From contig JAFMCL010000013.1 of NCBI GenBank assembly GCA_017857815.1, positions 1-64,000 of the forward strand: a stretch of 64,000 bases of DNA, written 5' to 3'. The position numbers were made by a program, and so were the translations under genes. The stretch comes from Flavobacteriaceae bacterium. Its GTDB lineage: Bacteria; Bacteroidota; Bacteroidia; Flavobacteriales; Flavobacteriaceae. The first letter of the stretch is position 1, and the number at the start of each line of letters is the position of its first letter. This document shows, piece by piece, positions 1-64,000 of this stretch. The notes below the pieces were generated by a model. The model had not been told where the DNA came from, did not search any database, and worked only from the letters and a program-made list of their open reading frames with translations.

Positions 1-288
1 TTTACTTCGGACACTCCTGAAAACGCATCTAGCACTGCTTTTTCTCATATTTTTCAGGGAGGATATTCCGCAGGATATTACAGTTATAAATGGGCTGAAG
101 TTCTTGATGCAGATGCTTTTGAGTTGTTTCAAGAAAAAGGAGTTTTTGACAAAGAAACCTCTCAGTCTTTTCTGGAAAACATTCTCTCAAAAGGTGGCAC
201 CGAACACCCAATGAAACTTTACAAAAGATTTAGAGGAAAAGAACCTGACCCTAATGCTTTGCTCAGAAGAGCAGGTTTGGTAAATTAA
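1..288 (+). CDS. M3 family metallopeptidase, C-terminal fragment
   Basis: Open from the first base; the last 95 codons of a gene whose 5' end lies outside the window. The visible part carries the signature of the M3 (oligopeptidase A / peptidyl-dipeptidase Dcp) C-terminal domain: [20 protein letters not shown] followed by DADAF, and the family tail with [19 protein letters not shown]. Family members are zinc peptidases of about 680 residues that degrade short peptides; the HExxH motif is expected upstream, off the window. The stop overlaps the stop of the convergent rhodanese gene. Whether it is cytoplasmic (oligopeptidase A) or periplasmic (Dcp) cannot be decided without the N-terminus. Confidence 0.88.
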
Positions 289-632
289 TTATAAACGCCT
301 GTCCAATTTAGATAGCCGCCTCTTAAGTCGTATATTTTTTTAAACCCCAAGGAGTCCATTAAGTGTGAGGCCTTAGCGCTTCTTCGTCCCGATCGGCAAT
401 AGATCAACAAGGTATCTTCTTTCGAAAGGAGATTTATTTGGTCTAAAAACTCAATTGATTTGACATCAATATTCTTAGCATTATCAATATGTCCCTCCAT
501 AAATTCAACTGGAGTTCTGACATCAATTAATTGATGTCCTTTTTTTAAAAGAACTTCATAAACAGGCTTTTCGACAACTTCAACCGATGGTAACTGAATG
601 AACATCCAGAGCATAATAATTCTTATAAACAT
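285..632 (-). CDS. Rhodanese-like domain protein
   Basis: A 115-residue single-domain rhodanese. The N-terminal ~15 residues are hydrophobic ([13 protein letters not shown]) and could be a short export signal or anchor, so a periplasmic location is possible. The domain shows [10 protein letters not shown], the GHI-x-A-x-N segment and the active-site loop CRSGRRS with catalytic Cys79, so it should be competent for persulfide (sulfur) transfer. Family members often act as small sulfurtransferases in sulfur or redox homeostasis; the physiological partner is unknown. Its stop overlaps that of the convergent M3 peptidase. ATG start at 632; the next minus-strand gene upstream lies 30 bp away and may be co-transcribed. 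Confidence 0.85.
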
Positions 633-662
633 CTTATATGATTTTAAGTAACAAGATAATAA

Positions 663-1478
663 TTATCCCAATAAAACATAAAGCGAACACCACAAAATAG
701 GAATGCCCTCTACCCAAAAGCTACTGTAATATTCTGATTGATCTTCGTTACTTTTAAATATTAAAACCATTAATAGCAATAAAACAAAAGATTCAATTAT
801 AAAAAAGTCTAAGGGGGTTTTGATGATAAAAAATGAAATTGACAAGTGAAAAATAATCAAAATGATCCCAAATAGCTTTGTGTTTCTAACTCCAAATTTT
901 TGGGGTAAAGTGCTCAACTGAAAGTCATCAGAATTTAAATCTCTTATTTCGAAAGGCAAAGTCGCCACCAAAACGAAAACATACCGCTGAAGTGAAAGAA
1001 AAATTGAATTATCAAGATCAACTGTCTCAGAAAATACTAGAGGTAAATAATGAGTAATGATAAGCCATGCAAGTGCTACTAAATGAATCTTTAACCCTCT
1101 TAAAGCACGGAGGTTTTTTCTTTTTTTTGTCAAAGGAATACTGTACAAAAGCACTAAAATCCCCGCTAGAAAAACCAAACCTAATGCAGCACAAGTAAAA
1201 CTTGAAAGCCCAATAAAAACAACTATTAGTGCAATGATTATTGGGGGGAAAAGAAGCGGAAAGAATTTTGATTTATTGAATCTGTTTTCTAAATAAAGAG
1301 AAAAAAACTTTATGAAATTATAGCCCAAGAATGCAATGCAAAAAACAGTAGCGTAAAACAGGAAGGATAGTGAAATATTAAAGTTAAATGCTGTAACTCG
1401 GGTTAATGCAACCACTGCCAATCCCACATGAAAATTGAACCGCACGTAACAGTCGAACAAGCTAATTATTGAATTCAC
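663..1478 (-). CDS. UbiA-like polytopic membrane protein
   Basis: A 271-residue protein dominated by about eight hydrophobic segments, typical in size for UbiA-superfamily prenyltransferases. A second aspartate-rich motif is recognisable around residues 175-195: FEIRDLNSDDFQLSTLPQKF, matching the family pattern DxxxDxxxG-TLP. The first motif (NxxxDxxxD) is not evident; the corresponding loop reads YNFIKFFSLYLENRF. It may therefore be a divergent or non-catalytic member. The start is GTG (complement of 1476-1478). It precedes the rhodanese gene on the same strand with a 30-bp gap. The substrate is unknown; the UbiA assignment is an inference from motif and topology only. Confidence 0.6.
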   Translation of the reverse strand: MNSIISLFDCYVRFNFHVGLAVVALTRVTAFNFNISLSFLFYATVFCIAFLGYNFIKFFSLYLENRFNKSKFFPLLFPPIIIALIVVFIGLSSFTCAALGLVFLAGILVLLYSIPLTKKRKNLRALRGLKIHLVALAWLIITHYLPLVFSETVDLDNSIFLSLQRYVFVLVATLPFEIRDLNSDDFQLSTLPQKFGVRNTKLFGIILIIFHLSISFFIIKTPLDFFIIESFVLLLLMVLIFKSNEDQSEYYSSFWVEGIPILWCSLYVLLG

Positions 1479-1576
1479 CAGACAAAAGTATTCGAAACTG
1501 TTAATAAGTCGCGATTTTGTTCAAAAATAAATAATTATTGACTCCTACTGAACTTAAAAATTAAAACCCAATCTCG

Positions 1577-1584
1577 TAATTTTG
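1577..1584 (+). promoter_or_regulatory. Putative -7 box for gcvP
   Basis: TAATTTTG is an exact match to the Bacteroidota sigma-A -7 consensus TAnnTTTG, 17 bp upstream of the gcvP ATG. No well-spaced -33 TTG is present (the nearest TTG, at 1538-1540, is too far away), so the call rests on the -7 match and position alone. It implies a very short leader and no room for a glycine riboswitch; none is seen. Confidence 0.4.
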
Positions 1585-1601
1585 ACGAAACAACAACTGG
1601 T

Positions 1602-4448
1602 ATGAAGAAGGATGAATTTGTGTCGCGACACATCGGACCCAACAAGAGTGAAATCCGACAAATTCTTGCAACTCTAGAAGTGGATTCTATAGCGGAACTA
1701 CTTCAACAGACGATTCCTGAGGAAATACGCTTACCAAATTCGCTGGACTTACCAGAAGGCATAAGCGAGTTTAAATTCTTAAACGAATTGCACGAGCTTT
1801 CTGAAAAAAATCAACTTTTTGACACTTACATTGGACTTGGTTACCATCCCTCAATTACTCCTGCTGTTATTCAACGAAATATTCTGGAAAACCCAGGGTG
1901 GTATACCGCATACACTCCCTATCAGGCCGAAATAGCTCAAGGAAGATTGGAAGCTTTGTTTAATTATCAGACCCTGGTCTGTGACCTCACGGGAATGCCA
2001 CTTTCTAATGCCTCTCTACTTGATGAAAGCACTGCAGCAGCAGAGGCCATAGCGATGACATTTGCGCTAAGAAGTTCAGATCAAAAAAAAAGAAATGCCA
2101 ATCAGTTTTTTGTTTCGGATCAAATATTACCACAAACGCTCTCTGTTTTAAGAACACGATCAGAACCTTTAGGAATCGAATTGATCGTAGACGATATAGA
2201 GGGATTTTATTTTAATGAAAATTTCTTTGGGGCGATCTTTCAATATCCTGGAAAATCAGGAAATATAATTGACCTTCCAGCTGCAATTTCAAAAGCCAAA
2301 GAGTTTGATGTAAAGACAATCGTAGCTGCTGATCTTCTCAGCCTGACGATTCTTGAAGCTCCCGGCAAATATGGTGTTGACGCAGTAATTGGAACCACTC
2401 AGCGCTTTGGTATACCTTTGGGTTATGGTGGGCCGCATGCGGCTTATTTTGCAACCAAATCAGAGTACAAAAGAAATATTCCTGGACGAATCATTGGTCA
2501 AACCAAGGACATGGACGATTCCATAGCCCTAAGAATGGCGTTACAAACCAGAGAGCAACACATCAAAAGAGATCGAGCCACTTCAAATATTTGTACCGCG
2601 CAAGTGTTACTCGCAGTAATGGCAGGAATGTATGCAGTTTATCATGGTCCTAAGGGGTTAAAAGAAATTGCTAAGAATATCCACATAAATGCAGTAAAAC
2701 TCGAGAAAAAATTAGAGGATCTGGGTTTAAAACAACTAAATAGATATTATTTTGACACCCTTTGCGTTCAAGCCGATGCAAAAATCATCAAGTCGATTGC
2801 TGAAAAAGATAACGTCAACTTCCTTTATTTTGATAAACACACAATTGGAATTTCAATCAATGAAACCACAGATGATTCTTCATTATTGAAAATTCTAAAC
2901 ATATTCGAACAGGCCGTCAAACAAAAAAGCAGCTCAGAAAAAATAGAAGTAGATTCGTTCCGGATCCCAGCCAAACAATCAAGAAAAAGCTCTTTTTTAA
3001 CACACAAAACATTCAATACTTATCATTCCGAAACAGCATTAATGCGATACATCAAGTCATTAGAAAGAAAAGATTTGGCGCTAAACCACTCGATGATCTC
3101 TCTAGGATCTTGTACGATGAAGCTCAATGCAGCCGCAGAAATGCTTCCGTTGAGTTGGGCAAAATGGTCTAACATCCACCCATTTGTACCCATAGAACAA
3201 GCAGCTGGTTATCAATTCATGTTGAAAAGCTTGGAAGCTCAGTTAAATGAAATCACTGGATTTGCAGCCACATCGTTGCAACCCAATTCAGGAGCTCAGG
3301 GAGAATATTCTGGATTAATGGTCATACGTGCCTATCACCAGTCAAGAGGTGAACAAAACCGAAACATCTGTCTAATCCCTTCCTCTGCCCACGGAACAAA
3401 TCCCGCCTCAGCCGTTATGGCAGGAATGAAAGTCGTGGTTATTAAAACAGATGAAATGGGAAATATCGACTGGCTTGACATTGCCCAAAAGGCAGAAGAG
3501 CACAAAGACAATCTGGCTGCATTAATGATAACTTATCCTTCTACTCATGGGGTTTTTGAATCAAACATTAGACAGATCACAAAAAAAATACATGATTTTG
3601 GAGGTCAAGTTTACATGGATGGCGCCAACATGAACGCACAAGTTGGTCTCACCAGTCCAGCCATGATTGGAGCGGATGTTTGTCACCTAAATCTACATAA
3701 AACATTCGCCATACCACATGGAGGTGGTGGACCAGGCGTAGGACCTATATGTGTTGCGAAACATCTTAAAGCTTTTTTACCTAATAATCCTTTAATAAAA
3801 ACAGGAGGAGAAAACGCTATTTCCTCAATCTCAGGTGCACCTTGGGGATCAGCACTCGTGTGCCTTATTTCTTATGGTTACATAAAAATGCTAGGGGCCA
3901 GTGGCTTAAAAAGAGCTACCGAAATAGCAATTTTAAACTCAAATTATATTAAAAAAAGGCTTGAGGGTGCCTATGAAATTCTATTTTCAGGTGAAAATGG
4001 TCGAATTGCGCACGAACTAATCATTGACTGCCGGCCCTTCAAAAAACAAAATATCGAAGTTGTGGATATTGCTAAGCGCCTTATCGATTATGGCTTCCAT
4101 GCTCCAACGGTATCTTTTCCAGTAGCAGGAACGATGATGATTGAGCCTACAGAGAGCGAAAATCTGAGTGAAATAGATCGTTTTTGTGATGCCATGATTT
4201 CAATCAGAATGGAGATCGGATCAAATGATGATGCAGACCTGGCAATGCTTAAAAATGCGCCGCATACTTTACAAATGATTACTTGTGATCATTGGAATCA
4301 CCCCTACTCCAGACAAAAGGCTGCTTTCCCGCTCGAATTCGTAAAGGAAAATAAATTTTGGCCAAGTGTGAGAAGAGTGGACGAAGCTTTTGGCGATCGT
4401 AATTTGATCTGTAGTTGCGAGCCCGTGGAAAACTATATAAATGCTTGA
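1602..4448 (+). CDS. gcvP: Glycine dehydrogenase (decarboxylating), P-protein
   Basis: A 948-residue fused P-protein of the glycine cleavage system: it decarboxylates glycine with PLP and passes the aminomethyl group to the lipoyl arm of GcvH. The length is that of the single-chain bacterial type. The N-terminal half begins with the family hallmark SRHIGPNKSEI and contains the conserved GLGYHPSITPAVIQRNILEN stretch; the C-terminal half contains NHSMISLGSCTMKLNAAAEM and the PLP site HLNLHKTFAIPHGGGGPGVG with Schiff-base Lys700. No gcvH or gcvT is adjacent, as is usual in flavobacteria where the genes are scattered. It is monocistronic or leads into the synthase gene 125 bp downstream. Confidence 0.97.
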   Translation: MKKDEFVSRHIGPNKSEIRQILATLEVDSIAELLQQTIPEEIRLPNSLDLPEGISEFKFLNELHELSEKNQLFDTYIGLGYHPSITPAVIQRNILENPGWYTAYTPYQAEIAQGRLEALFNYQTLVCDLTGMPLSNASLLDESTAAAEAIAMTFALRSSDQKKRNANQFFVSDQILPQTLSVLRTRSEPLGIELIVDDIEGFYFNENFFGAIFQYPGKSGNIIDLPAAISKAKEFDVKTIVAADLLSLTILEAPGKYGVDAVIGTTQRFGIPLGYGGPHAAYFATKSEYKRNIPGRIIGQTKDMDDSIALRMALQTREQHIKRDRATSNICTAQVLLAVMAGMYAVYHGPKGLKEIAKNIHINAVKLEKKLEDLGLKQLNRYYFDTLCVQADAKIIKSIAEKDNVNFLYFDKHTIGISINETTDDSSLLKILNIFEQAVKQKSSSEKIEVDSFRIPAKQSRKSSFLTHKTFNTYHSETALMRYIKSLERKDLALNHSMISLGSCTMKLNAAAEMLPLSWAKWSNIHPFVPIEQAAGYQFMLKSLEAQLNEITGFAATSLQPNSGAQGEYSGLMVIRAYHQSRGEQNRNICLIPSSAHGTNPASAVMAGMKVVVIKTDEMGNIDWLDIAQKAEEHKDNLAALMITYPSTHGVFESNIRQITKKIHDFGGQVYMDGANMNAQVGLTSPAMIGADVCHLNLHKTFAIPHGGGGPGVGPICVAKHLKAFLPNNPLIKTGGENAISSISGAPWGSALVCLISYGYIKMLGASGLKRATEIAILNSNYIKKRLEGAYEILFSGENGRIAHELIIDCRPFKKQNIEVVDIAKRLIDYGFHAPTVSFPVAGTMMIEPTESENLSEIDRFCDAMISIRMEIGSNDDADLAMLKNAPHTLQMITCDHWNHPYSRQKAAFPLEFVKENKFWPSVRRVDEAFGDRNLICSCEPVENYINA

Positions 4449-4573
4449 TTAACATTTGTTTAAATATTTAAAAACAATCATTAACTCAGTAAATTTAATT
4501 ACTGAATTTCATACTGTTTTTTAAATTTTCGACATATAATCTCTTATTAAGCGCTACTATTGCAAACTGAATT

Positions 4574-5635
4574 ATGAATTACAAAATTACAGGTAGCGGC
4601 AGTTGTATTCCAACAAATATTCAAGATAATGGTACTTTTTTGTCACAATCATTTTATGATGACAATGGAGTGAAACTTGAATTAGACAATCAAACCATAA
4701 TTGATAAATTCAATTCTATTACTGGTATAGAACAACGCAAATACATCAATAAAGAGTTAAATACCTCTGACATTGCTGCTGTGGCTGCACAAGATGCAAT
4801 TGAAGATGCGCGAATTGATCCTGAAACATTGGATTATATCATTGTAGCCCATAATTTTGGAGATATTCCTTACGGAAGCAAACAAATCGACACCTTACCC
4901 AACCTGGCCGCAAGGGTAAAGTCAAAATTAAAAATAAAGAACCCTAGCTGTGTTGCCTATGACATCCTATTCGGCTGTCCTGGATGGGTCGAGGGAATGA
5001 TTCAGGCGAAAGCATTTATCAAAGCCGGAATGGCTACAAAGTGTATGGTTGTAGGAGCAGATGCGCTATCGAGAGTAATCGATAAATACGACAGAGATTC
5101 CATGATATTTGCGGATGGCGCTGGCGCAACCATTCTTGAGTCAACTGATGAAGATGGTGGTGTTTTATCCCACACTTCAGCTACTTACACTTCAGAAAAT
5201 GAAGCTGAATACATTTATTACGGCAAATCCTGTAATATTAAAGCGGATCAAGGTCAAAAATACATCAAAATGCAAGGAAGGAAAGTGTATGAATTTGCAC
5301 TTAGTCATGTTCCCGCTGCAATGAAAAAATGTCTTGATGATGCAAATATTGAGATCGGCCAACTAAAAAAAATATTTATTCATCAGGCAAATAAAAAAAT
5401 GGATGAAGCCATTGCAAAAAGGTTTTATAGACTTTATAAGGCTCCAATGCCTGAGGATATTCTTCCTATGAATATTGAAGAATTTGGAAACAGCTCCGTT
5501 GCAACGGTTCCTACCTTATTTAATTTGGTACTCAAGCAAAGTTATAAAGGACATCGACTTAACAAGGGAGACATTATCCTATTTGCCAGTGTAGGTTCAG
5601 GAATGAATATCAATGCTATTACCTACCAAATTTAA
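4574..5635 (+). CDS. 3-oxoacyl-ACP synthase III family protein
   Basis: A 353-residue thiolase-fold enzyme of the FabH/KASIII type. The catalytic triad is visible: Cys135 in DILFGCPGW, His270 in IHQANKK and Asn306 in EFGNSSVATVP, plus the C-terminal glycine-rich SVGSGMNINA. It should catalyse a decarboxylating or acyl-transfer Claisen condensation that starts a fatty acid or related chain. The insertion near residues 20-45 and the GIEQRKY segment fit a KASIII paralogue subgroup rather than the housekeeping FabH, so the primer substrate is unknown. It lies 63 bp upstream of the MlaE/MlaF pair on the same strand, suggesting but not proving a link with envelope lipids. Confidence 0.85.
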   Translation: MNYKITGSGSCIPTNIQDNGTFLSQSFYDDNGVKLELDNQTIIDKFNSITGIEQRKYINKELNTSDIAAVAAQDAIEDARIDPETLDYIIVAHNFGDIPYGSKQIDTLPNLAARVKSKLKIKNPSCVAYDILFGCPGWVEGMIQAKAFIKAGMATKCMVVGADALSRVIDKYDRDSMIFADGAGATILESTDEDGGVLSHTSATYTSENEAEYIYYGKSCNIKADQGQKYIKMQGRKVYEFALSHVPAAMKKCLDDANIEIGQLKKIFIHQANKKMDEAIAKRFYRLYKAPMPEDILPMNIEEFGNSSVATVPTLFNLVLKQSYKGHRLNKGDIILFASVGSGMNINAITYQI

Positions 5636-5698
5636 CTTTTCAATTACTTAACAAATTAAACGAACTACTCTTAAAGGTTAAATGTTTAAATTTACTAC

Positions 5699-6436
5699 AT
5701 GATTATCATTCATCACATAGGCGCTTATTTTTTAATGCTCCAAAAAGTCTTCAAGAGATTCGTAAAATGGAGTGTATTAAAAGAGCTGATAATTAAAGAT
5801 ATTGATGCCTTAATCATCGGTTCTATTGGTATTGTTGCTTTCATTTCTTTTTTTGTAGGAGGAGTTGTAGCGATTCAAACCGCATTAAACTTGACCAATC
5901 CTTTTTTACCACAATATTTAATTGGTTTTGCGACTCGACAGTCTGTTATTCTTGAGTTCGCCCCTACTTTCATATCCATTATTATGGCTGGAAAAGTTGG
6001 ATCATTTATTACTTCAAGCCTAGGAACAATGAGGGTTACAGAACAAATTGAAGCTTTAAAAGTGATGGGAATAAACACCTATAATTATTTGATATTCCCA
6101 AAAATTGTTGCGATGTTTTTTTATCCTTTCGTAATCGTTATCTCCATGTTTTTAGGAATAATTGGAGGCTATTTCGCATCGATTTATGGAGGATTTTGTA
6201 ACAGCGCAGACTTCATTCAAGGCATTCAGCTAGATTTTATTCCGTTCCATATTGGCTATGCTTTTTTAAAAACAATAATATTTTCCTTCATTTTGGCAAC
6301 TGTTCCCTCCTATCACGGCTATTTCCTTAAAGGTGGAGCATTGGAAGTTGGAAAAGCAAGCACAACTTCTTTTGTCTGGACGAGCGTACTGATCATCATC
6401 GCAAATTATTTAACAACTCAACTTTTACTCACCTAA
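5699..6436 (+). CDS. mlaE: MlaE/YrbE family ABC transporter permease
   Basis: A 245-residue inner-membrane permease with about five to six hydrophobic helices. It carries the MlaE signature: VVAIQTALNL early, EFAPTFISIIMAGKVGSFI, and the coupling-helix-like segment GTMRVTEQIEALKVMGIN. In the Mla/MCE pathway this subunit, together with an ATPase and an MCE-domain protein, moves phospholipids between the inner and outer membranes. Its stop overlaps the start of the ATPase by one base (TAATG), so translation is coupled. No MCE protein (MlaD) gene is nearby. The start at 5699 (MIIIHHIG) is plausible, but an internal Met at codon 13 is an alternative. Confidence 0.9.
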   Translation: MIIIHHIGAYFLMLQKVFKRFVKWSVLKELIIKDIDALIIGSIGIVAFISFFVGGVVAIQTALNLTNPFLPQYLIGFATRQSVILEFAPTFISIIMAGKVGSFITSSLGTMRVTEQIEALKVMGINTYNYLIFPKIVAMFFYPFVIVISMFLGIIGGYFASIYGGFCNSADFIQGIQLDFIPFHIGYAFLKTIIFSFILATVPSYHGYFLKGGALEVGKASTTSFVWTSVLIIIANYLTTQLLLT

Positions 6437-7203
6437 TGATTGTCGTTGAAAACCTATACAAATCTTTCGATGGAGTAAACGTTTTAAACGATATCTCCAC
6501 AACTTTCGAAAAAGGAAAAACCAATTTAATTATTGGTCAAAGTGGATCAGGAAAGACAGTTCTACTCAAGAGCATACTTGGCTTATTCAACATTGATAAA
6601 GGAAATATTTATTTTGGAAATCAATCGATTCAAAATATTAACAATAAAGAAAGAAGTATTTTAAGACAAGAAATGGGCATGGTTTTTCAAGGAAGTGCTT
6701 TGTTTGATTCGATGTCCGTTGAGGAAAACATTATGTTTCCTATGCGAATGCTTACTAAAAATAGTTTTGAAGAAATGCAATCGCGTGCCAATCAGGTTAT
6801 CAAAAGGGTAAATTTAATCAATGTGAATAATAAATTACCATCTGAAATATCTGGCGGAATGCAAAAAAGAGTTGCCATTGCAAGGGCCATTGTCATGAAT
6901 CCAAAATATTTATTTTGTGATGAACCTAACTCTGGGTTAGATCCCAACACCTCAACGATTATTGACAATTTGATTCAAGAGATTACTCAAGAATTTCAAA
7001 TCACTACGGTGATTAACACCCACGACATGAACTCTGTAATGGAGATTGGGGAGAAGATTATTTTTTTACAAAATGGAAAAAAAGAATGGGAAGGAAATAA
7101 TAAAGAAGTTTTTAAAACCGAAAATGAAGCTGTTGGTGGTTTTATTTATTCTTCTAATTTATTTAAAAAAGTTCGAGAGGTATACCTCAGAGATAACGCT
7201 TAA
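6436..7203 (+). CDS. mlaF: MlaF-type ABC transporter ATP-binding protein
   Basis: A 255-residue nucleotide-binding subunit partnering the permease just upstream (1-base overlap). Motifs in order: Walker A GQSGSGKT (residues 34-41), Q-loop in GMVFQGSALFDS, the signature SGGMQKRVAIARAI, Walker B YLFCDEPNSGLDP and the switch His in VINTHDMNSV. GMVFQGSALFDSMSVEEN and SGGMQKR are typical of the MlaF subfamily, supporting phospholipid rather than small-solute transport. It acts at the cytoplasmic face of the inner membrane. It converges on the SprT-like gene with only 15 bp between stops. Confidence 0.92.
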   Translation: MIVVENLYKSFDGVNVLNDISTTFEKGKTNLIIGQSGSGKTVLLKSILGLFNIDKGNIYFGNQSIQNINNKERSILRQEMGMVFQGSALFDSMSVEENIMFPMRMLTKNSFEEMQSRANQVIKRVNLINVNNKLPSEISGGMQKRVAIARAIVMNPKYLFCDEPNSGLDPNTSTIIDNLIQEITQEFQITTVINTHDMNSVMEIGEKIIFLQNGKKEWEGNNKEVFKTENEAVGGFIYSSNLFKKVREVYLRDNA

Positions 7204-7218
7204 TCCTTAAAGTTAAAA

Positions 7219-7824
7219 TTAACTTAGCAGCATTACTTTTGCATGAGGACTAAACAGATACAACCTTCCAGTAGAAATTTCTTTACACTCATATTTTTTG
7301 ACTCTTTTAGAACCAAGTACAAATTTCCTATCGTTGTGAATCTTAAACACTGAGCCTTCGTTCAACTCGAAAATATAAGCGTCCTCTGTCTCAGGATCAA
7401 ATTTATTTAATTCAACAACTAATTTAAAATCAGAATCAGTGCTTGCCTTTGGATTTTTAAAATGAAGCGCAAGCGTCTCTAATAGCGGTGAAGGGAAAAC
7501 TGAGTCATTTAAAAAAGGTAATATCATTTCACGATAACACAATTTCCAGTGCTTACCATGCGGTTTGATTTTATTTCCATAAGTCTTAAAAGCGACCAAG
7601 TGTGAAATCTCATGTACGAGGGTGATTAGAAATCGAAAAACATTGGTTGTTTCGTTGATGGTAATTTGATGTACGTCATGGGATAACATTCTGTAATCGC
7701 CATGTTTGGTCACACGTTTTCGAGAGACAATAACGTTCACTTTCCAGCGCGATAAGTATTCAGAAATTAAAAGATGTGCTTCTTTTGGGAGGTAGTCTTG
7801 TAAAGCGGTCATTTGAGCCTCCAT
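7219..7824 (-). CDS. SprT-like domain metalloprotein
   Basis: A 201-residue protein with a SprT-like zinc-metallopeptidase core: HEISH at residues 71-75, with a probable third ligand His92 in KPHGKHWK. The N-terminal part (YLPKEAHLLISEYLSRW) and the segment RMLSHDVHQITIN match flavobacterial SprT-family proteins; the C-terminal ~70 residues resemble the zinc-ribbon region of the family, but with only one clear Cys (in KKYECKEI), so the ribbon appears degenerate. Its function is unproven; relatives act on DNA-protein crosslinks. Start MEAQMTALQ; MTAL four codons later is possible. It lies 5 bp downstream of the SDR gene, likely in one operon. Confidence 0.82.
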   Translation of the reverse strand: MEAQMTALQDYLPKEAHLLISEYLSRWKVNVIVSRKRVTKHGDYRMLSHDVHQITINETTNVFRFLITLVHEISHLVAFKTYGNKIKPHGKHWKLCYREMILPFLNDSVFPSPLLETLALHFKNPKASTDSDFKLVVELNKFDPETEDAYIFELNEGSVFKIHNDRKFVLGSKRVKKYECKEISTGRLYLFSPHAKVMLLS

Positions 7825-7829
7825 AAAGA

Positions 7830-8504
7830 TCAGGGTGTGCTTGAAGAAACAGGAAGAACTTTTCCGTTATAAAATTGATTCCCATTTAGCGCAAAGTCTA
7901 GAATATAACTTCCCATTTGCTGCGCCGTTAAAGGAGCCTCATAACCTGGAAAGGCCTCTGACAACATTTCCGTTTGTACAGCACCCAATGCCAATGCATT
8001 GAAGGAAGGACCTCTTTTTGCGTACTCCTCCGCTAACATTTCAGTCAAGGTGATTAGTGCACCTTTACTACTGCTGTAAGCTGATAATCCGGGGAATTTC
8101 GAACTACCCTGTATGCCGCCCATGCTGCTTATATTGACAACATGACCCTTGGGGTTTATAATCGGCAAGAGATGTCGTGTGAGCGATGCTACTGAGAACA
8201 CATTCACTCTATAAACTGATTCAAACTCTTCATCAGTAGTTTCGGCAAAAGACTTATTTATTAAACTTCCAGCATTATTAATCAATATATCTATATTCCC
8301 AAACTCACTTTTAACTGATTTAGCAAAACCAACTATTTCTTTTTGATTTAAAAGGTCTACAGCGAAAGGATAAATATTTTCAATATTAGAAAGCGGATTG
8401 ATATTTCTCGATAGTGCAATTACTTGATGCCCTTCAGCCGCGGCTTTAAGACAAATTTGCAATCCAATCCCCTTACTAGCTCCAGAAACAACTATCGTCT
8501 GCAT
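7830..8504 (-). CDS. SDR family NAD(P)-dependent oxidoreductase
   Basis: A 224-residue classical short-chain dehydrogenase/reductase. It shows the Rossmann TGxxxGxG equivalent GASKGIG (residues 8-14), NNAG (76-79), the catalytic Ser in NISSMGG (~126) and the YxxxK pair Tyr143/Lys147 in SAYSSSK. The Arg33 following the second beta strand (ALSRN) favours NADP(H). The protein is shorter than the usual 245-250 residues at its C-terminus, which reduces the substrate lid, so the substrate cannot be inferred. It is followed by the SprT-like gene 5 bp away and preceded by pdhC 45 bp upstream on the same strand. Confidence 0.9.
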   Translation of the reverse strand: MQTIVVSGASKGIGLQICLKAAAEGHQVIALSRNINPLSNIENIYPFAVDLLNQKEIVGFAKSVKSEFGNIDILINNAGSLINKSFAETTDEEFESVYRVNVFSVASLTRHLLPIINPKGHVVNISSMGGIQGSSKFPGLSAYSSSKGALITLTEMLAEEYAKRGPSFNALALGAVQTEMLSEAFPGYEAPLTAQQMGSYILDFALNGNQFYNGKVLPVSSSTP

Positions 8505-8549
8505 AAGTCAATCATTTTATAGATTCCAATTTAAAGAACGTTGTTCTTT

Positions 8550-10148
8550 TTAGGAAACCAAAAGTGTAATCGGATTTTCGATATACGATTTTAATGTTTG
8601 TAAAAATAAAGATCCCGTTGCGCCATCAACAGTTCTGTGATCGCAGGCCAGGGTCAATTTCATAGTGTTACCTACCACAATATGACCTTCTTTAACGACA
8701 GGTTTTTTGACAATTGCGCCTACAGATAAAATTGCTGAATTGGGTTGATTAATAATCGAGGTGAATTCTTGAATACCAAACATTCCTAAATTAGAAATAG
8801 TAAATGTGCTTCCTTCTATTTCAGTAGGAGTTAATTTTTTCGCTCTTGCTCTACCTGCAAAATCTTTAACGGTTACACCAATTTGTCTTAAATCCATTTC
8901 ATCTGTGAACTTTAGAACAGGAACAATCAATCCGTCTTCAACTGCAACTGCCACTCCAACGTGAACATGGTGGTTTTGAATGATTTTATCGTCAAACCAT
9001 TGAGAATTTACTTGTGGATGTTGTTTTAAAGCCAGTGCTGCGGCTTTTACTATGATGTCATTAAAAGAGATTTTAGTCTCGGGAATGGTATTATATTGTT
9101 GACGGAATGCAATTGCATTGTCCATGTCAAACTCAACACCTAAATAATAGTGAGGTGCTGAAAACTTTGAAGCGGAAAGTCTTTTGGCAATTACTTTTCT
9201 CATGGAACTGTTCTCGATTTCCGTAACTCCTTCTACCCCAGCAGGAACAAATGATTGTACTGAAGCAGCAGGAGCATTGAAATTTTCAATATCTCGCTTA
9301 ATAATTCTTGCTCCTTCGCCTGATCCGGCAACATTATTCAAGTTAATTCCTTTTTCTTCTGCTAATTTTTTAGCAAGAGGAGAGGCTAAAATTCGTCCGC
9401 TGGTATTTAAATTTACTTTTGGAGCTTGAGCTACAGGAGCTGGTTTTGGAACTGCAACAGCTTCGGGTGTTGAAACAACAGGAGCTGTTTCTTTGATTGC
9501 TTGCGACTTAACATCAGCTTCAGACATAGAAGACAATGCTGCTTTCACGGCCTCTTTGTCAGTGTCTTTATCTCCAATAACAGCCAATATTGCATCGACA
9601 GGAGCGGACTGTCCTTCTTCTAAACCTATGTGCAAAAGTGTGCCTGTATAAAAAGACTCAAATTCCATAGTTGCTTTGTCAGTTTCAATTTCAGCCAAAA
9701 TATCACCTTCTGCAACAGTATCGCCTACTTTAATATTCCACTTGGCAACGGTTCCTTCTTCCATGGTGTCACTCAATCGTGGCATGGTTATGACCTCAAC
9801 TCCCGATGGCATTGTGACGGTGGCAGTTTCCTCAGCAACAGCCTCGGTTTTAACTTCCTTTTCATCGGCAGGGCTTTCATCACCTGCGATCATCTTAGAG
9901 ATATCTTCTCCTTTTTCACCTATAATGGCTAAGAGTGAATCAACAGGAGCAGTTCCTCCTTCCTGTATTCCGATATAAAGTAACTCACCTTCTTGAAAAG
10001 ATTCAAATTCCATGGTGGCTTTATCAGTCTCAATTTCAGCTAAAATATCGCCTTCAATTACTGAGTCACCTACTTTTTTATACCATTTAGCGACAGTGCC
10101 TTCTTCCATTGTGTCACTTAACCTAGGCATGTTTATTAATTCAGCCAT
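8550..10148 (-). CDS. pdhC: Pyruvate dehydrogenase E2, dihydrolipoamide acetyltransferase
   Basis: A 532-residue E2 core of the pyruvate dehydrogenase complex, transferring acetyl groups from the lipoyl arm to CoA. Domains: two tandem lipoyl domains with near-identical IETDKATMEFESF motifs (lipoylated Lys43 and Lys158), Ala/Pro-rich linkers near 90-115 and 215-245, a peripheral subunit-binding domain around 250-290 (ASPLAKKLAEEKGI, GSGEGARIIKRDI), and the C-terminal acyltransferase domain with catalytic DHRTVDG (His504, Asp508). It begins one base after the pdhA stop on the same strand, so the two are co-translated. The E1-beta and E3 genes are not in the window. Confidence 0.97.
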   Translation of the reverse strand: MAELINMPRLSDTMEEGTVAKWYKKVGDSVIEGDILAEIETDKATMEFESFQEGELLYIGIQEGGTAPVDSLLAIIGEKGEDISKMIAGDESPADEKEVKTEAVAEETATVTMPSGVEVITMPRLSDTMEEGTVAKWNIKVGDTVAEGDILAEIETDKATMEFESFYTGTLLHIGLEEGQSAPVDAILAVIGDKDTDKEAVKAALSSMSEADVKSQAIKETAPVVSTPEAVAVPKPAPVAQAPKVNLNTSGRILASPLAKKLAEEKGINLNNVAGSGEGARIIKRDIENFNAPAASVQSFVPAGVEGVTEIENSSMRKVIAKRLSASKFSAPHYYLGVEFDMDNAIAFRQQYNTIPETKISFNDIIVKAAALALKQHPQVNSQWFDDKIIQNHHVHVGVAVAVEDGLIVPVLKFTDEMDLRQIGVTVKDFAGRARAKKLTPTEIEGSTFTISNLGMFGIQEFTSIINQPNSAILSVGAIVKKPVVKEGHIVVGNTMKLTLACDHRTVDGATGSLFLQTLKSYIENPITLLVS

Positions 10149-10149
10149 T

Positions 10150-11151
10150 CTATTTTATTTTATGCTTAATAAAAGGATAATCCTTTTGTTCATATACAGC
10201 GTCATACATAACAGATTTTTCTGGGTAAGGCGATTCCTCTGCAAACTTGACACACTCAAGAACACCTTCTTTTACCTTAGCATCAACTTCGTCGAGCTGA
10301 TCTTGTGTGGCATATTTGTTTTTGAGAATGATTTCCTTTACCTGAGAAATAGGATCAATCTTTTTATACTCTAGAACCTCATCTTTGGTTCTGTATTTTT
10401 GTGCATCCGACATGGAATGACCTCTATAACGATACGTTTTCATTTCTAAAAAAGTTGGTCCATTGCCTTCTCTTGCAAATTTAATGGCTTTATCCATCGC
10501 CTTAGCAACGGCCACTGGATCCATTCCGTCTACTGGTCCACAGGGCATTTCGTAACCCAAGCCTAATTTCCAGATCTCTTCGTGGCTTGCAGTTCTTGCT
10601 ACAGAAGTTCCCATGGCATAGCCATTGTTTTCAACAACAAAAACAACAGGAAGTTTCCAAAGTGTCGCCAAGTTTAATGTTTCGTGAAGTGACCCTTGTC
10701 TAACTGCTCCATCTCCCATAAAACATAGGGTGACATTGTCACGATTAAAATATTTATCTCCATAGGCCATTCCAGCGCCTAAAGGTATTTGACCTCCAAC
10801 AATACCGTGACCTCCATGAAATTTGTGTTCCTTAGAGAAAATGTGCATCGAACCCCCCAATCCTTGTGAAGTTCCAGTTGCTTTACCGAATAATTCAGCC
10901 ATTATTCGTTTTGGATCTACACCCATTCCGATTGGTTGAACGTGATTCCTGTAGGCGGTTATCATTCGGTCTTTACCAATTTCCATTGCGTGAAGAGAAC
11001 CTGCCAATACTGCTTCTTGACCATTATATAAGTGTAAAAAACCTCTTACCTTCTGCTGAATGTATACTGCTGCTAATTTATCTTCAAATTTGCGCCAGAA
11101 CATCATATTTTCATACCAACTAAGGTAAGTTTCTTTTGTAATTTTTTTCAT
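10150..11151 (-). CDS. pdhA: Pyruvate dehydrogenase E1 component, alpha subunit
   Basis: A 333-residue E1-alpha subunit that, with E1-beta, decarboxylates pyruvate using thiamine diphosphate. The ThDP/Mg2+ motif runs from GDGAVRQGS (146) to ENNGYAMG (from 174), the HxH-type pocket includes GGHGIVGGQIP, and the conserved loop YRYRGHSMSD lies near residue 240. It precedes pdhC directly and follows porV on the same strand with a 92-bp gap. A separate E1-beta gene elsewhere in the genome is the usual arrangement in flavobacteria. Cytoplasmic, central carbon metabolism. Confidence 0.97.
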   Translation of the reverse strand: MKKITKETYLSWYENMMFWRKFEDKLAAVYIQQKVRGFLHLYNGQEAVLAGSLHAMEIGKDRMITAYRNHVQPIGMGVDPKRIMAELFGKATGTSQGLGGSMHIFSKEHKFHGGHGIVGGQIPLGAGMAYGDKYFNRDNVTLCFMGDGAVRQGSLHETLNLATLWKLPVVFVVENNGYAMGTSVARTASHEEIWKLGLGYEMPCGPVDGMDPVAVAKAMDKAIKFAREGNGPTFLEMKTYRYRGHSMSDAQKYRTKDEVLEYKKIDPISQVKEIILKNKYATQDQLDEVDAKVKEGVLECVKFAEESPYPEKSVMYDAVYEQKDYPFIKHKIK

Positions 11152-11243
11152 TAAACGAGTTGAGATAATAAAATTATATTATTCTGTAAAATTAAAGAAT
11201 TCTGGGGTAGGGAGAAAATATATTTATTAAATAAAAAAAATCT

Positions 11244-12434
11244 TTAATAAGTGCCCTGAATTTGACCACTTTGACTATCGTTAAGCCTAGATTTTGAAGA
11301 GTTCAAATTGAAGGTCAAGGAAAACCTAAGGGTGTTTTCCAATGGGTTTCTAATCTTAGAAAGAGAAGAAAGATATGAAATATCAATAGTAATATTGTTT
11401 AATGTAAATCCAGATCCGAAAGTAAGATAGCGTCTTGAACCTTTTTCCTCGCTTTCATTAAAATAGCCAGTCCTTACGGCGAAATTGTCCCCTAGTAAAT
11501 ATTCCAAACCTAGCGCCCAAGTAAATTCTTTAATCTCTTCAGAGAATCCTCCAGGTGCATCGTTAAATGACTTAAATATGGCATCTAAGAAAGTGGTGTC
11601 CGGTTGTCTGTATCCAATAAAAACATTGTTGTCGTCATAAGTTGCAACTGGTGATGGAACCAATAGTTTTGCGAATTCCAAGTTGATTCCCAAGGCGTTG
11701 GAATCATCAAAAATAAAATTCAAACCCGTTCCAAACCTAAGATTTGTAGGGATATAGTCTTCTTGTCCTCCTTCCTCATATTTTAATTTTGGACCAATAT
11801 TAGATATGTTAAATCCGGCCCTCAAAAAAGCTTTATTATTAAATAAATCAAAATTATTACCCTTATAAAATCCAGCGATATCAACCCCCAAACTATTAGA
11901 AGAAGTTGCATCCATATCTGTCGAAATTTTCAAATCAGAGCGAATATATCTCCCGGCAACTGACATTGCAAACCTATCACTTAATTTTAATGCATAAGAA
12001 AGGTCAATTGAAATTTCATTTGGCCGCTCAGCGCCTTGATCAACTATTGTTCCTCCAACACTTTCATTAAATTGAATATCCCCTAGGCTAAAATACTTAA
12101 TACTCCCCGCCCAAGAGCTTCTCTCGTTAATTTGGGAGTAAAAGGTTAAACTTCCTAGGAAAATATCATCAACAAGTTTCCTTAAATAGGGAGTATAACT
12201 CAAACTGAGCCCTTTTGGAGATTCAGCAAAAACATACTTTGCGGGGTTCCATTGTTGGGAGTAGGCATCCGCTGAGGTAGCAACTCCCAATTCCCCCATT
12301 CCAGCTGCCCTAGCATCTGGGGTAATTAATAGAAATGGCACACCGGTAGTTATCACTCGATCTTGTGCAATTCCATCTAGTGAACAAAAGGTGGCAATTG
12401 TGAAAACTAAACAAAATATTTTTCCGAGTTTCAT
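11244..12434 (-). CDS. porV: Type IX secretion outer membrane protein PorV
   Basis: A 396-residue outer membrane beta-barrel protein with a cleavable signal peptide (residues 1-23, hydrophobic FCLVFTIATFCSL, cleavage near GIAQ). Family hallmarks at the start of the mature protein are ITTGVPFLLITPDARAAGMG and STSADAYSQQWNPAKY-like motifs, followed by alternating amphipathic strands and a C-terminal strand rich in aromatic/hydrophobic residues. PorV (LptO) is the T9SS shuttle that brings cargo from the SprA translocon to the PorU sortase. It is divergent from gldJ (283 bp between starts), with pdhA downstream. porU, its usual neighbour, is absent here. Confidence 0.93.
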   Translation of the reverse strand: MKLGKIFCLVFTIATFCSLDGIAQDRVITTGVPFLLITPDARAAGMGELGVATSADAYSQQWNPAKYVFAESPKGLSLSYTPYLRKLVDDIFLGSLTFYSQINERSSWAGSIKYFSLGDIQFNESVGGTIVDQGAERPNEISIDLSYALKLSDRFAMSVAGRYIRSDLKISTDMDATSSNSLGVDIAGFYKGNNFDLFNNKAFLRAGFNISNIGPKLKYEEGGQEDYIPTNLRFGTGLNFIFDDSNALGINLEFAKLLVPSPVATYDDNNVFIGYRQPDTTFLDAIFKSFNDAPGGFSEEIKEFTWALGLEYLLGDNFAVRTGYFNESEEKGSRRYLTFGSGFTLNNITIDISYLSSLSKIRNPLENTLRFSLTFNLNSSKSRLNDSQSGQIQGTY

Positions 12435-12717
12435 CTAATGAATCCTATGGTTAGATACTTTACAACGAGAAAAAGAGATACTTATTGCTAAAGCCTTTAA
12501 ATTCGATGTTAACATCCTATTAAATTAATGGTAAAACTGTTAAAATTCTAAAAATATTTTGCAAGGATTGCATCAATTTAATTTGCCAAAATATAATATT
12601 AGAAAACTTAATACGTTATGAATTATAAGATTGTAACATTTTGAATAACATTTTAATGTATAAAACGGCTATTATTAGTATCTTGCAATCATATAATACA
12701 TATATTATATTAACTAT

Positions 12718-14418
12718 ATGAGAATCAAATTTTTATTTAAGAGCTTTGTATTTCTATCCCTCGCTACGTTTTTCGTAAGCTGTGGAAAAAGTAATAATAA
12801 ATCTCGCGGAACAGGCTGGGGAATCAATTCTAAAGACGGAGGATTCCAATATAACTTAGATTTTGAAAACCAAGAAACTGGACCAGGATTGGTTTTTATA
12901 GAAGGGAGTACTTTTACAAAAGGACAAGTCCAAGATGATGTTTTGCATGATTGGAATAACTCTCCAACACAGCAGCATGTTATGTCTTTCTACATTGACC
13001 AAACTGAAGTCACTAACCTTATGTACATGGAATATTTGGATTGGTTAGAAACAGTTTTCCCTCTTAATGAGCCTCGTTATCTTCAGATTTATGAAGGTGC
13101 ACTTCCAGATACTTTAGTTTGGAGAAACACTTTAGGATATCTTGAAGAGCTTACAACAAATTACCTGCGTCACCCAGCCTACGCTGAATATCCAGTGGTT
13201 GGGGTTAATTGGCTTCAAGCAGTTCAATTTGCAGAGTGGAGAACAAATCGTGTAAATGAATTTATTTTAGAACGCGAATCTTTCGTTCAAAAAAATATTA
13301 GATATGGAGAATCTCAGGGTGGTGTCGTTAACGCGAATAGCACCTTCAGCACAGACGCTTATTTAAAACGTCCCGAAACCGCCTATGGTGGACTGATGGC
13401 CTCTGATAGCCTAATGGGCAAAAGAGGAACTGTAAAGAAAGATACTGCTACTGTTAATGTTTATGCAGGAGTTGACAAAGGAGTTTTATTACCTTCCTAC
13501 AGACTTCCAACAGAAACAGAATGGGAATACGCAGCATTGGCTTTGGTAGGAGAAAGAGAATACAATACTTATCGAGGTAAAAAGAAATATCCTTGGTCGG
13601 GAGAATACACAAGATCAAGTGATAAAAGAAGTGAAGGAGATCAATTAGCAAATTTCAAATTCGGAAAAGGAGATTATGGCGGAATCGCAGGATGGTCTGA
13701 TGACGGTGGAGATATAACCGTTCAAGTTAAAACCTACCCTCCTAATGATTTTGGAGTTTATGACATGGCAGGAAATGTTGCAGAATGGGTTGCTGATGTT
13801 TATCGTCCAATAATCGATGATGAAGCAAATGACTTTAACTATTATAGAGGTAATATTTATTCAAAAAGCGCAATTGGAGAAGACGGAAAAGCTGTAATTG
13901 TTTCTCCAGACGAATTGGTATATGATACGCTTCCGAATGGGAAAATAATGTTAAAACGTCTTCCGGGTCAACTCGCCCAAATCCCGATTGATGAAGAAGA
14001 AACTTTTTTGAGACAAAACTTCACAGAGAGTGACAACAGAAATATTCGTGACGGTGATGTTGAATCAACAAGACTTTTTGCATCTGCTAGAGGTAATGAC
14101 GAAAACAACCCAAACAAACGTCCAGAGAGCACTGTGATGTACAACGCCCCTACCCATCCAAAAGTAGAGTTGGATGAAGAGGGAAATATCATCAGAAGAA
14201 TTGACAAGTCTACTAACAGAACTTCCCTAATAACAGACGAAGTAAGAGTTTATAAGGGGGGGTCTTGGAAAGACAGAGCTTACTGGTTAGATCCTGCACA
14301 AAGAAGATATTTGCCACAATACATAGCAACTGATTATATAGGATTCAGATGCGCAATGTCTCGTTTAGGACAAAAAAGCAATATAAAGAAGACCGCAAGA
14401 CACAAGCGGACCAAGTAA
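12718..14418 (+). CDS. gldJ: Gliding motility lipoprotein GldJ
   Basis: A 566-residue lipoprotein: signal peptide with lipobox FFVSC, lipidated Cys22. The mature protein is a formylglycine-generating-enzyme/sulfatase-modifying-factor fold: FIEGSTFTKGQ, the YPVVGVNWLQAVQFAEWR segment, RLPTETEWEYAA, MAGNVAEWVADVYR and the terminal KGGSWKDRAYWLDPAQRRY to IGFRCAMSR. GldJ localises in helical bands under the outer membrane and is required for gliding and for stability of GldK and T9SS function. Divergent from porV and followed by murF, the arrangement known in Flavobacterium. A run of seven G (14256-14262) encodes the KGGS segment. No catalytic copper-binding Cys pair, so enzymatic activity is unlikely. 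Confidence 0.94.
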   Translation: MRIKFLFKSFVFLSLATFFVSCGKSNNKSRGTGWGINSKDGGFQYNLDFENQETGPGLVFIEGSTFTKGQVQDDVLHDWNNSPTQQHVMSFYIDQTEVTNLMYMEYLDWLETVFPLNEPRYLQIYEGALPDTLVWRNTLGYLEELTTNYLRHPAYAEYPVVGVNWLQAVQFAEWRTNRVNEFILERESFVQKNIRYGESQGGVVNANSTFSTDAYLKRPETAYGGLMASDSLMGKRGTVKKDTATVNVYAGVDKGVLLPSYRLPTETEWEYAALALVGEREYNTYRGKKKYPWSGEYTRSSDKRSEGDQLANFKFGKGDYGGIAGWSDDGGDITVQVKTYPPNDFGVYDMAGNVAEWVADVYRPIIDDEANDFNYYRGNIYSKSAIGEDGKAVIVSPDELVYDTLPNGKIMLKRLPGQLAQIPIDEEETFLRQNFTESDNRNIRDGDVESTRLFASARGNDENNPNKRPESTVMYNAPTHPKVELDEEGNIIRRIDKSTNRTSLITDEVRVYKGGSWKDRAYWLDPAQRRYLPQYIATDYIGFRCAMSRLGQKSNIKKTARHKRTK

Positions 14419-14430
14419 TAATCGTTCATA

Positions 14431-14457
14431 AAGGCATCCTCTGAGATGCTTTTTTTT
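14431..14457 (+). terminator. Rho-independent terminator after gldJ
   Basis: An 8-bp stem (14431-14438 with 14445-14452, one G-T wobble), a six-base loop and a run of eight T (14450-14457), starting 12 bp after the gldJ stop. It overlaps the upstream-most possible murF ATG (14446), showing that this ATG is not the real start. Confidence 0.82.
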
Positions 14458-14460
14458 GAT

Positions 14461-15747
14461 ATGATGCTACATGAAATTCATAAATACTTTCTAGCCTCTT
14501 CGGGAGTTGTAACTGACACTCGTAAGATAAAAGACAATTGTTTGTTTGTCGCCCTAAAAGGCAAAAACTTCAATGGAAATTTATTTGCTAAAGAAGCCGT
14601 TCAGAAAGGAGCAATTTTTGCTCTGGTTGATGATCCGGTTATTGCCAGGGAAAATAACCAAATGATTTGCGTGGAAGACACCTTAAAAACACTCCAGGAA
14701 TTATCTAGATTTCACAGGAAATCCCTAAAAGCAAAAATCATTGCACTCACTGGAAGCAATGGTAAAACCACCACCAAGGAAATCTTAAAAAATGTTCTGT
14801 TTCAAGAATACAAAACACAAGCTACTGAGGGGAACTTAAACAATCACATCGGAGTTCCTTTAACCCTATTAAGCTTTGATACAGACACCGAAATCGGGAT
14901 TGTTGAAATGGGAGCAAATCATGGAGGAGAAATTAGGGAGCTTTGTGAAATCGCTCTGCCCGATTATGGTCTAATTACCAATTTTGGGAAAGCACACCTA
15001 GAAGGTTTTGGAAGCTTAGAAGGAGTTGTAAAAGCTAAAACAGAGCTCTTTGAATACCTCGTTATCAACAAAGGAGCACTCTTTATAAATGAGGATGATC
15101 CCATTCAAAAGGAATGGAAAACAAAAAGTAAAAACTATTCTTTTGGAGAAGATCACAATGCAACTTGTGTGATTGAATATTTAACAAAAAGTGGGAATCC
15201 ATTAAAAATAAAATTTCAAGGTGAAATAATTAATAGTAAACTAAATGGTTTTTATAATTTCACTAATATCGGAGCGGCAATTGCCATTGGAAAGCATTTT
15301 AAAATTTCTAACGAAAATATAAATTTTGGAGTCGCTGCTTATTCGCCATCTAATAACCGTTCGGAAACTATTACTCAAGGTACAAATAGAATCACATTAG
15401 ATGCCTACAATGCAAATCCCACAAGCATGGAAGTGTCTATAAAAGCTTTCGTTTTAAATACAAACAAGAGTGGCGTTGTCATCCTAGGCGATATGTTTGA
15501 ACTTGGAGCCTATACCGATGAGGAACATCAAAAAACAGTAATGCTGTTAGAGGAAACTAATTTGGAAGAAATTCTAATTGTCGGGGAAGCCTTTTTTAAG
15601 ACTTCAAGCAGGGACTCAAGAATACAGAAGTTTAAAACCCTAAACGACATTAAAGAATACCTTAAAAGGAAATCTTTCAACAACAAAAACATCCTTCTCA
15701 AAGGTTCTAGAGGAATGGCTTTGGAAAAGTTACTTGAGTTGCTGTAA
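14461..15747 (+). CDS. murF: UDP-N-acetylmuramoyl-tripeptide--D-Ala-D-Ala ligase
   Basis: MurF adds D-Ala-D-Ala to the UDP-MurNAc-tripeptide, the last cytoplasmic step in peptidoglycan precursor synthesis. Motifs: TDTRKIKDNCLFVALKG in the UDP-binding N-domain, P-loop LTGSNGKTTTKE, EMGANHGGEI, and TLDAYNANPTSMEVS with GDMFELG in the C-domain. I place the start at ATG 14461 (MMLHEIHKY), giving 428 residues: the frame extends five codons upstream to ATG 14446, but that codon is inside the gldJ terminator stem. MurF needs D-Ala-D-Ala from the ddl product, also in this window. It converges on acs with a 3-bp gap. Confidence 0.94.
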   Translation: MMLHEIHKYFLASSGVVTDTRKIKDNCLFVALKGKNFNGNLFAKEAVQKGAIFALVDDPVIARENNQMICVEDTLKTLQELSRFHRKSLKAKIIALTGSNGKTTTKEILKNVLFQEYKTQATEGNLNNHIGVPLTLLSFDTDTEIGIVEMGANHGGEIRELCEIALPDYGLITNFGKAHLEGFGSLEGVVKAKTELFEYLVINKGALFINEDDPIQKEWKTKSKNYSFGEDHNATCVIEYLTKSGNPLKIKFQGEIINSKLNGFYNFTNIGAAIAIGKHFKISNENINFGVAAYSPSNNRSETITQGTNRITLDAYNANPTSMEVSIKAFVLNTNKSGVVILGDMFELGAYTDEEHQKTVMLLEETNLEEILIVGEAFFKTSSRDSRIQKFKTLNDIKEYLKRKSFNNKNILLKGSRGMALEKLLELL

Positions 15748-15750
15748 AAC

Positions 15751-17652
15751 TTATTCTAATCCAGCACCTTTAATGATCTCTTCAACAATCTCTGGATTTA
15801 ATAAGGTAGAAGTATCGCCTAAACTTGATACATCTTTACTTGCTACTTTTCTTAAAATACGACGCATTATTTTTCCAGATCTTGTTTTCGGGAGATCAGA
15901 TACAATTTGAACATGTTCGGGTTTTGCAATAGGACCGATTATCTTTCTCACCAAGGCTTTAATTTCACTTTCCATCTCAGCATTAGGTTTTGTTGAAGAA
16001 TTGCAAATTGCATAGGCGTAAATACCTTGCCCTTTTATTGGATGGGGGAAACCTACTACGGCGGACTCGACAACTTCGGGGTGTTCATTTATCGCATTTT
16101 CCACTTCTGCAGTACCCATTCTATGACCCGAAACATTGATCACATCATCAACTCTACCTAATATTCTTAAATAACCATCATGATCTCGTTTTACACCATC
16201 ACCAGTAAAATACATTCCTTTATATGTAGAAAAGTAGGTCTCTTTACAACGGTTGTGATCCCCATAGGTTGTTCTTATTATTGAAGGCCATGGGAATCTT
16301 ATACACAGATTTCCTTCCACATTGTTCCCTAAAAGCTCATTTCCTTCTGCATCGACAATTACTGGCTGAACTCCAGGTAAAGGTAATGAGGCGTGCGCCG
16401 GTTTATTTGGAGTAATTCCTGCCAGTGGTGAGATCATTATTCCACCCGTTTCGGTTTGCCACCAAGTATCTACTAATGGACATCTTCCCTTTCCAATATT
16501 TTCGTGATACCAGTGCCAAGCTTCCTCATTTATTGGCTCTCCCACTGAACCAATTACCTTAAGTGAATCTAAAGTGTATTTTTCTATAGGTTCAAGACCG
16601 TAGACTTGAAGGGCACGAATGGCAGTAGGTGCAGTATAAAATTGATTGACTTTATATTTATCAATAATCTCCCAAAAACGTCCAGGATGTGGATAGGTCG
16701 GAACACCTTCAAACATTAAAGTAGTTGCACCAGCCAAAAGCGGTCCGTAAACAATATAAGAATGTCCAGTAATCCAACCGACATCAGCTGTACACCAATA
16801 AACATCAGATTCTTCATACTGAAACACATTTATAAAAGAATAATAAGTATAAACCATATAACCTGCAATTGAATGAACGACGCCTTTGGGCTGTCCAGTT
16901 GAACCAGAGGTGTAAAGAATAAACAAAATGTCTTCGGCATCCATTACTTCGGCCTCATTCTCAGAAGACTGATCGGCTATCGCATCGCTCCACCAGATGT
17001 CTCGCCCTGTTTTCATATTAACAGGCTCCCCCGTTCTCTTAAGAACGATAACTTTTTCAATGGTCGTTGTTTTTTCCAAAGCCTCGTCAACAACTGCCTT
17101 CACAGGAATCTGTTTACTCCCTCTGAAATTCCCGTCAGAAGTAAGCACCATTTTCGCTTGACAATCATTGATTCTGTCTGCCAATGCAGAAGATGAGAAT
17201 CCAGCAAAAACTACAGAATGAACTGCTCCGATTCTGGCACAGGCCAACATGGCAATAGCGGCTTCAGGAACCATCGGCATATAAATAATTACACGATCTC
17301 CTTTTTCAATACCATTGGCTCGCATCGCATTAGCAAACTTACATGTAGCTTCAAAAAGCTCAGCATAAGTAAGGCTCACAGAATCAGAATTTGGGTCGTT
17401 TGGCTCCCACAATATGGCTGTTTTATCAGCATGTGTGGAGAGTAGTCTCTCAAAGATATTTTCAGTTAGGTTTAATTTCGAATCTTTGAACCACTCCATT
17501 TTAGGTTCTTCAAAATTCCAATCTAATACTTTGCTCCATGGTTTTCTCCAATGAAAATCTTCTGCAATTTCTCCCCAAAAGTCCTCGGGATTGGAAATAC
17601 TATTTTCGTATTTTGTTGTATAATCGAAGAGACTTGATATTTTATGATTCAT
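15751..17652 (-). CDS. acs: Acetyl-CoA synthetase (AMP-forming)
   Basis: A 633-residue ANL-superfamily enzyme converting acetate, ATP and CoA to acetyl-CoA. Motifs: the phosphate loop YTSGSTGQPKGVVH, the substrate-pocket segment DVGWITGHSYIVYGPL, VDTWWQTETGG, the hinge YFTGDGVKRDHDGY with GRVDDVINVSGHRMGT, and the C-terminal KTRSGKIMRRILRK with the catalytic and acetylation-controlled Lys. The WWQTETGG and WITGHSY elements separate acetate-specific Acs from longer acyl-CoA synthetases. Cytoplasmic. No acetate kinase pathway gene is adjacent. It is divergent from the 74-residue membrane protein, with 196 bp between. Confidence 0.96.
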   Translation of the reverse strand: MNHKISSLFDYTTKYENSISNPEDFWGEIAEDFHWRKPWSKVLDWNFEEPKMEWFKDSKLNLTENIFERLLSTHADKTAILWEPNDPNSDSVSLTYAELFEATCKFANAMRANGIEKGDRVIIYMPMVPEAAIAMLACARIGAVHSVVFAGFSSSALADRINDCQAKMVLTSDGNFRGSKQIPVKAVVDEALEKTTTIEKVIVLKRTGEPVNMKTGRDIWWSDAIADQSSENEAEVMDAEDILFILYTSGSTGQPKGVVHSIAGYMVYTYYSFINVFQYEESDVYWCTADVGWITGHSYIVYGPLLAGATTLMFEGVPTYPHPGRFWEIIDKYKVNQFYTAPTAIRALQVYGLEPIEKYTLDSLKVIGSVGEPINEEAWHWYHENIGKGRCPLVDTWWQTETGGIMISPLAGITPNKPAHASLPLPGVQPVIVDAEGNELLGNNVEGNLCIRFPWPSIIRTTYGDHNRCKETYFSTYKGMYFTGDGVKRDHDGYLRILGRVDDVINVSGHRMGTAEVENAINEHPEVVESAVVGFPHPIKGQGIYAYAICNSSTKPNAEMESEIKALVRKIIGPIAKPEHVQIVSDLPKTRSGKIMRRILRKVASKDVSSLGDTSTLLNPEIVEEIIKGAGLE

Positions 17653-17848
17653 GTGCTGTTTTTAAAACCTAAAAATAGGTTATAAAATCATTTAACACAA
17701 ACTTTAAATGTAGGGGATTATTGACGAAAATACGTTTTACGCAAAAAAAAAGGTGTTTTTTTGTCAAACAAAAATTTTGGGGTATATTGTATGAATATAT
17801 CTCAAAAAAAATATTTTTATTAACTACATTAATTAAATATCTGAAAAT

Positions 17849-18073
17849 ATGGTAGATGCATTAGTAGTTCTAGTTTTTCTAGCGGTGTTGTTTGGAGGAG
17901 TATACTGGTACGCAGATTACTCTACTCGTACAGGGAAAGAAGTAGATGAAAACAAAAATTTTATACCTGATTCTTGGGAAAAAAATTTCTTGTGGTTCTT
18001 TTCTGGAAAAGCATTAATAATGTTGATTGTAGGAATAGCAATCGGATTTGTACTTGCTAAAGTGATCGGTTAG
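17849..18073 (+). CDS. Small two-helix membrane protein
   Basis: A 74-residue protein with a predicted helix at residues 3-22 (ALVVLVFLAVLFGGVYWYA) and another at about 52-72 (GKALIMLIVGIAIGFVLA), joined by a polar loop containing the patterned DENKNFIPDSWEKNF. I do not recognise a family. The loop with DxNxNxIPD(S/A)WE resembles a conserved flavobacterial hypothetical protein, but no function can be assigned. Clear ATG start and its own intergenic region of 196 bp upstream; it converges on the tRNA-Val gene downstream. Confidence 0.7.
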   Translation: MVDALVVLVFLAVLFGGVYWYADYSTRTGKEVDENKNFIPDSWEKNFLWFFSGKALIMLIVGIAIGFVLAKVIG

Positions 18074-18141
18074 GTTTTTACTGACATCTGAAAGCTTTAA
18101 ATAAGCTGTTTTCATTTAAGGAATAACACACAATATTCTAT

Positions 18142-18165
18142 AAAAAAAGCCTCCATTAAGAGGCT
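18142..18165 (-). terminator. Terminator of tRNA-Val
   Basis: On the minus strand, the stem AGCCTC / GAGGCT (18148-18153 with 18160-18165) with a six-base loop is followed by a run of T (18142-18148), 4 bp past the tRNA discriminator base. It may also halt read-through of the converging plus-strand gene less efficiently. Confidence 0.8.
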
Positions 18166-18169
18166 ATTG

Positions 18170-18244
18170 TGGGTGTTAAGGGATTCGAACCCATGACCTC
18201 TACCCTGTCAAGGTAGCGCTCTAAACCAACTGAGCTAAACACCC
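18170..18244 (-). tRNA. tRNA-Val (anticodon GAC)
   Basis: A 75-nt cloverleaf read on the minus strand: 7-bp acceptor stem GGGTGTT/AACACCC, D arm TAGCTCAGTTGGTTTAGAGC, anticodon stem CTACC/GGTAG with loop TTGACAG giving anticodon GAC, and T loop TTCGAAT. One mismatch (T-T) sits in the T stem. The 3' CCA is not encoded (the bases after the discriminator A are CAAT), so CCA must be added post-transcriptionally. On a quick look the loop can be misread as Asp GTC from the plus-strand bases; reading the correct strand gives Val. Confidence 0.93.
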
Positions 18245-18946
18245 ATAAGAAACTAACTATTTTAAACATTTAAATAGAGCCCAAATGTCGTTTTGGTTTC
18301 AAATATATTACTTCTTACTCAATTGATAATATTTTATAGCATTAATTCTAATGACCTATTTAATAGGGCTAGAAATACCAGAACTTACTTAAAAGGATGT
18401 GACTATCAATAAAAAGAAAACCCCTGATTACTATTTACTAAGAATCAAAAATTGATTCAAAGCTTTTTGCTTCACCAGAGGTTTAGTTATTTTTATATCT
18501 GAAACATTAGCAGTTACAATTATCCTATCAACTAAACTTCTAAATAACACCATCTCTTTTCTAATTGATTTTGGCAGCCATAGATTTGAGGTGGCTCATT
18601 AGCGATCAATAACTAGAATAATCTGTTATAAATTTATAACTTAAACAGCAGGATATAACCTGATAAAAGCAATTGATCTCTCAAAATATTTGTTATTCAC
18701 CAAACAGTTAGGTCTTAGTGTGTAGATTAATTCTAATGTTAACTAAATGTAAAGAATTAAACTGTTAAACGTTTAGCCAATTTATTTCAAGAAAATCACA
18801 AAAGTGAACCCATTTGCATAATTACAAATAACGTATTTTAAAGGCTTCAAAATGATTATAAATGAATTTATAAGTTACATTATTACGCATTCAACAAAAT
18901 ATAATTTTAAGGTTTAGAAAGGAGTTTACAAATATGAATTTGACTC

Positions 18947-18954
18947 TAAATTTG
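18947..18954 (+). promoter_or_regulatory. Putative -7 box of an orphan transcript
   Basis: TAAATTTG matches the Bacteroidota -7 consensus TAnnTTTG exactly. It lies about 100 bp upstream of the orphan terminator at 19051. A proper -33 TTG at the right spacing is not seen, so by itself this is weak. Confidence 0.3.
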
Positions 18955-18959
18955 TAAAA

Positions 18960-19080
18960 TACAAAGAACAATATCTATTGATCTTAAGAGCAGTAGATTT
19001 AAAAAAAGTTTTGGTTTAGTTATTTAATTGTTTGATTTTTATTTCGTTTTTGGGTGGGAGCTTTCCCACCCATTTTTTTT
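18960..19080 (+). ncRNA. Candidate small RNA (~120 nt)
   Basis: Proposed only from its borders: a -7-like box at 18947-18954, implying a start near 18960, and a strong intrinsic terminator ending at 19080. No plus-strand gene lies upstream for 870 bp, so the terminator must serve an unannotated transcript. The interior is AT-rich, with no long open frame and no match that I recognise to 6S RNA, tmRNA, SRP RNA or RNase P. Transcription and exact ends are unproven. Confidence 0.35.
19051..19080 (+). terminator. Strong orphan rho-independent terminator
   Basis: A perfect 9-bp GC-rich stem TGGGTGGGA / TCCCACCCA (19051-19059 with 19064-19072), a GCTT tetraloop and at least eight T (19073-19080). 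It is oriented for the plus strand only. It is the best intrinsic terminator in the window, yet no annotated plus-strand gene precedes it. Confidence 0.88.
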
Positions 19081-19228
19081 ACAATAGTTTCGTTTAAAAG
19101 AAATAAACACTATTTTTACTAAAATCCTTTATCTTGAAAATCAATAAAAAACACCTTCGCTATGCTATCATTTTTGGGGTTGTAAAAAAAATTATCATAG
19201 TAATCATTTTACTGACAAATTTTAAATA

Positions 19229-19435
19229 GTGAAAAAAAGCATCAATCGTTTTAAATATATTTTCATTTTAATTCCATTGGGGATTGCCATCAGATTCATT
19301 GATATACAAGTTACTGACGGCTTTCTTTCCTCAAACGAGAGTAAGGATCATTTCATGTTTATTGGAGGTCTAGTAATTATCGTAATAGCCCTTTTGTATT
19401 CCGTTCTGTATTTTGAGAAAAAATCTAATTCTTAA
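19229..19435 (+). CDS. Small membrane protein, unknown function
   Basis: A 68-residue protein with two hydrophobic segments (about residues 9-25, YIFILIPLGIAIRFI, and 44-63, FIGGLVIIVIALLYSVLYF) and a basic N-terminus (MKKSINRFK). The start is GTG at 19229; no in-frame ATG precedes it after the previous stop. I do not recognise a family. It lies 47 bp upstream of the flavin reductase gene and could be co-transcribed with it. Confidence 0.6.
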   Translation: MKKSINRFKYIFILIPLGIAIRFIDIQVTDGFLSSNESKDHFMFIGGLVIIVIALLYSVLYFEKKSNS

Positions 19436-19482
19436 TTTGATATTCTTTAAAATAAGATTCACATTATACTTATAAATACATT

Positions 19483-20118
19483 ATGCAATATTTTAATCAA
19501 ACTGACGTAAAAGGATTATCCAAGATTTATCGTTTAAACTTAGTGAACAGTATCACAGGATACAAGTCAGCCAATATGATAGGAACCCGATCAAAATCGG
19601 GTCATGAAAATCTCGCAGTTTTCAGTTCGATCACCCACCTAGGAAGCGACCCTGCTTTAATCAACTTTACTATGCGCCCAAACACTGTGCCACGTGATAC
19701 TTATAAAAACATAAAGGAAAATGGGGTTTTTACAGTCAATCACATCAAGGTTGACCATATCGAAGATGCGCACCATACCAGTGCAAAATATGAGGAACAT
19801 ATTTCTGAATTTGACCAAACAGGTCTTAATGCCGAGTACAAAGGAGATTGGCAAGCCCCTTTTGTTAAAGGAGCACCTGTGCAGTTAGGATGTCGTTTTT
19901 TGAACGAATATCTAATCAAAGAAAACGGTTGTGTTTTGATTGTTGCCGCCATTGAGCATATTTATGTAAGAGATGAAATGATCGGTGAAGATGGCTGGGT
20001 TCAACTCGACAAGGGCAATGTAGTCGTTGTCAACGGACTGGATGGTTATGCGCTTCCAAAGCTTGAAGAGCGTTTTGAATATGCAAGACCAAAGGACATT
20101 AAGCAACTTAATAAATAG
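19483..20118 (+). CDS. Flavin reductase family protein (FMN-binding split barrel)
   Basis: A 211-residue protein of the flavin-reductase/DIM6-NTAB type. It shows the N-terminal LVNSITGYKSANMIGT segment, FSSITHLGSDPALINFTMRP (FMN phosphate region) and NIKENGVFTVNHI, the usual order in split-barrel flavoproteins; the later EHIYV--DGWVQLDKGNVVVVNGLDGYAL resembles a subgroup common in Bacteroidota. It probably binds FMN and reduces flavin or a small substrate with NAD(P)H; the substrate is unknown. It is followed 11 bp later by the O-methyltransferase gene, likely one operon. Confidence 0.85.
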   Translation: MQYFNQTDVKGLSKIYRLNLVNSITGYKSANMIGTRSKSGHENLAVFSSITHLGSDPALINFTMRPNTVPRDTYKNIKENGVFTVNHIKVDHIEDAHHTSAKYEEHISEFDQTGLNAEYKGDWQAPFVKGAPVQLGCRFLNEYLIKENGCVLIVAAIEHIYVRDEMIGEDGWVQLDKGNVVVVNGLDGYALPKLEERFEYARPKDIKQLNK

Positions 20119-20129
20119 ATTCTAAACTT

Positions 20130-20774
20130 ATGGATTTTATAGACAATAAAATCTTAGATTACGCGCTGCTTCATTCCGATAATGAATCTGAATTACTCAA
20201 AGAATTAGCACGAGAAACTTATCAAAAAATTCTTCAACCGAGGATGCTTAGCGGACCGCTACAGGGCCGGTTTTTAAGTTTGTTGTCAAAAATAATTCAA
20301 CCCAAAACAATTCTTGAAGTAGGAACTTTCACTGGCTATGGTACTCTATGTTTGGCAGAAGGATTACAGAAAGACGGACTGCTCCACACGATTGACATCA
20401 ACGAAGAATTGATTGATTTTCAAAAAAAATACTTTAACCGAAGTGATTACAAGGACCAAATCAAATGCCATTTAGGAGCGGCAAAGGGTGTGATTTCAAA
20501 ACTTGATCTATCCTATGACCTAATTTTTTTAGATGCGGATAAAGCAAACTACCTTAATTACTTTAACCTTTTGATTCCAAAATTAAATCCAAAAGGGATC
20601 CTAATTGCCGACAATGTGCTGTGGAGTGGAAAGGTATTAGAGGAAATTACGTCAATCAAGGATATTGACACACCAGCACTGAAAGAGTTTAACGAATATG
20701 TTAAGAATGATCAACGTGTGGAAACATTACTATTGCCACTCAGAGATGGCTTAACAATCTGCAGGAAGGTTTAG
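20130..20774 (+). CDS. Class I SAM-dependent O-methyltransferase
   Basis: A 214-residue member of the COMT-like O-methyltransferase family (COG4122 type). Motifs: SGPLQGRFLSLLSKII, SAM-binding LEVGTFTGYGTLCLAEGL, acidic HTIDINEE, metal-binding DLIFLDADKANY and IADNVLWSGKV, and C-terminal RDGLTICRK. Divalent metal-dependent methyl transfer to a catechol or similar hydroxyl is expected; the substrate is unknown. It is downstream of the flavin reductase in the same operon. Its 3' end overlaps the tatA stop by 4 bp on the opposite strand. Confidence 0.92.
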   Translation: MDFIDNKILDYALLHSDNESELLKELARETYQKILQPRMLSGPLQGRFLSLLSKIIQPKTILEVGTFTGYGTLCLAEGLQKDGLLHTIDINEELIDFQKKYFNRSDYKDQIKCHLGAAKGVISKLDLSYDLIFLDADKANYLNYFNLLIPKLNPKGILIADNVLWSGKVLEEITSIKDIDTPALKEFNEYVKNDQRVETLLLPLRDGLTICRKV

Positions 20775-21043
20775 AGCTTTCTTTTTATTGAATCAGTGAG
20801 GTTGTCAAAATCTTCTTTAACCTTATCTACCTGATCTTTAATTTCACCTCCAATTGAACCTGCGGAATCTTTTGTGTTCGCAGATTTTTGAATTTCGGAC
20901 TTTATTTCATTTGTGGCTTGACGCACTTGAGTCACTCCTTTTGCCAGTGATCTCGCAATCGAAGGGATTTTATCTGCCCCGAATACGAGCAAAACAATAA
21001 AAAAAACAAAGACGAGCTCTGCACCGCTAATAAAAAGAAACAT
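20771..21043 (-). CDS. tatA: Sec-independent translocase protein TatA
   Basis: A 90-residue TatA/B-type protein: a short N-terminal helix (residues 5-22, ISGAELVFVFFIVLLVFG), the conserved FG-x-DKIP hinge, then an amphipathic helix (ARSLAKGVTQVRQATNEI) and a charged polar tail. It forms the membrane pore with TatC to export folded proteins. tatC is not adjacent, which is usual in Bacteroidota. It starts 72 bp after a strong hairpin that separates it from the M1 peptidase gene upstream. Confidence 0.9.
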   Translation of the reverse strand: MFLFISGAELVFVFFIVLLVFGADKIPSIARSLAKGVTQVRQATNEIKSEIQKSANTKDSAGSIGGEIKDQVDKVKEDFDNLTDSIKRKL

Positions 21044-21079
21044 TAATTTATATTTTAATCAAAGATATAAAAAACACAA

Positions 21080-21115
21080 CTTAAAAGCACGACTTAAATA
21101 AGTCGTGCTTTTAAG
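21080..21115 (-). terminator. Perfect 17-bp hairpin downstream of the M1 peptidase
   Basis: Inverted repeat CTTAAAAGCACGACTTA / TAAGTCGTGCTTTTAAG with only AA between the arms. On the minus strand it starts 5 bp past the peptidase stop and is followed by a T-rich tract (TTGTGTTTTTT), so it can terminate the peptidase operon before tatA. Because the stem is fully symmetric it could also work on the plus strand. Confidence 0.75.
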
Positions 21116-21120
21116 AGATT

Positions 21121-23430
21121 TTAATTTTCTGTTTTTTTAATAAAATTTTCAAAATCGCTAGCAGCCTCCTTTTTGGGCCAGCTGTTATTTGACGTATCAA
21201 TATCTGCAGTTTCTAAATCAGGATCAACCAAAATATTAGTAATTTCTTTGTCTGAAACCATAACTTTTTGAACCACTTTGTCATTTTTTCTCCAAACTTG
21301 AACAGGATATGTAATTCTTTCTGAAGTACCATCGGCGAAAGTATACTCAACAATTATGGGCATTACGAGGCCTCCAGGCTTTTCAAATTCAATTTCATAA
21401 AAATACTTAGGAACCTTAAGCCCCTTAAGTTGTTCTTCAGTAAAATTATCTTTAACATAAGTATCCAATACCGTAGAATGGTCCATTGGAGAACCTTCTG
21501 CATATTCAGGATTAAAATCTTCACTGTCTTCCATTACTGTAAAAACAGCTGGAGGAAGATCATCTAAGGTCATATTATAAGCGGCCAATTTTCCTTTAAT
21601 TTCAGCATTTGGTTCTTTTGAAATAAAAAACTTTTTAACACTTTTCACGCCAATATCGACGTAATCTGTAGAATAAAACCATCCTCTCCAAAACCAATCC
21701 AAATCGACTGCAGAAGCGTCTTCCATTGTTCTGAAAAAATCTTCAGGAGAAGGGTGCTTAAACATCCAACGTTGGGCATAGGTTTTAAAAGCGTAATCGA
21801 ACAGCTCTTTGCCCATAATAGTCTCCCTAAGTATATTTAATGCTGTGGCTGGTTTGGCGTAAGCATTTGGACCTAATTGATAAATATTTTCAGGATTGGA
21901 CATGATCGGAGAAATAAAACTCTGATCTCCTCCCATATAATTGACGATTTTTGAAGGCGCCCCTCTACGAGAAGGGTAGTTGTCCAAGCCCAAAATTGAA
22001 TTTGGAAATTTTTTCCCAAACTCTTGCTCTGTCAGATATTGCATAAAAGTATCTAACCCTTCATCCATCCAGCCCCATTGACGCTCGTCAGAATTCACAA
22101 TCATTGGAAAGAAATTATGGCCAACTTCATGGATAATGACACTAATCATTCCAAATTTAACCCTATCAGAATATGTTCCATCTTTTTCGGGACGACCATA
22201 ATTCCAGCAAATCATCGGATATTCCATCCCTTGATTTTTGGCATGAACTGAAACCGCTTTAGGATAAGGATATTCAAAAGTAAATTTTGAATACGTTTTT
22301 AAGGTTTGAGCTACTGCTACAGTGGAATATTCTTCCCACAAAGGGTTCCCTTCCTTAGGATAAAGGGAAACAGCCATCACTTTTCGTGACCCAACTTTTA
22401 CAGCCATCATGTCCCAAATAAATTTCCTAGAGCTTGCAAATCCAAAGTCTCTAACATTTTCAGCAATAAACTTCCAAGTTTTTTTCTTTTCTGAAAACCC
22501 TGCTTCACGTACTTCAGCTTCTGCTTGGTTTACAATAATTACTGGTTTATCAAAAGTATTTTGAGCTTTTTTATACCTGTTTAATTCTTGTTTAGATAAG
22601 ACATCTTTCGGGTTTTGTAAAACGCCAGTTGCATCGACAATATGATCTGCAGGAACGGTCAAATTAACTTCGTAATCCCCAAAGTTTAATGCAAACTCAC
22701 CATTACCCCAAAATTGATAATTCTGCCATCCTTCCACGTCATTATAAACGGCCAATCTTGGGAAAAACTGGGCAATTACATAAGCGCGATTTCCATCTTC
22801 GGGAAAATATTCAAATCCTGATCGTGCTCTATTTTCGACGTGATTATTAATGTTATACCACCATTTTATAGAAAAAGTAAACTGATCTCCACTCTTTATC
22901 GGAGTAGGCAAATCAATTCTCATCATCGTAGCGTTGATAAGGTGCTTGAGTGGACGATTGTTTGCATCCTTAACGGACTGAATATTAAAACCACCATCAA
23001 AAGGATCTTTAAGGTAATCCGAAACAAATTCTTCAACCATCATTAATGGTTTAGCTCCATTCCCATCTTTTTCATGGGCAATAGCATCTTTCTTTCTTAT
23101 ATTTTGCTCCAACTGTACCCACAAATAAGACAATGCGTCGGGCGAGTTGTTTGTGTAAGTGATTTTTTCTTCCCCATAAAGGCGTTTATTTTTGTCGTCC
23201 AACTCTATGTCCATAATATAATCAACCTGCTGTTGATAGTAATCTACTCCAGGAGCACCAGAAGCCGTTCGGTAACTGTTGGGAGTAGAAAATTCTTGAT
23301 AGAGCTGCTTAAACTTATTGTTATTGGTGTGACCACCTTCTTTTGCAACTACCGAATCGGATTGCGCTAACAAGCCTGAGGTAAAAAAAAGGGTCGCCAA
23401 AACAATTATATGTGAATGAATTTTGTTCAT
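21121..23430 (-). CDS. M1 family metallopeptidase (aminopeptidase), exported
   Basis: A 769-residue protein with a signal peptide (MNKIHSHIIVLATLFFTSGLLAQ). The gluzincin core shows HEVGH (His434, Glu435, His438) with the third zinc ligand Glu457 in MDEGLDTF, and the exopeptidase motif GMEYPM replaces GAMEN. The N-terminal beta domain and a long C-terminal region (to ~769, partly beta-rich) match a Bacteroidota-specific M1 subgroup. Likely a periplasmic or surface aminopeptidase. On the minus strand it is followed by the tatA gene after a hairpin, and preceded by the DUF6702-type and carboxypeptidase-regulatory proteins. Confidence 0.93.
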   Translation of the reverse strand: MNKIHSHIIVLATLFFTSGLLAQSDSVVAKEGGHTNNNKFKQLYQEFSTPNSYRTASGAPGVDYYQQQVDYIMDIELDDKNKRLYGEEKITYTNNSPDALSYLWVQLEQNIRKKDAIAHEKDGNGAKPLMMVEEFVSDYLKDPFDGGFNIQSVKDANNRPLKHLINATMMRIDLPTPIKSGDQFTFSIKWWYNINNHVENRARSGFEYFPEDGNRAYVIAQFFPRLAVYNDVEGWQNYQFWGNGEFALNFGDYEVNLTVPADHIVDATGVLQNPKDVLSKQELNRYKKAQNTFDKPVIIVNQAEAEVREAGFSEKKKTWKFIAENVRDFGFASSRKFIWDMMAVKVGSRKVMAVSLYPKEGNPLWEEYSTVAVAQTLKTYSKFTFEYPYPKAVSVHAKNQGMEYPMICWNYGRPEKDGTYSDRVKFGMISVIIHEVGHNFFPMIVNSDERQWGWMDEGLDTFMQYLTEQEFGKKFPNSILGLDNYPSRRGAPSKIVNYMGGDQSFISPIMSNPENIYQLGPNAYAKPATALNILRETIMGKELFDYAFKTYAQRWMFKHPSPEDFFRTMEDASAVDLDWFWRGWFYSTDYVDIGVKSVKKFFISKEPNAEIKGKLAAYNMTLDDLPPAVFTVMEDSEDFNPEYAEGSPMDHSTVLDTYVKDNFTEEQLKGLKVPKYFYEIEFEKPGGLVMPIIVEYTFADGTSERITYPVQVWRKNDKVVQKVMVSDKEITNILVDPDLETADIDTSNNSWPKKEAASDFENFIKKTEN

Positions 23431-23499
23431 AAGATTTAGATTAATTTATGCGGACTAATGTACAATTTTTTCCTATTTAGAAAATGGTTTACATTAAAA

Positions 23500-24021
23500 T
23501 TATAAAGGGTTTAATTTGATTTTAAAACGAGGTTGGCTGTGAGTAAATAAAAAACTTTTTCGTTGATTTCCATTTCTATAATGGACGATGTTTTTTTGCT
23601 CTTCTGAAAAATCAAATAATAGGGTGTTTTGTATCTTAATATTGTCATCCAGCTTGTCAGATTTCAATTCCAAATAGCAAACCATCATATCGTCTTTGTA
23701 TTCCTTACCTAAAAAATTAATTTTAAATTTATTTTCAACAGAGGTAAATATTAAATTGTCTTCAAAGTAATTCGTTAATAAACTATCCACAACAGATTCA
23801 TCACTGTCTGGTGCTAGTTTCAAATCAGTAATACTGCTTTTTACCAAGATCGATTCAATGTCCTCAATAAAAAGTCGAGAGGTGATTTGAAAACTGTTAT
23901 TGGATTCAACGAACCTTAAAGAGGTGGTCGTAACATAAAATTTGTGAGAAATCATTGCTGTTAGCAACGCAGCACAAGCAACAATAAAAAATAAGCTAAT
24001 ACGCTTTCTTAATATTCTCAT
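23500..24021 (-). CDS. DUF6702-like exported protein
   Basis: A 173-residue protein with an N-terminal hydrophobic segment (FFIVACAALLTAMISH) and the pattern HKFYVTTTSLRF--SFQITSRLFIEDIE that I associate with the DUF6702 family, often encoded beside M1 peptidases in flavobacteria. The biochemical function is unknown. It lies 70 bp upstream of the M1 peptidase and 19 bp downstream of the next gene, so an operon of three is likely. The family name is from memory of the pattern, not from a search. Confidence 0.7.
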   Translation of the reverse strand: MRILRKRISLFFIVACAALLTAMISHKFYVTTTSLRFVESNNSFQITSRLFIEDIESILVKSSITDLKLAPDSDESVVDSLLTNYFEDNLIFTSVENKFKINFLGKEYKDDMMVCYLELKSDKLDDNIKIQNTLLFDFSEEQKNIVHYRNGNQRKSFLFTHSQPRFKIKLNPL

Positions 24022-24039
24022 GGTAACTGGTTTTTATAG

Positions 24040-24762
24040 CTAAAATTGAGCTCTATAACTTTGACTTTCAGAGATCAAATAGTCAATCAACTCGAATTGA
24101 TTATCTGCTTTTAATAATTTTTGAGAAGGTAAGTTTTTATCTATATGTTCAAGAAAACCGACAACTTGATCCTCTTTTAGCTTAAGGTCTCTTGTAAAAA
24201 ATTCGTCATCAAAAACATAAAGTAAAATCTCGCTTGGCTTTAGGTTGTTTTTTTCCTCTTCGGTTTTACCACTTACCATTTTTGCGATTAATTTAACCAC
24301 ATTAATCACATTTAAACCATTGGTTAGTTGATCTTTTTTTACCAATACATTATCCAACTTTGAGGACTTGTCCAGCGCATAATCATAAGACTTAAATTCT
24401 TCTTCCTTTAAATCAAGGAACTTTTCAGTGTTGTAAGGCGTAATCACGACCTCTTCAAGTGCGTTTATTCGTTCATTCACAGAAACCGTTAGCCTATTGT
24501 TTTGAAGAATTTCAGGAGTGATAACAACAGTCCTTATAAGGTATTGAACAGAAGAAAACAGAACCTCATCTCCTAGCGCTACATCAATTTCAAATTCTCC
24601 ATCGCCGTCAGTAATGGTGTTTATTTGTGCGGTGTTGTTCACCACATTGGCTGCTACAACATTTATATTGCGATAGAGCAACTTCCCTTTTATAGGCATC
24701 CGATTTTGTCCCCAAGAAAGCATGTTTGAAAAAAGGAGCAATAGCAATATGAATTTTTTCAT
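24040..24762 (-). CDS. Carboxypeptidase-like regulatory domain protein
   Basis: A 240-residue exported protein with a signal peptide ending near SWGQ (residue 19). Residues ~20-105 form a CarboxypepD_reg-like beta-sandwich: PIKGKLLYRNINVVAANVVN, GEFEIDVALGDEVLFSSV, and IRTVVITPEIL--LTVSVNE, followed by LEEVVITPYN, the typical segment that joins to the plug region of SusC proteins. Here no beta-barrel follows; the rest is helical. Its role is unknown, probably periplasmic. First gene of the probable three-gene operon ending in the M1 peptidase. Confidence 0.75.
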   Translation of the reverse strand: MKKFILLLLLFSNMLSWGQNRMPIKGKLLYRNINVVAANVVNNTAQINTITDGDGEFEIDVALGDEVLFSSVQYLIRTVVITPEILQNNRLTVSVNERINALEEVVITPYNTEKFLDLKEEEFKSYDYALDKSSKLDNVLVKKDQLTNGLNVINVVKLIAKMVSGKTEEEKNNLKPSEILLYVFDDEFFTRDLKLKEDQVVGFLEHIDKNLPSQKLLKADNQFELIDYLISESQSYRAQF

Positions 24763-24889
24763 GGTTAAAGATAAGAAGCAAATTAATTTATTAAATCCTT
24801 CTGGTGTTAATTTTTAATTAAAAAGTAGTTTTTAGTATTAATACCGAACCAAAATCTATCCTATGATTAGAATTTAGTATTTTTATATT

Positions 24890-25348
24890 ATGACCCATGT
24901 GATTATTCAATTGTCTTCGTCCCAAACAACCTATGAGGTTAGGTATCCGATTCTCAAAAAAGGGAAACCCCTCGAGAGTTGCCGATTTGAAAATGACGAT
25001 CACCCAGATAACATTCATCTTTGTGCAAAAAAAGAAGACATTATCATTGGTGTATTGTCTGCACTGCCCAATAATTGTGCTGATTTTCCCTTAAAAAAAA
25101 GCCATCAACTCAGGGGTATCGATATTAATGATGAATTCCAAAGGAAAGGAATTGGGTCTCTTCTGGTTCAAAAAGTTGAACGACAAATTCGATTAAACAA
25201 ATCAATTGAATACATTTGGCTCAACGCACGGGTAAATTCCAAAAATTTCTATTTAAACCTTGGATATCGTTCTGTTGGAAGAGTATTTAACATAAAAAAT
25301 ATTGGAATGCATCAATGTTATATAAAAACAACTCATGAATCGTTTTGA
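24890..25348 (+). CDS. GNAT family N-acetyltransferase
   Basis: A 152-residue GNAT-fold protein. The acetyl-CoA pyrophosphate-binding motif is present as RGIDINDEFQRKGIGSLLV (R/Q-x-x-G-x-G), preceded by a beta-strand core and followed by WLNARVNSKNFYLNLGYRSVG, the usual motif-B pattern. Substrate unknown (small amine or protein N-terminus). Its last 14 bases overlap the start of the M15 peptidase gene, so the two are translationally coupled. Confidence 0.87.
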   Translation: MTHVIIQLSSSQTTYEVRYPILKKGKPLESCRFENDDHPDNIHLCAKKEDIIIGVLSALPNNCADFPLKKSHQLRGIDINDEFQRKGIGSLLVQKVERQIRLNKSIEYIWLNARVNSKNFYLNLGYRSVGRVFNIKNIGMHQCYIKTTHESF

Positions 25349-26045
25349 ATTTATCAGTAGCCTAATCGGTCTGCCCTTATTTAACTTCTGTAGCAATGAA
25401 AAGTTTAGTGCAGAAATATTAATCGGTAAAGGAAATCCAAATCTTGTGGGAAAAGATCATCGTTTACTTCCAGAGGTTGAAAAGGCTTATCAAAATATGG
25501 AAAAGTCGGCAAAGGCGGCAGGTATTAAAGTTAAAGTGGTCTCCTCCTATCGGTCCTATGAAAAACAGAAAGCTATTTGGAATCGAAAATTCAATGCATT
25601 CAAAAAAGAAGGATTCGACGGATTGCAAATCATCAATAAAATCATCGAATACTCAACAATTCCGGGAACCTCTCGACACCACTGGGGGACCGAAATCGAT
25701 GTGATTGACAGTAATCCTTTGGCCGAAGGGGATGTATTACTTACAGAGAAGTTTCATGATGGAGGGCCTTATGAAAAACTCAGGATTTGGATGGATAAAA
25801 ACGCCCAAGACTTTGGATTTATAAGACCCTACACTCTGGACAAAGAACGTAGTGGATTCTCTTATGAACCATGGCATTACAGCTTTTCTGAGATTTCAAA
25901 ACCCATGCTTAAATCATATTTAAAATTGAATGTCGTTGAACTCTTAAAAGACGATTCGCTTTTGGGATCAGAAATGTTAGATGAGCATCTGTTAAACAAA
26001 TACCTTAAGAGTCATGTTTTGGGAATTGACCCGTCGCTTTTATAA
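25335..26045 (+). CDS. M15 family D-Ala-D-Ala carboxypeptidase (VanY-like)
   Basis: A 236-residue exported-type peptidase. Motifs of the LAS/VanY fold: SSYRSYEKQKAIWNRKF, GTSRHHWGTEIDVID (zinc ligands His and Asp) and YEPWHYSF (third His). It trims D-Ala or cleaves cross-bridges in peptidoglycan, acting in the periplasm. An N-terminal hydrophobic stretch (ISSLIGLPLFNFC) could be an export signal, but with Phe before the Cys the lipobox is atypical. Overlaps the GNAT gene upstream by 14 bases; the yaaA gene converges 5 bp away. Confidence 0.88.
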   Translation: MNRFEFISSLIGLPLFNFCSNEKFSAEILIGKGNPNLVGKDHRLLPEVEKAYQNMEKSAKAAGIKVKVVSSYRSYEKQKAIWNRKFNAFKKEGFDGLQIINKIIEYSTIPGTSRHHWGTEIDVIDSNPLAEGDVLLTEKFHDGGPYEKLRIWMDKNAQDFGFIRPYTLDKERSGFSYEPWHYSFSEISKPMLKSYLKLNVVELLKDDSLLGSEMLDEHLLNKYLKSHVLGIDPSLL

Positions 26046-26050
26046 GTTGA

Positions 26051-26812
26051 CTATCGAATAAAAACTGGTGCTAGTTTTGATTCAGTATGCGCCTCACTAT
26101 AGACATAACCTCCAGAATCAAACCCGAGTAGTGCGTCGTAATTATTTTTTGGTGAATCCAATAAATATCGCACCATCATTCCCCTTGCCTTCTTGGCATA
26201 AAAAGATATTATTTTAAGTTTTCCGTTTTTAAAATCTTTAAACTGAGGTGCTATGATTGGGGTTTTTAAAACTTTTTGATCTACGGCAGAAAAATATTCA
26301 GTACTTGCCAGATTGACAAAAAGCTCTTCTTCTTCTAATTCTGAATTTAAAAAGCTAGTTATCTTCTGTCTCCAAAATTCATAAAGATTTTTATTTTTTT
26401 CAATTCCAATTTTAGTTCCCATTTCTAGGCGGTAGGGTTGAATTAAATCTAAAGGTTTAAGCACTCCATAAAGACCCGAAAGAATCCTAAGACTGTTTTG
26501 CATTTTATTGATCTTCTCCTCCGGAAGCGTGTAGGCATCTAACCCAGAATAAACATCGCCATTAAATGCAAAGACTGCAGGCCTTGAGTTTTTCAAACTC
26601 TCCTGATTGTTAAAACTTTGATTCCGTTCCCAGTTTAAATTACCGAGCTTATCAGAAATATGCATTAATTGCGATAATTCAACTGGAGATTTCTTTTTTA
26701 AAAGCTCATTAATTCTTTTGGCTTCTTCAATAAAGCATGGATTTGAGTTTGTCGAATTGGGTAAAACCGCATCAAAATTTAGCGATTTTGCAGGAGAAAT
26801 TATCATTTTCAT
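26051..26812 (-). CDS. yaaA: Peroxide stress protein YaaA
   Basis: A 253-residue YaaA (DUF328) protein: starts MKMIISPAKSLNF, contains QSLKNSRPAVFAFNGDVYSGLDA and LNDS-type C-terminal segments including FYAKKARGMMVRYLL and GFDSGGYVYSE. In E. coli YaaA lowers intracellular free iron under hydrogen peroxide; the fold resembles DNA-binding enzymes. Monocistronic, with a promoter-like pair just upstream (26829-26859). Confidence 0.92.
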   Translation of the reverse strand: MKMIISPAKSLNFDAVLPNSTNSNPCFIEEAKRINELLKKKSPVELSQLMHISDKLGNLNWERNQSFNNQESLKNSRPAVFAFNGDVYSGLDAYTLPEEKINKMQNSLRILSGLYGVLKPLDLIQPYRLEMGTKIGIEKNKNLYEFWRQKITSFLNSELEEEELFVNLASTEYFSAVDQKVLKTPIIAPQFKDFKNGKLKIISFYAKKARGMMVRYLLDSPKNNYDALLGFDSGGYVYSEAHTESKLAPVFIR

Positions 26813-26828
26813 TTAGCAATCGTTTTTC

Positions 26829-26859
26829 CAAATGTATAAGGATTTAGTCCAAAAAACAA
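26829..26859 (-). promoter_or_regulatory. Promoter of yaaA
   Basis: On the minus strand TACATTTG (26829-26836) matches the -7 consensus TAnnTTTG exactly, and a TTG (26857-26859) lies 20 bp upstream as the -33 element. The implied start is about 10 nt before the yaaA ATG. This is the best paired promoter match found in the window. Confidence 0.55.
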
Positions 26860-26890
26860 CTCTATCAAATCACCAAATTCAATTGACATA

Positions 26891-27931
26891 TCAAGAATTC
26901 TTATGTTGAGCATAATTACGCCACTTTTCAAGTGCGTTTAAAATGTCCGGAGGAGTTTCAGAATTAAAATCCATCCACTCGTTAGTTGTGGGGTGGTTAA
27001 AACCTAAGGTTTTTGCATGCAATGCCTGACGCGGAATCAATGTAAAGCAGTTCTGAACAAACTGCTTGTATTTTGTAAAAGTCGTACCCTTTAAAACAGC
27101 ATCACCCCCATAGCGCGAATCATTAAACAGTGTGTGTCCAATATGTTTCATGTGTGCACGAATCTGATGGGTTCGCCCCGTCTCGAGTCGGCATTCAATC
27201 AATGTTACATATCCAAAACGTTCTAAAACTGAATAGTGCGTTATGGCAGGCTTCCCAGATTCTCCATCTGGAAAAACGGTCATTTGAAGGCGATTTTTAG
27301 GATGTCTCCCGATGTGTCCTTCCACAACTCCTTCTTCCGCTATGACATCTCCCCAAACCAAAGCTAGGTATTTTCGGGAAGAGACCTTGTCGTGAAACTG
27401 TTTTGCCAAATGCGCCATCGCTACATCTGTTTTAGCAACGACTAAAATTCCACTTGTATCCTTATCAATTCGGTGAACCAAGCCCGGTCGATCATTAGAA
27501 TTTAATGGTAGTGTCTCAAAATGATGCAAAAGACCATTAATCAAAGTACCTGAATAGTTTCCATGTCCGGGATGAACAACCATACCCGCTTCCTTGTTGA
27601 CCACGATCAAGGCTTCATCTTCATATATAATGTCCAAAGACATTTCTTCGGGTATTAAAAGATTTTCGTGAGGTGGGTGAGACAGTAAGACTTTCACCTC
27701 ATCTCCTCCCTTGATTTTATAACTCGACTTTACGGGAACTCCATCTACTTGAATTGAACCTGTTTTGGCAGCTTGTTGGATTTTATTTCGCGTTGCATTT
27801 TCAATCCGATTCATTAAATACTTATCCACTCGAAGCGGCTCCTGCCCGGGATCAGCCTTGAATGAATGATGCTCGTGTAATTGATCTTCTACCATCTCCG
27901 AACTGGAGCTTTGTTTATTTTCGTTTTCCAT
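26891..27931 (-). CDS. rluD: 23S rRNA pseudouridine synthase RluD family
   Basis: A 346-residue RluA/RluD family enzyme. An N-terminal S4 domain (residues 33-80, RVDKYLMNRIENATRNKI) precedes the catalytic domain with HRIDKDTSG (catalytic Asp156) and RTHQIRAHMKHIGH. It makes pseudouridines in helix 69 of 23S rRNA if it is the RluD ortholog; the S4 plus length fit this best. The gene start overlaps the stop of the PASTA gene by 17 bp and both are on the minus strand. Confidence 0.9.
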   Translation of the reverse strand: MENENKQSSSSEMVEDQLHEHHSFKADPGQEPLRVDKYLMNRIENATRNKIQQAAKTGSIQVDGVPVKSSYKIKGGDEVKVLLSHPPHENLLIPEEMSLDIIYEDEALIVVNKEAGMVVHPGHGNYSGTLINGLLHHFETLPLNSNDRPGLVHRIDKDTSGILVVAKTDVAMAHLAKQFHDKVSSRKYLALVWGDVIAEEGVVEGHIGRHPKNRLQMTVFPDGESGKPAITHYSVLERFGYVTLIECRLETGRTHQIRAHMKHIGHTLFNDSRYGGDAVLKGTTFTKYKQFVQNCFTLIPRQALHAKTLGFNHPTTNEWMDFNSETPPDILNALEKWRNYAQHKNS

Positions 27932-28469
27932 TTCCTAATACTAAATCAATCTTTGCTGTTTTTGGAAGCAAAGTTCCTGGAGTTAGTATTTCTCCTTTGT
28001 GCTTAATTTCTAAAACCATGTTTTTCCCGATATTGTCTCTGTAGGTTATTTCTCCAATTGAAAAACCGACAGATTGCAGCGTGGTTTCTGCATTTCTTCT
28101 TGTAATCTGAACTACGTCTGGAACGCTTACCTTTTTATAATTAGATGGGTTTAGAGTGATATAAATTTTTCTATTTTTTTTGACAAAATCTCCAGCTTTA
28201 GGGTAATGCTCTAACACACTAAGCGGTGACATATTTGGGGTGTATTTGGAAGAATCGATGATTTCAAATCTTAAATTTTCTTCCTCAATTAAAGGGATTA
28301 AAACAAATAGAGGTACCCCTTCTAAATCTGGAACTTCCTGAAGTTTATCGTGATGGGTGAAGATTTTTAAAAAGCTCAAAGTGAGATAACAGAAAATCAA
28401 AAACACAATAAAAGCAAGCACCAAATGTTTAAAAAAAGTCTTACTAAAAAAGAATCTAATTAAATTCAT
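27915..28469 (-). CDS. PASTA domain membrane protein
   Basis: A 184-residue protein. I take the internal ATG at 28467-28469 (MNLIRFF) as start rather than the longer frame from 28529, because the -7 box at 28486-28493 lies inside the extension. One N-terminal membrane helix (LVLAFIVFLIFCYLTLSFL) is followed by PASTA repeats: VPDLEGVPLFVLIPLIEEEN--VLEHYPKAGDFVKKNRKIYITL and VPDVVQITRRNAETTLQSVGF--GEILTPGTLLPKTAKIDLVLG. PASTA domains bind peptidoglycan or mediate protein contacts; exact role unknown. Divergent from ddl. Confidence 0.85.
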   Translation of the reverse strand: MNLIRFFFSKTFFKHLVLAFIVFLIFCYLTLSFLKIFTHHDKLQEVPDLEGVPLFVLIPLIEEENLRFEIIDSSKYTPNMSPLSVLEHYPKAGDFVKKNRKIYITLNPSNYKKVSVPDVVQITRRNAETTLQSVGFSIGEITYRDNIGKNMVLEIKHKGEILTPGTLLPKTAKIDLVLGNGKRK

Positions 28470-28485
28470 AACTTTAAATTCGAAA

Positions 28486-28493
28486 CAAAGATA
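28486..28493 (-). promoter_or_regulatory. Putative -7 box for the PASTA gene
   Basis: TATCTTTG on the minus strand matches TAnnTTTG exactly, 16 bp upstream of the chosen ATG of the PASTA gene. No -33 TTG at the right distance. It lies back to back with the ddl box at 28530-28537. Confidence 0.45.
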
Positions 28494-28529
28494 ATGAATC
28501 GCATTGCTTTTGATTAATTTGAAATACAA

Positions 28530-28537
28530 TACCTTTG
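28530..28537 (+). promoter_or_regulatory. Promoter of ddl
   Basis: TACCTTTG matches the -7 consensus exactly; a TTG at 28510-28512 lies 17 bp upstream. It covers the TTG codon of the longest ddl frame (28535), so translation must start at ATG 28553. Confidence 0.5.
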
Positions 28538-28552
28538 TTTAAAAGTGTTTTT

Positions 28553-29539
28553 ATGGGTAAAAAGGTTGTTGGGATTGCCATGGGAGGGTACTCTTCCGAA
28601 AGAGAAATTTCTCTAAATAGTGGTAATATGGTCAATAAAACCCTTTCAAATGAAAGTTGGGTTTGCTATAGGATCCTAATAAATTCGGATCATTGGATTG
28701 TTTTAGACAACCAAAACAACAGTTATCCACTTTCGATGGGTGATTTTACTTTTTCAATTGACAACCAAATAATTCATTTCGATGTGGTTTTCAATGCAAT
28801 TCATGGGATTCCCGGAGAAAACGGTCAATTGGCGGCACTCTTAGAGTTATTAGATATCCCGCACACCGGCTGTGATAGCTACACAGCAGGACTCACATTT
28901 AACAAAAGAGACTGCCTTGATGTGGCAAAAAAATGGGGGATTCCAGCGGCAAAATCAGTTTCATTTGACAAAGGTGACATTATAGATCTTGACTTAATAA
29001 AACGGCAAGTAGGGTTTCCTTGTTTTGTTAAACCAAATCGTTCTGGTAGTAGTTTTGGAATTGTTAAAGTAAATCGTCAGGAAGATTTCCCAAAAGCATT
29101 AGAAACGGCCTTTTCAGAAGACAGACAATTAATTATTGAATCTGCATTGGTCGGAAGAGAATTTTCTGTAGGAGTTTTCTCAATGGGCGATGAAATAATT
29201 GTTCTTCCAATAACCGAAATAACTACTGATAATGAATTTTTTGACTACGAAGCTAAGTATGAAGGGAAATCGGAAGAAATCACTCCAGCTCAGATTCCTC
29301 AAAAATGGTCAGATGAAATAATTCGAATGTCCAAAAGACTATATCTAAAAATGGAGCTGTCGGGTGTATGCCGAAGTGAATTCATTATCGTTGACGAAGT
29401 ACCGCATCTGCTAGAAATCAACACAATCCCAGGATTAACGGAGGCCAGTATAATTCCCCAACAGCTAGAAGCAGCAGGTCTAGGACTTAACGACTTGTTC
29501 GAGGCAATGCTAAACAACGCTTTAGAAAAAAACGTTTAA
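28553..29539 (+). CDS. ddl: D-alanine--D-alanine ligase
   Basis: A 328-residue ATP-grasp enzyme joining two D-Ala for peptidoglycan. I start at ATG 28553 (MGKKVVGIAMGGYSSEREIS); the frame goes six codons further to a TTG that lies in the promoter. Motifs: GGYSSEREISLNSG, FNAIHGIPGENGQLAALLELLDIPHTG, FVKPNRSGSSFGIVKV and EINTIPGLTEASIIPQQ. Upstream PASTA gene is divergent; coaD follows 10 bp later. Its product is the substrate of MurF encoded at 14.5-15.7 kb. Confidence 0.95.
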   Translation: MGKKVVGIAMGGYSSEREISLNSGNMVNKTLSNESWVCYRILINSDHWIVLDNQNNSYPLSMGDFTFSIDNQIIHFDVVFNAIHGIPGENGQLAALLELLDIPHTGCDSYTAGLTFNKRDCLDVAKKWGIPAAKSVSFDKGDIIDLDLIKRQVGFPCFVKPNRSGSSFGIVKVNRQEDFPKALETAFSEDRQLIIESALVGREFSVGVFSMGDEIIVLPITEITTDNEFFDYEAKYEGKSEEITPAQIPQKWSDEIIRMSKRLYLKMELSGVCRSEFIIVDEVPHLLEINTIPGLTEASIIPQQLEAAGLGLNDLFEAMLNNALEKNV

Positions 29540-29549
29540 ATTTGTATTT

Positions 29550-30002
29550 ATGAAACGTGCAATTTTCCCAGGTTCTTTTGATCCAATCACATTAGGTCAC
29601 TATGATCTTATCAAAAGAAGTATTCCTTTGTTTGACGAAATAGTTATTGCTGTTGGAACAAATTCGGAAAAAAAATACATGTTCTCTTTAAAGGCAAGAA
29701 TGGATTTTATCGAAGAAACATTCGAAGGACACAATTCCCTTGTGATAGCCAACTACGAAGGATTGACGATAGATTTTTGCAATAAGTGTAATGCTGATTT
29801 CATCATCAGAGGGTTGCGAAATTCAACTGATTTTGAATTTGAAAAAGTAATTGCCCATACGAACAGGAAGCTCTCTGGGATTGAAACAATTTTTCTTTTG
29901 ACTTCAGCAAACACTTCCTACATAAGCAGCAGTATCGTGCGAGAGATCATTTCAAACAAAGGAGACTACAGACTCCTTGTCCCTGACGCTGTAAGGATCT
30001 AA
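29550..30002 (+). CDS. coaD: Pantetheine-phosphate adenylyltransferase
   Basis: A 150-residue nucleotidyltransferase catalysing the penultimate step of CoA synthesis. The start KRAIFPGSFDPITLGHYDLI carries the (T/G)xGH motif, and ISSSIVREI near the C-terminus matches the ISS-S/T-x-VR motif. The length is slightly short of 155-160, normal for the family. It follows ddl by 10 bp in the same operon and converges on the NUDIX gene with 11 bp between stops. Confidence 0.95.
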   Translation: MKRAIFPGSFDPITLGHYDLIKRSIPLFDEIVIAVGTNSEKKYMFSLKARMDFIEETFEGHNSLVIANYEGLTIDFCNKCNADFIIRGLRNSTDFEFEKVIAHTNRKLSGIETIFLLTSANTSYISSSIVREIISNKGDYRLLVPDAVRI

Positions 30003-30013
30003 CCCACGAGGGC

Positions 30014-30610
30014 TTATAAAATTTCTTTAACTAGTATTTTTATATTTTCATAAGCATTTTCCATTAACTCGGGAATAGCTTCCTTAGATTTCCATACCGC
30101 CTGATTTATTCCTTCTTCAACTTGAGGTATCAGCTTACCCTCAAAGGAAGTCGTCATCAAATACCAATAGGTTTTCTTTAACCTATAAGAACCATTTCTC
30201 TTAAACAAATGGAACGTAGTAGGAAGTGGTTTTTTGACTATCAAATCCTTTACACCTGTTTCCTCGATCACTTCTCTTAGGGCGCCATCGATAATCAATT
30301 CCTTTTTCTCAATCCTTCCTTTGGGGAGGTCCCACTGATCCTTTCTGTAGATAAATAAAATTTTTCCATCATGATGCTCAACAAGTCCACCGGCTGCTTC
30401 TATCTCGGGAAAGTACTTTTTAATATGTTTCCAAAGCTTTTTTTCCTTCGGGTGGTAAAGGTATAATCCCTTGACTTTTTTAGACTTCAAAGCATTTATT
30501 ATCAATTCTTCATTTGTGTATTTTAAGAAAAGAAAGGGAGTGGAATCTTCAGTTTCAACCTTTTTTGTGGTTAAAACAACTAACTTTTTATTGAAAAAAA
30601 CTTTATACAT
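30014..30610 (-). CDS. NUDIX hydrolase domain protein
   Basis: About 198 residues from ATG at 30608-30610 (MYKVFFNKKLVVL); a longer frame runs 11 codons more, into the pyrE coding region. The N-terminal half is specific to Bacteroidota, the C-terminal half is a NUDIX domain with box GRIEKKELIIDGALREVIEE plus TGV, i.e. Gx5Ex7REUxEExGU. It would hydrolyse a nucleoside diphosphate-linked compound; substrate unknown. It is divergent from pyrE with only 6 bp between start codons. Confidence 0.88.
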   Translation of the reverse strand: MYKVFFNKKLVVLTTKKVETEDSTPFLFLKYTNEELIINALKSKKVKGLYLYHPKEKKLWKHIKKYFPEIEAAGGLVEHHDGKILFIYRKDQWDLPKGRIEKKELIIDGALREVIEETGVKDLIVKKPLPTTFHLFKRNGSYRLKKTYWYLMTTSFEGKLIPQVEEGINQAVWKSKEAIPELMENAYENIKILVKEIL

Positions 30611-30613
30611 TTG
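30606..30613 (+). promoter_or_regulatory. Putative -7 box for pyrE
   Basis: TACATTTG is an exact TAnnTTTG match ending 3 bp before the pyrE ATG. If used, the transcript would be leaderless or nearly so. It also overlaps the start codon of the divergent NUDIX gene. No -33 TTG at a standard distance was found (one TTG is 12 bp upstream). Confidence 0.35.
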
Positions 30614-30616
30614 CGT

Positions 30617-31261
30617 ATGATTTATGACCAAACAACGGCTCAATTAACGGCCAAAAGCTTACTGCAAATTAATGCAATTAAATTGGATCCAAAAAATCCT
30701 TTTCAATGGGCAAGCGGATGGAATTCTCCTATCTATTGTGACAACCGAATTGCACTGTCTTTTCCTGAAGTAAGAAATTTGCTTGCCGAAAAATTAACCG
30801 ATCAAGTTAGGTCGCTCTACGGGGAAGGAAACGTTATTGCGGGAGTAGCAACTGGTGCTATCGGAATCGGAATGTTGGTTGCTCAACGCTTAGGCGCTCC
30901 ATTCATTTATGTCAGACCCGAAGCGAAATCACATGGTCGACAAAATCAAATTGAAGGAAATTTAGAAAAAGGGCAATCAGTTGTTGTCATAGAAGATTTA
31001 ATTTCAACCGGAAAAAGCAGTCTTAATGCTGTTAGAGCGTTAAGAAATTCAAATGCTGAAGTCAAAGGGATGGTGGCGTTGTTCACTTATGGTTTTGATG
31101 TTGCTTCTGATAATTTTGCAGCTGAAGACGTGAAGCTTCACACACTTTGCGACTATGATCATTTATTGGAAGCCGGAGTGGCTTCAAACTATGTTGATAA
31201 AAATGATTTGGAATTGCTAAGGTCGTGGAAAAAAAATCCTGCCAATTGGAGCCCTGCTTAA
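30617..31261 (+). CDS. pyrE: Orotate phosphoribosyltransferase
   Basis: A 214-residue type I phosphoribosyltransferase converting orotate and PRPP to OMP in pyrimidine synthesis. Motifs: LQINAIKLDPKNPFQWASGW, SPIYCDNR and PRPP-binding VVVIEDLISTGKSS. I take ATG 30617 as start; the frame also allows TTG 30611, which lies within the promoter-like box. It is divergent from the NUDIX gene and its stop overlaps birA's by 4 bp. Confidence 0.95.
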   Translation: MIYDQTTAQLTAKSLLQINAIKLDPKNPFQWASGWNSPIYCDNRIALSFPEVRNLLAEKLTDQVRSLYGEGNVIAGVATGAIGIGMLVAQRLGAPFIYVRPEAKSHGRQNQIEGNLEKGQSVVVIEDLISTGKSSLNAVRALRNSNAEVKGMVALFTYGFDVASDNFAAEDVKLHTLCDYDHLLEAGVASNYVDKNDLELLRSWKKNPANWSPA

Positions 31262-31995
31262 TAAAGCAATTTTAAGGAACCGCCTGAAAAGTATTCAAGC
31301 GTTCCATTTTCTTTTTCAATTTTAATTTTTCCTTTCGAATTAACCCCTTTTATCTTTCCTTTTAATTTTGAATCTGAATGCTCAAAAACCACCCACTGGT
31401 CTTTCATGTAAAGGTGTGTTTGATACTGATTGATCAATTCAATTTTGTTTTCAGAATTACATTGTTTAAAAAAAACATTAAACTTTTCTAAAAGCCTTTT
31501 TAAAAGTTTATCTAAGTCGTTTTCTTTTTGAGTAAGCAATAAAATTGAACTTGCTTTAGGAAATAAATCAAAATTATCTTGATTTACATTTAACCCTACT
31601 CCTACGATTGTTCCCGAAAACCGGTCACCCCTGACAAAATTCTCTATTAAAACTCCTCCAATCTTTTTATTACCTGACAAAATGTCGTTTGGCCATTTTA
31701 AACTTAAATCCGGAATATTGATTTCTTTCAAAGCCATAAGAATGGCAAGTGTTACGGAACAATTAATTAGGAACTGATCTCGTGTAGAAAGCTTGTCAAA
31801 CACCTTAAATAAGCTAAAAGTTAAATTTTTCCCAGGAGTTGATATCCATTGGTTTTCGCGCTGTCCTCTTCCCTTAGTTTGGTCATTAACCCAAACCAAA
31901 TCACCCTCAATACAGTTCCCCAGGAGAAACTTTTCTTTTAACCAATCATTAGTAGAGTCTGTGGCATCAAGTTTGATTATTTTGAAATTGATCAT
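31258..31995 (-). CDS. birA: Biotin--[acetyl-CoA-carboxylase] ligase
   Basis: A 245-residue monofunctional biotin protein ligase without the N-terminal DNA-binding domain of E. coli BirA. Motifs: DATDSTNDWLKEKF, DQTKGRGQRENQWISTPGKN (biotinyl-AMP loop) and LKWPNDILSGNKKIGGVLIEN. It biotinylates the carboxyl carrier protein. It converges on pyrE (4-bp overlap of stops) and is divergent from rsfS with 57 bp between starts. Confidence 0.93.
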   Translation of the reverse strand: MINFKIIKLDATDSTNDWLKEKFLLGNCIEGDLVWVNDQTKGRGQRENQWISTPGKNLTFSLFKVFDKLSTRDQFLINCSVTLAILMALKEINIPDLSLKWPNDILSGNKKIGGVLIENFVRGDRFSGTIVGVGLNVNQDNFDLFPKASSILLLTQKENDLDKLLKRLLEKFNVFFKQCNSENKIELINQYQTHLYMKDQWVVFEHSDSKLKGKIKGVNSKGKIKIEKENGTLEYFSGGSLKLLY

Positions 31996-32025
31996 GGATT
32001 AAATCTGTGTGAACTTAAAAAGTAA

Positions 32026-32033
32026 TAAATTTG
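32026..32033 (+). promoter_or_regulatory. Putative -7 box of the rsfS-ftsH operon
   Basis: TAAATTTG matches TAnnTTTG exactly, 19 bp upstream of the rsfS ATG. A properly spaced -33 TTG is absent. It would drive the rsfS-ftsH-LUD-cdsA-psd block. Confidence 0.4.
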
Positions 32034-32052
32034 TGTAAAATTAAAAGATTTA

Positions 32053-32424
32053 ATGGCAAAAAAGAAGTCTAATGCAGACGAACTCATTTCAAAAATAATT
32101 TCTGGGGTAGAAGATGTAAAAGGAATTGATATAAGCCTGTTAGATCTTAGGGATATTGAAAACACAGTTTGTAGCTACTTTATCGTTTGTAGCGGAAGTT
32201 CAAATACCCACGTAAACGCAATTGTTAGTTCAGTTCAAAAAACTGTAAGCAAAGAATTAAGAGAGAAACCCTTCCACACCGAAGGTCTCGAGAATTCTGA
32301 ATGGGTTCTTATTGACTACGTAAACATCGTTGTTCATGTTTTTCAAAAACACATAAGAGAATATTATAATATCGAGGAGCTTTGGGGAGATGCTAAAACA
32401 ACTCAAATTGCATCCAACAACTAA
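32053..32424 (+). CDS. rsfS: Ribosome silencing factor RsfS
   Basis: A 123-residue RsfS/DUF143 protein that binds ribosomal protein L14 and blocks subunit joining when nutrients are scarce. It has the family pattern GIDISLLDLRDIENTVCSYF, FIVCSGSSNTHVNAI and WVLIDYVNIVVHVFQ, followed by YYNIEELWGDA. First gene of a five-gene block; ftsH starts 5 bp after its stop. Confidence 0.94.
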   Translation: MAKKKSNADELISKIISGVEDVKGIDISLLDLRDIENTVCSYFIVCSGSSNTHVNAIVSSVQKTVSKELREKPFHTEGLENSEWVLIDYVNIVVHVFQKHIREYYNIEELWGDAKTTQIASNN

Positions 32425-32429
32425 GCACT

Positions 32430-34394
32430 ATGGAAGAAAAAAAAGTTAATAAACCAAAGTTTAACCCTTATTGGATTTACGGAATCGTAATCACCATCCT
32501 ACTTGGAATGAGTATGTTTGGTGGCGACAATAACTGGCAAAGCATTAGTAAAACAAACATTTCTGATTTTGAAAGATTTCTCAATCAGGAAGATGTTGCT
32601 GAAGTTTTAGTAATCAACCAGAAATTGGCTCGGGTTACCCTTACTCAAAATGCCCTTGAAAAAAGTGTTCATAAAGTTGTAAAAAAAGAAAACCTCATAG
32701 GTCAAAAAAACATTCAAGGTCCTCACTATGAATTTGAAGTAGGTAACTTGGAATTGTTTCAAAAAAAATTAGAGCAAGCGAAGGACAATGGGATAAATTT
32801 TAAATATGATTTTATCTCTGTTGAAAATAAATGGATGGACGTTATTCTTGGATTTTTACCAATAATAATTATCATCGGTATCTGGATTTTCTTAATGCGA
32901 AGAATGTCTGGCGGAGCTGGCGGAGGTGCTGGTGGTCAAATTTTTAATATCGGAAAATCAAAAGCCAAACTTTTTGATCAAAACACTGATGTAAAAACCA
33001 CCTTTAAAGAAGTTGCTGGATTAGAGGGGGCAAAAGAAGAAATTCAAGAAATTGTCGACTTTCTTAAGAATCCAAAAAAATATACAATCCTAGGGGGTAA
33101 AATTCCAAAAGGAGCATTGCTCGTTGGCCTTCCTGGTACCGGAAAAACACTTCTGGCCAAAGCAGTCGCAGGGGAGGCCAAAGTTCCTTTCTTCTCAATT
33201 TCAGGATCTGACTTTGTTGAGATGTTTGTAGGAGTTGGTGCATCAAGAGTAAGAGATTTATTTAAACAAGCCAAGGAGAAATCACCTGCAATAATTTTTA
33301 TTGATGAGATTGATGCCATCGGAAGAGCCCGAGGTAAAAATAATTTTACAGGTTCGAATGATGAACGTGAAAATACACTAAATCAATTGCTGACCGAAAT
33401 GGATGGTTTTGGAACAGACACTAATGTCATTGTACTTGCAGCGACGAACAGAGCCGATGTCTTAGACAAGGCATTGATGAGAGCAGGTCGTTTTGATCGA
33501 CAAATTTATGTAGACCTTCCGGATCTCAATGAGCGTCGTGAGATTTTTAAAGTTCACCTAAAACCTCTGAAGTCAATAAAAACACTAGATGTTGAATTCT
33601 TAGCCAAGCAAACTCCAGGTTTCTCAGGAGCTGATATTGCAAATGTTTGTAATGAAGCTGCATTAATTGCAGCTAGAAAAAACAAAAAATCTGTTGGTAA
33701 ACAAGACTTTTTGGATGCGGTTGATCGTATTGTTGGAGGACTAGAAAAGAAACATAAAATCATAACCCCTAGGGAAAAGAAAACCATCGCTTATCACGAA
33801 GCAGGTCATGCAACGGTAAGTTGGTTTTTGGAACACGCTGCTCCGTTAGTCAAAGTAACTATTGTCCCTAGAGGACAATCCTTGGGCGCGGCTTGGTATC
33901 TACCTGAGGAAAGAATGATTGTTAGAACAGAACAAATTTTAGACGAAATTTGCGCTGCTTTGGGTGGAAGAGCTGCTGAAAAATTAATTTTTAATCAAAT
34001 TTCAACCGGTGCTTTAAGTGATCTGGAAAAAGTAACCCGCCAAGCAAGGTCAATAGTTTCAGTATATGGATTGAACGATGCCATTGGTAACCTCACTTAT
34101 TATGACTCTACAGGTCAATCAGAAAATAGCTTCAACAAGCCCTACTCTGAAAAAACTGCTCAAATAATTGATGAAGAAATTTCAAACATTATTGAGACCC
34201 AATACAAACGCGCATGCGATCTTCTTAAAAAAAACAAGAGTAAATTAACCCAGCTTGCGGAAAGATTGTTAGAAAAAGAAGTTATATTTAAGGACGATTT
34301 GTTTAATATCTTGGGGAAAAGACCCTTTGATGAAGATCAGAATCCTGAAAAAAGCGGAGACAACCAAGAAATTGAAGTCGCTGTTAAATCGTAA
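32430..34394 (+). CDS. ftsH: ATP-dependent zinc metalloprotease FtsH
   Basis: A 654-residue membrane-anchored AAA+ protease. TM helix 1 near residues 13-30 ([17 protein letters not shown]), a periplasmic domain, TM helix 2 near 136-155 ([18 protein letters not shown]), a Gly-rich linker, then the AAA domain: Walker A GLPGTGKT from Gly233 (GP is usual for GL), Walker [12 protein letters not shown], and pore motif FVG. The M41 zinc site is HEAGH at His456-His460. It degrades membrane and regulatory proteins. It follows rsfS by 5 bp and precedes the LUD gene by 3 bp. Confidence 0.97.
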
Positions 34395-34397
34395 GTT

Positions 34398-34991
34398 GTG
34401 AGTTTTTGGAATAAATTATTTAGCGCCAAAACTAAGACTGATAATTCCGATGAAAAAAGTAAATTTCTTCCTGAGGAAATAGAAGCAGTTGAGATTACTT
34501 TTGCTAAAAAGTTTACCGAAAAAGGAGGTAAATTTATTTATTCTGAAAATTCTTCTTCAACCGATCAATTTTTCAGTGATATTCTTAAAGAAAATAATTG
34601 GCAAAGAAATGATGTGCTTTGTATTGATGAAAATTTAGCTGATCGATTTCAACTGGACTGTAAAAAAAAACAGTTCAACTTCAAAAATTTTCCAGTGTTT
34701 CTAATTGATAGTGAATTTTTAATTGGAGACCAAGGGAACATCCTTATTTGCAACCATCAATTAAAAGATTATAAGCTAGAACAACTCCCCCCTTATTTCA
34801 TAGTGTTTTCTAGTCTCAAACAATTCGCTTCGGACGTAAGCGATGGAATGAGTAAACTCAAAGAAAAACACGCCACGCAACTTCCCAACAATATAACCAC
34901 GCTGAATGTTAAGAATATTGTAGACGAAAATAATTTTTTAACTTACGGAAGTAGCGCTAAAAACTTATATTTACTGCTTCAAGAATCATAA
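34398..34991 (+). CDS. LUD domain protein
   Basis: A 197-residue protein with a GTG start, 3 bp after the ftsH stop. It resembles the LUD (lactate utilisation / LutB-LutC-like) domain: the NNITTLNVKNIVDENNFLTYG region and the FPVFLIDSEFLIGDQGNILI strand pattern fit. No cofactor or metal motif is recognised, and LutA/LutB partners are absent. Its constant position between ftsH and cdsA in Bacteroidota, as I recall it, argues against a lactate role. Function unknown. Confidence 0.65.
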   Translation: MSFWNKLFSAKTKTDNSDEKSKFLPEEIEAVEITFAKKFTEKGGKFIYSENSSSTDQFFSDILKENNWQRNDVLCIDENLADRFQLDCKKKQFNFKNFPVFLIDSEFLIGDQGNILICNHQLKDYKLEQLPPYFIVFSSLKQFASDVSDGMSKLKEKHATQLPNNITTLNVKNIVDENNFLTYGSSAKNLYLLLQES

Positions 34992-34994
34992 TTA

Positions 34995-35783
34995 ATGAAA
35001 GAAATTTATGTCAGGGGTATATCGGGATCATTGTATGTAACCCTTATATTAGTTTCTTTATTTTTTGATCAGCTTGCTTTTAACCTAGTGCTCTTTATGT
35101 TTTCTAGCTTGGCTATTTACGAATTTCAAAAACTCATCAATCATAAAAGTTTTCTCTCTATTGCATTGTTTGTTCTTTTGGTATATAACTTATACACCTT
35201 AAAGCTTAACCAAACATTATTAAACGGAATTCTTGTGACTGCCTTGGTTGGACACGTAGCCTTATTGCTTTGGTTATACCAAAAAGAAAAAACAAAACTC
35301 AATTACCCGCTGAAAAGCATAGTCTCTGTCGGGTACATGTGTCTTTCCTGTTTCTTTATTATTGCATTAGCAAATACAGGAAATGTTTATAATCCATCAG
35401 TAGTATTTCTTTTCTATTTACTCGTTTGGAACAATAATTCTTTTGCCTATTTGGTCGGGAAAAAAATTGGAAAGACCCCATTATTCCCAAGTATTTCTCC
35501 CAAAAAAACTTGGGAAGGATTTTTCGGTGGACTCTTCTTTTCAATAATCACCTCTATCATATTTCAATATTTAAATTCTGAATTTTCAATTATGCTTTGC
35601 GTTGCCTCGGCGTTAATCGTTTCGATTCTTTCTACATTTGGTGATCTAATCCAATCCAAATTCAAGCGCCAAGCAAACGTTAAGGACAGTGGTTATTTGA
35701 TCCCTGGTCACGGCGGATTTTATGACCGAATGGATAGCGTTATCTTTGCTGCTCCTTGGTTTTATTTACTTTTTAATTATTAA
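34995..35783 (+). CDS. cdsA: Phosphatidate cytidylyltransferase
   Basis: A 262-residue polytopic inner-membrane enzyme making CDP-diacylglycerol from phosphatidic acid and CTP. Seven to eight hydrophobic helices precede the signature region at the C-terminus: SPKKTWEGFFGG, then GDLIQSKFKRQANVKDSG with GHGGFYDRMDS, which matches the CdsA signature SxxKRxxxxKDxxxxxPGHGGxxDRxD. It starts 3 bp after the LUD gene and is followed 5 bp later by psd. Confidence 0.95.
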   Translation: MKEIYVRGISGSLYVTLILVSLFFDQLAFNLVLFMFSSLAIYEFQKLINHKSFLSIALFVLLVYNLYTLKLNQTLLNGILVTALVGHVALLLWLYQKEKTKLNYPLKSIVSVGYMCLSCFFIIALANTGNVYNPSVVFLFYLLVWNNNSFAYLVGKKIGKTPLFPSISPKKTWEGFFGGLFFSIITSIIFQYLNSEFSIMLCVASALIVSILSTFGDLIQSKFKRQANVKDSGYLIPGHGGFYDRMDSVIFAAPWFYLLFNY

Positions 35784-35788
35784 CTGTT

Positions 35789-36439
35789 ATGTTTCACAAA
35801 GAAGGTTTTAAAATAATTATTGCTGCTTTTTTCATCACGACCCTGATGTCATTAGGGGCAGAATACTTAATTGATTTAGTATATATCAAAAAAGGAATTC
35901 AGGTACTTGCGCTAGTTTTACTGGTAGTAGTTTTACAGTTTTTTAGAAATCCCAAAAGAGCCACTCCAAAAAATGACAAACACATCATCGCACCTGTGGA
36001 CGGAAAAGTCGTTGTCATCGAAGAGGTTTTTGAGAAAGAATACTTTAAAGATAACCGTTTGCAAGTATCCATTTTCATGTCCCCGATTAATGTTCATGTA
36101 ACAAGATATGCTATCGGTGGAAAAGTTATTTTTAGCAAATACCACCCAGGGAAATTCCTTGTCGCCTGGCATCCAAAATCTTCTGAAGAAAATGAAAGAA
36201 CTACTGTCGTACTAGAAAATAAATATGTAGGACAAATTCTTTACCGTCAGATTGCCGGAGCGTTGGCCAGAAGAATCGTCAACTATGCTAAAGTTGGAAT
36301 GGAAGTTACCCAAGGAGAAGATGCCGGGTTTATAAAATTTGGCTCAAGAGTAGACTTGTTTTTCCCAGTGGGTACAAAAATAAAATTAGAGCTCAATCAA
36401 GTCGTCAAAGGCGGGGTTGATTGTATTGCAGAAATGTAA
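35789..36439 (+). CDS. psd: Phosphatidylserine decarboxylase (archaeal-type short PSD)
   Basis: A 216-residue short-form PSD that converts phosphatidylserine to phosphatidylethanolamine. An N-terminal membrane segment (IIAAFFITTLM, VLALVLLVVVL) precedes the catalytic part with SPINVHVTRYAIGGKV and the autocleavage site FGSRVDLFFP; Ser186 becomes the pyruvoyl group. Immediately downstream of cdsA, which makes the CDP-DAG used to build the serine lipid. The stop is 1 bp from the convergent valS stop. Confidence 0.94.
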   Translation: MFHKEGFKIIIAAFFITTLMSLGAEYLIDLVYIKKGIQVLALVLLVVVLQFFRNPKRATPKNDKHIIAPVDGKVVVIEEVFEKEYFKDNRLQVSIFMSPINVHVTRYAIGGKVIFSKYHPGKFLVAWHPKSSEENERTTVVLENKYVGQILYRQIAGALARRIVNYAKVGMEVTQGEDAGFIKFGSRVDLFFPVGTKIKLELNQVVKGGVDCIAEM

Positions 36440-36440
36440 T

Positions 36441-39068
36441 TTACAACTGGTTCAGGCTTTTTTCCAATAAAGTTATTTTTTCTTGAGCATCTGCTGCTTT
36501 TTTCCTTTCCATGGCAATGACTTGCTCGGGTGCATTGGAGACAAATCGTTCGTTAGATAATTTCTTTTCAACCGATTGTAAGAATCCTTTTGCATACTTT
36601 AATTCGTCTGTAAGCCTTTTTCTTTCTTCCTCTGTATCTATTGCAGTGTCAATTGGAATGAAAAATTCAAGCTGATTTATGCGAAACGAAGCCATTCCTT
36701 GTTCCTCGATTTCATCTTGCTTTTCAATCCTCTCAAGTTGTCCCAACTTAGAAATAACTTCAGGATAAGGGATTACGGTTTCTGAAGTAGAGATTAAAGT
36801 TAATTGCTCCTTGAAGCCTAAGTTTTTCACTTTTCTAAAGTTTCGAATGCCTCCAATGATTTGTTTCGTAATTTCAAAATCAGAAATAATCTTTGCATCC
36901 TCAGCTAAAGTTTTTGGCCATTCAGAAACTATAAGGGATTCCGTTTTTGATCTATCAGCAATAATATGCCAGAGCTCTTCTGTAATGAAAGGCATGAAGG
37001 GGTGCAAGACCCTCAGGTTATCTTCAAATAAACTTTTAACAGCTTCCAGTGATTCTCTATCAATAGAGGCACCATAGGCAGGTTTAATCACTTCTAAAAA
37101 CCAAGAACAAAAATCGTCCCAAATTAATTTATAAAGTGACATTAAAGCATCTGAAATACGATATTTATTGAAATGATCATCTACCGTTGCCAATGTTTTT
37201 GAAAACAATTGTTTGTACCAGGTAATTGCTGAAAGGTTGAGCGCACTTATTTGGAGTGATTCATCGACCTCCCATCCATCAACCAAGCGATAGGCATTCC
37301 ATATTTTATTAGAGAAATTCTTACCCTGTTGACATAGATTTTCATCAAACAACAAATCATTCCCAGCAGCAGAACTTAACATCATTCCCACACGAACTGC
37401 GTCGGCTCCAAAATCATCTATTAACCCCAATGCATCGGGAGAATTTCCCAATTGCTTTGACATTTTTCGACCTTGTTTGTCTCTGACTAATCCTGTAAAG
37501 TATACCTTAGAGAATGGCTTCTCCCCTCTAAATTCATAACCTGAAATGATCATTCTCGCCACCCAGAAAAACAGAATATCTGGACCAGTGACTAAATCTT
37601 GCGTTGGATAATAATAATTTATTTCAGGGTTTTCAGGCTCCATTATTCCGTTGAAAACCGATATGGGCCATAACCATGAAGAAAACCAGGTATCCAACAC
37701 ATCTTCGTCTTGTCTTAAATCTGTGATTTTTAAATCCGAATTCCTGGATTTAGTTTGTGCCAAAACAAGAGCTTCTTCTGGACTTTCAGCAACCACAAAA
37801 TCATTTTTTGTAGTACCATAGTAATAGGCTGGAATTTGATGTCCCCACCACAATTGTCTCGAAATATTCCAATCTCGAATATTTTCCATCCAGTGGCGAT
37901 AAGTATTTTTAAATTTTTCTGGTACCAGATCGATTTCTCCACTTTCCAGAACCGCTTTTATTGCAGGCTCAGATAATTTTTCCATTTTTAAAAACCATTG
38001 TTCCGAAATCCTAGGTTCAATAACGGCTTTGGTTCTTTCCGAAGTCCCAACTTTATGACTATAATTTTCTTTTTTTAATAAATTACCGTTGGTTTCAAGC
38101 TCAACCACTATTTTTTTCCGAACCTCAAATCTATCTAGTCCTTCATAATGCAAGCCGTTTGCATTTAAAGTTGCATCTGCATTAAAAATATCAATGACTT
38201 CAAGATTGTGTTTTTCGCCCAAAGCTTTGTCGTTCATGTCATGAGCTGGGGTTACCTTTAGGCAACCGGTTCCAAACTCAATATCAACATATTCGTCTTG
38301 AATAATCGGTATTTTTCGATTGGAAATTGGGACGACAACCTCTTTCCCTTTAAGGTGCACAAAGCGCTCATCGTCAGGGTGAATACAGATCGCTGTGTCT
38401 CCAAAAAGTGTTTCGGGTCTTGTAGTGGCAATGATCACTTTTTCATCACTATCTACCAAGGAGTATGCGATATGATACAATTGACCTGACTTTTCTTCGT
38501 AGATAACTTCTTCATCGGAAAGGGTGGTTTGGGCTTCTGGATCCCAATTAACCATACGATGGCCTCTATAAATTAGACCCTTATTAAATAAATCAACAAA
38601 AGTTCGAATAACAGATTCTGACATGTCAGGATCCATAGTAAACTTGGTTCTATCCCAATCACAAGAGCACCCTAATTTTTTCAATTGATCCAGAATCACG
38701 CCACCATATTCATGGGTCCATTCCCAAGCATGTCTTAAAAAGGCTTCACGGGTGAGATCATTTTTTTCAATTCCTTCAAGTTTTAATTTTGCAACAACCT
38801 TTGCTTCAGTTGCAATCGATGCATGGTCCGTTCCTGGAACCCAACATGCATTATAACCTTGCATCCTAGCGCGTCTTATTAGAATGTCTTGTAGACCATT
38901 ATTGAGCATATGCCCCATGTGAAGGATCCCTGTGACATTGGGCGGCGGAATAACAATGGTATATGGTTCTCTTTCATCAGGCTGAGAACTGAAAAAATCA
39001 TTTTCCATCCAATAGGAATACCATTTTTCCTCAATTTTTTTAGAAATAAACTTAGAAGGGATCTCCAT
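36441..39068 (-). CDS. valS: Valyl-tRNA synthetase
   Basis: An 875-residue class I synthetase. HIGH-type motif PPNVTGILHMGHMLNN near the N-terminus, editing domain in the middle (TTRPETLFGDTAICIHPDD), KMSKS-type motif GRKMSKQLGNS, and a C-terminal coiled coil (EEERKRLTDELKYAKGFL). It charges tRNA-Val; a tRNA-Val(GAC) gene lies elsewhere in the window. A -7-like box at 39097-39104 precedes the ATG. Confidence 0.97.
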   Translation of the reverse strand: MEIPSKFISKKIEEKWYSYWMENDFFSSQPDEREPYTIVIPPPNVTGILHMGHMLNNGLQDILIRRARMQGYNACWVPGTDHASIATEAKVVAKLKLEGIEKNDLTREAFLRHAWEWTHEYGGVILDQLKKLGCSCDWDRTKFTMDPDMSESVIRTFVDLFNKGLIYRGHRMVNWDPEAQTTLSDEEVIYEEKSGQLYHIAYSLVDSDEKVIIATTRPETLFGDTAICIHPDDERFVHLKGKEVVVPISNRKIPIIQDEYVDIEFGTGCLKVTPAHDMNDKALGEKHNLEVIDIFNADATLNANGLHYEGLDRFEVRKKIVVELETNGNLLKKENYSHKVGTSERTKAVIEPRISEQWFLKMEKLSEPAIKAVLESGEIDLVPEKFKNTYRHWMENIRDWNISRQLWWGHQIPAYYYGTTKNDFVVAESPEEALVLAQTKSRNSDLKITDLRQDEDVLDTWFSSWLWPISVFNGIMEPENPEINYYYPTQDLVTGPDILFFWVARMIISGYEFRGEKPFSKVYFTGLVRDKQGRKMSKQLGNSPDALGLIDDFGADAVRVGMMLSSAAGNDLLFDENLCQQGKNFSNKIWNAYRLVDGWEVDESLQISALNLSAITWYKQLFSKTLATVDDHFNKYRISDALMSLYKLIWDDFCSWFLEVIKPAYGASIDRESLEAVKSLFEDNLRVLHPFMPFITEELWHIIADRSKTESLIVSEWPKTLAEDAKIISDFEITKQIIGGIRNFRKVKNLGFKEQLTLISTSETVIPYPEVISKLGQLERIEKQDEIEEQGMASFRINQLEFFIPIDTAIDTEEERKRLTDELKYAKGFLQSVEKKLSNERFVSNAPEQVIAMERKKAADAQEKITLLEKSLNQL

Positions 39069-39096
39069 TCGATATTTTGGTCTTAATTTTGAGAGA

Positions 39097-39104
39097 CAAA
39101 AGTA
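39097..39104 (-). promoter_or_regulatory. Putative -7 box for valS
   Basis: TACTTTTG on the minus strand matches TAnnTTTG exactly, 28 bp upstream of the valS ATG. No T-box riboswitch features are visible in the short leader, and no -33 TTG at a good distance was found. Confidence 0.4.
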
Positions 39105-39189
39105 AGATACCTTTTGGGATTATGAAAGGAAAGCTTTTTTGGTTTTATTTTTTTAGTTGTATTTTTATGCAAACATTAATTTTAAGATT

Positions 39190-39573
39190 ATGAAATATTT
39201 TATTTTACTTGCAATTATTGCTTTAAGCCCAACATATGTTTTAGCGCAAGAAGCTAATTCTCAAATAAAGTTTCAAACAGAATCTATTGATTATGGCTCC
39301 ATTGAAAAAGGAAGCACTGGTTTACGTGTTTTTATATTCGAAAATAAGGGAGATGCTCCACTTGTCATAACAAATGTAAAATCCTCTTGTGGTTGTACGA
39401 TCCCAAAAAAACCAGAAGCACCCATTGCACCGGGAGAAAAAGGAGAAATACAAGTAAATTATGACACCAACAGGTTAGGTGTTTTCAGAAAAACAATAAC
39501 AGTTAGCACTAACGATCCCACTTCCCCTATCGTAGCATTAAAAATTGGTGGGACTGTTTTAGCCAAAGAATAA
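39190..39573 (+). CDS. DUF1573 family exported protein
   Basis: A 127-residue protein from ATG 39190 (MKYFILLAIIALS); the frame extends 11 codons upstream to another ATG but that extension lacks the features of a signal peptide. Signal peptide ends near VLAQ. The mature part is an Ig-like DUF1573 domain: ESIDYGSIEKGS, FIFENKGDAPLVITNVKSSC, GCTIPKKPEAPIAPGEKGEI, VNYDTNRLGVFRKTITVSTN. Found widely in Bacteroidota, probably periplasmic, of unknown function. Confidence 0.85.
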   Translation: MKYFILLAIIALSPTYVLAQEANSQIKFQTESIDYGSIEKGSTGLRVFIFENKGDAPLVITNVKSSCGCTIPKKPEAPIAPGEKGEIQVNYDTNRLGVFRKTITVSTNDPTSPIVALKIGGTVLAKE

Positions 39574-39648
39574 TAATCAATCTATATGTATTTAAAAATA
39601 TCTCTTAATTGAGTTGATTTTTTCTGATATTTGCACATAAAATCACTC

Positions 39649-40842
39649 ATGCCAAAGATTTCAAAGAAAGGAATTCTCCTTCCTGATTCTCCCATTCGAA
39701 AATTGGTCGTTCATGCTGACAAAGCAAAAGAACGCGGTATTGACATATTGCACCTCAACATAGGTCAGCCAGATGTTTTACCCCCTAAGGCAGCATTGGA
39801 TAAGGTGTGTGAAGCCAAATTAGAATTGCTTCCTTATGGTTCTTCTCAAGGTCCCTTTTCTTACAGAAAAAAACTATGTGATTATTATAAAAAAAATCAC
39901 ATTTCAATTGAGCCAAACGATATCATCGTAACCACTGGTGCAAGTGAAGCTCTTTCCTTTACATTGAATGTCATTTGTGATGCTGGAGACGAAATCATTA
40001 TTCCTGAACCTTTTTACGCAAATTATAATGGCTTCGCAGCCTCATCAAGTGTAGTGGTTGTCCCTGTGGTTTCTGTTTTTGATGATAAATTCGAACTGCC
40101 TTCCATCGAAAAAATGGAAGAAAAAATTAGTGATAAAACCAGAGCAATACTCATCTGTAACCCCAGTAATCCAACAGGCTATCTGTATTCGAAAGAAGAA
40201 GTTAATGCGCTAATCGACTTGGCAGTAACTCACGATATATTTATCATTGTGGATGAAGTATATCGAGAATTTATTTATAATGATTCCCCTCATTATTCTG
40301 TACTTCAAAATGAAAAGGGGAGAGAACACGCTGTCATGATTGATTCTGTTTCTAAACGATATAGCTTATGTGGTGCTCGAATTGGGTGCATGATTTCAAA
40401 AAATAAAGGTTTTATTGCAAATGCTATGAAATTTGCACATTTAAGACTCTCCCCTCCTGCGTTAGCACTTATTGCAAGTGAAGCAGCACTCGATGCTCCA
40501 CAATCCTATTTGGAGGACACTAGGAAAGAATACGCTGTTCGTAAAAAAGTGATTACTGAGGCATTAGCGAACATTAAAGGCGTTGAAGTATCAGATCCTA
40601 TGGGAGCGTTTTATTGTATTGCGAAACTTCCAGTTGAAAACGCAGAAGATTTTTCAAAATATTTATTGACCGACTTTAGCGACAATGGTCAAACCATAAT
40701 GCTTGCTCCCGCAGCAGGCTTTTATTCCTCTCCTGAACTTGGAATAAATCAAGTTCGAATTGCATTTGTTTTAGACAGCAGTAAGCTATTACGCGCAGTA
40801 GAAATTTTAGAAAAAGCACTCAAGGCCTATTCCAACTCATAA
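39649..40842 (+). CDS. Pyridoxal phosphate-dependent aminotransferase, class I/II
   Basis: A 397-residue fold-type I aminotransferase. I start at ATG 39649 (MPKISKKGILLPDSP); the frame reaches TTG 39631, in a promoter-like GATATTTG. Motifs: LNIGQPDVLPPKAAL, VTTGASEALSF, ICNPSNPTGYLYS, VDEVYREF and the PLP-lysine segment SVSKRYSLCGARIG. It resembles aspartate/aromatic aminotransferases; the substrate cannot be fixed from sequence. A second, distinct paralogue is at 59.8-61.0 kb. murB follows 19 bp later. Confidence 0.92.
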   Translation: MPKISKKGILLPDSPIRKLVVHADKAKERGIDILHLNIGQPDVLPPKAALDKVCEAKLELLPYGSSQGPFSYRKKLCDYYKKNHISIEPNDIIVTTGASEALSFTLNVICDAGDEIIIPEPFYANYNGFAASSSVVVVPVVSVFDDKFELPSIEKMEEKISDKTRAILICNPSNPTGYLYSKEEVNALIDLAVTHDIFIIVDEVYREFIYNDSPHYSVLQNEKGREHAVMIDSVSKRYSLCGARIGCMISKNKGFIANAMKFAHLRLSPPALALIASEAALDAPQSYLEDTRKEYAVRKKVITEALANIKGVEVSDPMGAFYCIAKLPVENAEDFSKYLLTDFSDNGQTIMLAPAAGFYSSPELGINQVRIAFVLDSSKLLRAVEILEKALKAYSNS

Positions 40843-40861
40843 GAGTTTTCTATCTTCGAGT

Positions 40862-41869
40862 ATGCTTAATTTCCAGAATGACATTTCGCTTCGTCAATAC
40901 AACACCTTCGGGATTGATGCCAAAGCCAAAAGTTTTATCAATGTTAAAGATTCAAATGACTTGGTTGAAATTTTATCTCAAAACTCAGATCAAGAAATTT
41001 TAGTTCTCGGAGGCGGAAGCAACCTATTACTTACCAAAGACTACCCAGGTTTGATTATTAGCATTCAAACCAAAGGGATTGAAATTATTAAAGAAGATAA
41101 AAAAGAAGTAATTGTTAAGGTTCAAGCAGGGGAAAACTGGCATGAATTTGTTTTGTGGTGCTTAGAACACAACCTAGCAGGCATTGAAAACTTAGCCTTA
41201 ATTCCAGGAAGCGTTGGAGCGGCACCATTGCAAAACATTGGCGCATACGGTGTAGAATTAAAAGATGTTTTTCACGACTGTGAAGCACTCTCTATTGCGA
41301 CTAAAAAGCTGGAGATTTTTAACCTAAATGCATGTGATTTTGGATACAGAAGCTCAGTTTTTAAAACAACATTAAAGGGGAAATACATTATCAATTCAGT
41401 AAGTTTTAAGCTTAAAAAAGAACCGCATTGGGTCAACACCTCCTACAGAGGGCTTGAAGAACATCTTCAAGGAAAAGAGAAAACGATTCAGAATGTCGCT
41501 AGGGCAGTAATAGAAATACGCTCCAGCAAGCTACCCGATCCAAAAATAATAGGCAATAGTGGCAGTTTTTTTAAAAACCCCATTATTCCAATTGATGATT
41601 TTAAAAAACTTGAATTAAAACACCCTGACGTACCTAATTACCCTGACAAAAAAGGTTGGATCAAAATTCCCGCTGCATGGTTGATCGACACCCTTGGCTA
41701 TAAAGGTTACCGTAATAATGATGCGGGAGTGCATCAAAATCAAGCATTGGTTTTGGTCAACTATGGAAATGCAAAAGGGAGTGAAATCAAAGCTTTGGCT
41801 GAAAAAATAAAAACTGCTGTGCAAACTCAATTTTCAATTGACTTAGAGTTTGAAGTAAATATTGTTTAA
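40862..41869 (+). CDS. murB: UDP-N-acetylenolpyruvoylglucosamine reductase
   Basis: A 335-residue type I MurB, the FAD enzyme that reduces UDP-GlcNAc-enolpyruvate to UDP-MurNAc. FAD-binding LVLGGGSNLLLT-like segment (EILVLGGGSNLLLTKDYPG), AGENWHEFVLWCLEHNLAGI, PGSVGAAPLQNIGAYGVELK, and catalytic NSGSFFKNPII with the Ser that acts as acid. C-terminal NDAGVHQNQALVLVNYG. Converges on dtd with 2 bp between stops. Confidence 0.95.
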   Translation: MLNFQNDISLRQYNTFGIDAKAKSFINVKDSNDLVEILSQNSDQEILVLGGGSNLLLTKDYPGLIISIQTKGIEIIKEDKKEVIVKVQAGENWHEFVLWCLEHNLAGIENLALIPGSVGAAPLQNIGAYGVELKDVFHDCEALSIATKKLEIFNLNACDFGYRSSVFKTTLKGKYIINSVSFKLKKEPHWVNTSYRGLEEHLQGKEKTIQNVARAVIEIRSSKLPDPKIIGNSGSFFKNPIIPIDDFKKLELKHPDVPNYPDKKGWIKIPAAWLIDTLGYKGYRNNDAGVHQNQALVLVNYGNAKGSEIKALAEKIKTAVQTQFSIDLEFEVNIV

Positions 41870-41871
41870 AA

Positions 41872-42324
41872 CTACTCTCGGTTTTTAGAATCTAAAATCA
41901 AGGTGACTGGGCCATCATTTATCAAGCCTAACTTCATGTCAGCGCCAAATACTCCTGAGGCAACTTTTTTCCCTAATTTCAATTCAGAAAGACGCAAGAA
42001 CTTTTCATAAAGAGGAATGGCAATTTCATGTTTTGCCGCTCGAATATAAGAAGGTCGATTTCCTTTTTTTGAAGCTGCCATCAATGTAAATTGACTGATG
42101 ACCAATAATTCACCCTCAATGGTTAACAAAGATTGATTCATTACTCCGTTGGAATCGTTAAAAATCCTGAGGTTAACAAGCTTGTTTACCAGCCAATCAA
42201 TATCGTGGTCCGTGTCTTCTGTTTCTATCCCTAGCAAAACCATCAAACCTTGAGAGATGGCACCTTTTACCACTCCTTCCACTTTGACTTCTGCTTCTAA
42301 AACTCTTTGAATTACAATACGCAT
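41872..42324 (-). CDS. dtd: D-aminoacyl-tRNA deacylase
   Basis: A 150-residue DTD that hydrolyses D-aminoacyl-tRNAs (and Gly-tRNA-Ala), a proofreading enzyme. Both hallmark motifs are present: SQFTLMA and the Gly-cisPro segment NDGPVTLILDS at the C-terminus. rsgA lies 2 bp upstream on the same strand, so they form an operon. Confidence 0.95.
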   Translation of the reverse strand: MRIVIQRVLEAEVKVEGVVKGAISQGLMVLLGIETEDTDHDIDWLVNKLVNLRIFNDSNGVMNQSLLTIEGELLVISQFTLMAASKKGNRPSYIRAAKHEIAIPLYEKFLRLSELKLGKKVASGVFGADMKLGLINDGPVTLILDSKNRE

Positions 42325-42326
42325 GG

Positions 42327-43253
42327 CTATCGATAAGGGGTGTCGTCCTCTAATAATTGTAAATAAGACTTATAGCGGCTTTCGGCAATGCTCCCAGTTT
42401 CAAGGGCTGTTTTGATTGCGCAATCTGGCTCATTTATATGTAAACAATTATTAAACTTACATTTTTCTTTTAAATCTATAAACTCAGGAAAGTATCCTGT
42501 CAATTCGATGGGCACCATATCTACTACACCAAAACCTTTGATTCCTGGAGTATCAATGATTTTGGCATCATTTTCCATGTCATACATTTCCGCAAAGGTG
42601 GTCGTATGTTGTCCTTGTTGGTGCAGAAGGGAGACTTCAGCGGTTTTTAGGGACAAGCCAGGTGAAAGGGTATTAACAAGGGTGGACTTCCCTACCCCAC
42701 TATGCCCTGAAAACATACTGACCTTCCCTTGCATTAAACCTTGTATTTCTTTTAAACTAGATTTGTATTTAGCGACTACCTCAACGCATTTGTAACCTAT
42801 ATTTTCATAGACCTTTCGCATTTCATGAAGCGAGGTTAATTCTTCCTCAGTATATATATCAATTTTATTAAAGACAAGAATTGCTTCAATCTGATAAGCT
42901 TTTGCTGTTACCAAAAAACGATCAATAAATGCCGGATGCGTTGGTGGTGTTTTCAGGGTAATCATCAAGAAAACTTGATCAATATTGGAGGCAATAATAT
43001 GAATTTGTTTCGATAGATTAACTGATTTTCTTACGATGTAATTGGCTCTAGGCTCTATTCCATTGATCACCCCGATATCCTCTCCCTCTTTTTGAAGTGC
43101 AAAACGAACATGATCCCCAACAGCAACTGGGTTGGTGCTCTTTATGCCCTTAATCCTGAATTTACCTTTTATACCACAGGTATAAAAACGTTCTTCAGAT
43201 TTAACTTTATATTGACTCCCTGTTGAACAATATACAACGCCTTGTTTGATCAT
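42327..43253 (-). CDS. rsgA: Ribosome small subunit-dependent GTPase RsgA
   Basis: A 308-residue circularly permuted GTPase that matures the 30S subunit. I start at ATG 43251-43253 (MIKQGVVYCSTGS); the frame extends 13 codons upstream. An N-terminal OB-fold is followed by G4 NKID, G1 GHSGVGKST, G3 DTPGIKGFG, and a C-terminal zinc-binding region with Cys-x4-Cys-x-His-x5-Cys (CKFNNCLHINEPDC). Operon with dtd downstream; gpmI is divergent. Confidence 0.94.
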   Translation of the reverse strand: MIKQGVVYCSTGSQYKVKSEERFYTCGIKGKFRIKGIKSTNPVAVGDHVRFALQKEGEDIGVINGIEPRANYIVRKSVNLSKQIHIIASNIDQVFLMITLKTPPTHPAFIDRFLVTAKAYQIEAILVFNKIDIYTEEELTSLHEMRKVYENIGYKCVEVVAKYKSSLKEIQGLMQGKVSMFSGHSGVGKSTLVNTLSPGLSLKTAEVSLLHQQGQHTTTFAEMYDMENDAKIIDTPGIKGFGVVDMVPIELTGYFPEFIDLKEKCKFNNCLHINEPDCAIKTALETGSIAESRYKSYLQLLEDDTPYR

Positions 43254-43317
43254 ATGATGCAAAGTAACAACAAATATTTTTTCCAGCGACACCCCTTATT
43301 AAGGCTTGCAGAATTAT

Positions 43318-43325
43318 TATCTTTG
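43318..43325 (+). promoter_or_regulatory. Putative -7 box for gpmI
   Basis: TATCTTTG matches TAnnTTTG exactly, 13 bp upstream of the gpmI ATG. A spaced -33 TTG is not obvious. Confidence 0.4.
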
Positions 43326-43338
43326 TTAAAAAATATTT

Positions 43339-44856
43339 ATGTCCAAAAAAGTTATTTTAATGATTCTTGATGGTTGGGGATTTGCCCCTGATCCAAAAGT
43401 ATCTGCAGTAGATCTTGCTAAAACCCCATTCATTGACAGTCTTTATAAGAAATATCACAATTCCGAATTACTGACTGACGGAGAAAATGTAGGGCTTCCC
43501 AATGGACAGATGGGCAATAGTGAAGTTGGACATATGAATTTAGGAGCAGGCAGAATTGTGTATCAAGATTTGGCAAAAATATCAAAAGCAGTCAAAGAAA
43601 AAACACTCGAAAAGGAAGCGACTTTGATTGCGGCACTTCATTATGCTGAAAAAAACAATAAAAATGTTCATTTGGTAGGACTGCTTTCTGATGGAGGAGT
43701 GCACTCTCATATTGAGCATTTGGAAGGACTGATTGATATCGCTGCAGCCTACAATCCCAAAGGCGTTTTTCTTCATGCGTTCACAGATGGAAGAGATGTT
43801 GATCCAAAATCAGGATTAAAGTTTATTGAGAGAATTGAAAAAAAACTAGAAAAAACTGGAGGAAAATTAGCGACAGTAATCGGGCGCTATTTCGCCATGG
43901 ACCGGGATCAAAGATGGGAGCGAGTCAAGAAAACCTATGACCTTTTAATCAATGGGAACGGGAAACTATCGCACAACATTCAGAAAGACATAAAGGAAAG
44001 CTATCATTCAGGAGTTACGGATGAGTTTATAGAACCTTTGGTTGCAGTTGATGAAAACAGTAAGCCTTTAGCTAAAATTTCTAATGATGATGTATTGATC
44101 TTTTTTAATTTCAGAACGGATCGTGGAAGGCAACTCACTCAAGCACTTTCTCAAAAATCATTTCCAGAATATCAAATGGAGCCATTAAACCTTCATTATG
44201 TAACGCTCACCAATTACGATAAAACGTTTAAAAATGTTAAAGTAGTATTTGAAAAAGACAACCTGCAAGACACCCTTGGAGAAACGCTTTCAAAGGCGGG
44301 TAAAACTCAGATAAGAATTGCTGAAACAGAAAAATATCCTCATGTTACCTTCTTTTTTAATGGGGGTCGAGAAGTTCCTTTCGAGGGGGAAGAAAGACTT
44401 TTGTGCCCTTCACCTAAAGTAGCCACTTATGACCTTCAACCAGAAATGAGTGCATTTGATATTCGGGACAGCATTATTCCAAAAATAAATGAAGCCAAAG
44501 CCGATTTCATCTGTATCAATTTTGCTAACCCTGATATGGTAGGGCATACGGGTGATATTAATGCCGCGATAAAAGCTTGCGAAACCGTTGACCAATGTGC
44601 AGGAGAAATCATTACTGCCGCATTAGAGCAAGAATACAGTATTATTGTGATTGCCGATCATGGCAATTGTGAAACCATGGTGAATGCTGATGGTAGTCCA
44701 AACACAGCACACACAACGAATCCAGTTCCTTTAATTTTAGTTGAAAATGAACCTACTCCGATTAGCAAAGGAGTGCTAGGTGATATCGCACCGACGATCC
44801 TAAAACTAATGCAGATAAGCATTCCCGAAGCAATGACTGGAAAAGCTTTGATTTAA
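43339..44856 (+). CDS. gpmI: Phosphoglycerate mutase (2,3-BPG-independent)
   Basis: A 505-residue alkaline-phosphatase-superfamily enzyme interconverting 3- and 2-phosphoglycerate with Mn2+. Motifs: LMILDGWGF at the start, the active-site Ser in MGNSEVGHMNLGAGR, FTDGRDVDP, GRYFAMDRDQRWER, FNFRTDRGRQ and metal ligands in ADHGNCE and NTAHTTNPVP. Cytoplasmic glycolysis/gluconeogenesis. It is followed by a thioredoxin-like gene 10 bp later. Confidence 0.97.
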   Translation: MSKKVILMILDGWGFAPDPKVSAVDLAKTPFIDSLYKKYHNSELLTDGENVGLPNGQMGNSEVGHMNLGAGRIVYQDLAKISKAVKEKTLEKEATLIAALHYAEKNNKNVHLVGLLSDGGVHSHIEHLEGLIDIAAAYNPKGVFLHAFTDGRDVDPKSGLKFIERIEKKLEKTGGKLATVIGRYFAMDRDQRWERVKKTYDLLINGNGKLSHNIQKDIKESYHSGVTDEFIEPLVAVDENSKPLAKISNDDVLIFFNFRTDRGRQLTQALSQKSFPEYQMEPLNLHYVTLTNYDKTFKNVKVVFEKDNLQDTLGETLSKAGKTQIRIAETEKYPHVTFFFNGGREVPFEGEERLLCPSPKVATYDLQPEMSAFDIRDSIIPKINEAKADFICINFANPDMVGHTGDINAAIKACETVDQCAGEIITAALEQEYSIIVIADHGNCETMVNADGSPNTAHTTNPVPLILVENEPTPISKGVLGDIAPTILKLMQISIPEAMTGKALI

Positions 44857-44866
44857 ATCTTTTAAA

Positions 44867-45409
44867 ATGAAAAACTCCCTAATACTTTTTGCTTTTTTAA
44901 GTTTTACTTTCTGTAAGTCACCTGTTCCGCAAAAGGCACTTCCTGTGACTCAAGTTGAAGCAACAAGCGGAGAAAAGATTCTCTTGGGTGAAATAAATCG
45001 TGCCAATTTAGACAGCTCCTCTTTGACAGATTGGTTTGTTAAAGGATATAATGAAATAACTATTGACCCGAATTGGGCCTCGAAAACTAAACCCCACATT
45101 GAAGGAGTGGAAATCAAGGTTTTTATGGGAACATGGTGTGACGACAGTCGCAGAGAGATTCCTCACTTTTTAAAGATATTGGATGTCTTAAATTTTAATC
45201 CTAAAAACATTAAGATTTATGCCATGTCGGAAGAAAAGACTACTCCTGAAAATTGGGAAAAAGGTCTTGAGATTTTTAATGTTCCCACATTTATCTTCTA
45301 TAAAAATAACATAGAAATGAATCGGATAGTCGAATTCCCAAAAACTACCCTTGAGTCAGATATTGAAAAAATTTTAAATGGCGAATCCTACAGCCACTCT
45401 TATTTATAA
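44867..45409 (+). CDS. Thioredoxin-like fold protein with CxxS motif
   Basis: A 180-residue exported protein. The N-terminus (SLILFAFLSFTFCKS) may be a signal peptide; the Cys16 has Phe at -1, so a lipoprotein is not assured. The thioredoxin fold shows VFMGTWCDDSRREIPHF, where Cys91 is followed by Asp-Asp-Ser instead of a second Cys, and a cis-Pro segment NVPTFIFYKN (Pro140). With one active-site Cys it could be a glutaredoxin- or isomerase-like monothiol protein. It lies between gpmI and map; partner unknown. Confidence 0.78.
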   Translation: MKNSLILFAFLSFTFCKSPVPQKALPVTQVEATSGEKILLGEINRANLDSSSLTDWFVKGYNEITIDPNWASKTKPHIEGVEIKVFMGTWCDDSRREIPHFLKILDVLNFNPKNIKIYAMSEEKTTPENWEKGLEIFNVPTFIFYKNNIEMNRIVEFPKTTLESDIEKILNGESYSHSYL

Positions 45410-45414
45410 AAATA

Positions 45415-46236
45415 ATGCTAGTTCTTAAAAACTTAGAAGAAATTGAATTGATGCGTGAAAGCGCACTAATTGTTTCCAAAACCTTAGGGATGTTGGCTGG
45501 CGAGATTAAGCCAGGAGTAACAACACTTAAGCTTGACAAATTAGCAGAAGATTTCATTCGAGACCACGGTGCTGAGCCAGGTTTTCTCGGACTTTATGAT
45601 TTTCCAAACACTTTATGTATAAGTCCCAACGAACAAGTCGTTCATGGAATTCCCAACAATGACTTACTTCAAGAGGGAGACATCCTCTCAGTGGATTGTG
45701 GTGCCTTAAAAAATGAGTTTTATGGTGATCACGCTTATACCTTCCAAGTAGGAGAAGTTTCTGAGGAAACAAAAAATCTTTTAGAAGTCACCAAAGCCTC
45801 TCTCTATAAAGGCATAGCCGCTTTCACGATTAACAATCGTGTGGGGGATTTAGGTTTTGCAATTCAGTCTTACGCAGAAGCAAATGGCTATGGGGTCGTT
45901 AGAGAATTGGTGGGACATGGACTGGGGAAAGAAATGCACGAATCTCCTGAAATTCCAAACTATGGGAAAAGGGGTCGTGGAAAGAAATTCCAAAACGGAA
46001 TGGTCATCGCGATAGAGCCCATGATCAACCAAGGAACCAAAAATATTAAGCATTTCGATGATGGCTGGACCATTAAGACTGCTGACGGAAAGCCAAGTGC
46101 ACACTTTGAACACAATGTTGCCTTAATTGACGGCAAGCCTAATTTGCTTTCAACTTTCAAATATGTCAATGAAGCCTTGGGTATTGAAACTGAGGAAGAA
46201 AAACCCTTTCAGTCAAATTCAATATCTGTTTCATGA
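45415..46236 (+). CDS. map: Methionine aminopeptidase, type I
   Basis: A 273-residue metallo-enzyme that removes N-terminal Met from nascent proteins. Metal ligands in VDCGALKNEFYGDHAYTF (Asp/Asp), GHGLGKEMHESP (His), AIEPMI (Glu) and HFEHNVAL (Glu). The substrate His is in VVHGIP. Start 5 bp after the thioredoxin-like gene. Its last 4 bases overlap the start of the methyltransferase gene (ATGA). Confidence 0.97.
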   Translation: MLVLKNLEEIELMRESALIVSKTLGMLAGEIKPGVTTLKLDKLAEDFIRDHGAEPGFLGLYDFPNTLCISPNEQVVHGIPNNDLLQEGDILSVDCGALKNEFYGDHAYTFQVGEVSEETKNLLEVTKASLYKGIAAFTINNRVGDLGFAIQSYAEANGYGVVRELVGHGLGKEMHESPEIPNYGKRGRGKKFQNGMVIAIEPMINQGTKNIKHFDDGWTIKTADGKPSAHFEHNVALIDGKPNLLSTFKYVNEALGIETEEEKPFQSNSISVS

Positions 46237-46985
46237 AATGGTTGCTGATCCTTTTCTCTCGCGAATTTTTGATTCGCATGAGTCTTTTATTTCAGCCAAT
46301 TATCAATTGGTATTTTAAAGGCACTACTTTCATTGATCCAATTGATGGAAATGGATACAGGAAATTCCTTTCATATGGTTATGATAAATTAAGGAAAAAC
46401 GCACTATCTCCTGGGACATTTTCTTTAGAAAGGCATCGACTACTTTGGCTATATTTTGAAAGAAAAACAAACCTATTAAACAGCAAAATAAGAGTTTTGC
46501 ATGTTGCTCCTGAACAGGCTTTTTACAAGAAATTTAAAAACATTCTATCTTGGGACTATATCACAACGGATTTACACTCCCCCCTTGCTGATGTGAAAGC
46601 AGACCTCACAAACCTGCCCTTTAAAGACAATCATTTTGATCTCATTTTATGTAATCATGTTTTAGAACATATTACTGACGATCACAAAGCAATGTCAGAA
46701 ATTTATAGAGTCTTAAAAAAAGGAGGGAAAGCTATTCTACAAGTCCCTATGGACCAAAACAGGGTTCACACTTTTGAAGACTTTAGTATTACCGACTCAA
46801 AAGAAAGAACAAAGTATTTCGGACAGTATGACCATGTCAGAATCTATGGTGTCGACTTTTTCGATAGACTTGAAAAAGTAGGCTTTAAAACTGAAAAAAT
46901 TGACTTTACAGCTGAATTGACTCGAGAAGAAATAGATAGATTTGCGCTTCCAAAAGGAGAATGGATTCCCCTCGGAATCAAATAG
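46233..46985 (+). CDS. Class I SAM-dependent methyltransferase
   Basis: A 250-residue methyltransferase with motif I-like LHVAPEQAF, the acidic ITTDLHSPLADVKADLTNLP, and the post-I/II segment FKDNHFDLILCNHVLEHITD, then EIYRVLKKGGKAILQVP. The first motif lacks the usual GxGxG, so its identity as an active enzyme is probable, not sure. N-terminal residues 1-60 are more hydrophobic/basic than usual. Substrate unknown. Translationally coupled to map; converges 1 bp before the tail-fibre-like gene. Confidence 0.82.
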   Translation: MKWLLILFSREFLIRMSLLFQPIINWYFKGTTFIDPIDGNGYRKFLSYGYDKLRKNALSPGTFSLERHRLLWLYFERKTNLLNSKIRVLHVAPEQAFYKKFKNILSWDYITTDLHSPLADVKADLTNLPFKDNHFDLILCNHVLEHITDDHKAMSEIYRVLKKGGKAILQVPMDQNRVHTFEDFSITDSKERTKYFGQYDHVRIYGVDFFDRLEKVGFKTEKIDFTAELTREEIDRFALPKGEWIPLGIK

Positions 46986-46986
46986 T

Positions 46987-48645
46987 TTATTTCTGTCCAA
47001 TGATTCTCTCCATTCTTAATAATCTTTCTTCTAGGGCATTTATCCTCTTTTCTTGTTCAATCGTATAGAGATATAACGCTTCAATTTTTTCCAAATTTAT
47101 CCTCACCCCTTCTGTAATGTCCCATCCCTTTTGCAAATGAATTTCCTCCCTACTTTGAACCCCTGGCAAGTGCTTGTTTTTCTTAATAAATGTTTCTACT
47201 TCTAATAAATCTAGCCATTGATATTGATGATTTGAATTTGAAGATTGGTCATAATAAACTTCAAAAACATAATCGGGAAAAGTCGCAGAAATAATTCCTG
47301 ATTTCCATAGATTCCCTGTCAAGTTAATGTCCCCATCGACATCGAGTTTAAAGACTGGGTTGGCTTCTCCAATTCCAACATTTCCGTTTTTAAGAATCGT
47401 AAGCGCGTCTGCCCTAGTACTGCTTGAACTCCCATGCCCAACAACCAGTAATCGATCTGTGAGTATCCATGCGTCGGGATCACCGGCTCTTTCAGTATTG
47501 TACCTTCCCAGAGCCGTCTCAGCAAATCCAGTGGCAACGGTATTTGCGCCTATCGCAACGCTTCTTGCTCCTTTAGCTTTCGGTAAATATCCAATAGCAG
47601 TTGACTTATCTCCAATATTTGACTCATTCCAATACCCTTTAGAGTCATATCCAGCTCGAAACGCAGCATGTGATTTGTCAAAAACAATACGTGCATTATC
47701 TTCAGGCCCCGTAAAATTACTTAACTGTGTGCTTCCAAAAACAAAATCATTATTTGCAAAATCTCCTTTCGAATTGCTGGTAACACCGTTTTCGGTCTCA
47801 AACCCTGTTTGGGAAAGTGTTAAAGTCAATGTGTCTGATGCATTTGATAGGTTTAAACCAAAACCAGTTGCTAAAGTCAATACATTTCCACTACTGATCT
47901 CAATCGCTGTTGTTTTAGAAGTTGTGAGACCCCATGCTAAAGTTTGACTGTCAGTATCCGTATCAACAGACTGAATTAAAATTTCATTTCCAATTCCAGT
48001 AATTTGAGAAGAACCGCTGGCTGTTATCGAAATTGCCTCACCATTTTCTATGGTTACCGAGACAGTGTTTACTCCAACAATTATTCCCAAGTTTTGATCG
48101 TCTGCGTTTAGGACATTTAGATCAACACTCCCTCCTCTTTCTATACTAAGGGTCTGTGACACCAAACTTATTTTCTGGTTGTCATTACTCAAAGGCAAAA
48201 CAACGCTATTGCCTGAACTAAGAGAAAGTACGTTTCCACTAATGGACAAGAGTTGATCATTTTTTGGCACATAAGCACTTAAATCCACCGTCCCGCCATC
48301 AGAAAGCAAAAGTTGATTTTTGTTTAATGAAAGTTGTTGACTAATCGGCTCATTGTTTTTAAGGCAAATCCACTCTTCAGACTTTCCATTCCAAAATTCT
48401 AAACATGAGGCATCTAAGTTATAGATTATCAAACCCTCAGGAATTGGAATAGAAAAGGCAAGATCACGATCCGCTTGTGTCATTCGGGGGATCAATAAAC
48501 CTTGGTGATTACTTTCTAATTCAAAAAGTGCGTTTGGGTTTATGTCTTTAACATTTTCGCCAAGTTTGGCTTGGGCAAATCCTGAAGCAAGGAAAACTAA
48601 ATTAAAAACTGTGAGGAGTAATGCTTTAAGTAATGTTGAATTCAT
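46987..48645 (-). CDS. Tail-fibre/adhesin-like exported repeat protein
   Basis: A 552-residue exported protein (signal peptide to ~residue 24, GFAQ). Order: an N-terminal Bacteroidota surface-protein module (NPNALFELESNHQGLLIPRM, LEFWNGKSEEWICL), about 200 residues of short beta-repeats of the form GGTVDLSAY / GNVLSLSSGNSVVLP / GGSVDLNVL, then a trimeric-autotransporter-head-like segment (KAKGARSVAIGANTVATG), and a C-terminal region KHLPGVQSREEIHLQKGWDI with a coiled coil (EKIEALYLYTIEQEKRINAL). Probably a trimeric surface or tail-fibre-type protein. The ligand is unknown. Confidence 0.8.
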   Translation of the reverse strand: MNSTLLKALLLTVFNLVFLASGFAQAKLGENVKDINPNALFELESNHQGLLIPRMTQADRDLAFSIPIPEGLIIYNLDASCLEFWNGKSEEWICLKNNEPISQQLSLNKNQLLLSDGGTVDLSAYVPKNDQLLSISGNVLSLSSGNSVVLPLSNDNQKISLVSQTLSIERGGSVDLNVLNADDQNLGIIVGVNTVSVTIENGEAISITASGSSQITGIGNEILIQSVDTDTDSQTLAWGLTTSKTTAIEISSGNVLTLATGFGLNLSNASDTLTLTLSQTGFETENGVTSNSKGDFANNDFVFGSTQLSNFTGPEDNARIVFDKSHAAFRAGYDSKGYWNESNIGDKSTAIGYLPKAKGARSVAIGANTVATGFAETALGRYNTERAGDPDAWILTDRLLVVGHGSSSSTRADALTILKNGNVGIGEANPVFKLDVDGDINLTGNLWKSGIISATFPDYVFEVYYDQSSNSNHQYQWLDLLEVETFIKKNKHLPGVQSREEIHLQKGWDITEGVRINLEKIEALYLYTIEQEKRINALEERLLRMERIIGQK

Positions 48646-48721
48646 GATTATTGGGTCTCAATAAATTAGAATCATTTTACTGGTGGCAATCTCAAAATAA
48701 TTATATAACATAAGTCCACCT

Positions 48722-48739
48722 ACACAAAATATTTTGTGT
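48722..48739. repeat. Perfect 18-bp palindrome
   Basis: ACACAAAATATTTTGTGT is a perfect inverted repeat without a spacer, 77-94 bp upstream of the tail-fibre-like gene and downstream of apbE. It could be a regulator operator for that gene, or part of a weak terminator for the nqr-apbE operon. Confidence 0.5.
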
Positions 48740-48807
48740 TGAGAAAAATGAAATTAAATGAAGTGTGGGAAATTAAATTTAATGATTTTTGTTTGAAAAA
48801 AATAAAA

Positions 48808-49803
48808 TCAATTCCAATGAGAAGAAGGAATCTGAATCAAACTATCACTTTTGGCGACAATCCATAAAGCCTCTAGATTGGGATCATTTTCAATAAGCTC
48901 TTGACCTTTTTCAAGGGGTAAAACCATCAATGCCGTTGCCCAAGCATCTGCGGTCATACAGTCAGGAGCTAAAACAGAAGCACTCAATACATTTGTCTTA
49001 ACCGTTCTTCCCGTGAGCGGGTTAATCGAGTGAACATATTTCTCACCTGTAAGGCTATCTGTTCTGTGCTTGCGGTAGTTTCCCGAGGTTGCTAAGCCTT
49101 GGTCGTTTAAATCAACTGTAGTAATCCATCGACGTTGATTGTTTTGAAACGGGTCATCAATAGCTACTTTCCAGGAGATGCCGGATTTAGGGTTTCGACC
49201 AATTGCCATAAGTTCTCCACCAATTTCTACTAAGATCGATTGCTTTCCTTTTAACAATAAATAATTGGCAATACAGTCTACCGCATAACCTTTGGCTATG
49301 GCGTTAAAATCTAGGTAGGTTGAGGGATGTTTTACTATTTTACCACTAGCTGTCAATTTTATCTTTTCCCAGCCAACACTTGTAAGAATTTTCTGAAGGC
49401 TCAATGAATCTATTCTATTTAAAGGCTTCTCTGGGCCAAAACCATATGCGTTTACCAACTGTCCTAAAGTAGGGTCGAAGTAACCGTCAGTGGAACGCCA
49501 AACGGCCTCCGATTTGGCAAATACTTTTTTAAAATGATGGTCAACAACAATGGAAGTGTCTCCTCCATTAATTTTGGAAATGTCAGAAGTTTTAAGATAG
49601 GTAGAGAGGGAACGGTTGATTTCAAAAAAAAGGGAGTCAACCCCCTTTTGAATTGATTCAAATTCTTCTGCGCTTCCAGCATATTTAAAATGATAAGAAG
49701 TCCCCAAGGCATATCCCTCATGTTGTTGAAGTTCAAATGTTTCTGAACATCCAATCCATAAACAAAGGAATAATAAACTATAAAATTTCTTGAAGTCCAT
49801 CAT
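48808..49803 (-). CDS. apbE: FAD:protein FMN transferase ApbE
   Basis: A 331-residue periplasmic lipoprotein that covalently attaches FMN to Thr in target flavoproteins. N-terminus SLLFLCLWIGCSET with lipobox WIGC. Mg2+/FAD motifs: YLDFNAIAKGYAVDCIA, VEIGGELMAIGRNP, TSGNYRKHRTD, HSINPLTGRTV, and DCMTADAWATALMVL. Last gene of the nqr operon; its products NqrC and NqrB are the substrates, matching the known role of ApbE in Na+-NQR maturation. It overlaps the end of the upstream 119-residue gene by 26 bp. Confidence 0.95.
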   Translation of the reverse strand: MMDFKKFYSLLFLCLWIGCSETFELQQHEGYALGTSYHFKYAGSAEEFESIQKGVDSLFFEINRSLSTYLKTSDISKINGGDTSIVVDHHFKKVFAKSEAVWRSTDGYFDPTLGQLVNAYGFGPEKPLNRIDSLSLQKILTSVGWEKIKLTASGKIVKHPSTYLDFNAIAKGYAVDCIANYLLLKGKQSILVEIGGELMAIGRNPKSGISWKVAIDDPFQNNQRRWITTVDLNDQGLATSGNYRKHRTDSLTGEKYVHSINPLTGRTVKTNVLSASVLAPDCMTADAWATALMVLPLEKGQELIENDPNLEALWIVAKSDSLIQIPSSHWN

Positions 49804-50137
49804 AGTTGACTACGTAAGGTGCGTTTTTAGAAAGTGGTTTTTGATAATCCTCTGCATGGGCAAAACCTACACCTGCATAGTAAGTCCTTGCTTTGAATTT
49901 AACACCGTGCTCTTTAACTTGATTCATCAAGGCCGCATCAAAAATTATAGGATTTTTTGGATACAAGCAGGCCTTGACTACAATAAAATGTAGACTTTTA
50001 TCTTTTAGACAAACAAATTGAGGGTCTTTTTTAGGCTTAGAATTGACCGTTAAAAACTCGAAACTTTTATCTTTTAAATCTTCCCCTACGACATCCATAG
50101 CGAGTTGATGTATTTCTTGTTCACTCAGTGCTTCCAT
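49778..50137 (-). CDS. Conserved NQR-operon protein of unknown function
   Basis: A 119-residue soluble-looking protein between nqrF and apbE. No signal peptide, no membrane segment, no cofactor motif. It contains EIHQLAMDVVGEDLKDKSFEFL, KDPQFVCLKDKSLHFIVVKA and KARTYYAGVGFAHAEDYQKP. Homologues are sometimes labelled 'NADH-quinone reductase subunit F' only because of position; it has neither the 2Fe-2S nor the FAD/NADH domains. The location suggests a role in NQR assembly, inferred from context. Its end overlaps the apbE start by 26 bp. Confidence 0.7.
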   Translation of the reverse strand: MEALSEQEIHQLAMDVVGEDLKDKSFEFLTVNSKPKKDPQFVCLKDKSLHFIVVKACLYPKNPIIFDAALMNQVKEHGVKFKARTYYAGVGFAHAEDYQKPLSKNAPYVVNYDGLQEIL

Positions 50138-50179
50138 AGAATATATAATAGGATATTACGAAAAAAGGGGATGAGAGAT

Positions 50180-51475
50180 TTATCCTCCGAAATCATCAAA
50201 ACGCACATTTTCTGGTGGAATTCCAAAATCATCTGACATTTTCTCAATGGCCTGATTCATTAATGGAGGTCCACAAAAATATACTTCAATGTCCTCTGGA
50301 GTTTCATGTTTAGAAAGATAATTGTCGATCACAACCTGATGGACAAAACCTTTAAAGCCGTCTCCTTCCCCATCCAAACTTTCTTTAACGACCCAGTTGT
50401 CTTCCTCCATAGGTTCGGACAAAGCGATGTAAAATTTAAAATTAGGAAAATCTTTCTCTAAAGCCTTAAAGTGCTCTACATAGAACAGCTCTCTTTTAGA
50501 ACGACCACCATACCAGAAAGTAACTGTTCGTCCTGTTTTGAGTGTACGGAACAATTCATATAAGTGAGAACGCATTGGCGCCATTCCTGCCCCTCCACCA
50601 ACATATAACATCTCTGATTCTGAGTGATTTATAAAAAATTCACCATAAGGACCTGATATGGTAACCTTATCTCCCGCTTTTTTAGAAAAAATATAAGAAG
50701 AAGCAATCCCAGGATTAACATCCATCCAACTATTTTTGTTTCTATCCCATGGAGGTGTGGCAATCCTTACATTCAACATAATCTCTTTTCCTTCGGCAGG
50801 AAAGGAAGCCATTGAGTAAGCTCTTTCAACCGTTTCTGGATTCTTCATCTTTAAAGACCAAAGGTTAAATTTGTCCCATTCTAATTTAAATTTATCTGGT
50901 TCCCCTGGGTGTTCTTCTGGATGAGCTGTAATGTCCATGTCACCAAAGTTCACCTCACAGTCAGGGATTTCAATCTGAATGTAACCCCCAGCTTCATAAT
51001 TCATTGCTTCAGGAATTTTAACTACAAATTCTTTTATAAATGAAGCAACATTCCAATTTCGAACCACAGTAGCTTCCCATTTTTTAATTCCAAAAACTTC
51101 TTCTGGAACTCTGATAACCATGTTTTGTTTTACTTTAACCTGACATCCCAAACGCCATCCTTCGGCAATTTCTGTACGTGAAAAATGGGGGGCTTCCGTT
51201 GGAAGGATTTCTCCTCCACCCTCTATCACTTGGCATTTACATTGAATACAAGTGCCTCCACCTCCGCAAGCAGAGGGAAGAAATATTTTATTATTTCCAA
51301 GGGTAGAAAGTAAAGTACTTCCCGAAGAAACTTCTATGTTATTCTCTCCATTGATCAGCAAAGAAACTGGTCCTGAAGGCAAAAGTTTTGCCTTAGCTCC
51401 CAAAAGCATACTCACCAACAACAAGGTGATTAATAAAAAAACAATAACACTAGCACCGATAACCGTTAAATCCAT
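50180..51475 (-). CDS. nqrF: Na+-NQR subunit F, FAD/2Fe-2S NADH oxidase
   Basis: A 431-residue subunit that takes electrons from NADH. N-terminal membrane helix (VIGASVIVFLLITLLLVSM), a ferredoxin-like 2Fe-2S domain with CGGGGTCIQC plus further Cys at LGCQVKV, then a FAD-binding domain (RAYSMASFPAEGKE) and an NADH-binding domain (YVGGGAGMAPMRSHLYEL; ending VYFCGPPLMNQA). The entry point of electrons; cytoplasmic side. Followed by the 119-residue gene 42 bp away. Confidence 0.97.
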   Translation of the reverse strand: MDLTVIGASVIVFLLITLLLVSMLLGAKAKLLPSGPVSLLINGENNIEVSSGSTLLSTLGNNKIFLPSACGGGGTCIQCKCQVIEGGGEILPTEAPHFSRTEIAEGWRLGCQVKVKQNMVIRVPEEVFGIKKWEATVVRNWNVASFIKEFVVKIPEAMNYEAGGYIQIEIPDCEVNFGDMDITAHPEEHPGEPDKFKLEWDKFNLWSLKMKNPETVERAYSMASFPAEGKEIMLNVRIATPPWDRNKNSWMDVNPGIASSYIFSKKAGDKVTISGPYGEFFINHSESEMLYVGGGAGMAPMRSHLYELFRTLKTGRTVTFWYGGRSKRELFYVEHFKALEKDFPNFKFYIALSEPMEEDNWVVKESLDGEGDGFKGFVHQVVIDNYLSKHETPEDIEVYFCGPPLMNQAIEKMSDDFGIPPENVRFDDFGG

Positions 51476-51486
51476 TTCTTAAATTA

Positions 51487-52104
51487 TTATAATTTAATTC
51501 CCATAAAACTCATAAATCCTAATGCCATCAAACCTGTGATGATAAAAGTAATTCCCAAACCTCTCAGAGGTGCGGGTACATTAGAATAAATGATTTTCTC
51601 TCTTATCGCAGCAATGGCCAAAATGGCCAGAAGCCAACCAATTCCAGATCCAAATCCATATACTGCTGATTCTGTTACTCCCGAAAAGTCTTTCTGTTGC
51701 ATAAATAATGACCCTCCCAGAATGGCACAGTTTACGGCAATAAGTGGGAGGAATATACCCAAAGCTCCATAAAGCGCTGGAGCAAATTTTTCTACGATCA
51801 TTTCAACCAATTGAACCATAGAAGCAATAACCGCAATAAACATAATGAAGCTTAAAAAGCTCAAATCTATCTCGGCATAACTTGCGTCTAACCACTGAAG
51901 TGCTCCTGGACGAAGCAAATAGGTGTCCAGCAAGAAGTTAATAGGTACTGTTATAGAGAGTACAAAAATAACTGCAAAACCTAATCCAACCGCAGTTTTT
52001 ACTGTTTTTGATACCGCCAGATAGGAGCACATTCCTAAGAAATAGGCGAAAATCATGTTTTCAATAAAGATGCTTTTTATAAATAAATTTAAATATCCTT
52101 CCAT
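51487..52104 (-). CDS. nqrE: Na+-NQR subunit E
   Basis: A 205-residue integral membrane subunit with six hydrophobic helices. Signature [21 protein letters not shown] near the N-terminus and [15 protein letters not shown] with [16 protein letters not shown]. With NqrD it forms the RnfA/NqrE-type antiporter-like pair holding a [2Fe-2S] cluster (Cys in GMCSYL and NCAILGG). 2 bp from nqrD, 11 bp from nqrF. Confidence 0.97.
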
Positions 52105-52106
52105 GA

Positions 52107-52802
52107 TTAATTCTTTTCGATTAGTTTACGATTTCTTGAACGTTGAATCCAAATGAAGATTCCTACAGTAATCAGCGCCATTGGAGAAAGCAACATTAAA
52201 CCGTTGTTCACATAACCCATCTCATAAATAAAATCTGGAATTACTTGAAAGCCAAATAATTTTCCAGATCCTAAAAGCTCTCTAAAGAATGCAACTACAA
52301 TTAAAATAAATCCATAACCAGCGGCATTCCCAATCCCGTCAAGGAAAGATTTCCAAACACCATTACCCAAAGCAAATGCTTCGAGACGACCCATTACGAT
52401 ACAATTGGTTATTATCAATCCGATAAAAATCGAAAGTTCTTTACTTACATCATAGGCATATGCCCTTAAGATTTGATCTACAAGGATTACCATAGCAGCA
52501 ACAACAACCAATTGAACAATAATTCGAATTCGGTTAGGAATTAAATTTCTCAACATAGAGATGATCACATTACTTGCTCCCATAACAGCCATTACGGAAA
52601 GGCTCATTACGATTGCAGGCTTCAATTGAACAGTGATCGCAAGGGCGGAACAAATTCCAAGTACCTGAACGGTAATCGGGTTGTTGTCATCCATTGGATC
52701 TGTCAGAAGCGCACGGTTCTTTTTTGAGAACAATGGTTCTGAGTCTTTATTAATAAATAATAAAGTGGTTTTTTCAGGATTAGGAGCTTTTTTTTCTGCC
52801 AT
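52107..52802 (-). CDS. nqrD: Na+-NQR subunit D
   Basis: A 231-residue integral membrane subunit, about 20 residues longer at its N-terminus than Vibrio NqrD (~210): a charged stretch up to [15 protein letters not shown]. The core shows [20 protein letters not shown] and [20 protein letters not shown], where the conserved Cys contribute the cluster shared with NqrE. Six helices. Part of the operon; 6 bp gap to nqrC, 2 bp to nqrE. Confidence 0.97.
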
Positions 52803-52808
52803 TAGGAT

Positions 52809-53543
52809 TTAATTTAAAAGGGCGGTTGCGTTTTTTTCTTTTTCGAAGTACGGAAGGTAATGATTAAGTCTTTCTATAATCATATCAGTCACTCCATCTC
52901 CTGTTATTGTAGCACCAGAAATCGCATCGACTTCATGGTCATCTTTGTCAGTGTCCTTAGGGTCATTGTTAGTTTTAGAAACATAAATCCCTACTAATTT
53001 ACCTGAAGTATCAAATACTTTTTCGTCAGTAAATCTATCTTGAAACCATTGCTGAGTTATTTCGGCTCCCAATCCAGCTGTTTCTCCTTTGTGGTCAAAA
53101 ACTACTCCTTGAATGGTGTTGATGTCCGCTTTTAAAGCAACATATCCCCAGATGGCATCCCATAACCCTGAGCCTCTAAGCGGAATGATATAGAACTTGG
53201 TATTGTCTACTTCAGCTTTGTACATCGGAAAACGTTGTTCACTTGCTGGTTTTTTTAATTCATAATTGAGCTTTAAAGTGAAAGCATCTACAGAATCATC
53301 TACACCTCCCAGGTGATTTAATGCTAGGGTACTTGTTATGTGTTTTTTATATAAAACTTCGGCTTGCTCCCGATCGGTTTGAATTCCTATGGTTGAAAGT
53401 ATGTTTTGCATTTTCTCTTTTCGGACATTGTCTGCCTGAAGGTCTTTTAACGAACTTGCAGTAAAGGCAAGTGTCGACGCTACCACGAGTACCATAATGG
53501 TAGCAAAGAGAAAAGTATATGCGTTGCTGTCTCTATTCATCAT
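52809..53543 (-). CDS. nqrC: Na+-NQR subunit C (FMN-binding)
   Basis: A 244-residue subunit with one N-terminal membrane helix (TFLFATIMVLVVASTLAFTA) and a periplasmic FMN domain. The flavinylation motif is canonical: VDAISGATITGDGVT with Thr212 as FMN acceptor; also GLWDAIWGYVALKAD and ETAGLGAEI. ApbE, at the operon end, does the modification. Its first base overlaps the nqrB stop (TAATG). Confidence 0.97.
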   Translation of the reverse strand: MMNRDSNAYTFLFATIMVLVVASTLAFTASSLKDLQADNVRKEKMQNILSTIGIQTDREQAEVLYKKHITSTLALNHLGGVDDSVDAFTLKLNYELKKPASEQRFPMYKAEVDNTKFYIIPLRGSGLWDAIWGYVALKADINTIQGVVFDHKGETAGLGAEITQQWFQDRFTDEKVFDTSGKLVGIYVSKTNNDPKDTDKDDHEVDAISGATITGDGVTDMIIERLNHYLPYFEKEKNATALLN

Positions 53544-54697
53544 TATGCGGATTTAAGGGTTGAAGCCCATCTTTTTTTACGTTTGTTTATGTTTCCTTGG
53601 ATTACATAGTGGTCAATGGTGGGTGCAAATACGTTCATCAATAAGATGGCAAGCATTACTCCTTCTGGATAAGCAGGATTGAATACTCTAATCATAATAC
53701 AGAAGATTCCGACTAAAACACCGTAGATCCATTTTCCTTTCGCTGTTTGCGCAGCAGATACTGGATCGGTAGCCATGAATACAACTCCAAAAGCAAAGCC
53801 TCCTACGACCAAATGGTTCATCCATGAAAAACTCATCAATGCGTTGGATCCCCAAAGGTTGAATAAGAATCCCATAAAAGCTGCCCCAAGGACACTTCCC
53901 AGCATAATTCTCCAGCTTCCTATTCCTGTGGCAATTAAAATGATTCCCCCTACGATGATCCACAAGGTGGAAGTTTCTGCAATAGATCCAGGAATTGACC
54001 CCTGAAACATTTCAAACATACTGTAGTTTACGTTTCCGTCGGCAGCTAAAGTTCCCAAAATAGTTTCTCCTGAGACACCATCCATACTTGAAGCCTCCGA
54101 AACCCATACTTTATTTCCAGACATATAGGTTGGGTAGGCAAAAAATGCAAAAGCTCTTGCAGTTAGTGCAGGGTTTAAAATATTCATTCCAGTTCCCCCA
54201 AATGCTTCTTTGGCAATCAAAACGGCAAAAGCTACTGAAACGGCAACCATCCACAGCGGAATATCAACGGGCATAATCATCGGGATTAATAATCCCGTTA
54301 CCAAATATCCTTCGTTAACTTCATGTCCTCTGTAAACAGCGAATGCAAATTCAATACTCAGCCCCACAACATAAGAAACAACAATCATTGGAACAATTTT
54401 CCATGCGCCATGTAGGAAGGCATCTAGAAAAGAAAAATCCCCCCCCAATTGACTAAAATGTTGGTAACCAGTGTTGTAAATGCCATAGATAAGCGCTGGA
54501 ATTAATGCAATGATTACGGTAACCATGGTGCGTTTTAAATCTACTGCATCTCGAATGTGTGAACCTGTTTTTGTTGTATGATTCGGTACAAACAAAAAGG
54601 TATCAAAAGCATTTACTGCTGGTGCAAATTTTTCGAATTTTTCACCTTTTTGAAAAGGTCGTTTAATTTCATCTAATTTTTTTCTCAAAAAATTCAT
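53543..54697 (-). CDS. nqrB: Na+-NQR subunit B
   Basis: A 384-residue membrane subunit carrying covalent FMN and riboflavin, central to Na+ pumping. Ten-helix pattern; conserved GYLVTGLLIPMIMPVDIPLW, GGTGMNILNPALTARAFAFF and MATDPVSAAQTAKGKWIYG. The flavinylation site reads DGVSGETILG: Thr212 is kept but the residue before it is Glu instead of the canonical Ala of SGAT. An 8-G tract (complement of 54439-54446) encodes Gly85-Gly86. 11 bp after nqrA, 1-base overlap with nqrC. Confidence 0.97.
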   Translation of the reverse strand: MNFLRKKLDEIKRPFQKGEKFEKFAPAVNAFDTFLFVPNHTTKTGSHIRDAVDLKRTMVTVIIALIPALIYGIYNTGYQHFSQLGGDFSFLDAFLHGAWKIVPMIVVSYVVGLSIEFAFAVYRGHEVNEGYLVTGLLIPMIMPVDIPLWMVAVSVAFAVLIAKEAFGGTGMNILNPALTARAFAFFAYPTYMSGNKVWVSEASSMDGVSGETILGTLAADGNVNYSMFEMFQGSIPGSIAETSTLWIIVGGIILIATGIGSWRIMLGSVLGAAFMGFLFNLWGSNALMSFSWMNHLVVGGFAFGVVFMATDPVSAAQTAKGKWIYGVLVGIFCIMIRVFNPAYPEGVMLAILLMNVFAPTIDHYVIQGNINKRKKRWASTLKSA

Positions 54698-54708
54698 ACT
54701 GTTGTGTT

Positions 54709-56061
54709 TTATCCTACTTCTTTAATCATTAATTCAATTCCTTCTCTGATGATCTCTTGGGCTTCAATTTTGGAAGTATTTACATAATCTATCAATCCAA
54801 AATCTTCTGGAACTACTTCATAAATCCCAAGGGCTTCCATCTTTTCAATATCCCCTGCCATACATGCTTTTAATAACTGCATTGGATAAATATCCATCGG
54901 AAATACTTTCTCCATCTCACCCGTGACAACAAGTGCTCGTTCTTCACCATTCAAGTTGGTATTTACTTCATACCCTTTGTTTTTAAACAACCATGAAAAA
55001 GAAGTTTTTGAAAGACTCGGTATTTTATTATCAACAAAAGGCAACCAACCGAATAAACGATAGTCGTTCCCCTCTGGAATTACGGTTAAAAGATTATTGT
55101 AAAAGTCTAAGTATCCATTAGAAGCAACGGTAGCTCCAGAAAGTACATTTCCATTGATGAATCTGTTTTGGATAGTATTATCAATATCACAATCCTTGAT
55201 TAAAGAAGAGATTTCAGCACCGATTTTGGCGGTTATATATTGAGGCTTCCCAACTGAGCCACCAGCAACAGCGATTGTTCTGTGTGCATGGTATTGCCCC
55301 GTAGAAAACAAAAGACCTATATTAAGAACATCTTCAGGGCGTATTTCCAAAACCTTTTCCCCCACATTGATGGGGTCGTTTTTTTGAATTTGAAAACTCA
55401 CATTACCAGCAGGATGGGCCCCTGATATACTGAGCAAGTTTACACCTTCAACGTTTTCGAAAAAACCTTTGAAATTTGCATCTACCCCCAAATTGACTTT
55501 CCCAGGAAGTAGCTGATTTAAAACAGCTATTCCTTTTTGGAAGTCTTGTTTGTTATTTTTTAATAAGAAATCAAAATCAACATCCAAGGGACCAGAGGCA
55601 TAGGCAGATATGTAAACCGACTTAAAATCAGCTTCAGGATCAGCAACGACGCCATAGGGTCTTTGTTTAAAAAAAGCCCATGCACCACTTTTTAAAAGTG
55701 TTTCTAAAACTTCTTCTCGCTTGAGTGTATTGATTGGCTTGATTTCATGTGTGACGGTATCGCCATTTTGAGCATCAACGACGATCTCTAAAATCTTGCG
55801 TTTGGCACCTCTTCGAATTTCTTTAATCGTTCCTGAAATGGGAGAGACAAAAAGGATTTCTGGATTGTGCTTGGCATGAAATACCGGAGCTCCTGCTGCA
55901 ATCTTCTCCCCCTCTTTGACCATGAGCCGTGGAACTATTCCAAAAAAATTATCAGGTTTTAGGGCGTAAGTTTCAGATGGAACTGCGATGTGCAGAATCT
56001 TTTCGGCTCCACCCTTCAAATTTATTTTTGCACCTCTTCTGGTGCGAATGCCTGTGGACAT
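54709..56061 (-). CDS. nqrA: Na+-NQR subunit A
   Basis: A 450-residue peripheral subunit of the Na+-translocating NADH:quinone reductase. I start at ATG 56059-56061 (MSTGIRTRRGAKINLKGGAE), which aligns with known NqrA starts; the TTG at 56082 of the longer frame lies next to a -7 box. Contains VPSETYALKPDNFFGIVPRLMVKEGE, GTIKEIRRGAKRKI and AVAGGSVGKPQYI. First gene of the operon nqrABCDEF-119aa-apbE. Confidence 0.96.
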   Translation of the reverse strand: MSTGIRTRRGAKINLKGGAEKILHIAVPSETYALKPDNFFGIVPRLMVKEGEKIAAGAPVFHAKHNPEILFVSPISGTIKEIRRGAKRKILEIVVDAQNGDTVTHEIKPINTLKREEVLETLLKSGAWAFFKQRPYGVVADPEADFKSVYISAYASGPLDVDFDFLLKNNKQDFQKGIAVLNQLLPGKVNLGVDANFKGFFENVEGVNLLSISGAHPAGNVSFQIQKNDPINVGEKVLEIRPEDVLNIGLLFSTGQYHAHRTIAVAGGSVGKPQYITAKIGAEISSLIKDCDIDNTIQNRFINGNVLSGATVASNGYLDFYNNLLTVIPEGNDYRLFGWLPFVDNKIPSLSKTSFSWLFKNKGYEVNTNLNGEERALVVTGEMEKVFPMDIYPMQLLKACMAGDIEKMEALGIYEVVPEDFGLIDYVNTSKIEAQEIIREGIELMIKEVG

Positions 56062-56083
56062 ATATTTATTTTGTAAAATCAAA

Positions 56084-56091
56084 CAAATTTA
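56084..56091 (-). promoter_or_regulatory. Putative -7 box of the nqr operon
   Basis: TAAATTTG on the minus strand matches TAnnTTTG exactly, 22 bp upstream of the nqrA ATG. It excludes the TTG at 56080-56082 as the start because the transcript would begin at or after it. No -33 TTG at the usual distance is seen. Confidence 0.42.
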
Positions 56092-56229
56092 CTAATTATG
56101 AGCCACCATTAAAAGTGTATTTTTAGAGAAATTTAATAATTTATAATAATTCTAAATAAGTGTTTAGCCTTCAACTCAAATTCAACATTTAGAAGGCGTG
56201 AAATGTTATTAATTTCTTAACTTTATAGA

Positions 56230-57483
56230 ATGCTAAAACAGTTGTTTTTCAAATCAGTCGTCTTAATTTCATTATGCTTTGATGTTTGCCTAAGTCAAGG
56301 AATGGCAGAGGTTTACGAACCTCCCCACATCAAATCTATTGTTTTTAAGCAAACAGATGAACAACAATTCCCTTTAGTTGCGCTTGGCACTCCAATGGTT
56401 TTAGAGTTCGATGACCTCAATGGGGATGAAAAAAATTACTACTACAAAATCAAATATTTCAATCACGATTGGACCCCTTCTAACTTATTTGAGAGTGAAT
56501 TTCTTGATGGTTTTGACAATTTACGAATCGAAAACTACCAAACTTCGTTCAATACCCTCCAACCTTACACCCATTATCGTCTTGATCTTCCCAACGAACA
56601 GACTAAAATTAAACTTTCTGGCAATTACATGCTAGAGGTGTACGATGAGGACGATTTATTGGTTTTCTCGAGACGTTTTTTAGTGTATGAGAATCAAGCT
56701 ACGGTTAATGCTGGTGTTTATCGTCCACGTGATTTTCGATATTACAACTCCCATCAAAGCGTTCAGTTTTCAATTAATCCAGAGAAAGGTACTTATTTCC
56801 GTGATCCCGAAAATCAGGTTCATGTTGTTGTTATGCAAAACGAACAATGGGACAGTGCGATCTCCGAAATCAAACCACAATTCATAAGCGGAACACAATT
56901 AGAATATCGATACAACGAAAAAACACGTTTTGAAGGTGGAAATGAATACTTGTTTTTTGACACCAAAGACATCAGAATTACAGGCTCAAACGTCAGCCTT
57001 GTTGTGCTGAATCGGCTCTATGAAAGTTACTTAAGCACCGACCTTTTAAGAAGAGGTTACCCCTACAGCTATGCGGCTGACATCAACGGAGATTTTGTTG
57101 TTCGAACTGTTTTGGGAAATAGAGATAGTGCTGTAGAAGCTGACTACAGTTGGGTTCATTTCAGTATAGCAACCTCAGTACCTCTAGAAGAGGATATATA
57201 TATATATGGTAAATTCAATAATTACAACCTTGGAGAGGAAAATAAAATGTATTATAATCCTGCCCTTGAAATCTATGAAGGAATATTACTTTTAAAGCAA
57301 GGAATTTACAACTATAAATACGTAATGAAAACGAATGAGACCCTCCACCTGAATGGCGTGAGTGGAACCCATGCTTTAACCGAAAACAGTTATTTGATTC
57401 TTGTTTATTATAGGTATTTCGGAACACGACACGATGCATTAATTGGTATTGGAAACACCTCTTCTTTTGAAATTATAGATTGA
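56230..57483 (+). CDS. Type IX secretion system plug protein (DUF5103)
   Basis: A 417-residue exported protein with a signal peptide (SVVLISLCFDVCLSQ). It matches the DUF5103/T9SS Plug family: EPPHIKSIVFKQ, FPLVALGTPMVLEFDDLNGDEKNYYYKIKY split pattern, HDWTPSNLFESEFLDGF, a central Ig-like domain and GVYRPRDFRYYNSHQSVQF. In the F. johnsoniae T9SS structure the Plug protein closes the SprA translocon from the periplasm in the absence of PorV. A (AT)7 tract lies in the coding region (57194-57207). apaG follows. Confidence 0.88.
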   Translation: MLKQLFFKSVVLISLCFDVCLSQGMAEVYEPPHIKSIVFKQTDEQQFPLVALGTPMVLEFDDLNGDEKNYYYKIKYFNHDWTPSNLFESEFLDGFDNLRIENYQTSFNTLQPYTHYRLDLPNEQTKIKLSGNYMLEVYDEDDLLVFSRRFLVYENQATVNAGVYRPRDFRYYNSHQSVQFSINPEKGTYFRDPENQVHVVVMQNEQWDSAISEIKPQFISGTQLEYRYNEKTRFEGGNEYLFFDTKDIRITGSNVSLVVLNRLYESYLSTDLLRRGYPYSYAADINGDFVVRTVLGNRDSAVEADYSWVHFSIATSVPLEEDIYIYGKFNNYNLGEENKMYYNPALEIYEGILLLKQGIYNYKYVMKTNETLHLNGVSGTHALTENSYLILVYYRYFGTRHDALIGIGNTSSFEIID

Positions 57484-57564
57484 TCTCTTGATTTGATTTT
57501 AAAAAAAATAAAATCAATCCATTTTTTCACTACCTTTATTTTAAGATTTTTCAACTAAAACACA

Positions 57565-57951
57565 ATGATTCAGCAAGTAACACGTGGTATCAAAATTACG
57601 GTGAAGACCCAATATGAGGGAACCTTCCTAAAAGACTTCGTGCTCAACTATGCCTTTACTTACGATATTGAGATTGAAAATCAGAGCAAGAGTTCGGTTC
57701 AGCTATTGAGTCGCCATTGGAAAATATTTGAATCTCTCGGTAAAACAAAAGTCATAGATGGTGCTGGAGTCGTTGGAAAAAAGCCGGTACTAAACCCTGG
57801 TGAAATCCACAAATACAAATCAGGATGCCTCATTACTTCTGCCATCGGCTCTATGAAAGGTGCCTATAACATGATTGATTTCTCTACAACTAAAAAATTC
57901 AATGTGGAAATTCCTGCATTTAAGCTCTGCGCTCCCTTTGTTTTAAATTAA
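57565..57951 (+). CDS. apaG: ApaG domain protein
   Basis: A 128-residue ApaG protein (fibronectin type III-like fold): GIKITVKTQYEGTFLKD, FTYDIEIENQSKSSVQLLSRHW, GVVGKKPVLNPGEIHKYKSG and GSMKGAYNMID. Associated with Co2+/Mg2+ homeostasis in enterobacteria; the biochemical activity is unclear. 81 bp after the plug gene with its own possible promoter (TACCTTTA). Converges on rsmG, 20 bp between stops. Confidence 0.93.
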   Translation: MIQQVTRGIKITVKTQYEGTFLKDFVLNYAFTYDIEIENQSKSSVQLLSRHWKIFESLGKTKVIDGAGVVGKKPVLNPGEIHKYKSGCLITSAIGSMKGAYNMIDFSTTKKFNVEIPAFKLCAPFVLN

Positions 57952-57971
57952 GCTTATTTTAAATTGATAAA

Positions 57972-58592
57972 CTACACTATTGGTAGATAAACAATCTTTT
58001 TAGTTTCAAAAAAAGGCTCACTGAAAAAATCACTTAAAGAAAATACTTTTGCTTGGGGATAATCCTTAAGTTCTTCCTTAAGATCTCCTCCTTTCAAACA
58101 AATCAATCCGTTTTTAATGTCATTTTTATGCTGATTTGAAATCTTATCATCAACCCAACCCATCAAAATTTCCATCGGAGCGACCGCTCTGCAAACAATA
58201 AAATCAACTTTCTGATCAAAATTCTCCATACGATCATAGTAAGCTTCCACATTTTTTATACCCAATTCTTCTTTTACAGCGCTGACCACTTTGATCTTTT
58301 TTCCGATACTGTCAATTAGGTGAAAATTGACCTTGGGAAACATAATTGCAAGCGGAATTCCTGGAAAACCTCCGCCAGTTCCAACGTCAAGAATTGCTGT
58401 ACCAGGCTGGAAATCGTGGATTTTAGCAATAGATAAAGCATGTAAAACATGATGAATAAAAAACGAGTCCATATCCTTTCTAGAAATGACATTAATTTGA
58501 GAATTCCAATGCTGATAAATCGGCAAAAGAGCACTTAAATCTTTTATTTGATCCTTGGTTAGTTCCGGAAAGTAATTTGAAAAGTTAAACAA
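57972..58592 (-). CDS. rsmG: 16S rRNA (guanine527-N7)-methyltransferase RsmG
   Basis: A 206-residue SAM-dependent methyltransferase acting on 16S G527. Motifs: NVISRKDMDSFFIHHVLHAL, ILDVGTGGGFPGIPLAIMFP and HLIDSIGKKIKVV, with FIVCRAVAPMEILMGW. The start codon is TTG at 58592: the codon before it is a stop, and the next in-frame ATG is at residue 41, inside the conserved fold. Divergent from the desaturase gene (75 bp between starts). Confidence 0.93.
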   Translation of the reverse strand: MFNFSNYFPELTKDQIKDLSALLPIYQHWNSQINVISRKDMDSFFIHHVLHALSIAKIHDFQPGTAILDVGTGGGFPGIPLAIMFPKVNFHLIDSIGKKIKVVSAVKEELGIKNVEAYYDRMENFDQKVDFIVCRAVAPMEILMGWVDDKISNQHKNDIKNGLICLKGGDLKEELKDYPQAKVFSLSDFFSEPFFETKKIVYLPIV

Positions 58593-58666
58593 TTAATGTT
58601 TTTTGTTAAAAATATGAAGAATGGAATAAAATTCAATATTTTTACATTAATATAAAAAAAACTAAA

Positions 58667-59764
58667 ATGCCAGACAGAGTACTTCCAAAGTTTTCAAGAA
58701 AGGATTCTCAAGAGTTTTTTCAAACACTTAACAAAAGAGTTAATAAATATTTTAAAGATCATAAAATCTCCAAAACAGGAAACTGGAGGCTTTACACGAA
58801 AACGATCGTAATGTTTTCGCTTTTGTTTACTCCTTATTTTTTGATTCTACTATTAGATATTAATGATTGGTTCAAACTTCTTCTTGCTGTACTAACAGGA
58901 ATAGGTATGGCTGGTGTCGGGATGAACGTCATGCACGATGGGAATCACGGTTCATTTTCAAAATACAAGTGGGTCAATACGATAATGGGAAGTAGCATTT
59001 ACATTTTAGCTGGAAACGTTTTCAACTGGAAAGTACAACACAATGTCCTTCACCATACCTATACAAACGTCCATGGACATGATGAAGACCTCGAAGCAGG
59101 AAGAATTCTTCGTTTTTCGAAACATGCCGAATGGATGCCACATCATCGTTTTCAACATTTATATTCTGTCTTGCTTTATGGACTTTTGACAATAAACTGG
59201 GCAATTTTTACCGATTTTCAGCAATTGTTACGCTACCAAAAAAGAAATCTTTCTTATGCCAACAGCAAAAGTGAAAGGCTTCAATGGATTGGATTAATCC
59301 TTGCTAAAATTGTCTATTGGGGTACTTGGATCGTTTTGCCAATATTTGTTTTTAACATTGTTTGGTGGAAAGTAATTATCGGATTTGTTGCCATGCATTA
59401 TACGGCAGGATTAATCCTAAGTTTGGTTTTCCAATTGGCACATGTTATGGATGATGCAGAAATGCCCGTTCCTGATAAAAAAACAGGCGTATTGAAAAAT
59501 TCTTGGGCCATTCATCAGTTGTTAACCACGGTTAATTTTTCAACGAAAAATAAAATTGTAAACTGGTTTACCGGTGGGCTTAATCATCAAATCGAGCATC
59601 ATATTTTCCCTCACATCAGCCATGTGCACTACACGAAAATATCTGAAATCGTCAAAAAAACTGCTAAGGAATTTAACTTGCCTTATAACGAATATAAAAC
59701 AACAAGAAGTGCCATTTTATCGCATTTCAAATATTTAAAACAAATGGGGGTACAGCCCGCATAA
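58667..59764 (+). CDS. Fatty acid desaturase family protein
   Basis: A 365-residue membrane di-iron acyl desaturase. The three histidine boxes are visible: HDGNHG, HNVLHHTYTN and HQIEHHIFP, with four hydrophobic segments around them. HQIEHHIFP places it close to the front-end/DesA3-like acyl-lipid or acyl-CoA desaturases. It introduces a double bond into membrane lipids, perhaps for cold adaptation; regiospecificity unknown. The aminotransferase follows 25 bp later. Confidence 0.93.
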   Translation: MPDRVLPKFSRKDSQEFFQTLNKRVNKYFKDHKISKTGNWRLYTKTIVMFSLLFTPYFLILLLDINDWFKLLLAVLTGIGMAGVGMNVMHDGNHGSFSKYKWVNTIMGSSIYILAGNVFNWKVQHNVLHHTYTNVHGHDEDLEAGRILRFSKHAEWMPHHRFQHLYSVLLYGLLTINWAIFTDFQQLLRYQKRNLSYANSKSERLQWIGLILAKIVYWGTWIVLPIFVFNIVWWKVIIGFVAMHYTAGLILSLVFQLAHVMDDAEMPVPDKKTGVLKNSWAIHQLLTTVNFSTKNKIVNWFTGGLNHQIEHHIFPHISHVHYTKISEIVKKTAKEFNLPYNEYKTTRSAILSHFKYLKQMGVQPA

Positions 59765-59789
59765 GCTCAAACCATAAGGACTATACTTC

Positions 59790-60968
59790 ATGTTATCAGA
59801 TAGAATCAACAGCTTGCCTGCTTCGGCAACGCTTGCTATGGCAGCAAAAGCCAGAGAATTAAAAAGCCAAGGAGTTGACATCATCGGACTCAGTTTAGGA
59901 GAACCCGATTTCAACACTCCAGAATTTATTAAGGACGCTGCCATTCAAGCAGTAAAAGATAATTACAACTCCTACTCTCCCGTAGACGGCTATACAGATT
60001 TAAAAGAAGCCATTTGCAATAAATTTAAGCGAGATAACGGTTTGGATTATAAACCTTCTCAAGTTGTGGTTTCCACCGGAGCCAAACAATCCATTGCAAA
60101 TTTGTGCATGGTTTTGCTTAACCCCGGAGACGAAGTCCTATTGCCTGCCCCCTATTGGGTTAGCTATTCTGCCATTGCCACTTTAGCAGAAGCAAAATCA
60201 ATCATTATCCCATCCAGTATCGAAACAGATTTTAAAATTACCCCAAAACAATTGGAGGCGGCCATTACGCCAAAGACTAAATTGGTGATGTTCAACTCCC
60301 CAAACAATCCAAGTGGGACAATTTATACCGAAGCAGAATACCGAGCTTTGGGAAAAGTTTTAGAAAAATACCCAGACATATATATTCTCTCCGATGAGAT
60401 CTATGAATTGATCAATTACGGAAAACCACATTTTAGCATTGCTGCCATCCCAGCCCTTTATGATCGTACGATTACGGTCAATGGTGTTGCAAAAGCTTTT
60501 GCAATGACGGGCTGGCGTATTGGTTACATTGGTGCTCCAGAATGGATCGCTAAGGCTTGTAACAAAATGCAAGGACAAATTACTTCGGGAGCCAATTGTA
60601 TTGCACAACGAGCGACCATTGCCGCACTCAATGCACCTGTGAGTGAGATCCAATACATGGTGGATGAATTTAAATCCCGAAGAACACTGATCTTAAATTT
60701 ACTCTCCGAAATTCCAGGTTTAAAACTTAACGAACCTGACGGTGCGTTTTATGTATTCCCCGATGTTTCTGCTTATTTTGGAAAAACAATGAAAGGCAAA
60801 ACCATCAATGATGCCAACGATTTTGCGCTCTTCCTTTTGGAAGAAGCCAATGTCGCCACGGTGACTGGAGATGCCTTTGGGAACCCAGACTGTATCCGAA
60901 TTTCGTATGCAGCCTCTGTTGAAAATATTAGAGAAGCTGTAAAACGGATTGCTAACGCACTGGCCTAG
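59790..60968 (+). CDS. Pyridoxal phosphate-dependent aminotransferase (aspartate-type)
   Basis: A 392-residue class I aminotransferase of the AspC/1-beta subgroup found in many non-enteric bacteria: SLGEPDFNTPEFIKDAAI, VVSTGAKQSIANLCMVLLNPGDE, NSPNNPSGTIYTEAEY, SDEIYELINYG and PLP-Lys in NGVAKAFAMTGWRIGYIG. Probably aspartate aminotransferase. It is different from the paralogue at 39.6-40.8 kb. A good terminator follows its stop. Confidence 0.93.
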   Translation: MLSDRINSLPASATLAMAAKARELKSQGVDIIGLSLGEPDFNTPEFIKDAAIQAVKDNYNSYSPVDGYTDLKEAICNKFKRDNGLDYKPSQVVVSTGAKQSIANLCMVLLNPGDEVLLPAPYWVSYSAIATLAEAKSIIIPSSIETDFKITPKQLEAAITPKTKLVMFNSPNNPSGTIYTEAEYRALGKVLEKYPDIYILSDEIYELINYGKPHFSIAAIPALYDRTITVNGVAKAFAMTGWRIGYIGAPEWIAKACNKMQGQITSGANCIAQRATIAALNAPVSEIQYMVDEFKSRRTLILNLLSEIPGLKLNEPDGAFYVFPDVSAYFGKTMKGKTINDANDFALFLLEEANVATVTGDAFGNPDCIRISYAASVENIREAVKRIANALA

Positions 60969-60990
60969 TATTCCAATTAATAATCTTAGA

Positions 60991-61011
60991 AACCGCCAGT
61001 GGCGGTTTTTT
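60991..61011 (+). terminator. Terminator after the aminotransferase
   Basis: Stem AACCGCC / GGCGGTT (60991-60997 with 61001-61007), an AGT loop and a T tract to about 61011, starting 22 bp after the stop codon. Strong intrinsic terminator. Confidence 0.9.
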
Positions 61012-61075
61012 ATTTTAAAAACTACGCTAGGCAAAGCCTAAAATATTAGCGTACTTTTATCTCCTAATAGAACAT

Positions 61076-62323
61076 ATGACATTCAAAGACTTAGCGCTGG
61101 AGCCCCCCATTTTAAAAGCACTTGAAAAACAAGGCTACACCCAGCCCACTCCCATACAAGAACAAGCCATTCCCATTTTACTTAAAGGGCATGATTTGTT
61201 AGGCGTTGCACAGACTGGAACCGGAAAAACAGCCGCTTTTGGAATTCCAATTTTAAATCACTTGATAAAAGATGGAAATTCAGGGCAAGGGCAACGAAAA
61301 ATAAAAGCCCTAGTCGTAACACCTACGCGAGAATTGGCCATTCAAATTGCTGAAAACTTTACTGCCTACAGCCAATTTACCAACCTTAGAAATACCGTTA
61401 TTTTTGGAGGCGTAAAACAAGCCAAACAAGTAGCTAGCTTAAGACAGGGTGTTGATATTTTGGTGGCAACACCCGGACGTTTACTGGATTTGATGAGTCA
61501 GGGATTTATCTCGTTTAGAGACCTGAAATACGTCGTCCTAGATGAAGCGGACCAGATGCTAGACATGGGTTTTGTGAACGATGTTAAAAAAATAATTGCT
61601 AAACTACCTGCCAAAAGACAGTCACTTTTCTTTTCGGCTACCATGCCAAAAACAATTGTAGAGCTTTCTCAAAAAATGCTTGGAGAATTTGAACGGGTAA
61701 CCATCAAACCCGAACAAGCCACTGCAGAAAAGGTAGAACAAGGCGTTTTTTTTGTGAGTAAAAGCAACAAACCTAAATTGTTGATTCACCTTCTGGAGCA
61801 AAGAAAAAATGACTCGGTTCTTTTATTTTCTCGAACCAAACATGGAGCCAATCGTATTGTAAAAACCTTAGAAAAAGCTCAAATAAAATCGACTGCAATA
61901 CACGGAAATAAATCCCAAACCATGCGCCAAAAGGCATTGAGTGCCTTTAAGGACGGTTCACTAAAAGTATTGGTGGCCACTGACATTGCCGCGCGAGGAA
62001 TTGATGTTGATGATTTGGCTTTGGTGATCAATTATGATTTGCCCAATGTCGCGGAAACCTACGTGCACCGTATTGGACGAACTGGTAGGGCCAACGCCAG
62101 CGGTATTGCACTTTCTTTCTGTATGGGAGACGAGCGTCCGTATTTAAAGGATATAGAAAAACTGATCAAGCAGCAAGTTCCTCGAATGGGAGAACATCCT
62201 TTTATGGAAGGTGCCGATATGGTGGATGGTTCATTGGCAAAAAAACCGCAGAGCAGATCCAACAACCGGAATCGTCCCAGCAATAAAAACCGAAACAACA
62301 ACGGCTATAGGAATCAGAATTAA
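61076..62323 (+). CDS. rhlE: DEAD-box RNA helicase (RhlE-like)
   Basis: A 415-residue ATP-dependent RNA helicase. In order: Q motif QPTPIQEQAIP, Walker A AQTGTGKT, PTRELAIQI, GG, TPGRLLDL, DEAD in VLDEADQMLDMGF, SAT, and RIGRTGR with VATDIAARGIDVDDL. The C-terminal tail is Arg/Asn-rich (QSRSNNRNRPSNKNRNN), an RNA-binding basic extension usual for RhlE. Role in ribosome assembly or RNA decay. Confidence 0.95.
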   Translation: MTFKDLALEPPILKALEKQGYTQPTPIQEQAIPILLKGHDLLGVAQTGTGKTAAFGIPILNHLIKDGNSGQGQRKIKALVVTPTRELAIQIAENFTAYSQFTNLRNTVIFGGVKQAKQVASLRQGVDILVATPGRLLDLMSQGFISFRDLKYVVLDEADQMLDMGFVNDVKKIIAKLPAKRQSLFFSATMPKTIVELSQKMLGEFERVTIKPEQATAEKVEQGVFFVSKSNKPKLLIHLLEQRKNDSVLLFSRTKHGANRIVKTLEKAQIKSTAIHGNKSQTMRQKALSAFKDGSLKVLVATDIAARGIDVDDLALVINYDLPNVAETYVHRIGRTGRANASGIALSFCMGDERPYLKDIEKLIKQQVPRMGEHPFMEGADMVDGSLAKKPQSRSNNRNRPSNKNRNNNGYRNQN

Positions 62324-62356
62324 GGAGTTAAATCCATTCTTTTTCCAAAAATACCA

Positions 62357-62380
62357 AAACCGCTTTTCAGTGGTTTTTTT
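62357..62380 (+). terminator. Terminator after the DEAD-box helicase gene
   Basis: Stem AAACCGCT / AGTGGTTT (62357-62364 with 62369-62376, one G-T pair), TTTC loop and a T run to 62380, 34 bp after the helicase stop. Confidence 0.8.
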
Positions 62381-62425
62381 ATACCTTTAAAAATCCAACC
62401 CTATTAATGACATAAAATTACTAAA

Positions 62426-62728
62426 ATGAAGTGCGAAGATTGTAATACTAAACTCAACTACTTTGCCTTATTAGAATCTTTTTGGTTTGGATTCAAACAA
62501 GTAAAATGTTTGCGATGTGATTCAATATTTGAACACACATCATTCAATAGAATTTTGGGAGGAATAATAGTGTTCATTTCAACACTTGTAAGCAATATGA
62601 CTTATATAGGAGAAAAAGCCTTGTTACAGACTTTTTTTGTTATGTTATTAAGCATGTTTATTTCATCATTAATTACTCCTTTAATAATGAAATTCAAAAA
62701 GATTAAAACAAAAATCCATGAAAAATAG
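62426..62728 (+). CDS. CxxC zinc-ribbon membrane protein
   Basis: A 100-residue protein with Cys3-x2-Cys6 and Cys28-x2-Cys31, a CxxC-20-CxxC ribbon pattern, followed by two hydrophobic helices (about 43-61 and 68-90) and a Lys-rich tail. This matches the small family described as cxxc_20_cxxc proteins (TIGR04104). Function unknown; probably inner membrane. Its last 11 bases overlap the start of the sulfatase gene. Confidence 0.75.
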   Translation: MKCEDCNTKLNYFALLESFWFGFKQVKCLRCDSIFEHTSFNRILGGIIVFISTLVSNMTYIGEKALLQTFFVMLLSMFISSLITPLIMKFKKIKTKIHEK

Positions 62729-64000
62729 AATTTTAGTAATTTCCTTTAGTGTATTGCTTAGTGTTGTTTCATGTGTTGGCGTGGATAAAGAGCAAACAAA
62801 ACCAAATATAATTTATGTACTGGCAGATGACATGGGTTATGGAGACGTATCGAGGCTCAATCCAGAAGGTAAAATAAAAACGAAAAACTTAGACCGAATG
62901 GCTGATAGCGGGATGATCTTTACGGATGCCCATACATCGTCATCGGTTTGCACGCCCACCCGATATGGCATCCTTACAGGAAGGTACAGCTGGAGGAGCA
63001 AACTAAAAAGTTCTGTATTGACAGGCAAGTCAAAAGCCCTAATTCCCTCGAGCCGAACAACCGTGGCCTCAATGCTGAGCGACCAAGGCTATCAAACAGC
63101 CTTTATTGGCAAATGGCATTTGGGTTGGGATTGGGGACTTAAAAATCCTGATGAGACTCGTGGTGAGGGATGGAACAAAGAGGATTTTGAAAATTTGGAT
63201 TTCACCAAACCCGTGACCAACAATCCCAATGATTTGGGCTTTTCTTATTCCTATGGGCTCTCAGGCTCATTAGATATGGCGCCCTATGTCTATGTAGAGA
63301 ACGGTCGTGTTACGGCACTACCTGATACGATCACCGTTAACAAAGGTAAGTACTCCTGGTGGAGAGAAGGTCCAACCGCCAGTGATTTTGACCATGAGGA
63401 TGTGACACCAAACTTCTTCCGTCGGGCTAAAAAATATGTGTTCGAAAAAGCGAAAGAAGGCAGTCCATTTTTTCTGTATCTGGCGTTGCCATCCCCCCAT
63501 ACGCCCATACTACCCACCGAAGATTGGGAAGGCATAAGTGGCCTCAATCCTTATGGAGATTTCGTTATGATGATCGATAGTTATATGGGGCAATTGCTAG
63601 AGTCCATCAAGGCAGCAGGAATTGAAGAAAACACCTTAATTATTTTCACTACTGACAATGGTTGTTCACCTGCTGCAGGAATTACAGCATTGCAAGATTT
63701 GGAACATTATCCCAGTTATCGCTATCGGGGTCACAAGGCTGATATTTATGAAGGCGGACACCGAGTTCCATTTATTGTCAAGTGGTCCGGTAAAATAAAA
63801 AGAGCCTCCATAAATAATCAGGTAGTTTGCACTACGGATTTAATGGCTACGTTGGCTGATATTACTGAATATTCACTTAACGATAATGAAGGAGAAGACA
63901 GTTTTTCAATGCTTCCACTGTTTAAACAAAATAGTGCGGATGAGTCCACAAGAAAAACCATAGTACATCATTCCATAAATGGAAGTTTTGCCATTAGAAA
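62718..64000 (+). CDS. Type I sulfatase lipoprotein, 5' part (cut by window end)
   Basis: The first 427 codons of a formylglycine-dependent sulfatase of the alkaline-phosphatase superfamily. Signal peptide with lipobox VVSC (Cys19). Metal ligands DD at 37-38 (LADDMGYGD), catalytic Cys78 in CTPTRYGILTGR (CxPxR consensus, to be oxidised to formylglycine by a maturation enzyme), GKWHLG with Lys132 and His134, and TTDNG. Such enzymes desulfate algal polysaccharides or host glycans in marine Bacteroidota. The stop is beyond 64000. Start ATG 62718, overlapping the CxxC gene by 11 bases. Confidence 0.93.
   Translation, partial: MKNRILVISFSVLLSVVSCVGVDKEQTKPNIIYVLADDMGYGDVSRLNPEGKIKTKNLDRMADSGMIFTDAHTSSSVCTPTRYGILTGRYSWRSKLKSSVLTGKSKALIPSSRTTVASMLSDQGYQTAFIGKWHLGWDWGLKNPDETRGEGWNKEDFENLDFTKPVTNNPNDLGFSYSYGLSGSLDMAPYVYVENGRVTALPDTITVNKGKYSWWREGPTASDFDHEDVTPNFFRRAKKYVFEKAKEGSPFFLYLALPSPHTPILPTEDWEGISGLNPYGDFVMMIDSYMGQLLESIKAAGIEENTLIIFTTDNGCSPAAGITALQDLEHYPSYRYRGHKADIYEGGHRVPFIVKWSGKIKRASINNQVVCTTDLMATLADITEYSLNDNEGEDSFSMLPLFKQNSADESTRKTIVHHSINGSFAIR

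Follow-up and report, generated by a model that had tools for sequence, protein, structure and literature searches.

The window (the whole analysed stretch of Flavobacteriaceae DNA, 64,000 nucleotides long) contains an intergenic gap whose size, given as 984 bp in an earlier sequence-only reading, is borne out by the positions of the flanking tRNA and open reading frames. The last plus-strand open reading frame upstream stops at 18073, so that no plus-strand gene stands directly upstream, as had been claimed, and the first one downstream begins at 19229. Between them lies tRNA-Val(gac) on the minus strand (18169-18244), which indeed has a terminator of its own (18165-18148, minus strand). In this gap the same reading had seen a promoter-like box and a strong terminator, and had proposed from them a hidden small RNA (sRNA) of ~120 nt. 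Both signals are present on the plus strand: TAAATTTG at 18947-18954 fits TAnnTTTG exactly, and a perfect 9-bp GC-rich hairpin followed by eight T occupies 19051-19080. The features, together with those that emerged from the comparison with relatives, are the following:

18888..18899, plus strand: upstream box in the variant of the window's clade, CATTCAACAAAA, 59 bp 5' of the promoter box
18947..18954, plus strand: promoter -7 box TAAATTTG (TAnnTTTG), from the sequence and its conservation in relatives
18959..19080, plus strand: predicted small RNA, ~122 nt, with its start placed from the position of the box
18973..18998, plus strand: the window's 5' hairpin, 8 bp + 2 bp, from folding
19015..19046, plus strand: U-rich unpaired core, from the alignment with relatives
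19051..19080, plus strand: intrinsic terminator with 9-bp stem, GCTT loop and eight T, from the terminator scan
19111..19118, plus strand: likely -7 box TATTTTTA for the operon that follows (ORF 19229, flavin reductase); not part of the RNA

The terminator is made up of TGGGTGGGA, GCTT and TCCCACCCA (19051-19072), with the eight T running to 19080, and six of its nine pairs are G-C. It is one of two terminator-like sites between 17500 and 20000, where shuffled sequences give a mean of 0.9 (sd 1.1); the other is the terminator of tRNA-Val(gac). The putative transcript folds better than its shuffles (z -2.88; 3 of 200 shuffles were equally good), chiefly owing to the terminator. In Flavobacterium psychrophilum the TAnnTTTG consensus is located at position -12 to -5, according to the accessible portion of PMC9723704. 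By itself such a box is not above chance in DNA this rich in AT, and a single box with a single hairpin is little proof taken alone; it is the conservation in relatives that gives the box its meaning. That the RNA belongs to no recognised class agrees with our covariance search, in which Rfam yielded only the tRNA at gathering scores. At E values up to 10 the gap region gave eight weak sub-threshold matches, none of them credible; the best of these, sraA (on the opposite strand) and the L20 leader, owe their scores to the terminator and the T-rich stretch and were rejected.

Distribution and conserved anatomy

Compared with 100 related genomes, the region 18900-19090 gave long matches in the same genus only. 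The members of this genus are uncultured Flavobacteriaceae or Bacteroidetes that, judging from the record names, are presumably mostly marine. The first 12 loci to be inspected all have homologues of ORF 19229, the flavin reductase and the O-methyltransferase downstream of the match, and tRNA-Val(gac) is present as well in nine of them. A covariance model (R1), built from eight genus copies with the window excluded, matched 18 of the 22 genomes of the genus when E values up to 1 were allowed. Discounting a match in G016 (E 0.2) that lies elsewhere in the genome, and counting G018, which R1 missed and where BLAST found the locus, the sRNA or its remnant stands at the same place, upstream of the flavin reductase gene, in 18 of the 22 genomes. 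As for the others, the flavin reductase locus of G016 has a different gene upstream and no sRNA, the contigs of G013 and G006 start too near this locus for the presence of the sRNA to be judged, and no flavin reductase was found in G020. The proposal could have failed on a hairpin confined to close strains; instead, the whole unit is conserved genus-wide and at the same place. Within the window R1 scores the window copy highest (43.7 bits, E 6.7e-05). Its second match, a weak one (E 0.57) at 21082-21174 on the plus strand, falls between two minus-strand genes on a hairpin whose tail is rich in T, and probably is an ordinary terminator region.

The core was matched at most once per genome among the 22. 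A second, decayed copy of the sRNA occurs in one genome, G010 (G010:C2:7736-7848), away from the main locus, where it is followed by a truncated start of the DACLC gene, the gene for a membrane protein that follows the sRNA in most relatives. Outside the genus, R1 with strict filters matched four of 299 family genomes, namely three of the genus and G242, the latter at an unrelated genome position (E 6.1e-4). A search of 397 family genomes with the core pattern found G014 and G242; the reversed control also had two matches, so the one in G242 may be due to chance. The G242 locus (G242:C1:12490-12596, minus strand), which belongs to another genus, has a 5' hairpin, AATTCGATTGTTTGGTTTTTTTT and a terminator in the same order, possibly by chance. 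A looser core pattern gave 107 stretches in the genome collection, 15 of which were matched by R1, apparently on genus contigs already covered. No sRNA match was found in viral contigs, and no convincing relative outside the genus in the family genomes or the genome collection.

The layout in the genus begins with a box AAGTCATAAAAA and 46 unconserved bases; then come TAnnTTT(G/A), the 5' hairpin, a core of ~36 nt, and the terminator. Mean pairwise identities were calculated from 14 well-kept copies, leaving out as decayed the three of the window's clade, that of G002 and the second copy of G010. They amount to 93% in the U-rich core, 85% in the upstream box, 79% in the terminator and 74% in the promoter box, with 73% for the flavin reductase gene; the stretch upstream of the upstream box has 53%, the 60 nt after the terminator 47%, the part from promoter box to core 46%, and the 46-bp spacer between the boxes 38%. 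The most conserved part, unforeseen in the earlier reading, is therefore the core, predicted to be unpaired, and not a hairpin. Of the 16 copies outside the window's clade, 13 carry AAGTCATAAAAA exactly 58 bp 5' of the promoter box, with the proviso that G004, G012 and G021 have an imperfect promoter box and that the candidate at 58 bp there ranked among the three best, not always first. The spacing is 59 bp in G008; the upstream box is absent in G002 and in the second G010 copy. Its distance to the core varies among copies, and the fixed spacing to the promoter box suggests that it is a candidate site for a regulator. In the window, G018 and G011 it appears as the variant ATTCAACAAAA, with a spacing of 59 bp to the promoter box downstream; the window's CATTCAACAAAA shares 8 of its 12 letters with the genus box. 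The combined pattern of box and promoter has ten matches in the 22 genomes, eight of them at the sRNA gene, against four in the reversed control, so that no wider regulon of this layout is seen in them. The sRNA gene, in sum, carries a conserved promoter of its own (promoter box and upstream box, 13 of 16 copies) and, in the window and its relatives, a terminator of its own, broken in G018, G011 and G002.

The 5' hairpin folds at a similar position in most copies despite differences in sequence (z -3.1 to 0.7, mean -1.2, 18 copies); in the window's clade it is no better than shuffles. Compensatory changes, which the earlier reading had proposed to look for in an alignment of related flavobacteria, are present in both the 5' hairpin and the terminator of a model-fitted alignment (18 copies, 17 distinct, with a spurious antisense row of the G008 locus dropped). 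Here the share of cells that pair is 92.7%, and changes on both sides occur in 12 of 18 pairs, compared with 5.4 in shuffles and 1-5 with the partners slid, though such an alignment is biased toward structure. When eight copies (seven of them distinct) are aligned without fitting, pairing holds in 95.2% of cells; the three pairs changed on both sides are matched by 122 of 500 shuffles, and the six cells changed on both sides by none of the 500.

Divergence in the window's clade

Between the window and G018 the flavin reductase gene is 96% identical, and the downstream promoter stretch after the terminator 97%. Over the sRNA the figures drop to 63% (5' part), 62% (core) and 67% (terminator), inside the range of the empty gap (40-78%), while in the main group the core is nearly unchanged at far greater divergence; constraint on the sRNA has apparently been relaxed in this clade. 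It looks weak or gone there, judging from these alignments, which the sequence-only reading had not foreseen. The window core is shortened and altered (GTTTGATTTTTATTTCG against GTTTGGTTTTTTTATTATTTCG in the genus), its 5' hairpin is unlike that of the genus in sequence and on its own folds no better than shuffles, and the terminator stems of the sisters G018 and G011 are disrupted. An sRNA diverging like the gap, with broken terminators in its sisters, may be dying in the window. The window copy could thus be a relic that no longer works, the family being real elsewhere; the shortened core, the low identity to G018 beside neighbours at 96-97% and the broken stems of G018 and G011 all speak for this. 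Against it stand the window's TAnnTTTG box, still exact, and its terminator, still perfect and with a compensatory change from C-G to T-A relative to the genus consensus (read by eye); on balance we lean away from the relic, while regarding it as a genuine possibility. With promoter and terminator intact, the window copy would be either a late survivor or an sRNA with changed targets, in a clade (window, G018 and G011) where selection would be relaxed. The DACLC gene, found in 16 of the 22 genomes, is absent from these same three; this is a single event and may be a coincidence. Among the window and its sisters one can follow, as a natural case, how an sRNA gene loses constraint beside intact neighbours. 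Upstream of the promoter, the stretch 18800-18887 is 68-78% identical among the three sisters, compared with 24-52% in the rest of the gap.

Predicted mode of action and known small RNAs

The hidden plus-strand sRNA of ~120 nt finds its support in the comparison, and the support is comparative in kind: promoter box, 5' hairpin, core and terminator are conserved genus-wide. We consider it probable that this is an independent sRNA gene, with a regulator acting at the upstream box, a core that pairs at translation starts, and relaxed selection in the window's clade. A regulator bound at the upstream box would control the sRNA gene; the core (UUGUUUGGUUUUU...AUUAUUUCG) would pair with A-rich regions around the start codons of several mRNAs, complements of UUGUUUGGUUU at mRNA starts being the expected sites; and this pairing would block ribosome loading, as do GibS and FopS in Bacteroides. 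Flavobacterium johnsoniae mRNAs are described, in the portion of the literature accessible to us, as devoid of Shine-Dalgarno sequences and favouring A before the start codon, and by analogy a U-rich core suits the masking of such starts. A more specific version, in which a genus-specific sRNA has its core tuned to A-rich, Shine-Dalgarno-free starts of many mRNAs, its regulator site is not shared with other genes, and its loss in the clade followed that of the neighbouring gene, is put forward as a rather doubtful conjecture.

The search for targets gave no clear excess of seed-complement sites: AAACCAAACA occurs within 25 nt before an ATG 161 times in the 22 genomes, compared with 101 times for the reversed pattern, and among the matches listed at least ten are the sRNA's own antisense strand. 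Twelve of 20 such places that were read precede open frames of at least 190 aa, and no target recurs across distant genomes among the seed-complement sites of the 22 genomes. Most suggestive is a gene for a SusC-like receptor in G005 and G019, where the core complement AAACCAAACAA stands immediately before the ATG (predicted duplexes of -20.5 and -20.7 kcal/mol), but these two genomes are close relatives. A site in G000 has a stronger predicted duplex, -35.6 kcal/mol.

The length, the U-richness and the almost letter-by-letter conservation of the core would also fit a protein-binding RNA (decoy or sponge), its core then serving as the site of an RNA-binding protein and not as a seed for pairing; RbpB of Bacteroides binds unpaired stretches of sRNAs, as the accessible part of PMC11697453 describes. 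Conservation of the core by itself fits a pairing seed equally, and we judge the protein-binding explanation unlikely.

Most of what is known about regulatory RNAs in this phylum comes from Bacteroides and F. psychrophilum. GibS and FopS of Bacteroides have conserved unpaired seeds and terminators and pair at start codons, and FopS, with 12-15 copies per genome, acts mainly on SusC-like mRNAs (PMC7366714, PMC11697453, from the portions available). As far as these portions go, the predicted sRNA resembles both in being an intergenic gene of Bacteroidota with its own promoter, a conserved unpaired seed region and an intrinsic terminator, and by analogy in its proposed pairing at translation starts; it differs from both in the 5' hairpin ahead of the core, and from FopS in being single-copy as a rule. 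Neither at gathering scores nor with E values up to 10 did the Rfam search give a match to FopS or GibS, although a FopS model is possibly absent from the Rfam copy used. Rfp18 of F. psychrophilum, in what is accessible of PMC9723704, has at least three stem-loops and protease targets and is conserved within its genus; both are sRNAs of Flavobacteriaceae with a TAnnTTTG-type transcription system and are kept within their genus, whereas the present one, compared by description alone, has two hairpins. Our sRNA is in the size range of 6S RNA, unlike it in having neither a long bulged hairpin nor an Rfam match. The literature on flavobacterial and marine sRNAs, at the level of titles and abstracts, comprises Rfp18 and general work and describes no such sRNA; our literature search found no sRNA reports for uncultured marine Flavobacteriaceae. 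The conserved flavobacterial sRNA would thus be a new family of a known kind, lacking an Rfam match and predicted to be expressed, and its promoter, candidate regulator site and defined core make its regulator and targets testable.

The neighbouring DACLC gene

The DACLC protein has ~90 aa and one likely membrane helix. Since its gene starts roughly 35-70 nt from the T run in most copies, and the window's clade lacks alike the gene and a well-kept sRNA, the sRNA might be read as the terminated leader (attenuator) of this gene. Several observations contradict this. Of 19 copies, 15 show TAnnTTT(A/G) no more than 75 nt beyond the T run, where base shuffles would give 5.3, and ten of these 15 show it at 19-23 nt. 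In the sister genus the DACLC gene occurs without the sRNA in G455 and G410, both of the loci that have upstream sequence (in G237 the contig ends at the locus). Conversely, in G008 (G008:C116) the sRNA is intact and the adjoining DACLC gene is broken by stops, while G002 has the gene and a decayed terminator. The sRNA and the DACLC gene are thus neither always found together nor free of a likely promoter between them. The likely intervening promoter, the gene without sRNA and the stops in G008 make a leader role quite improbable; the likely promoter of the next gene and its occurrence without the sRNA favour an independent sRNA gene.

That the sRNA encodes a small peptide, for which its size alone would speak, can practically be dismissed: the T runs of the core number 6, 7 or 8 between genomes, and these one-base length changes shift any frame and exclude a conserved one.

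Directly 3' of the DACLC stop, on the same strand and before the homologue of ORF 19229, the loci of G001 and G010 and others of the genus carry a conserved TTTAATTGTTTGGTTTTTATATTTTAG that resembles the sRNA core (as many as 27 of 27 letters, reached in G010, and 26 for G001); it may act as promoter of ORF 19229, or be a related element.
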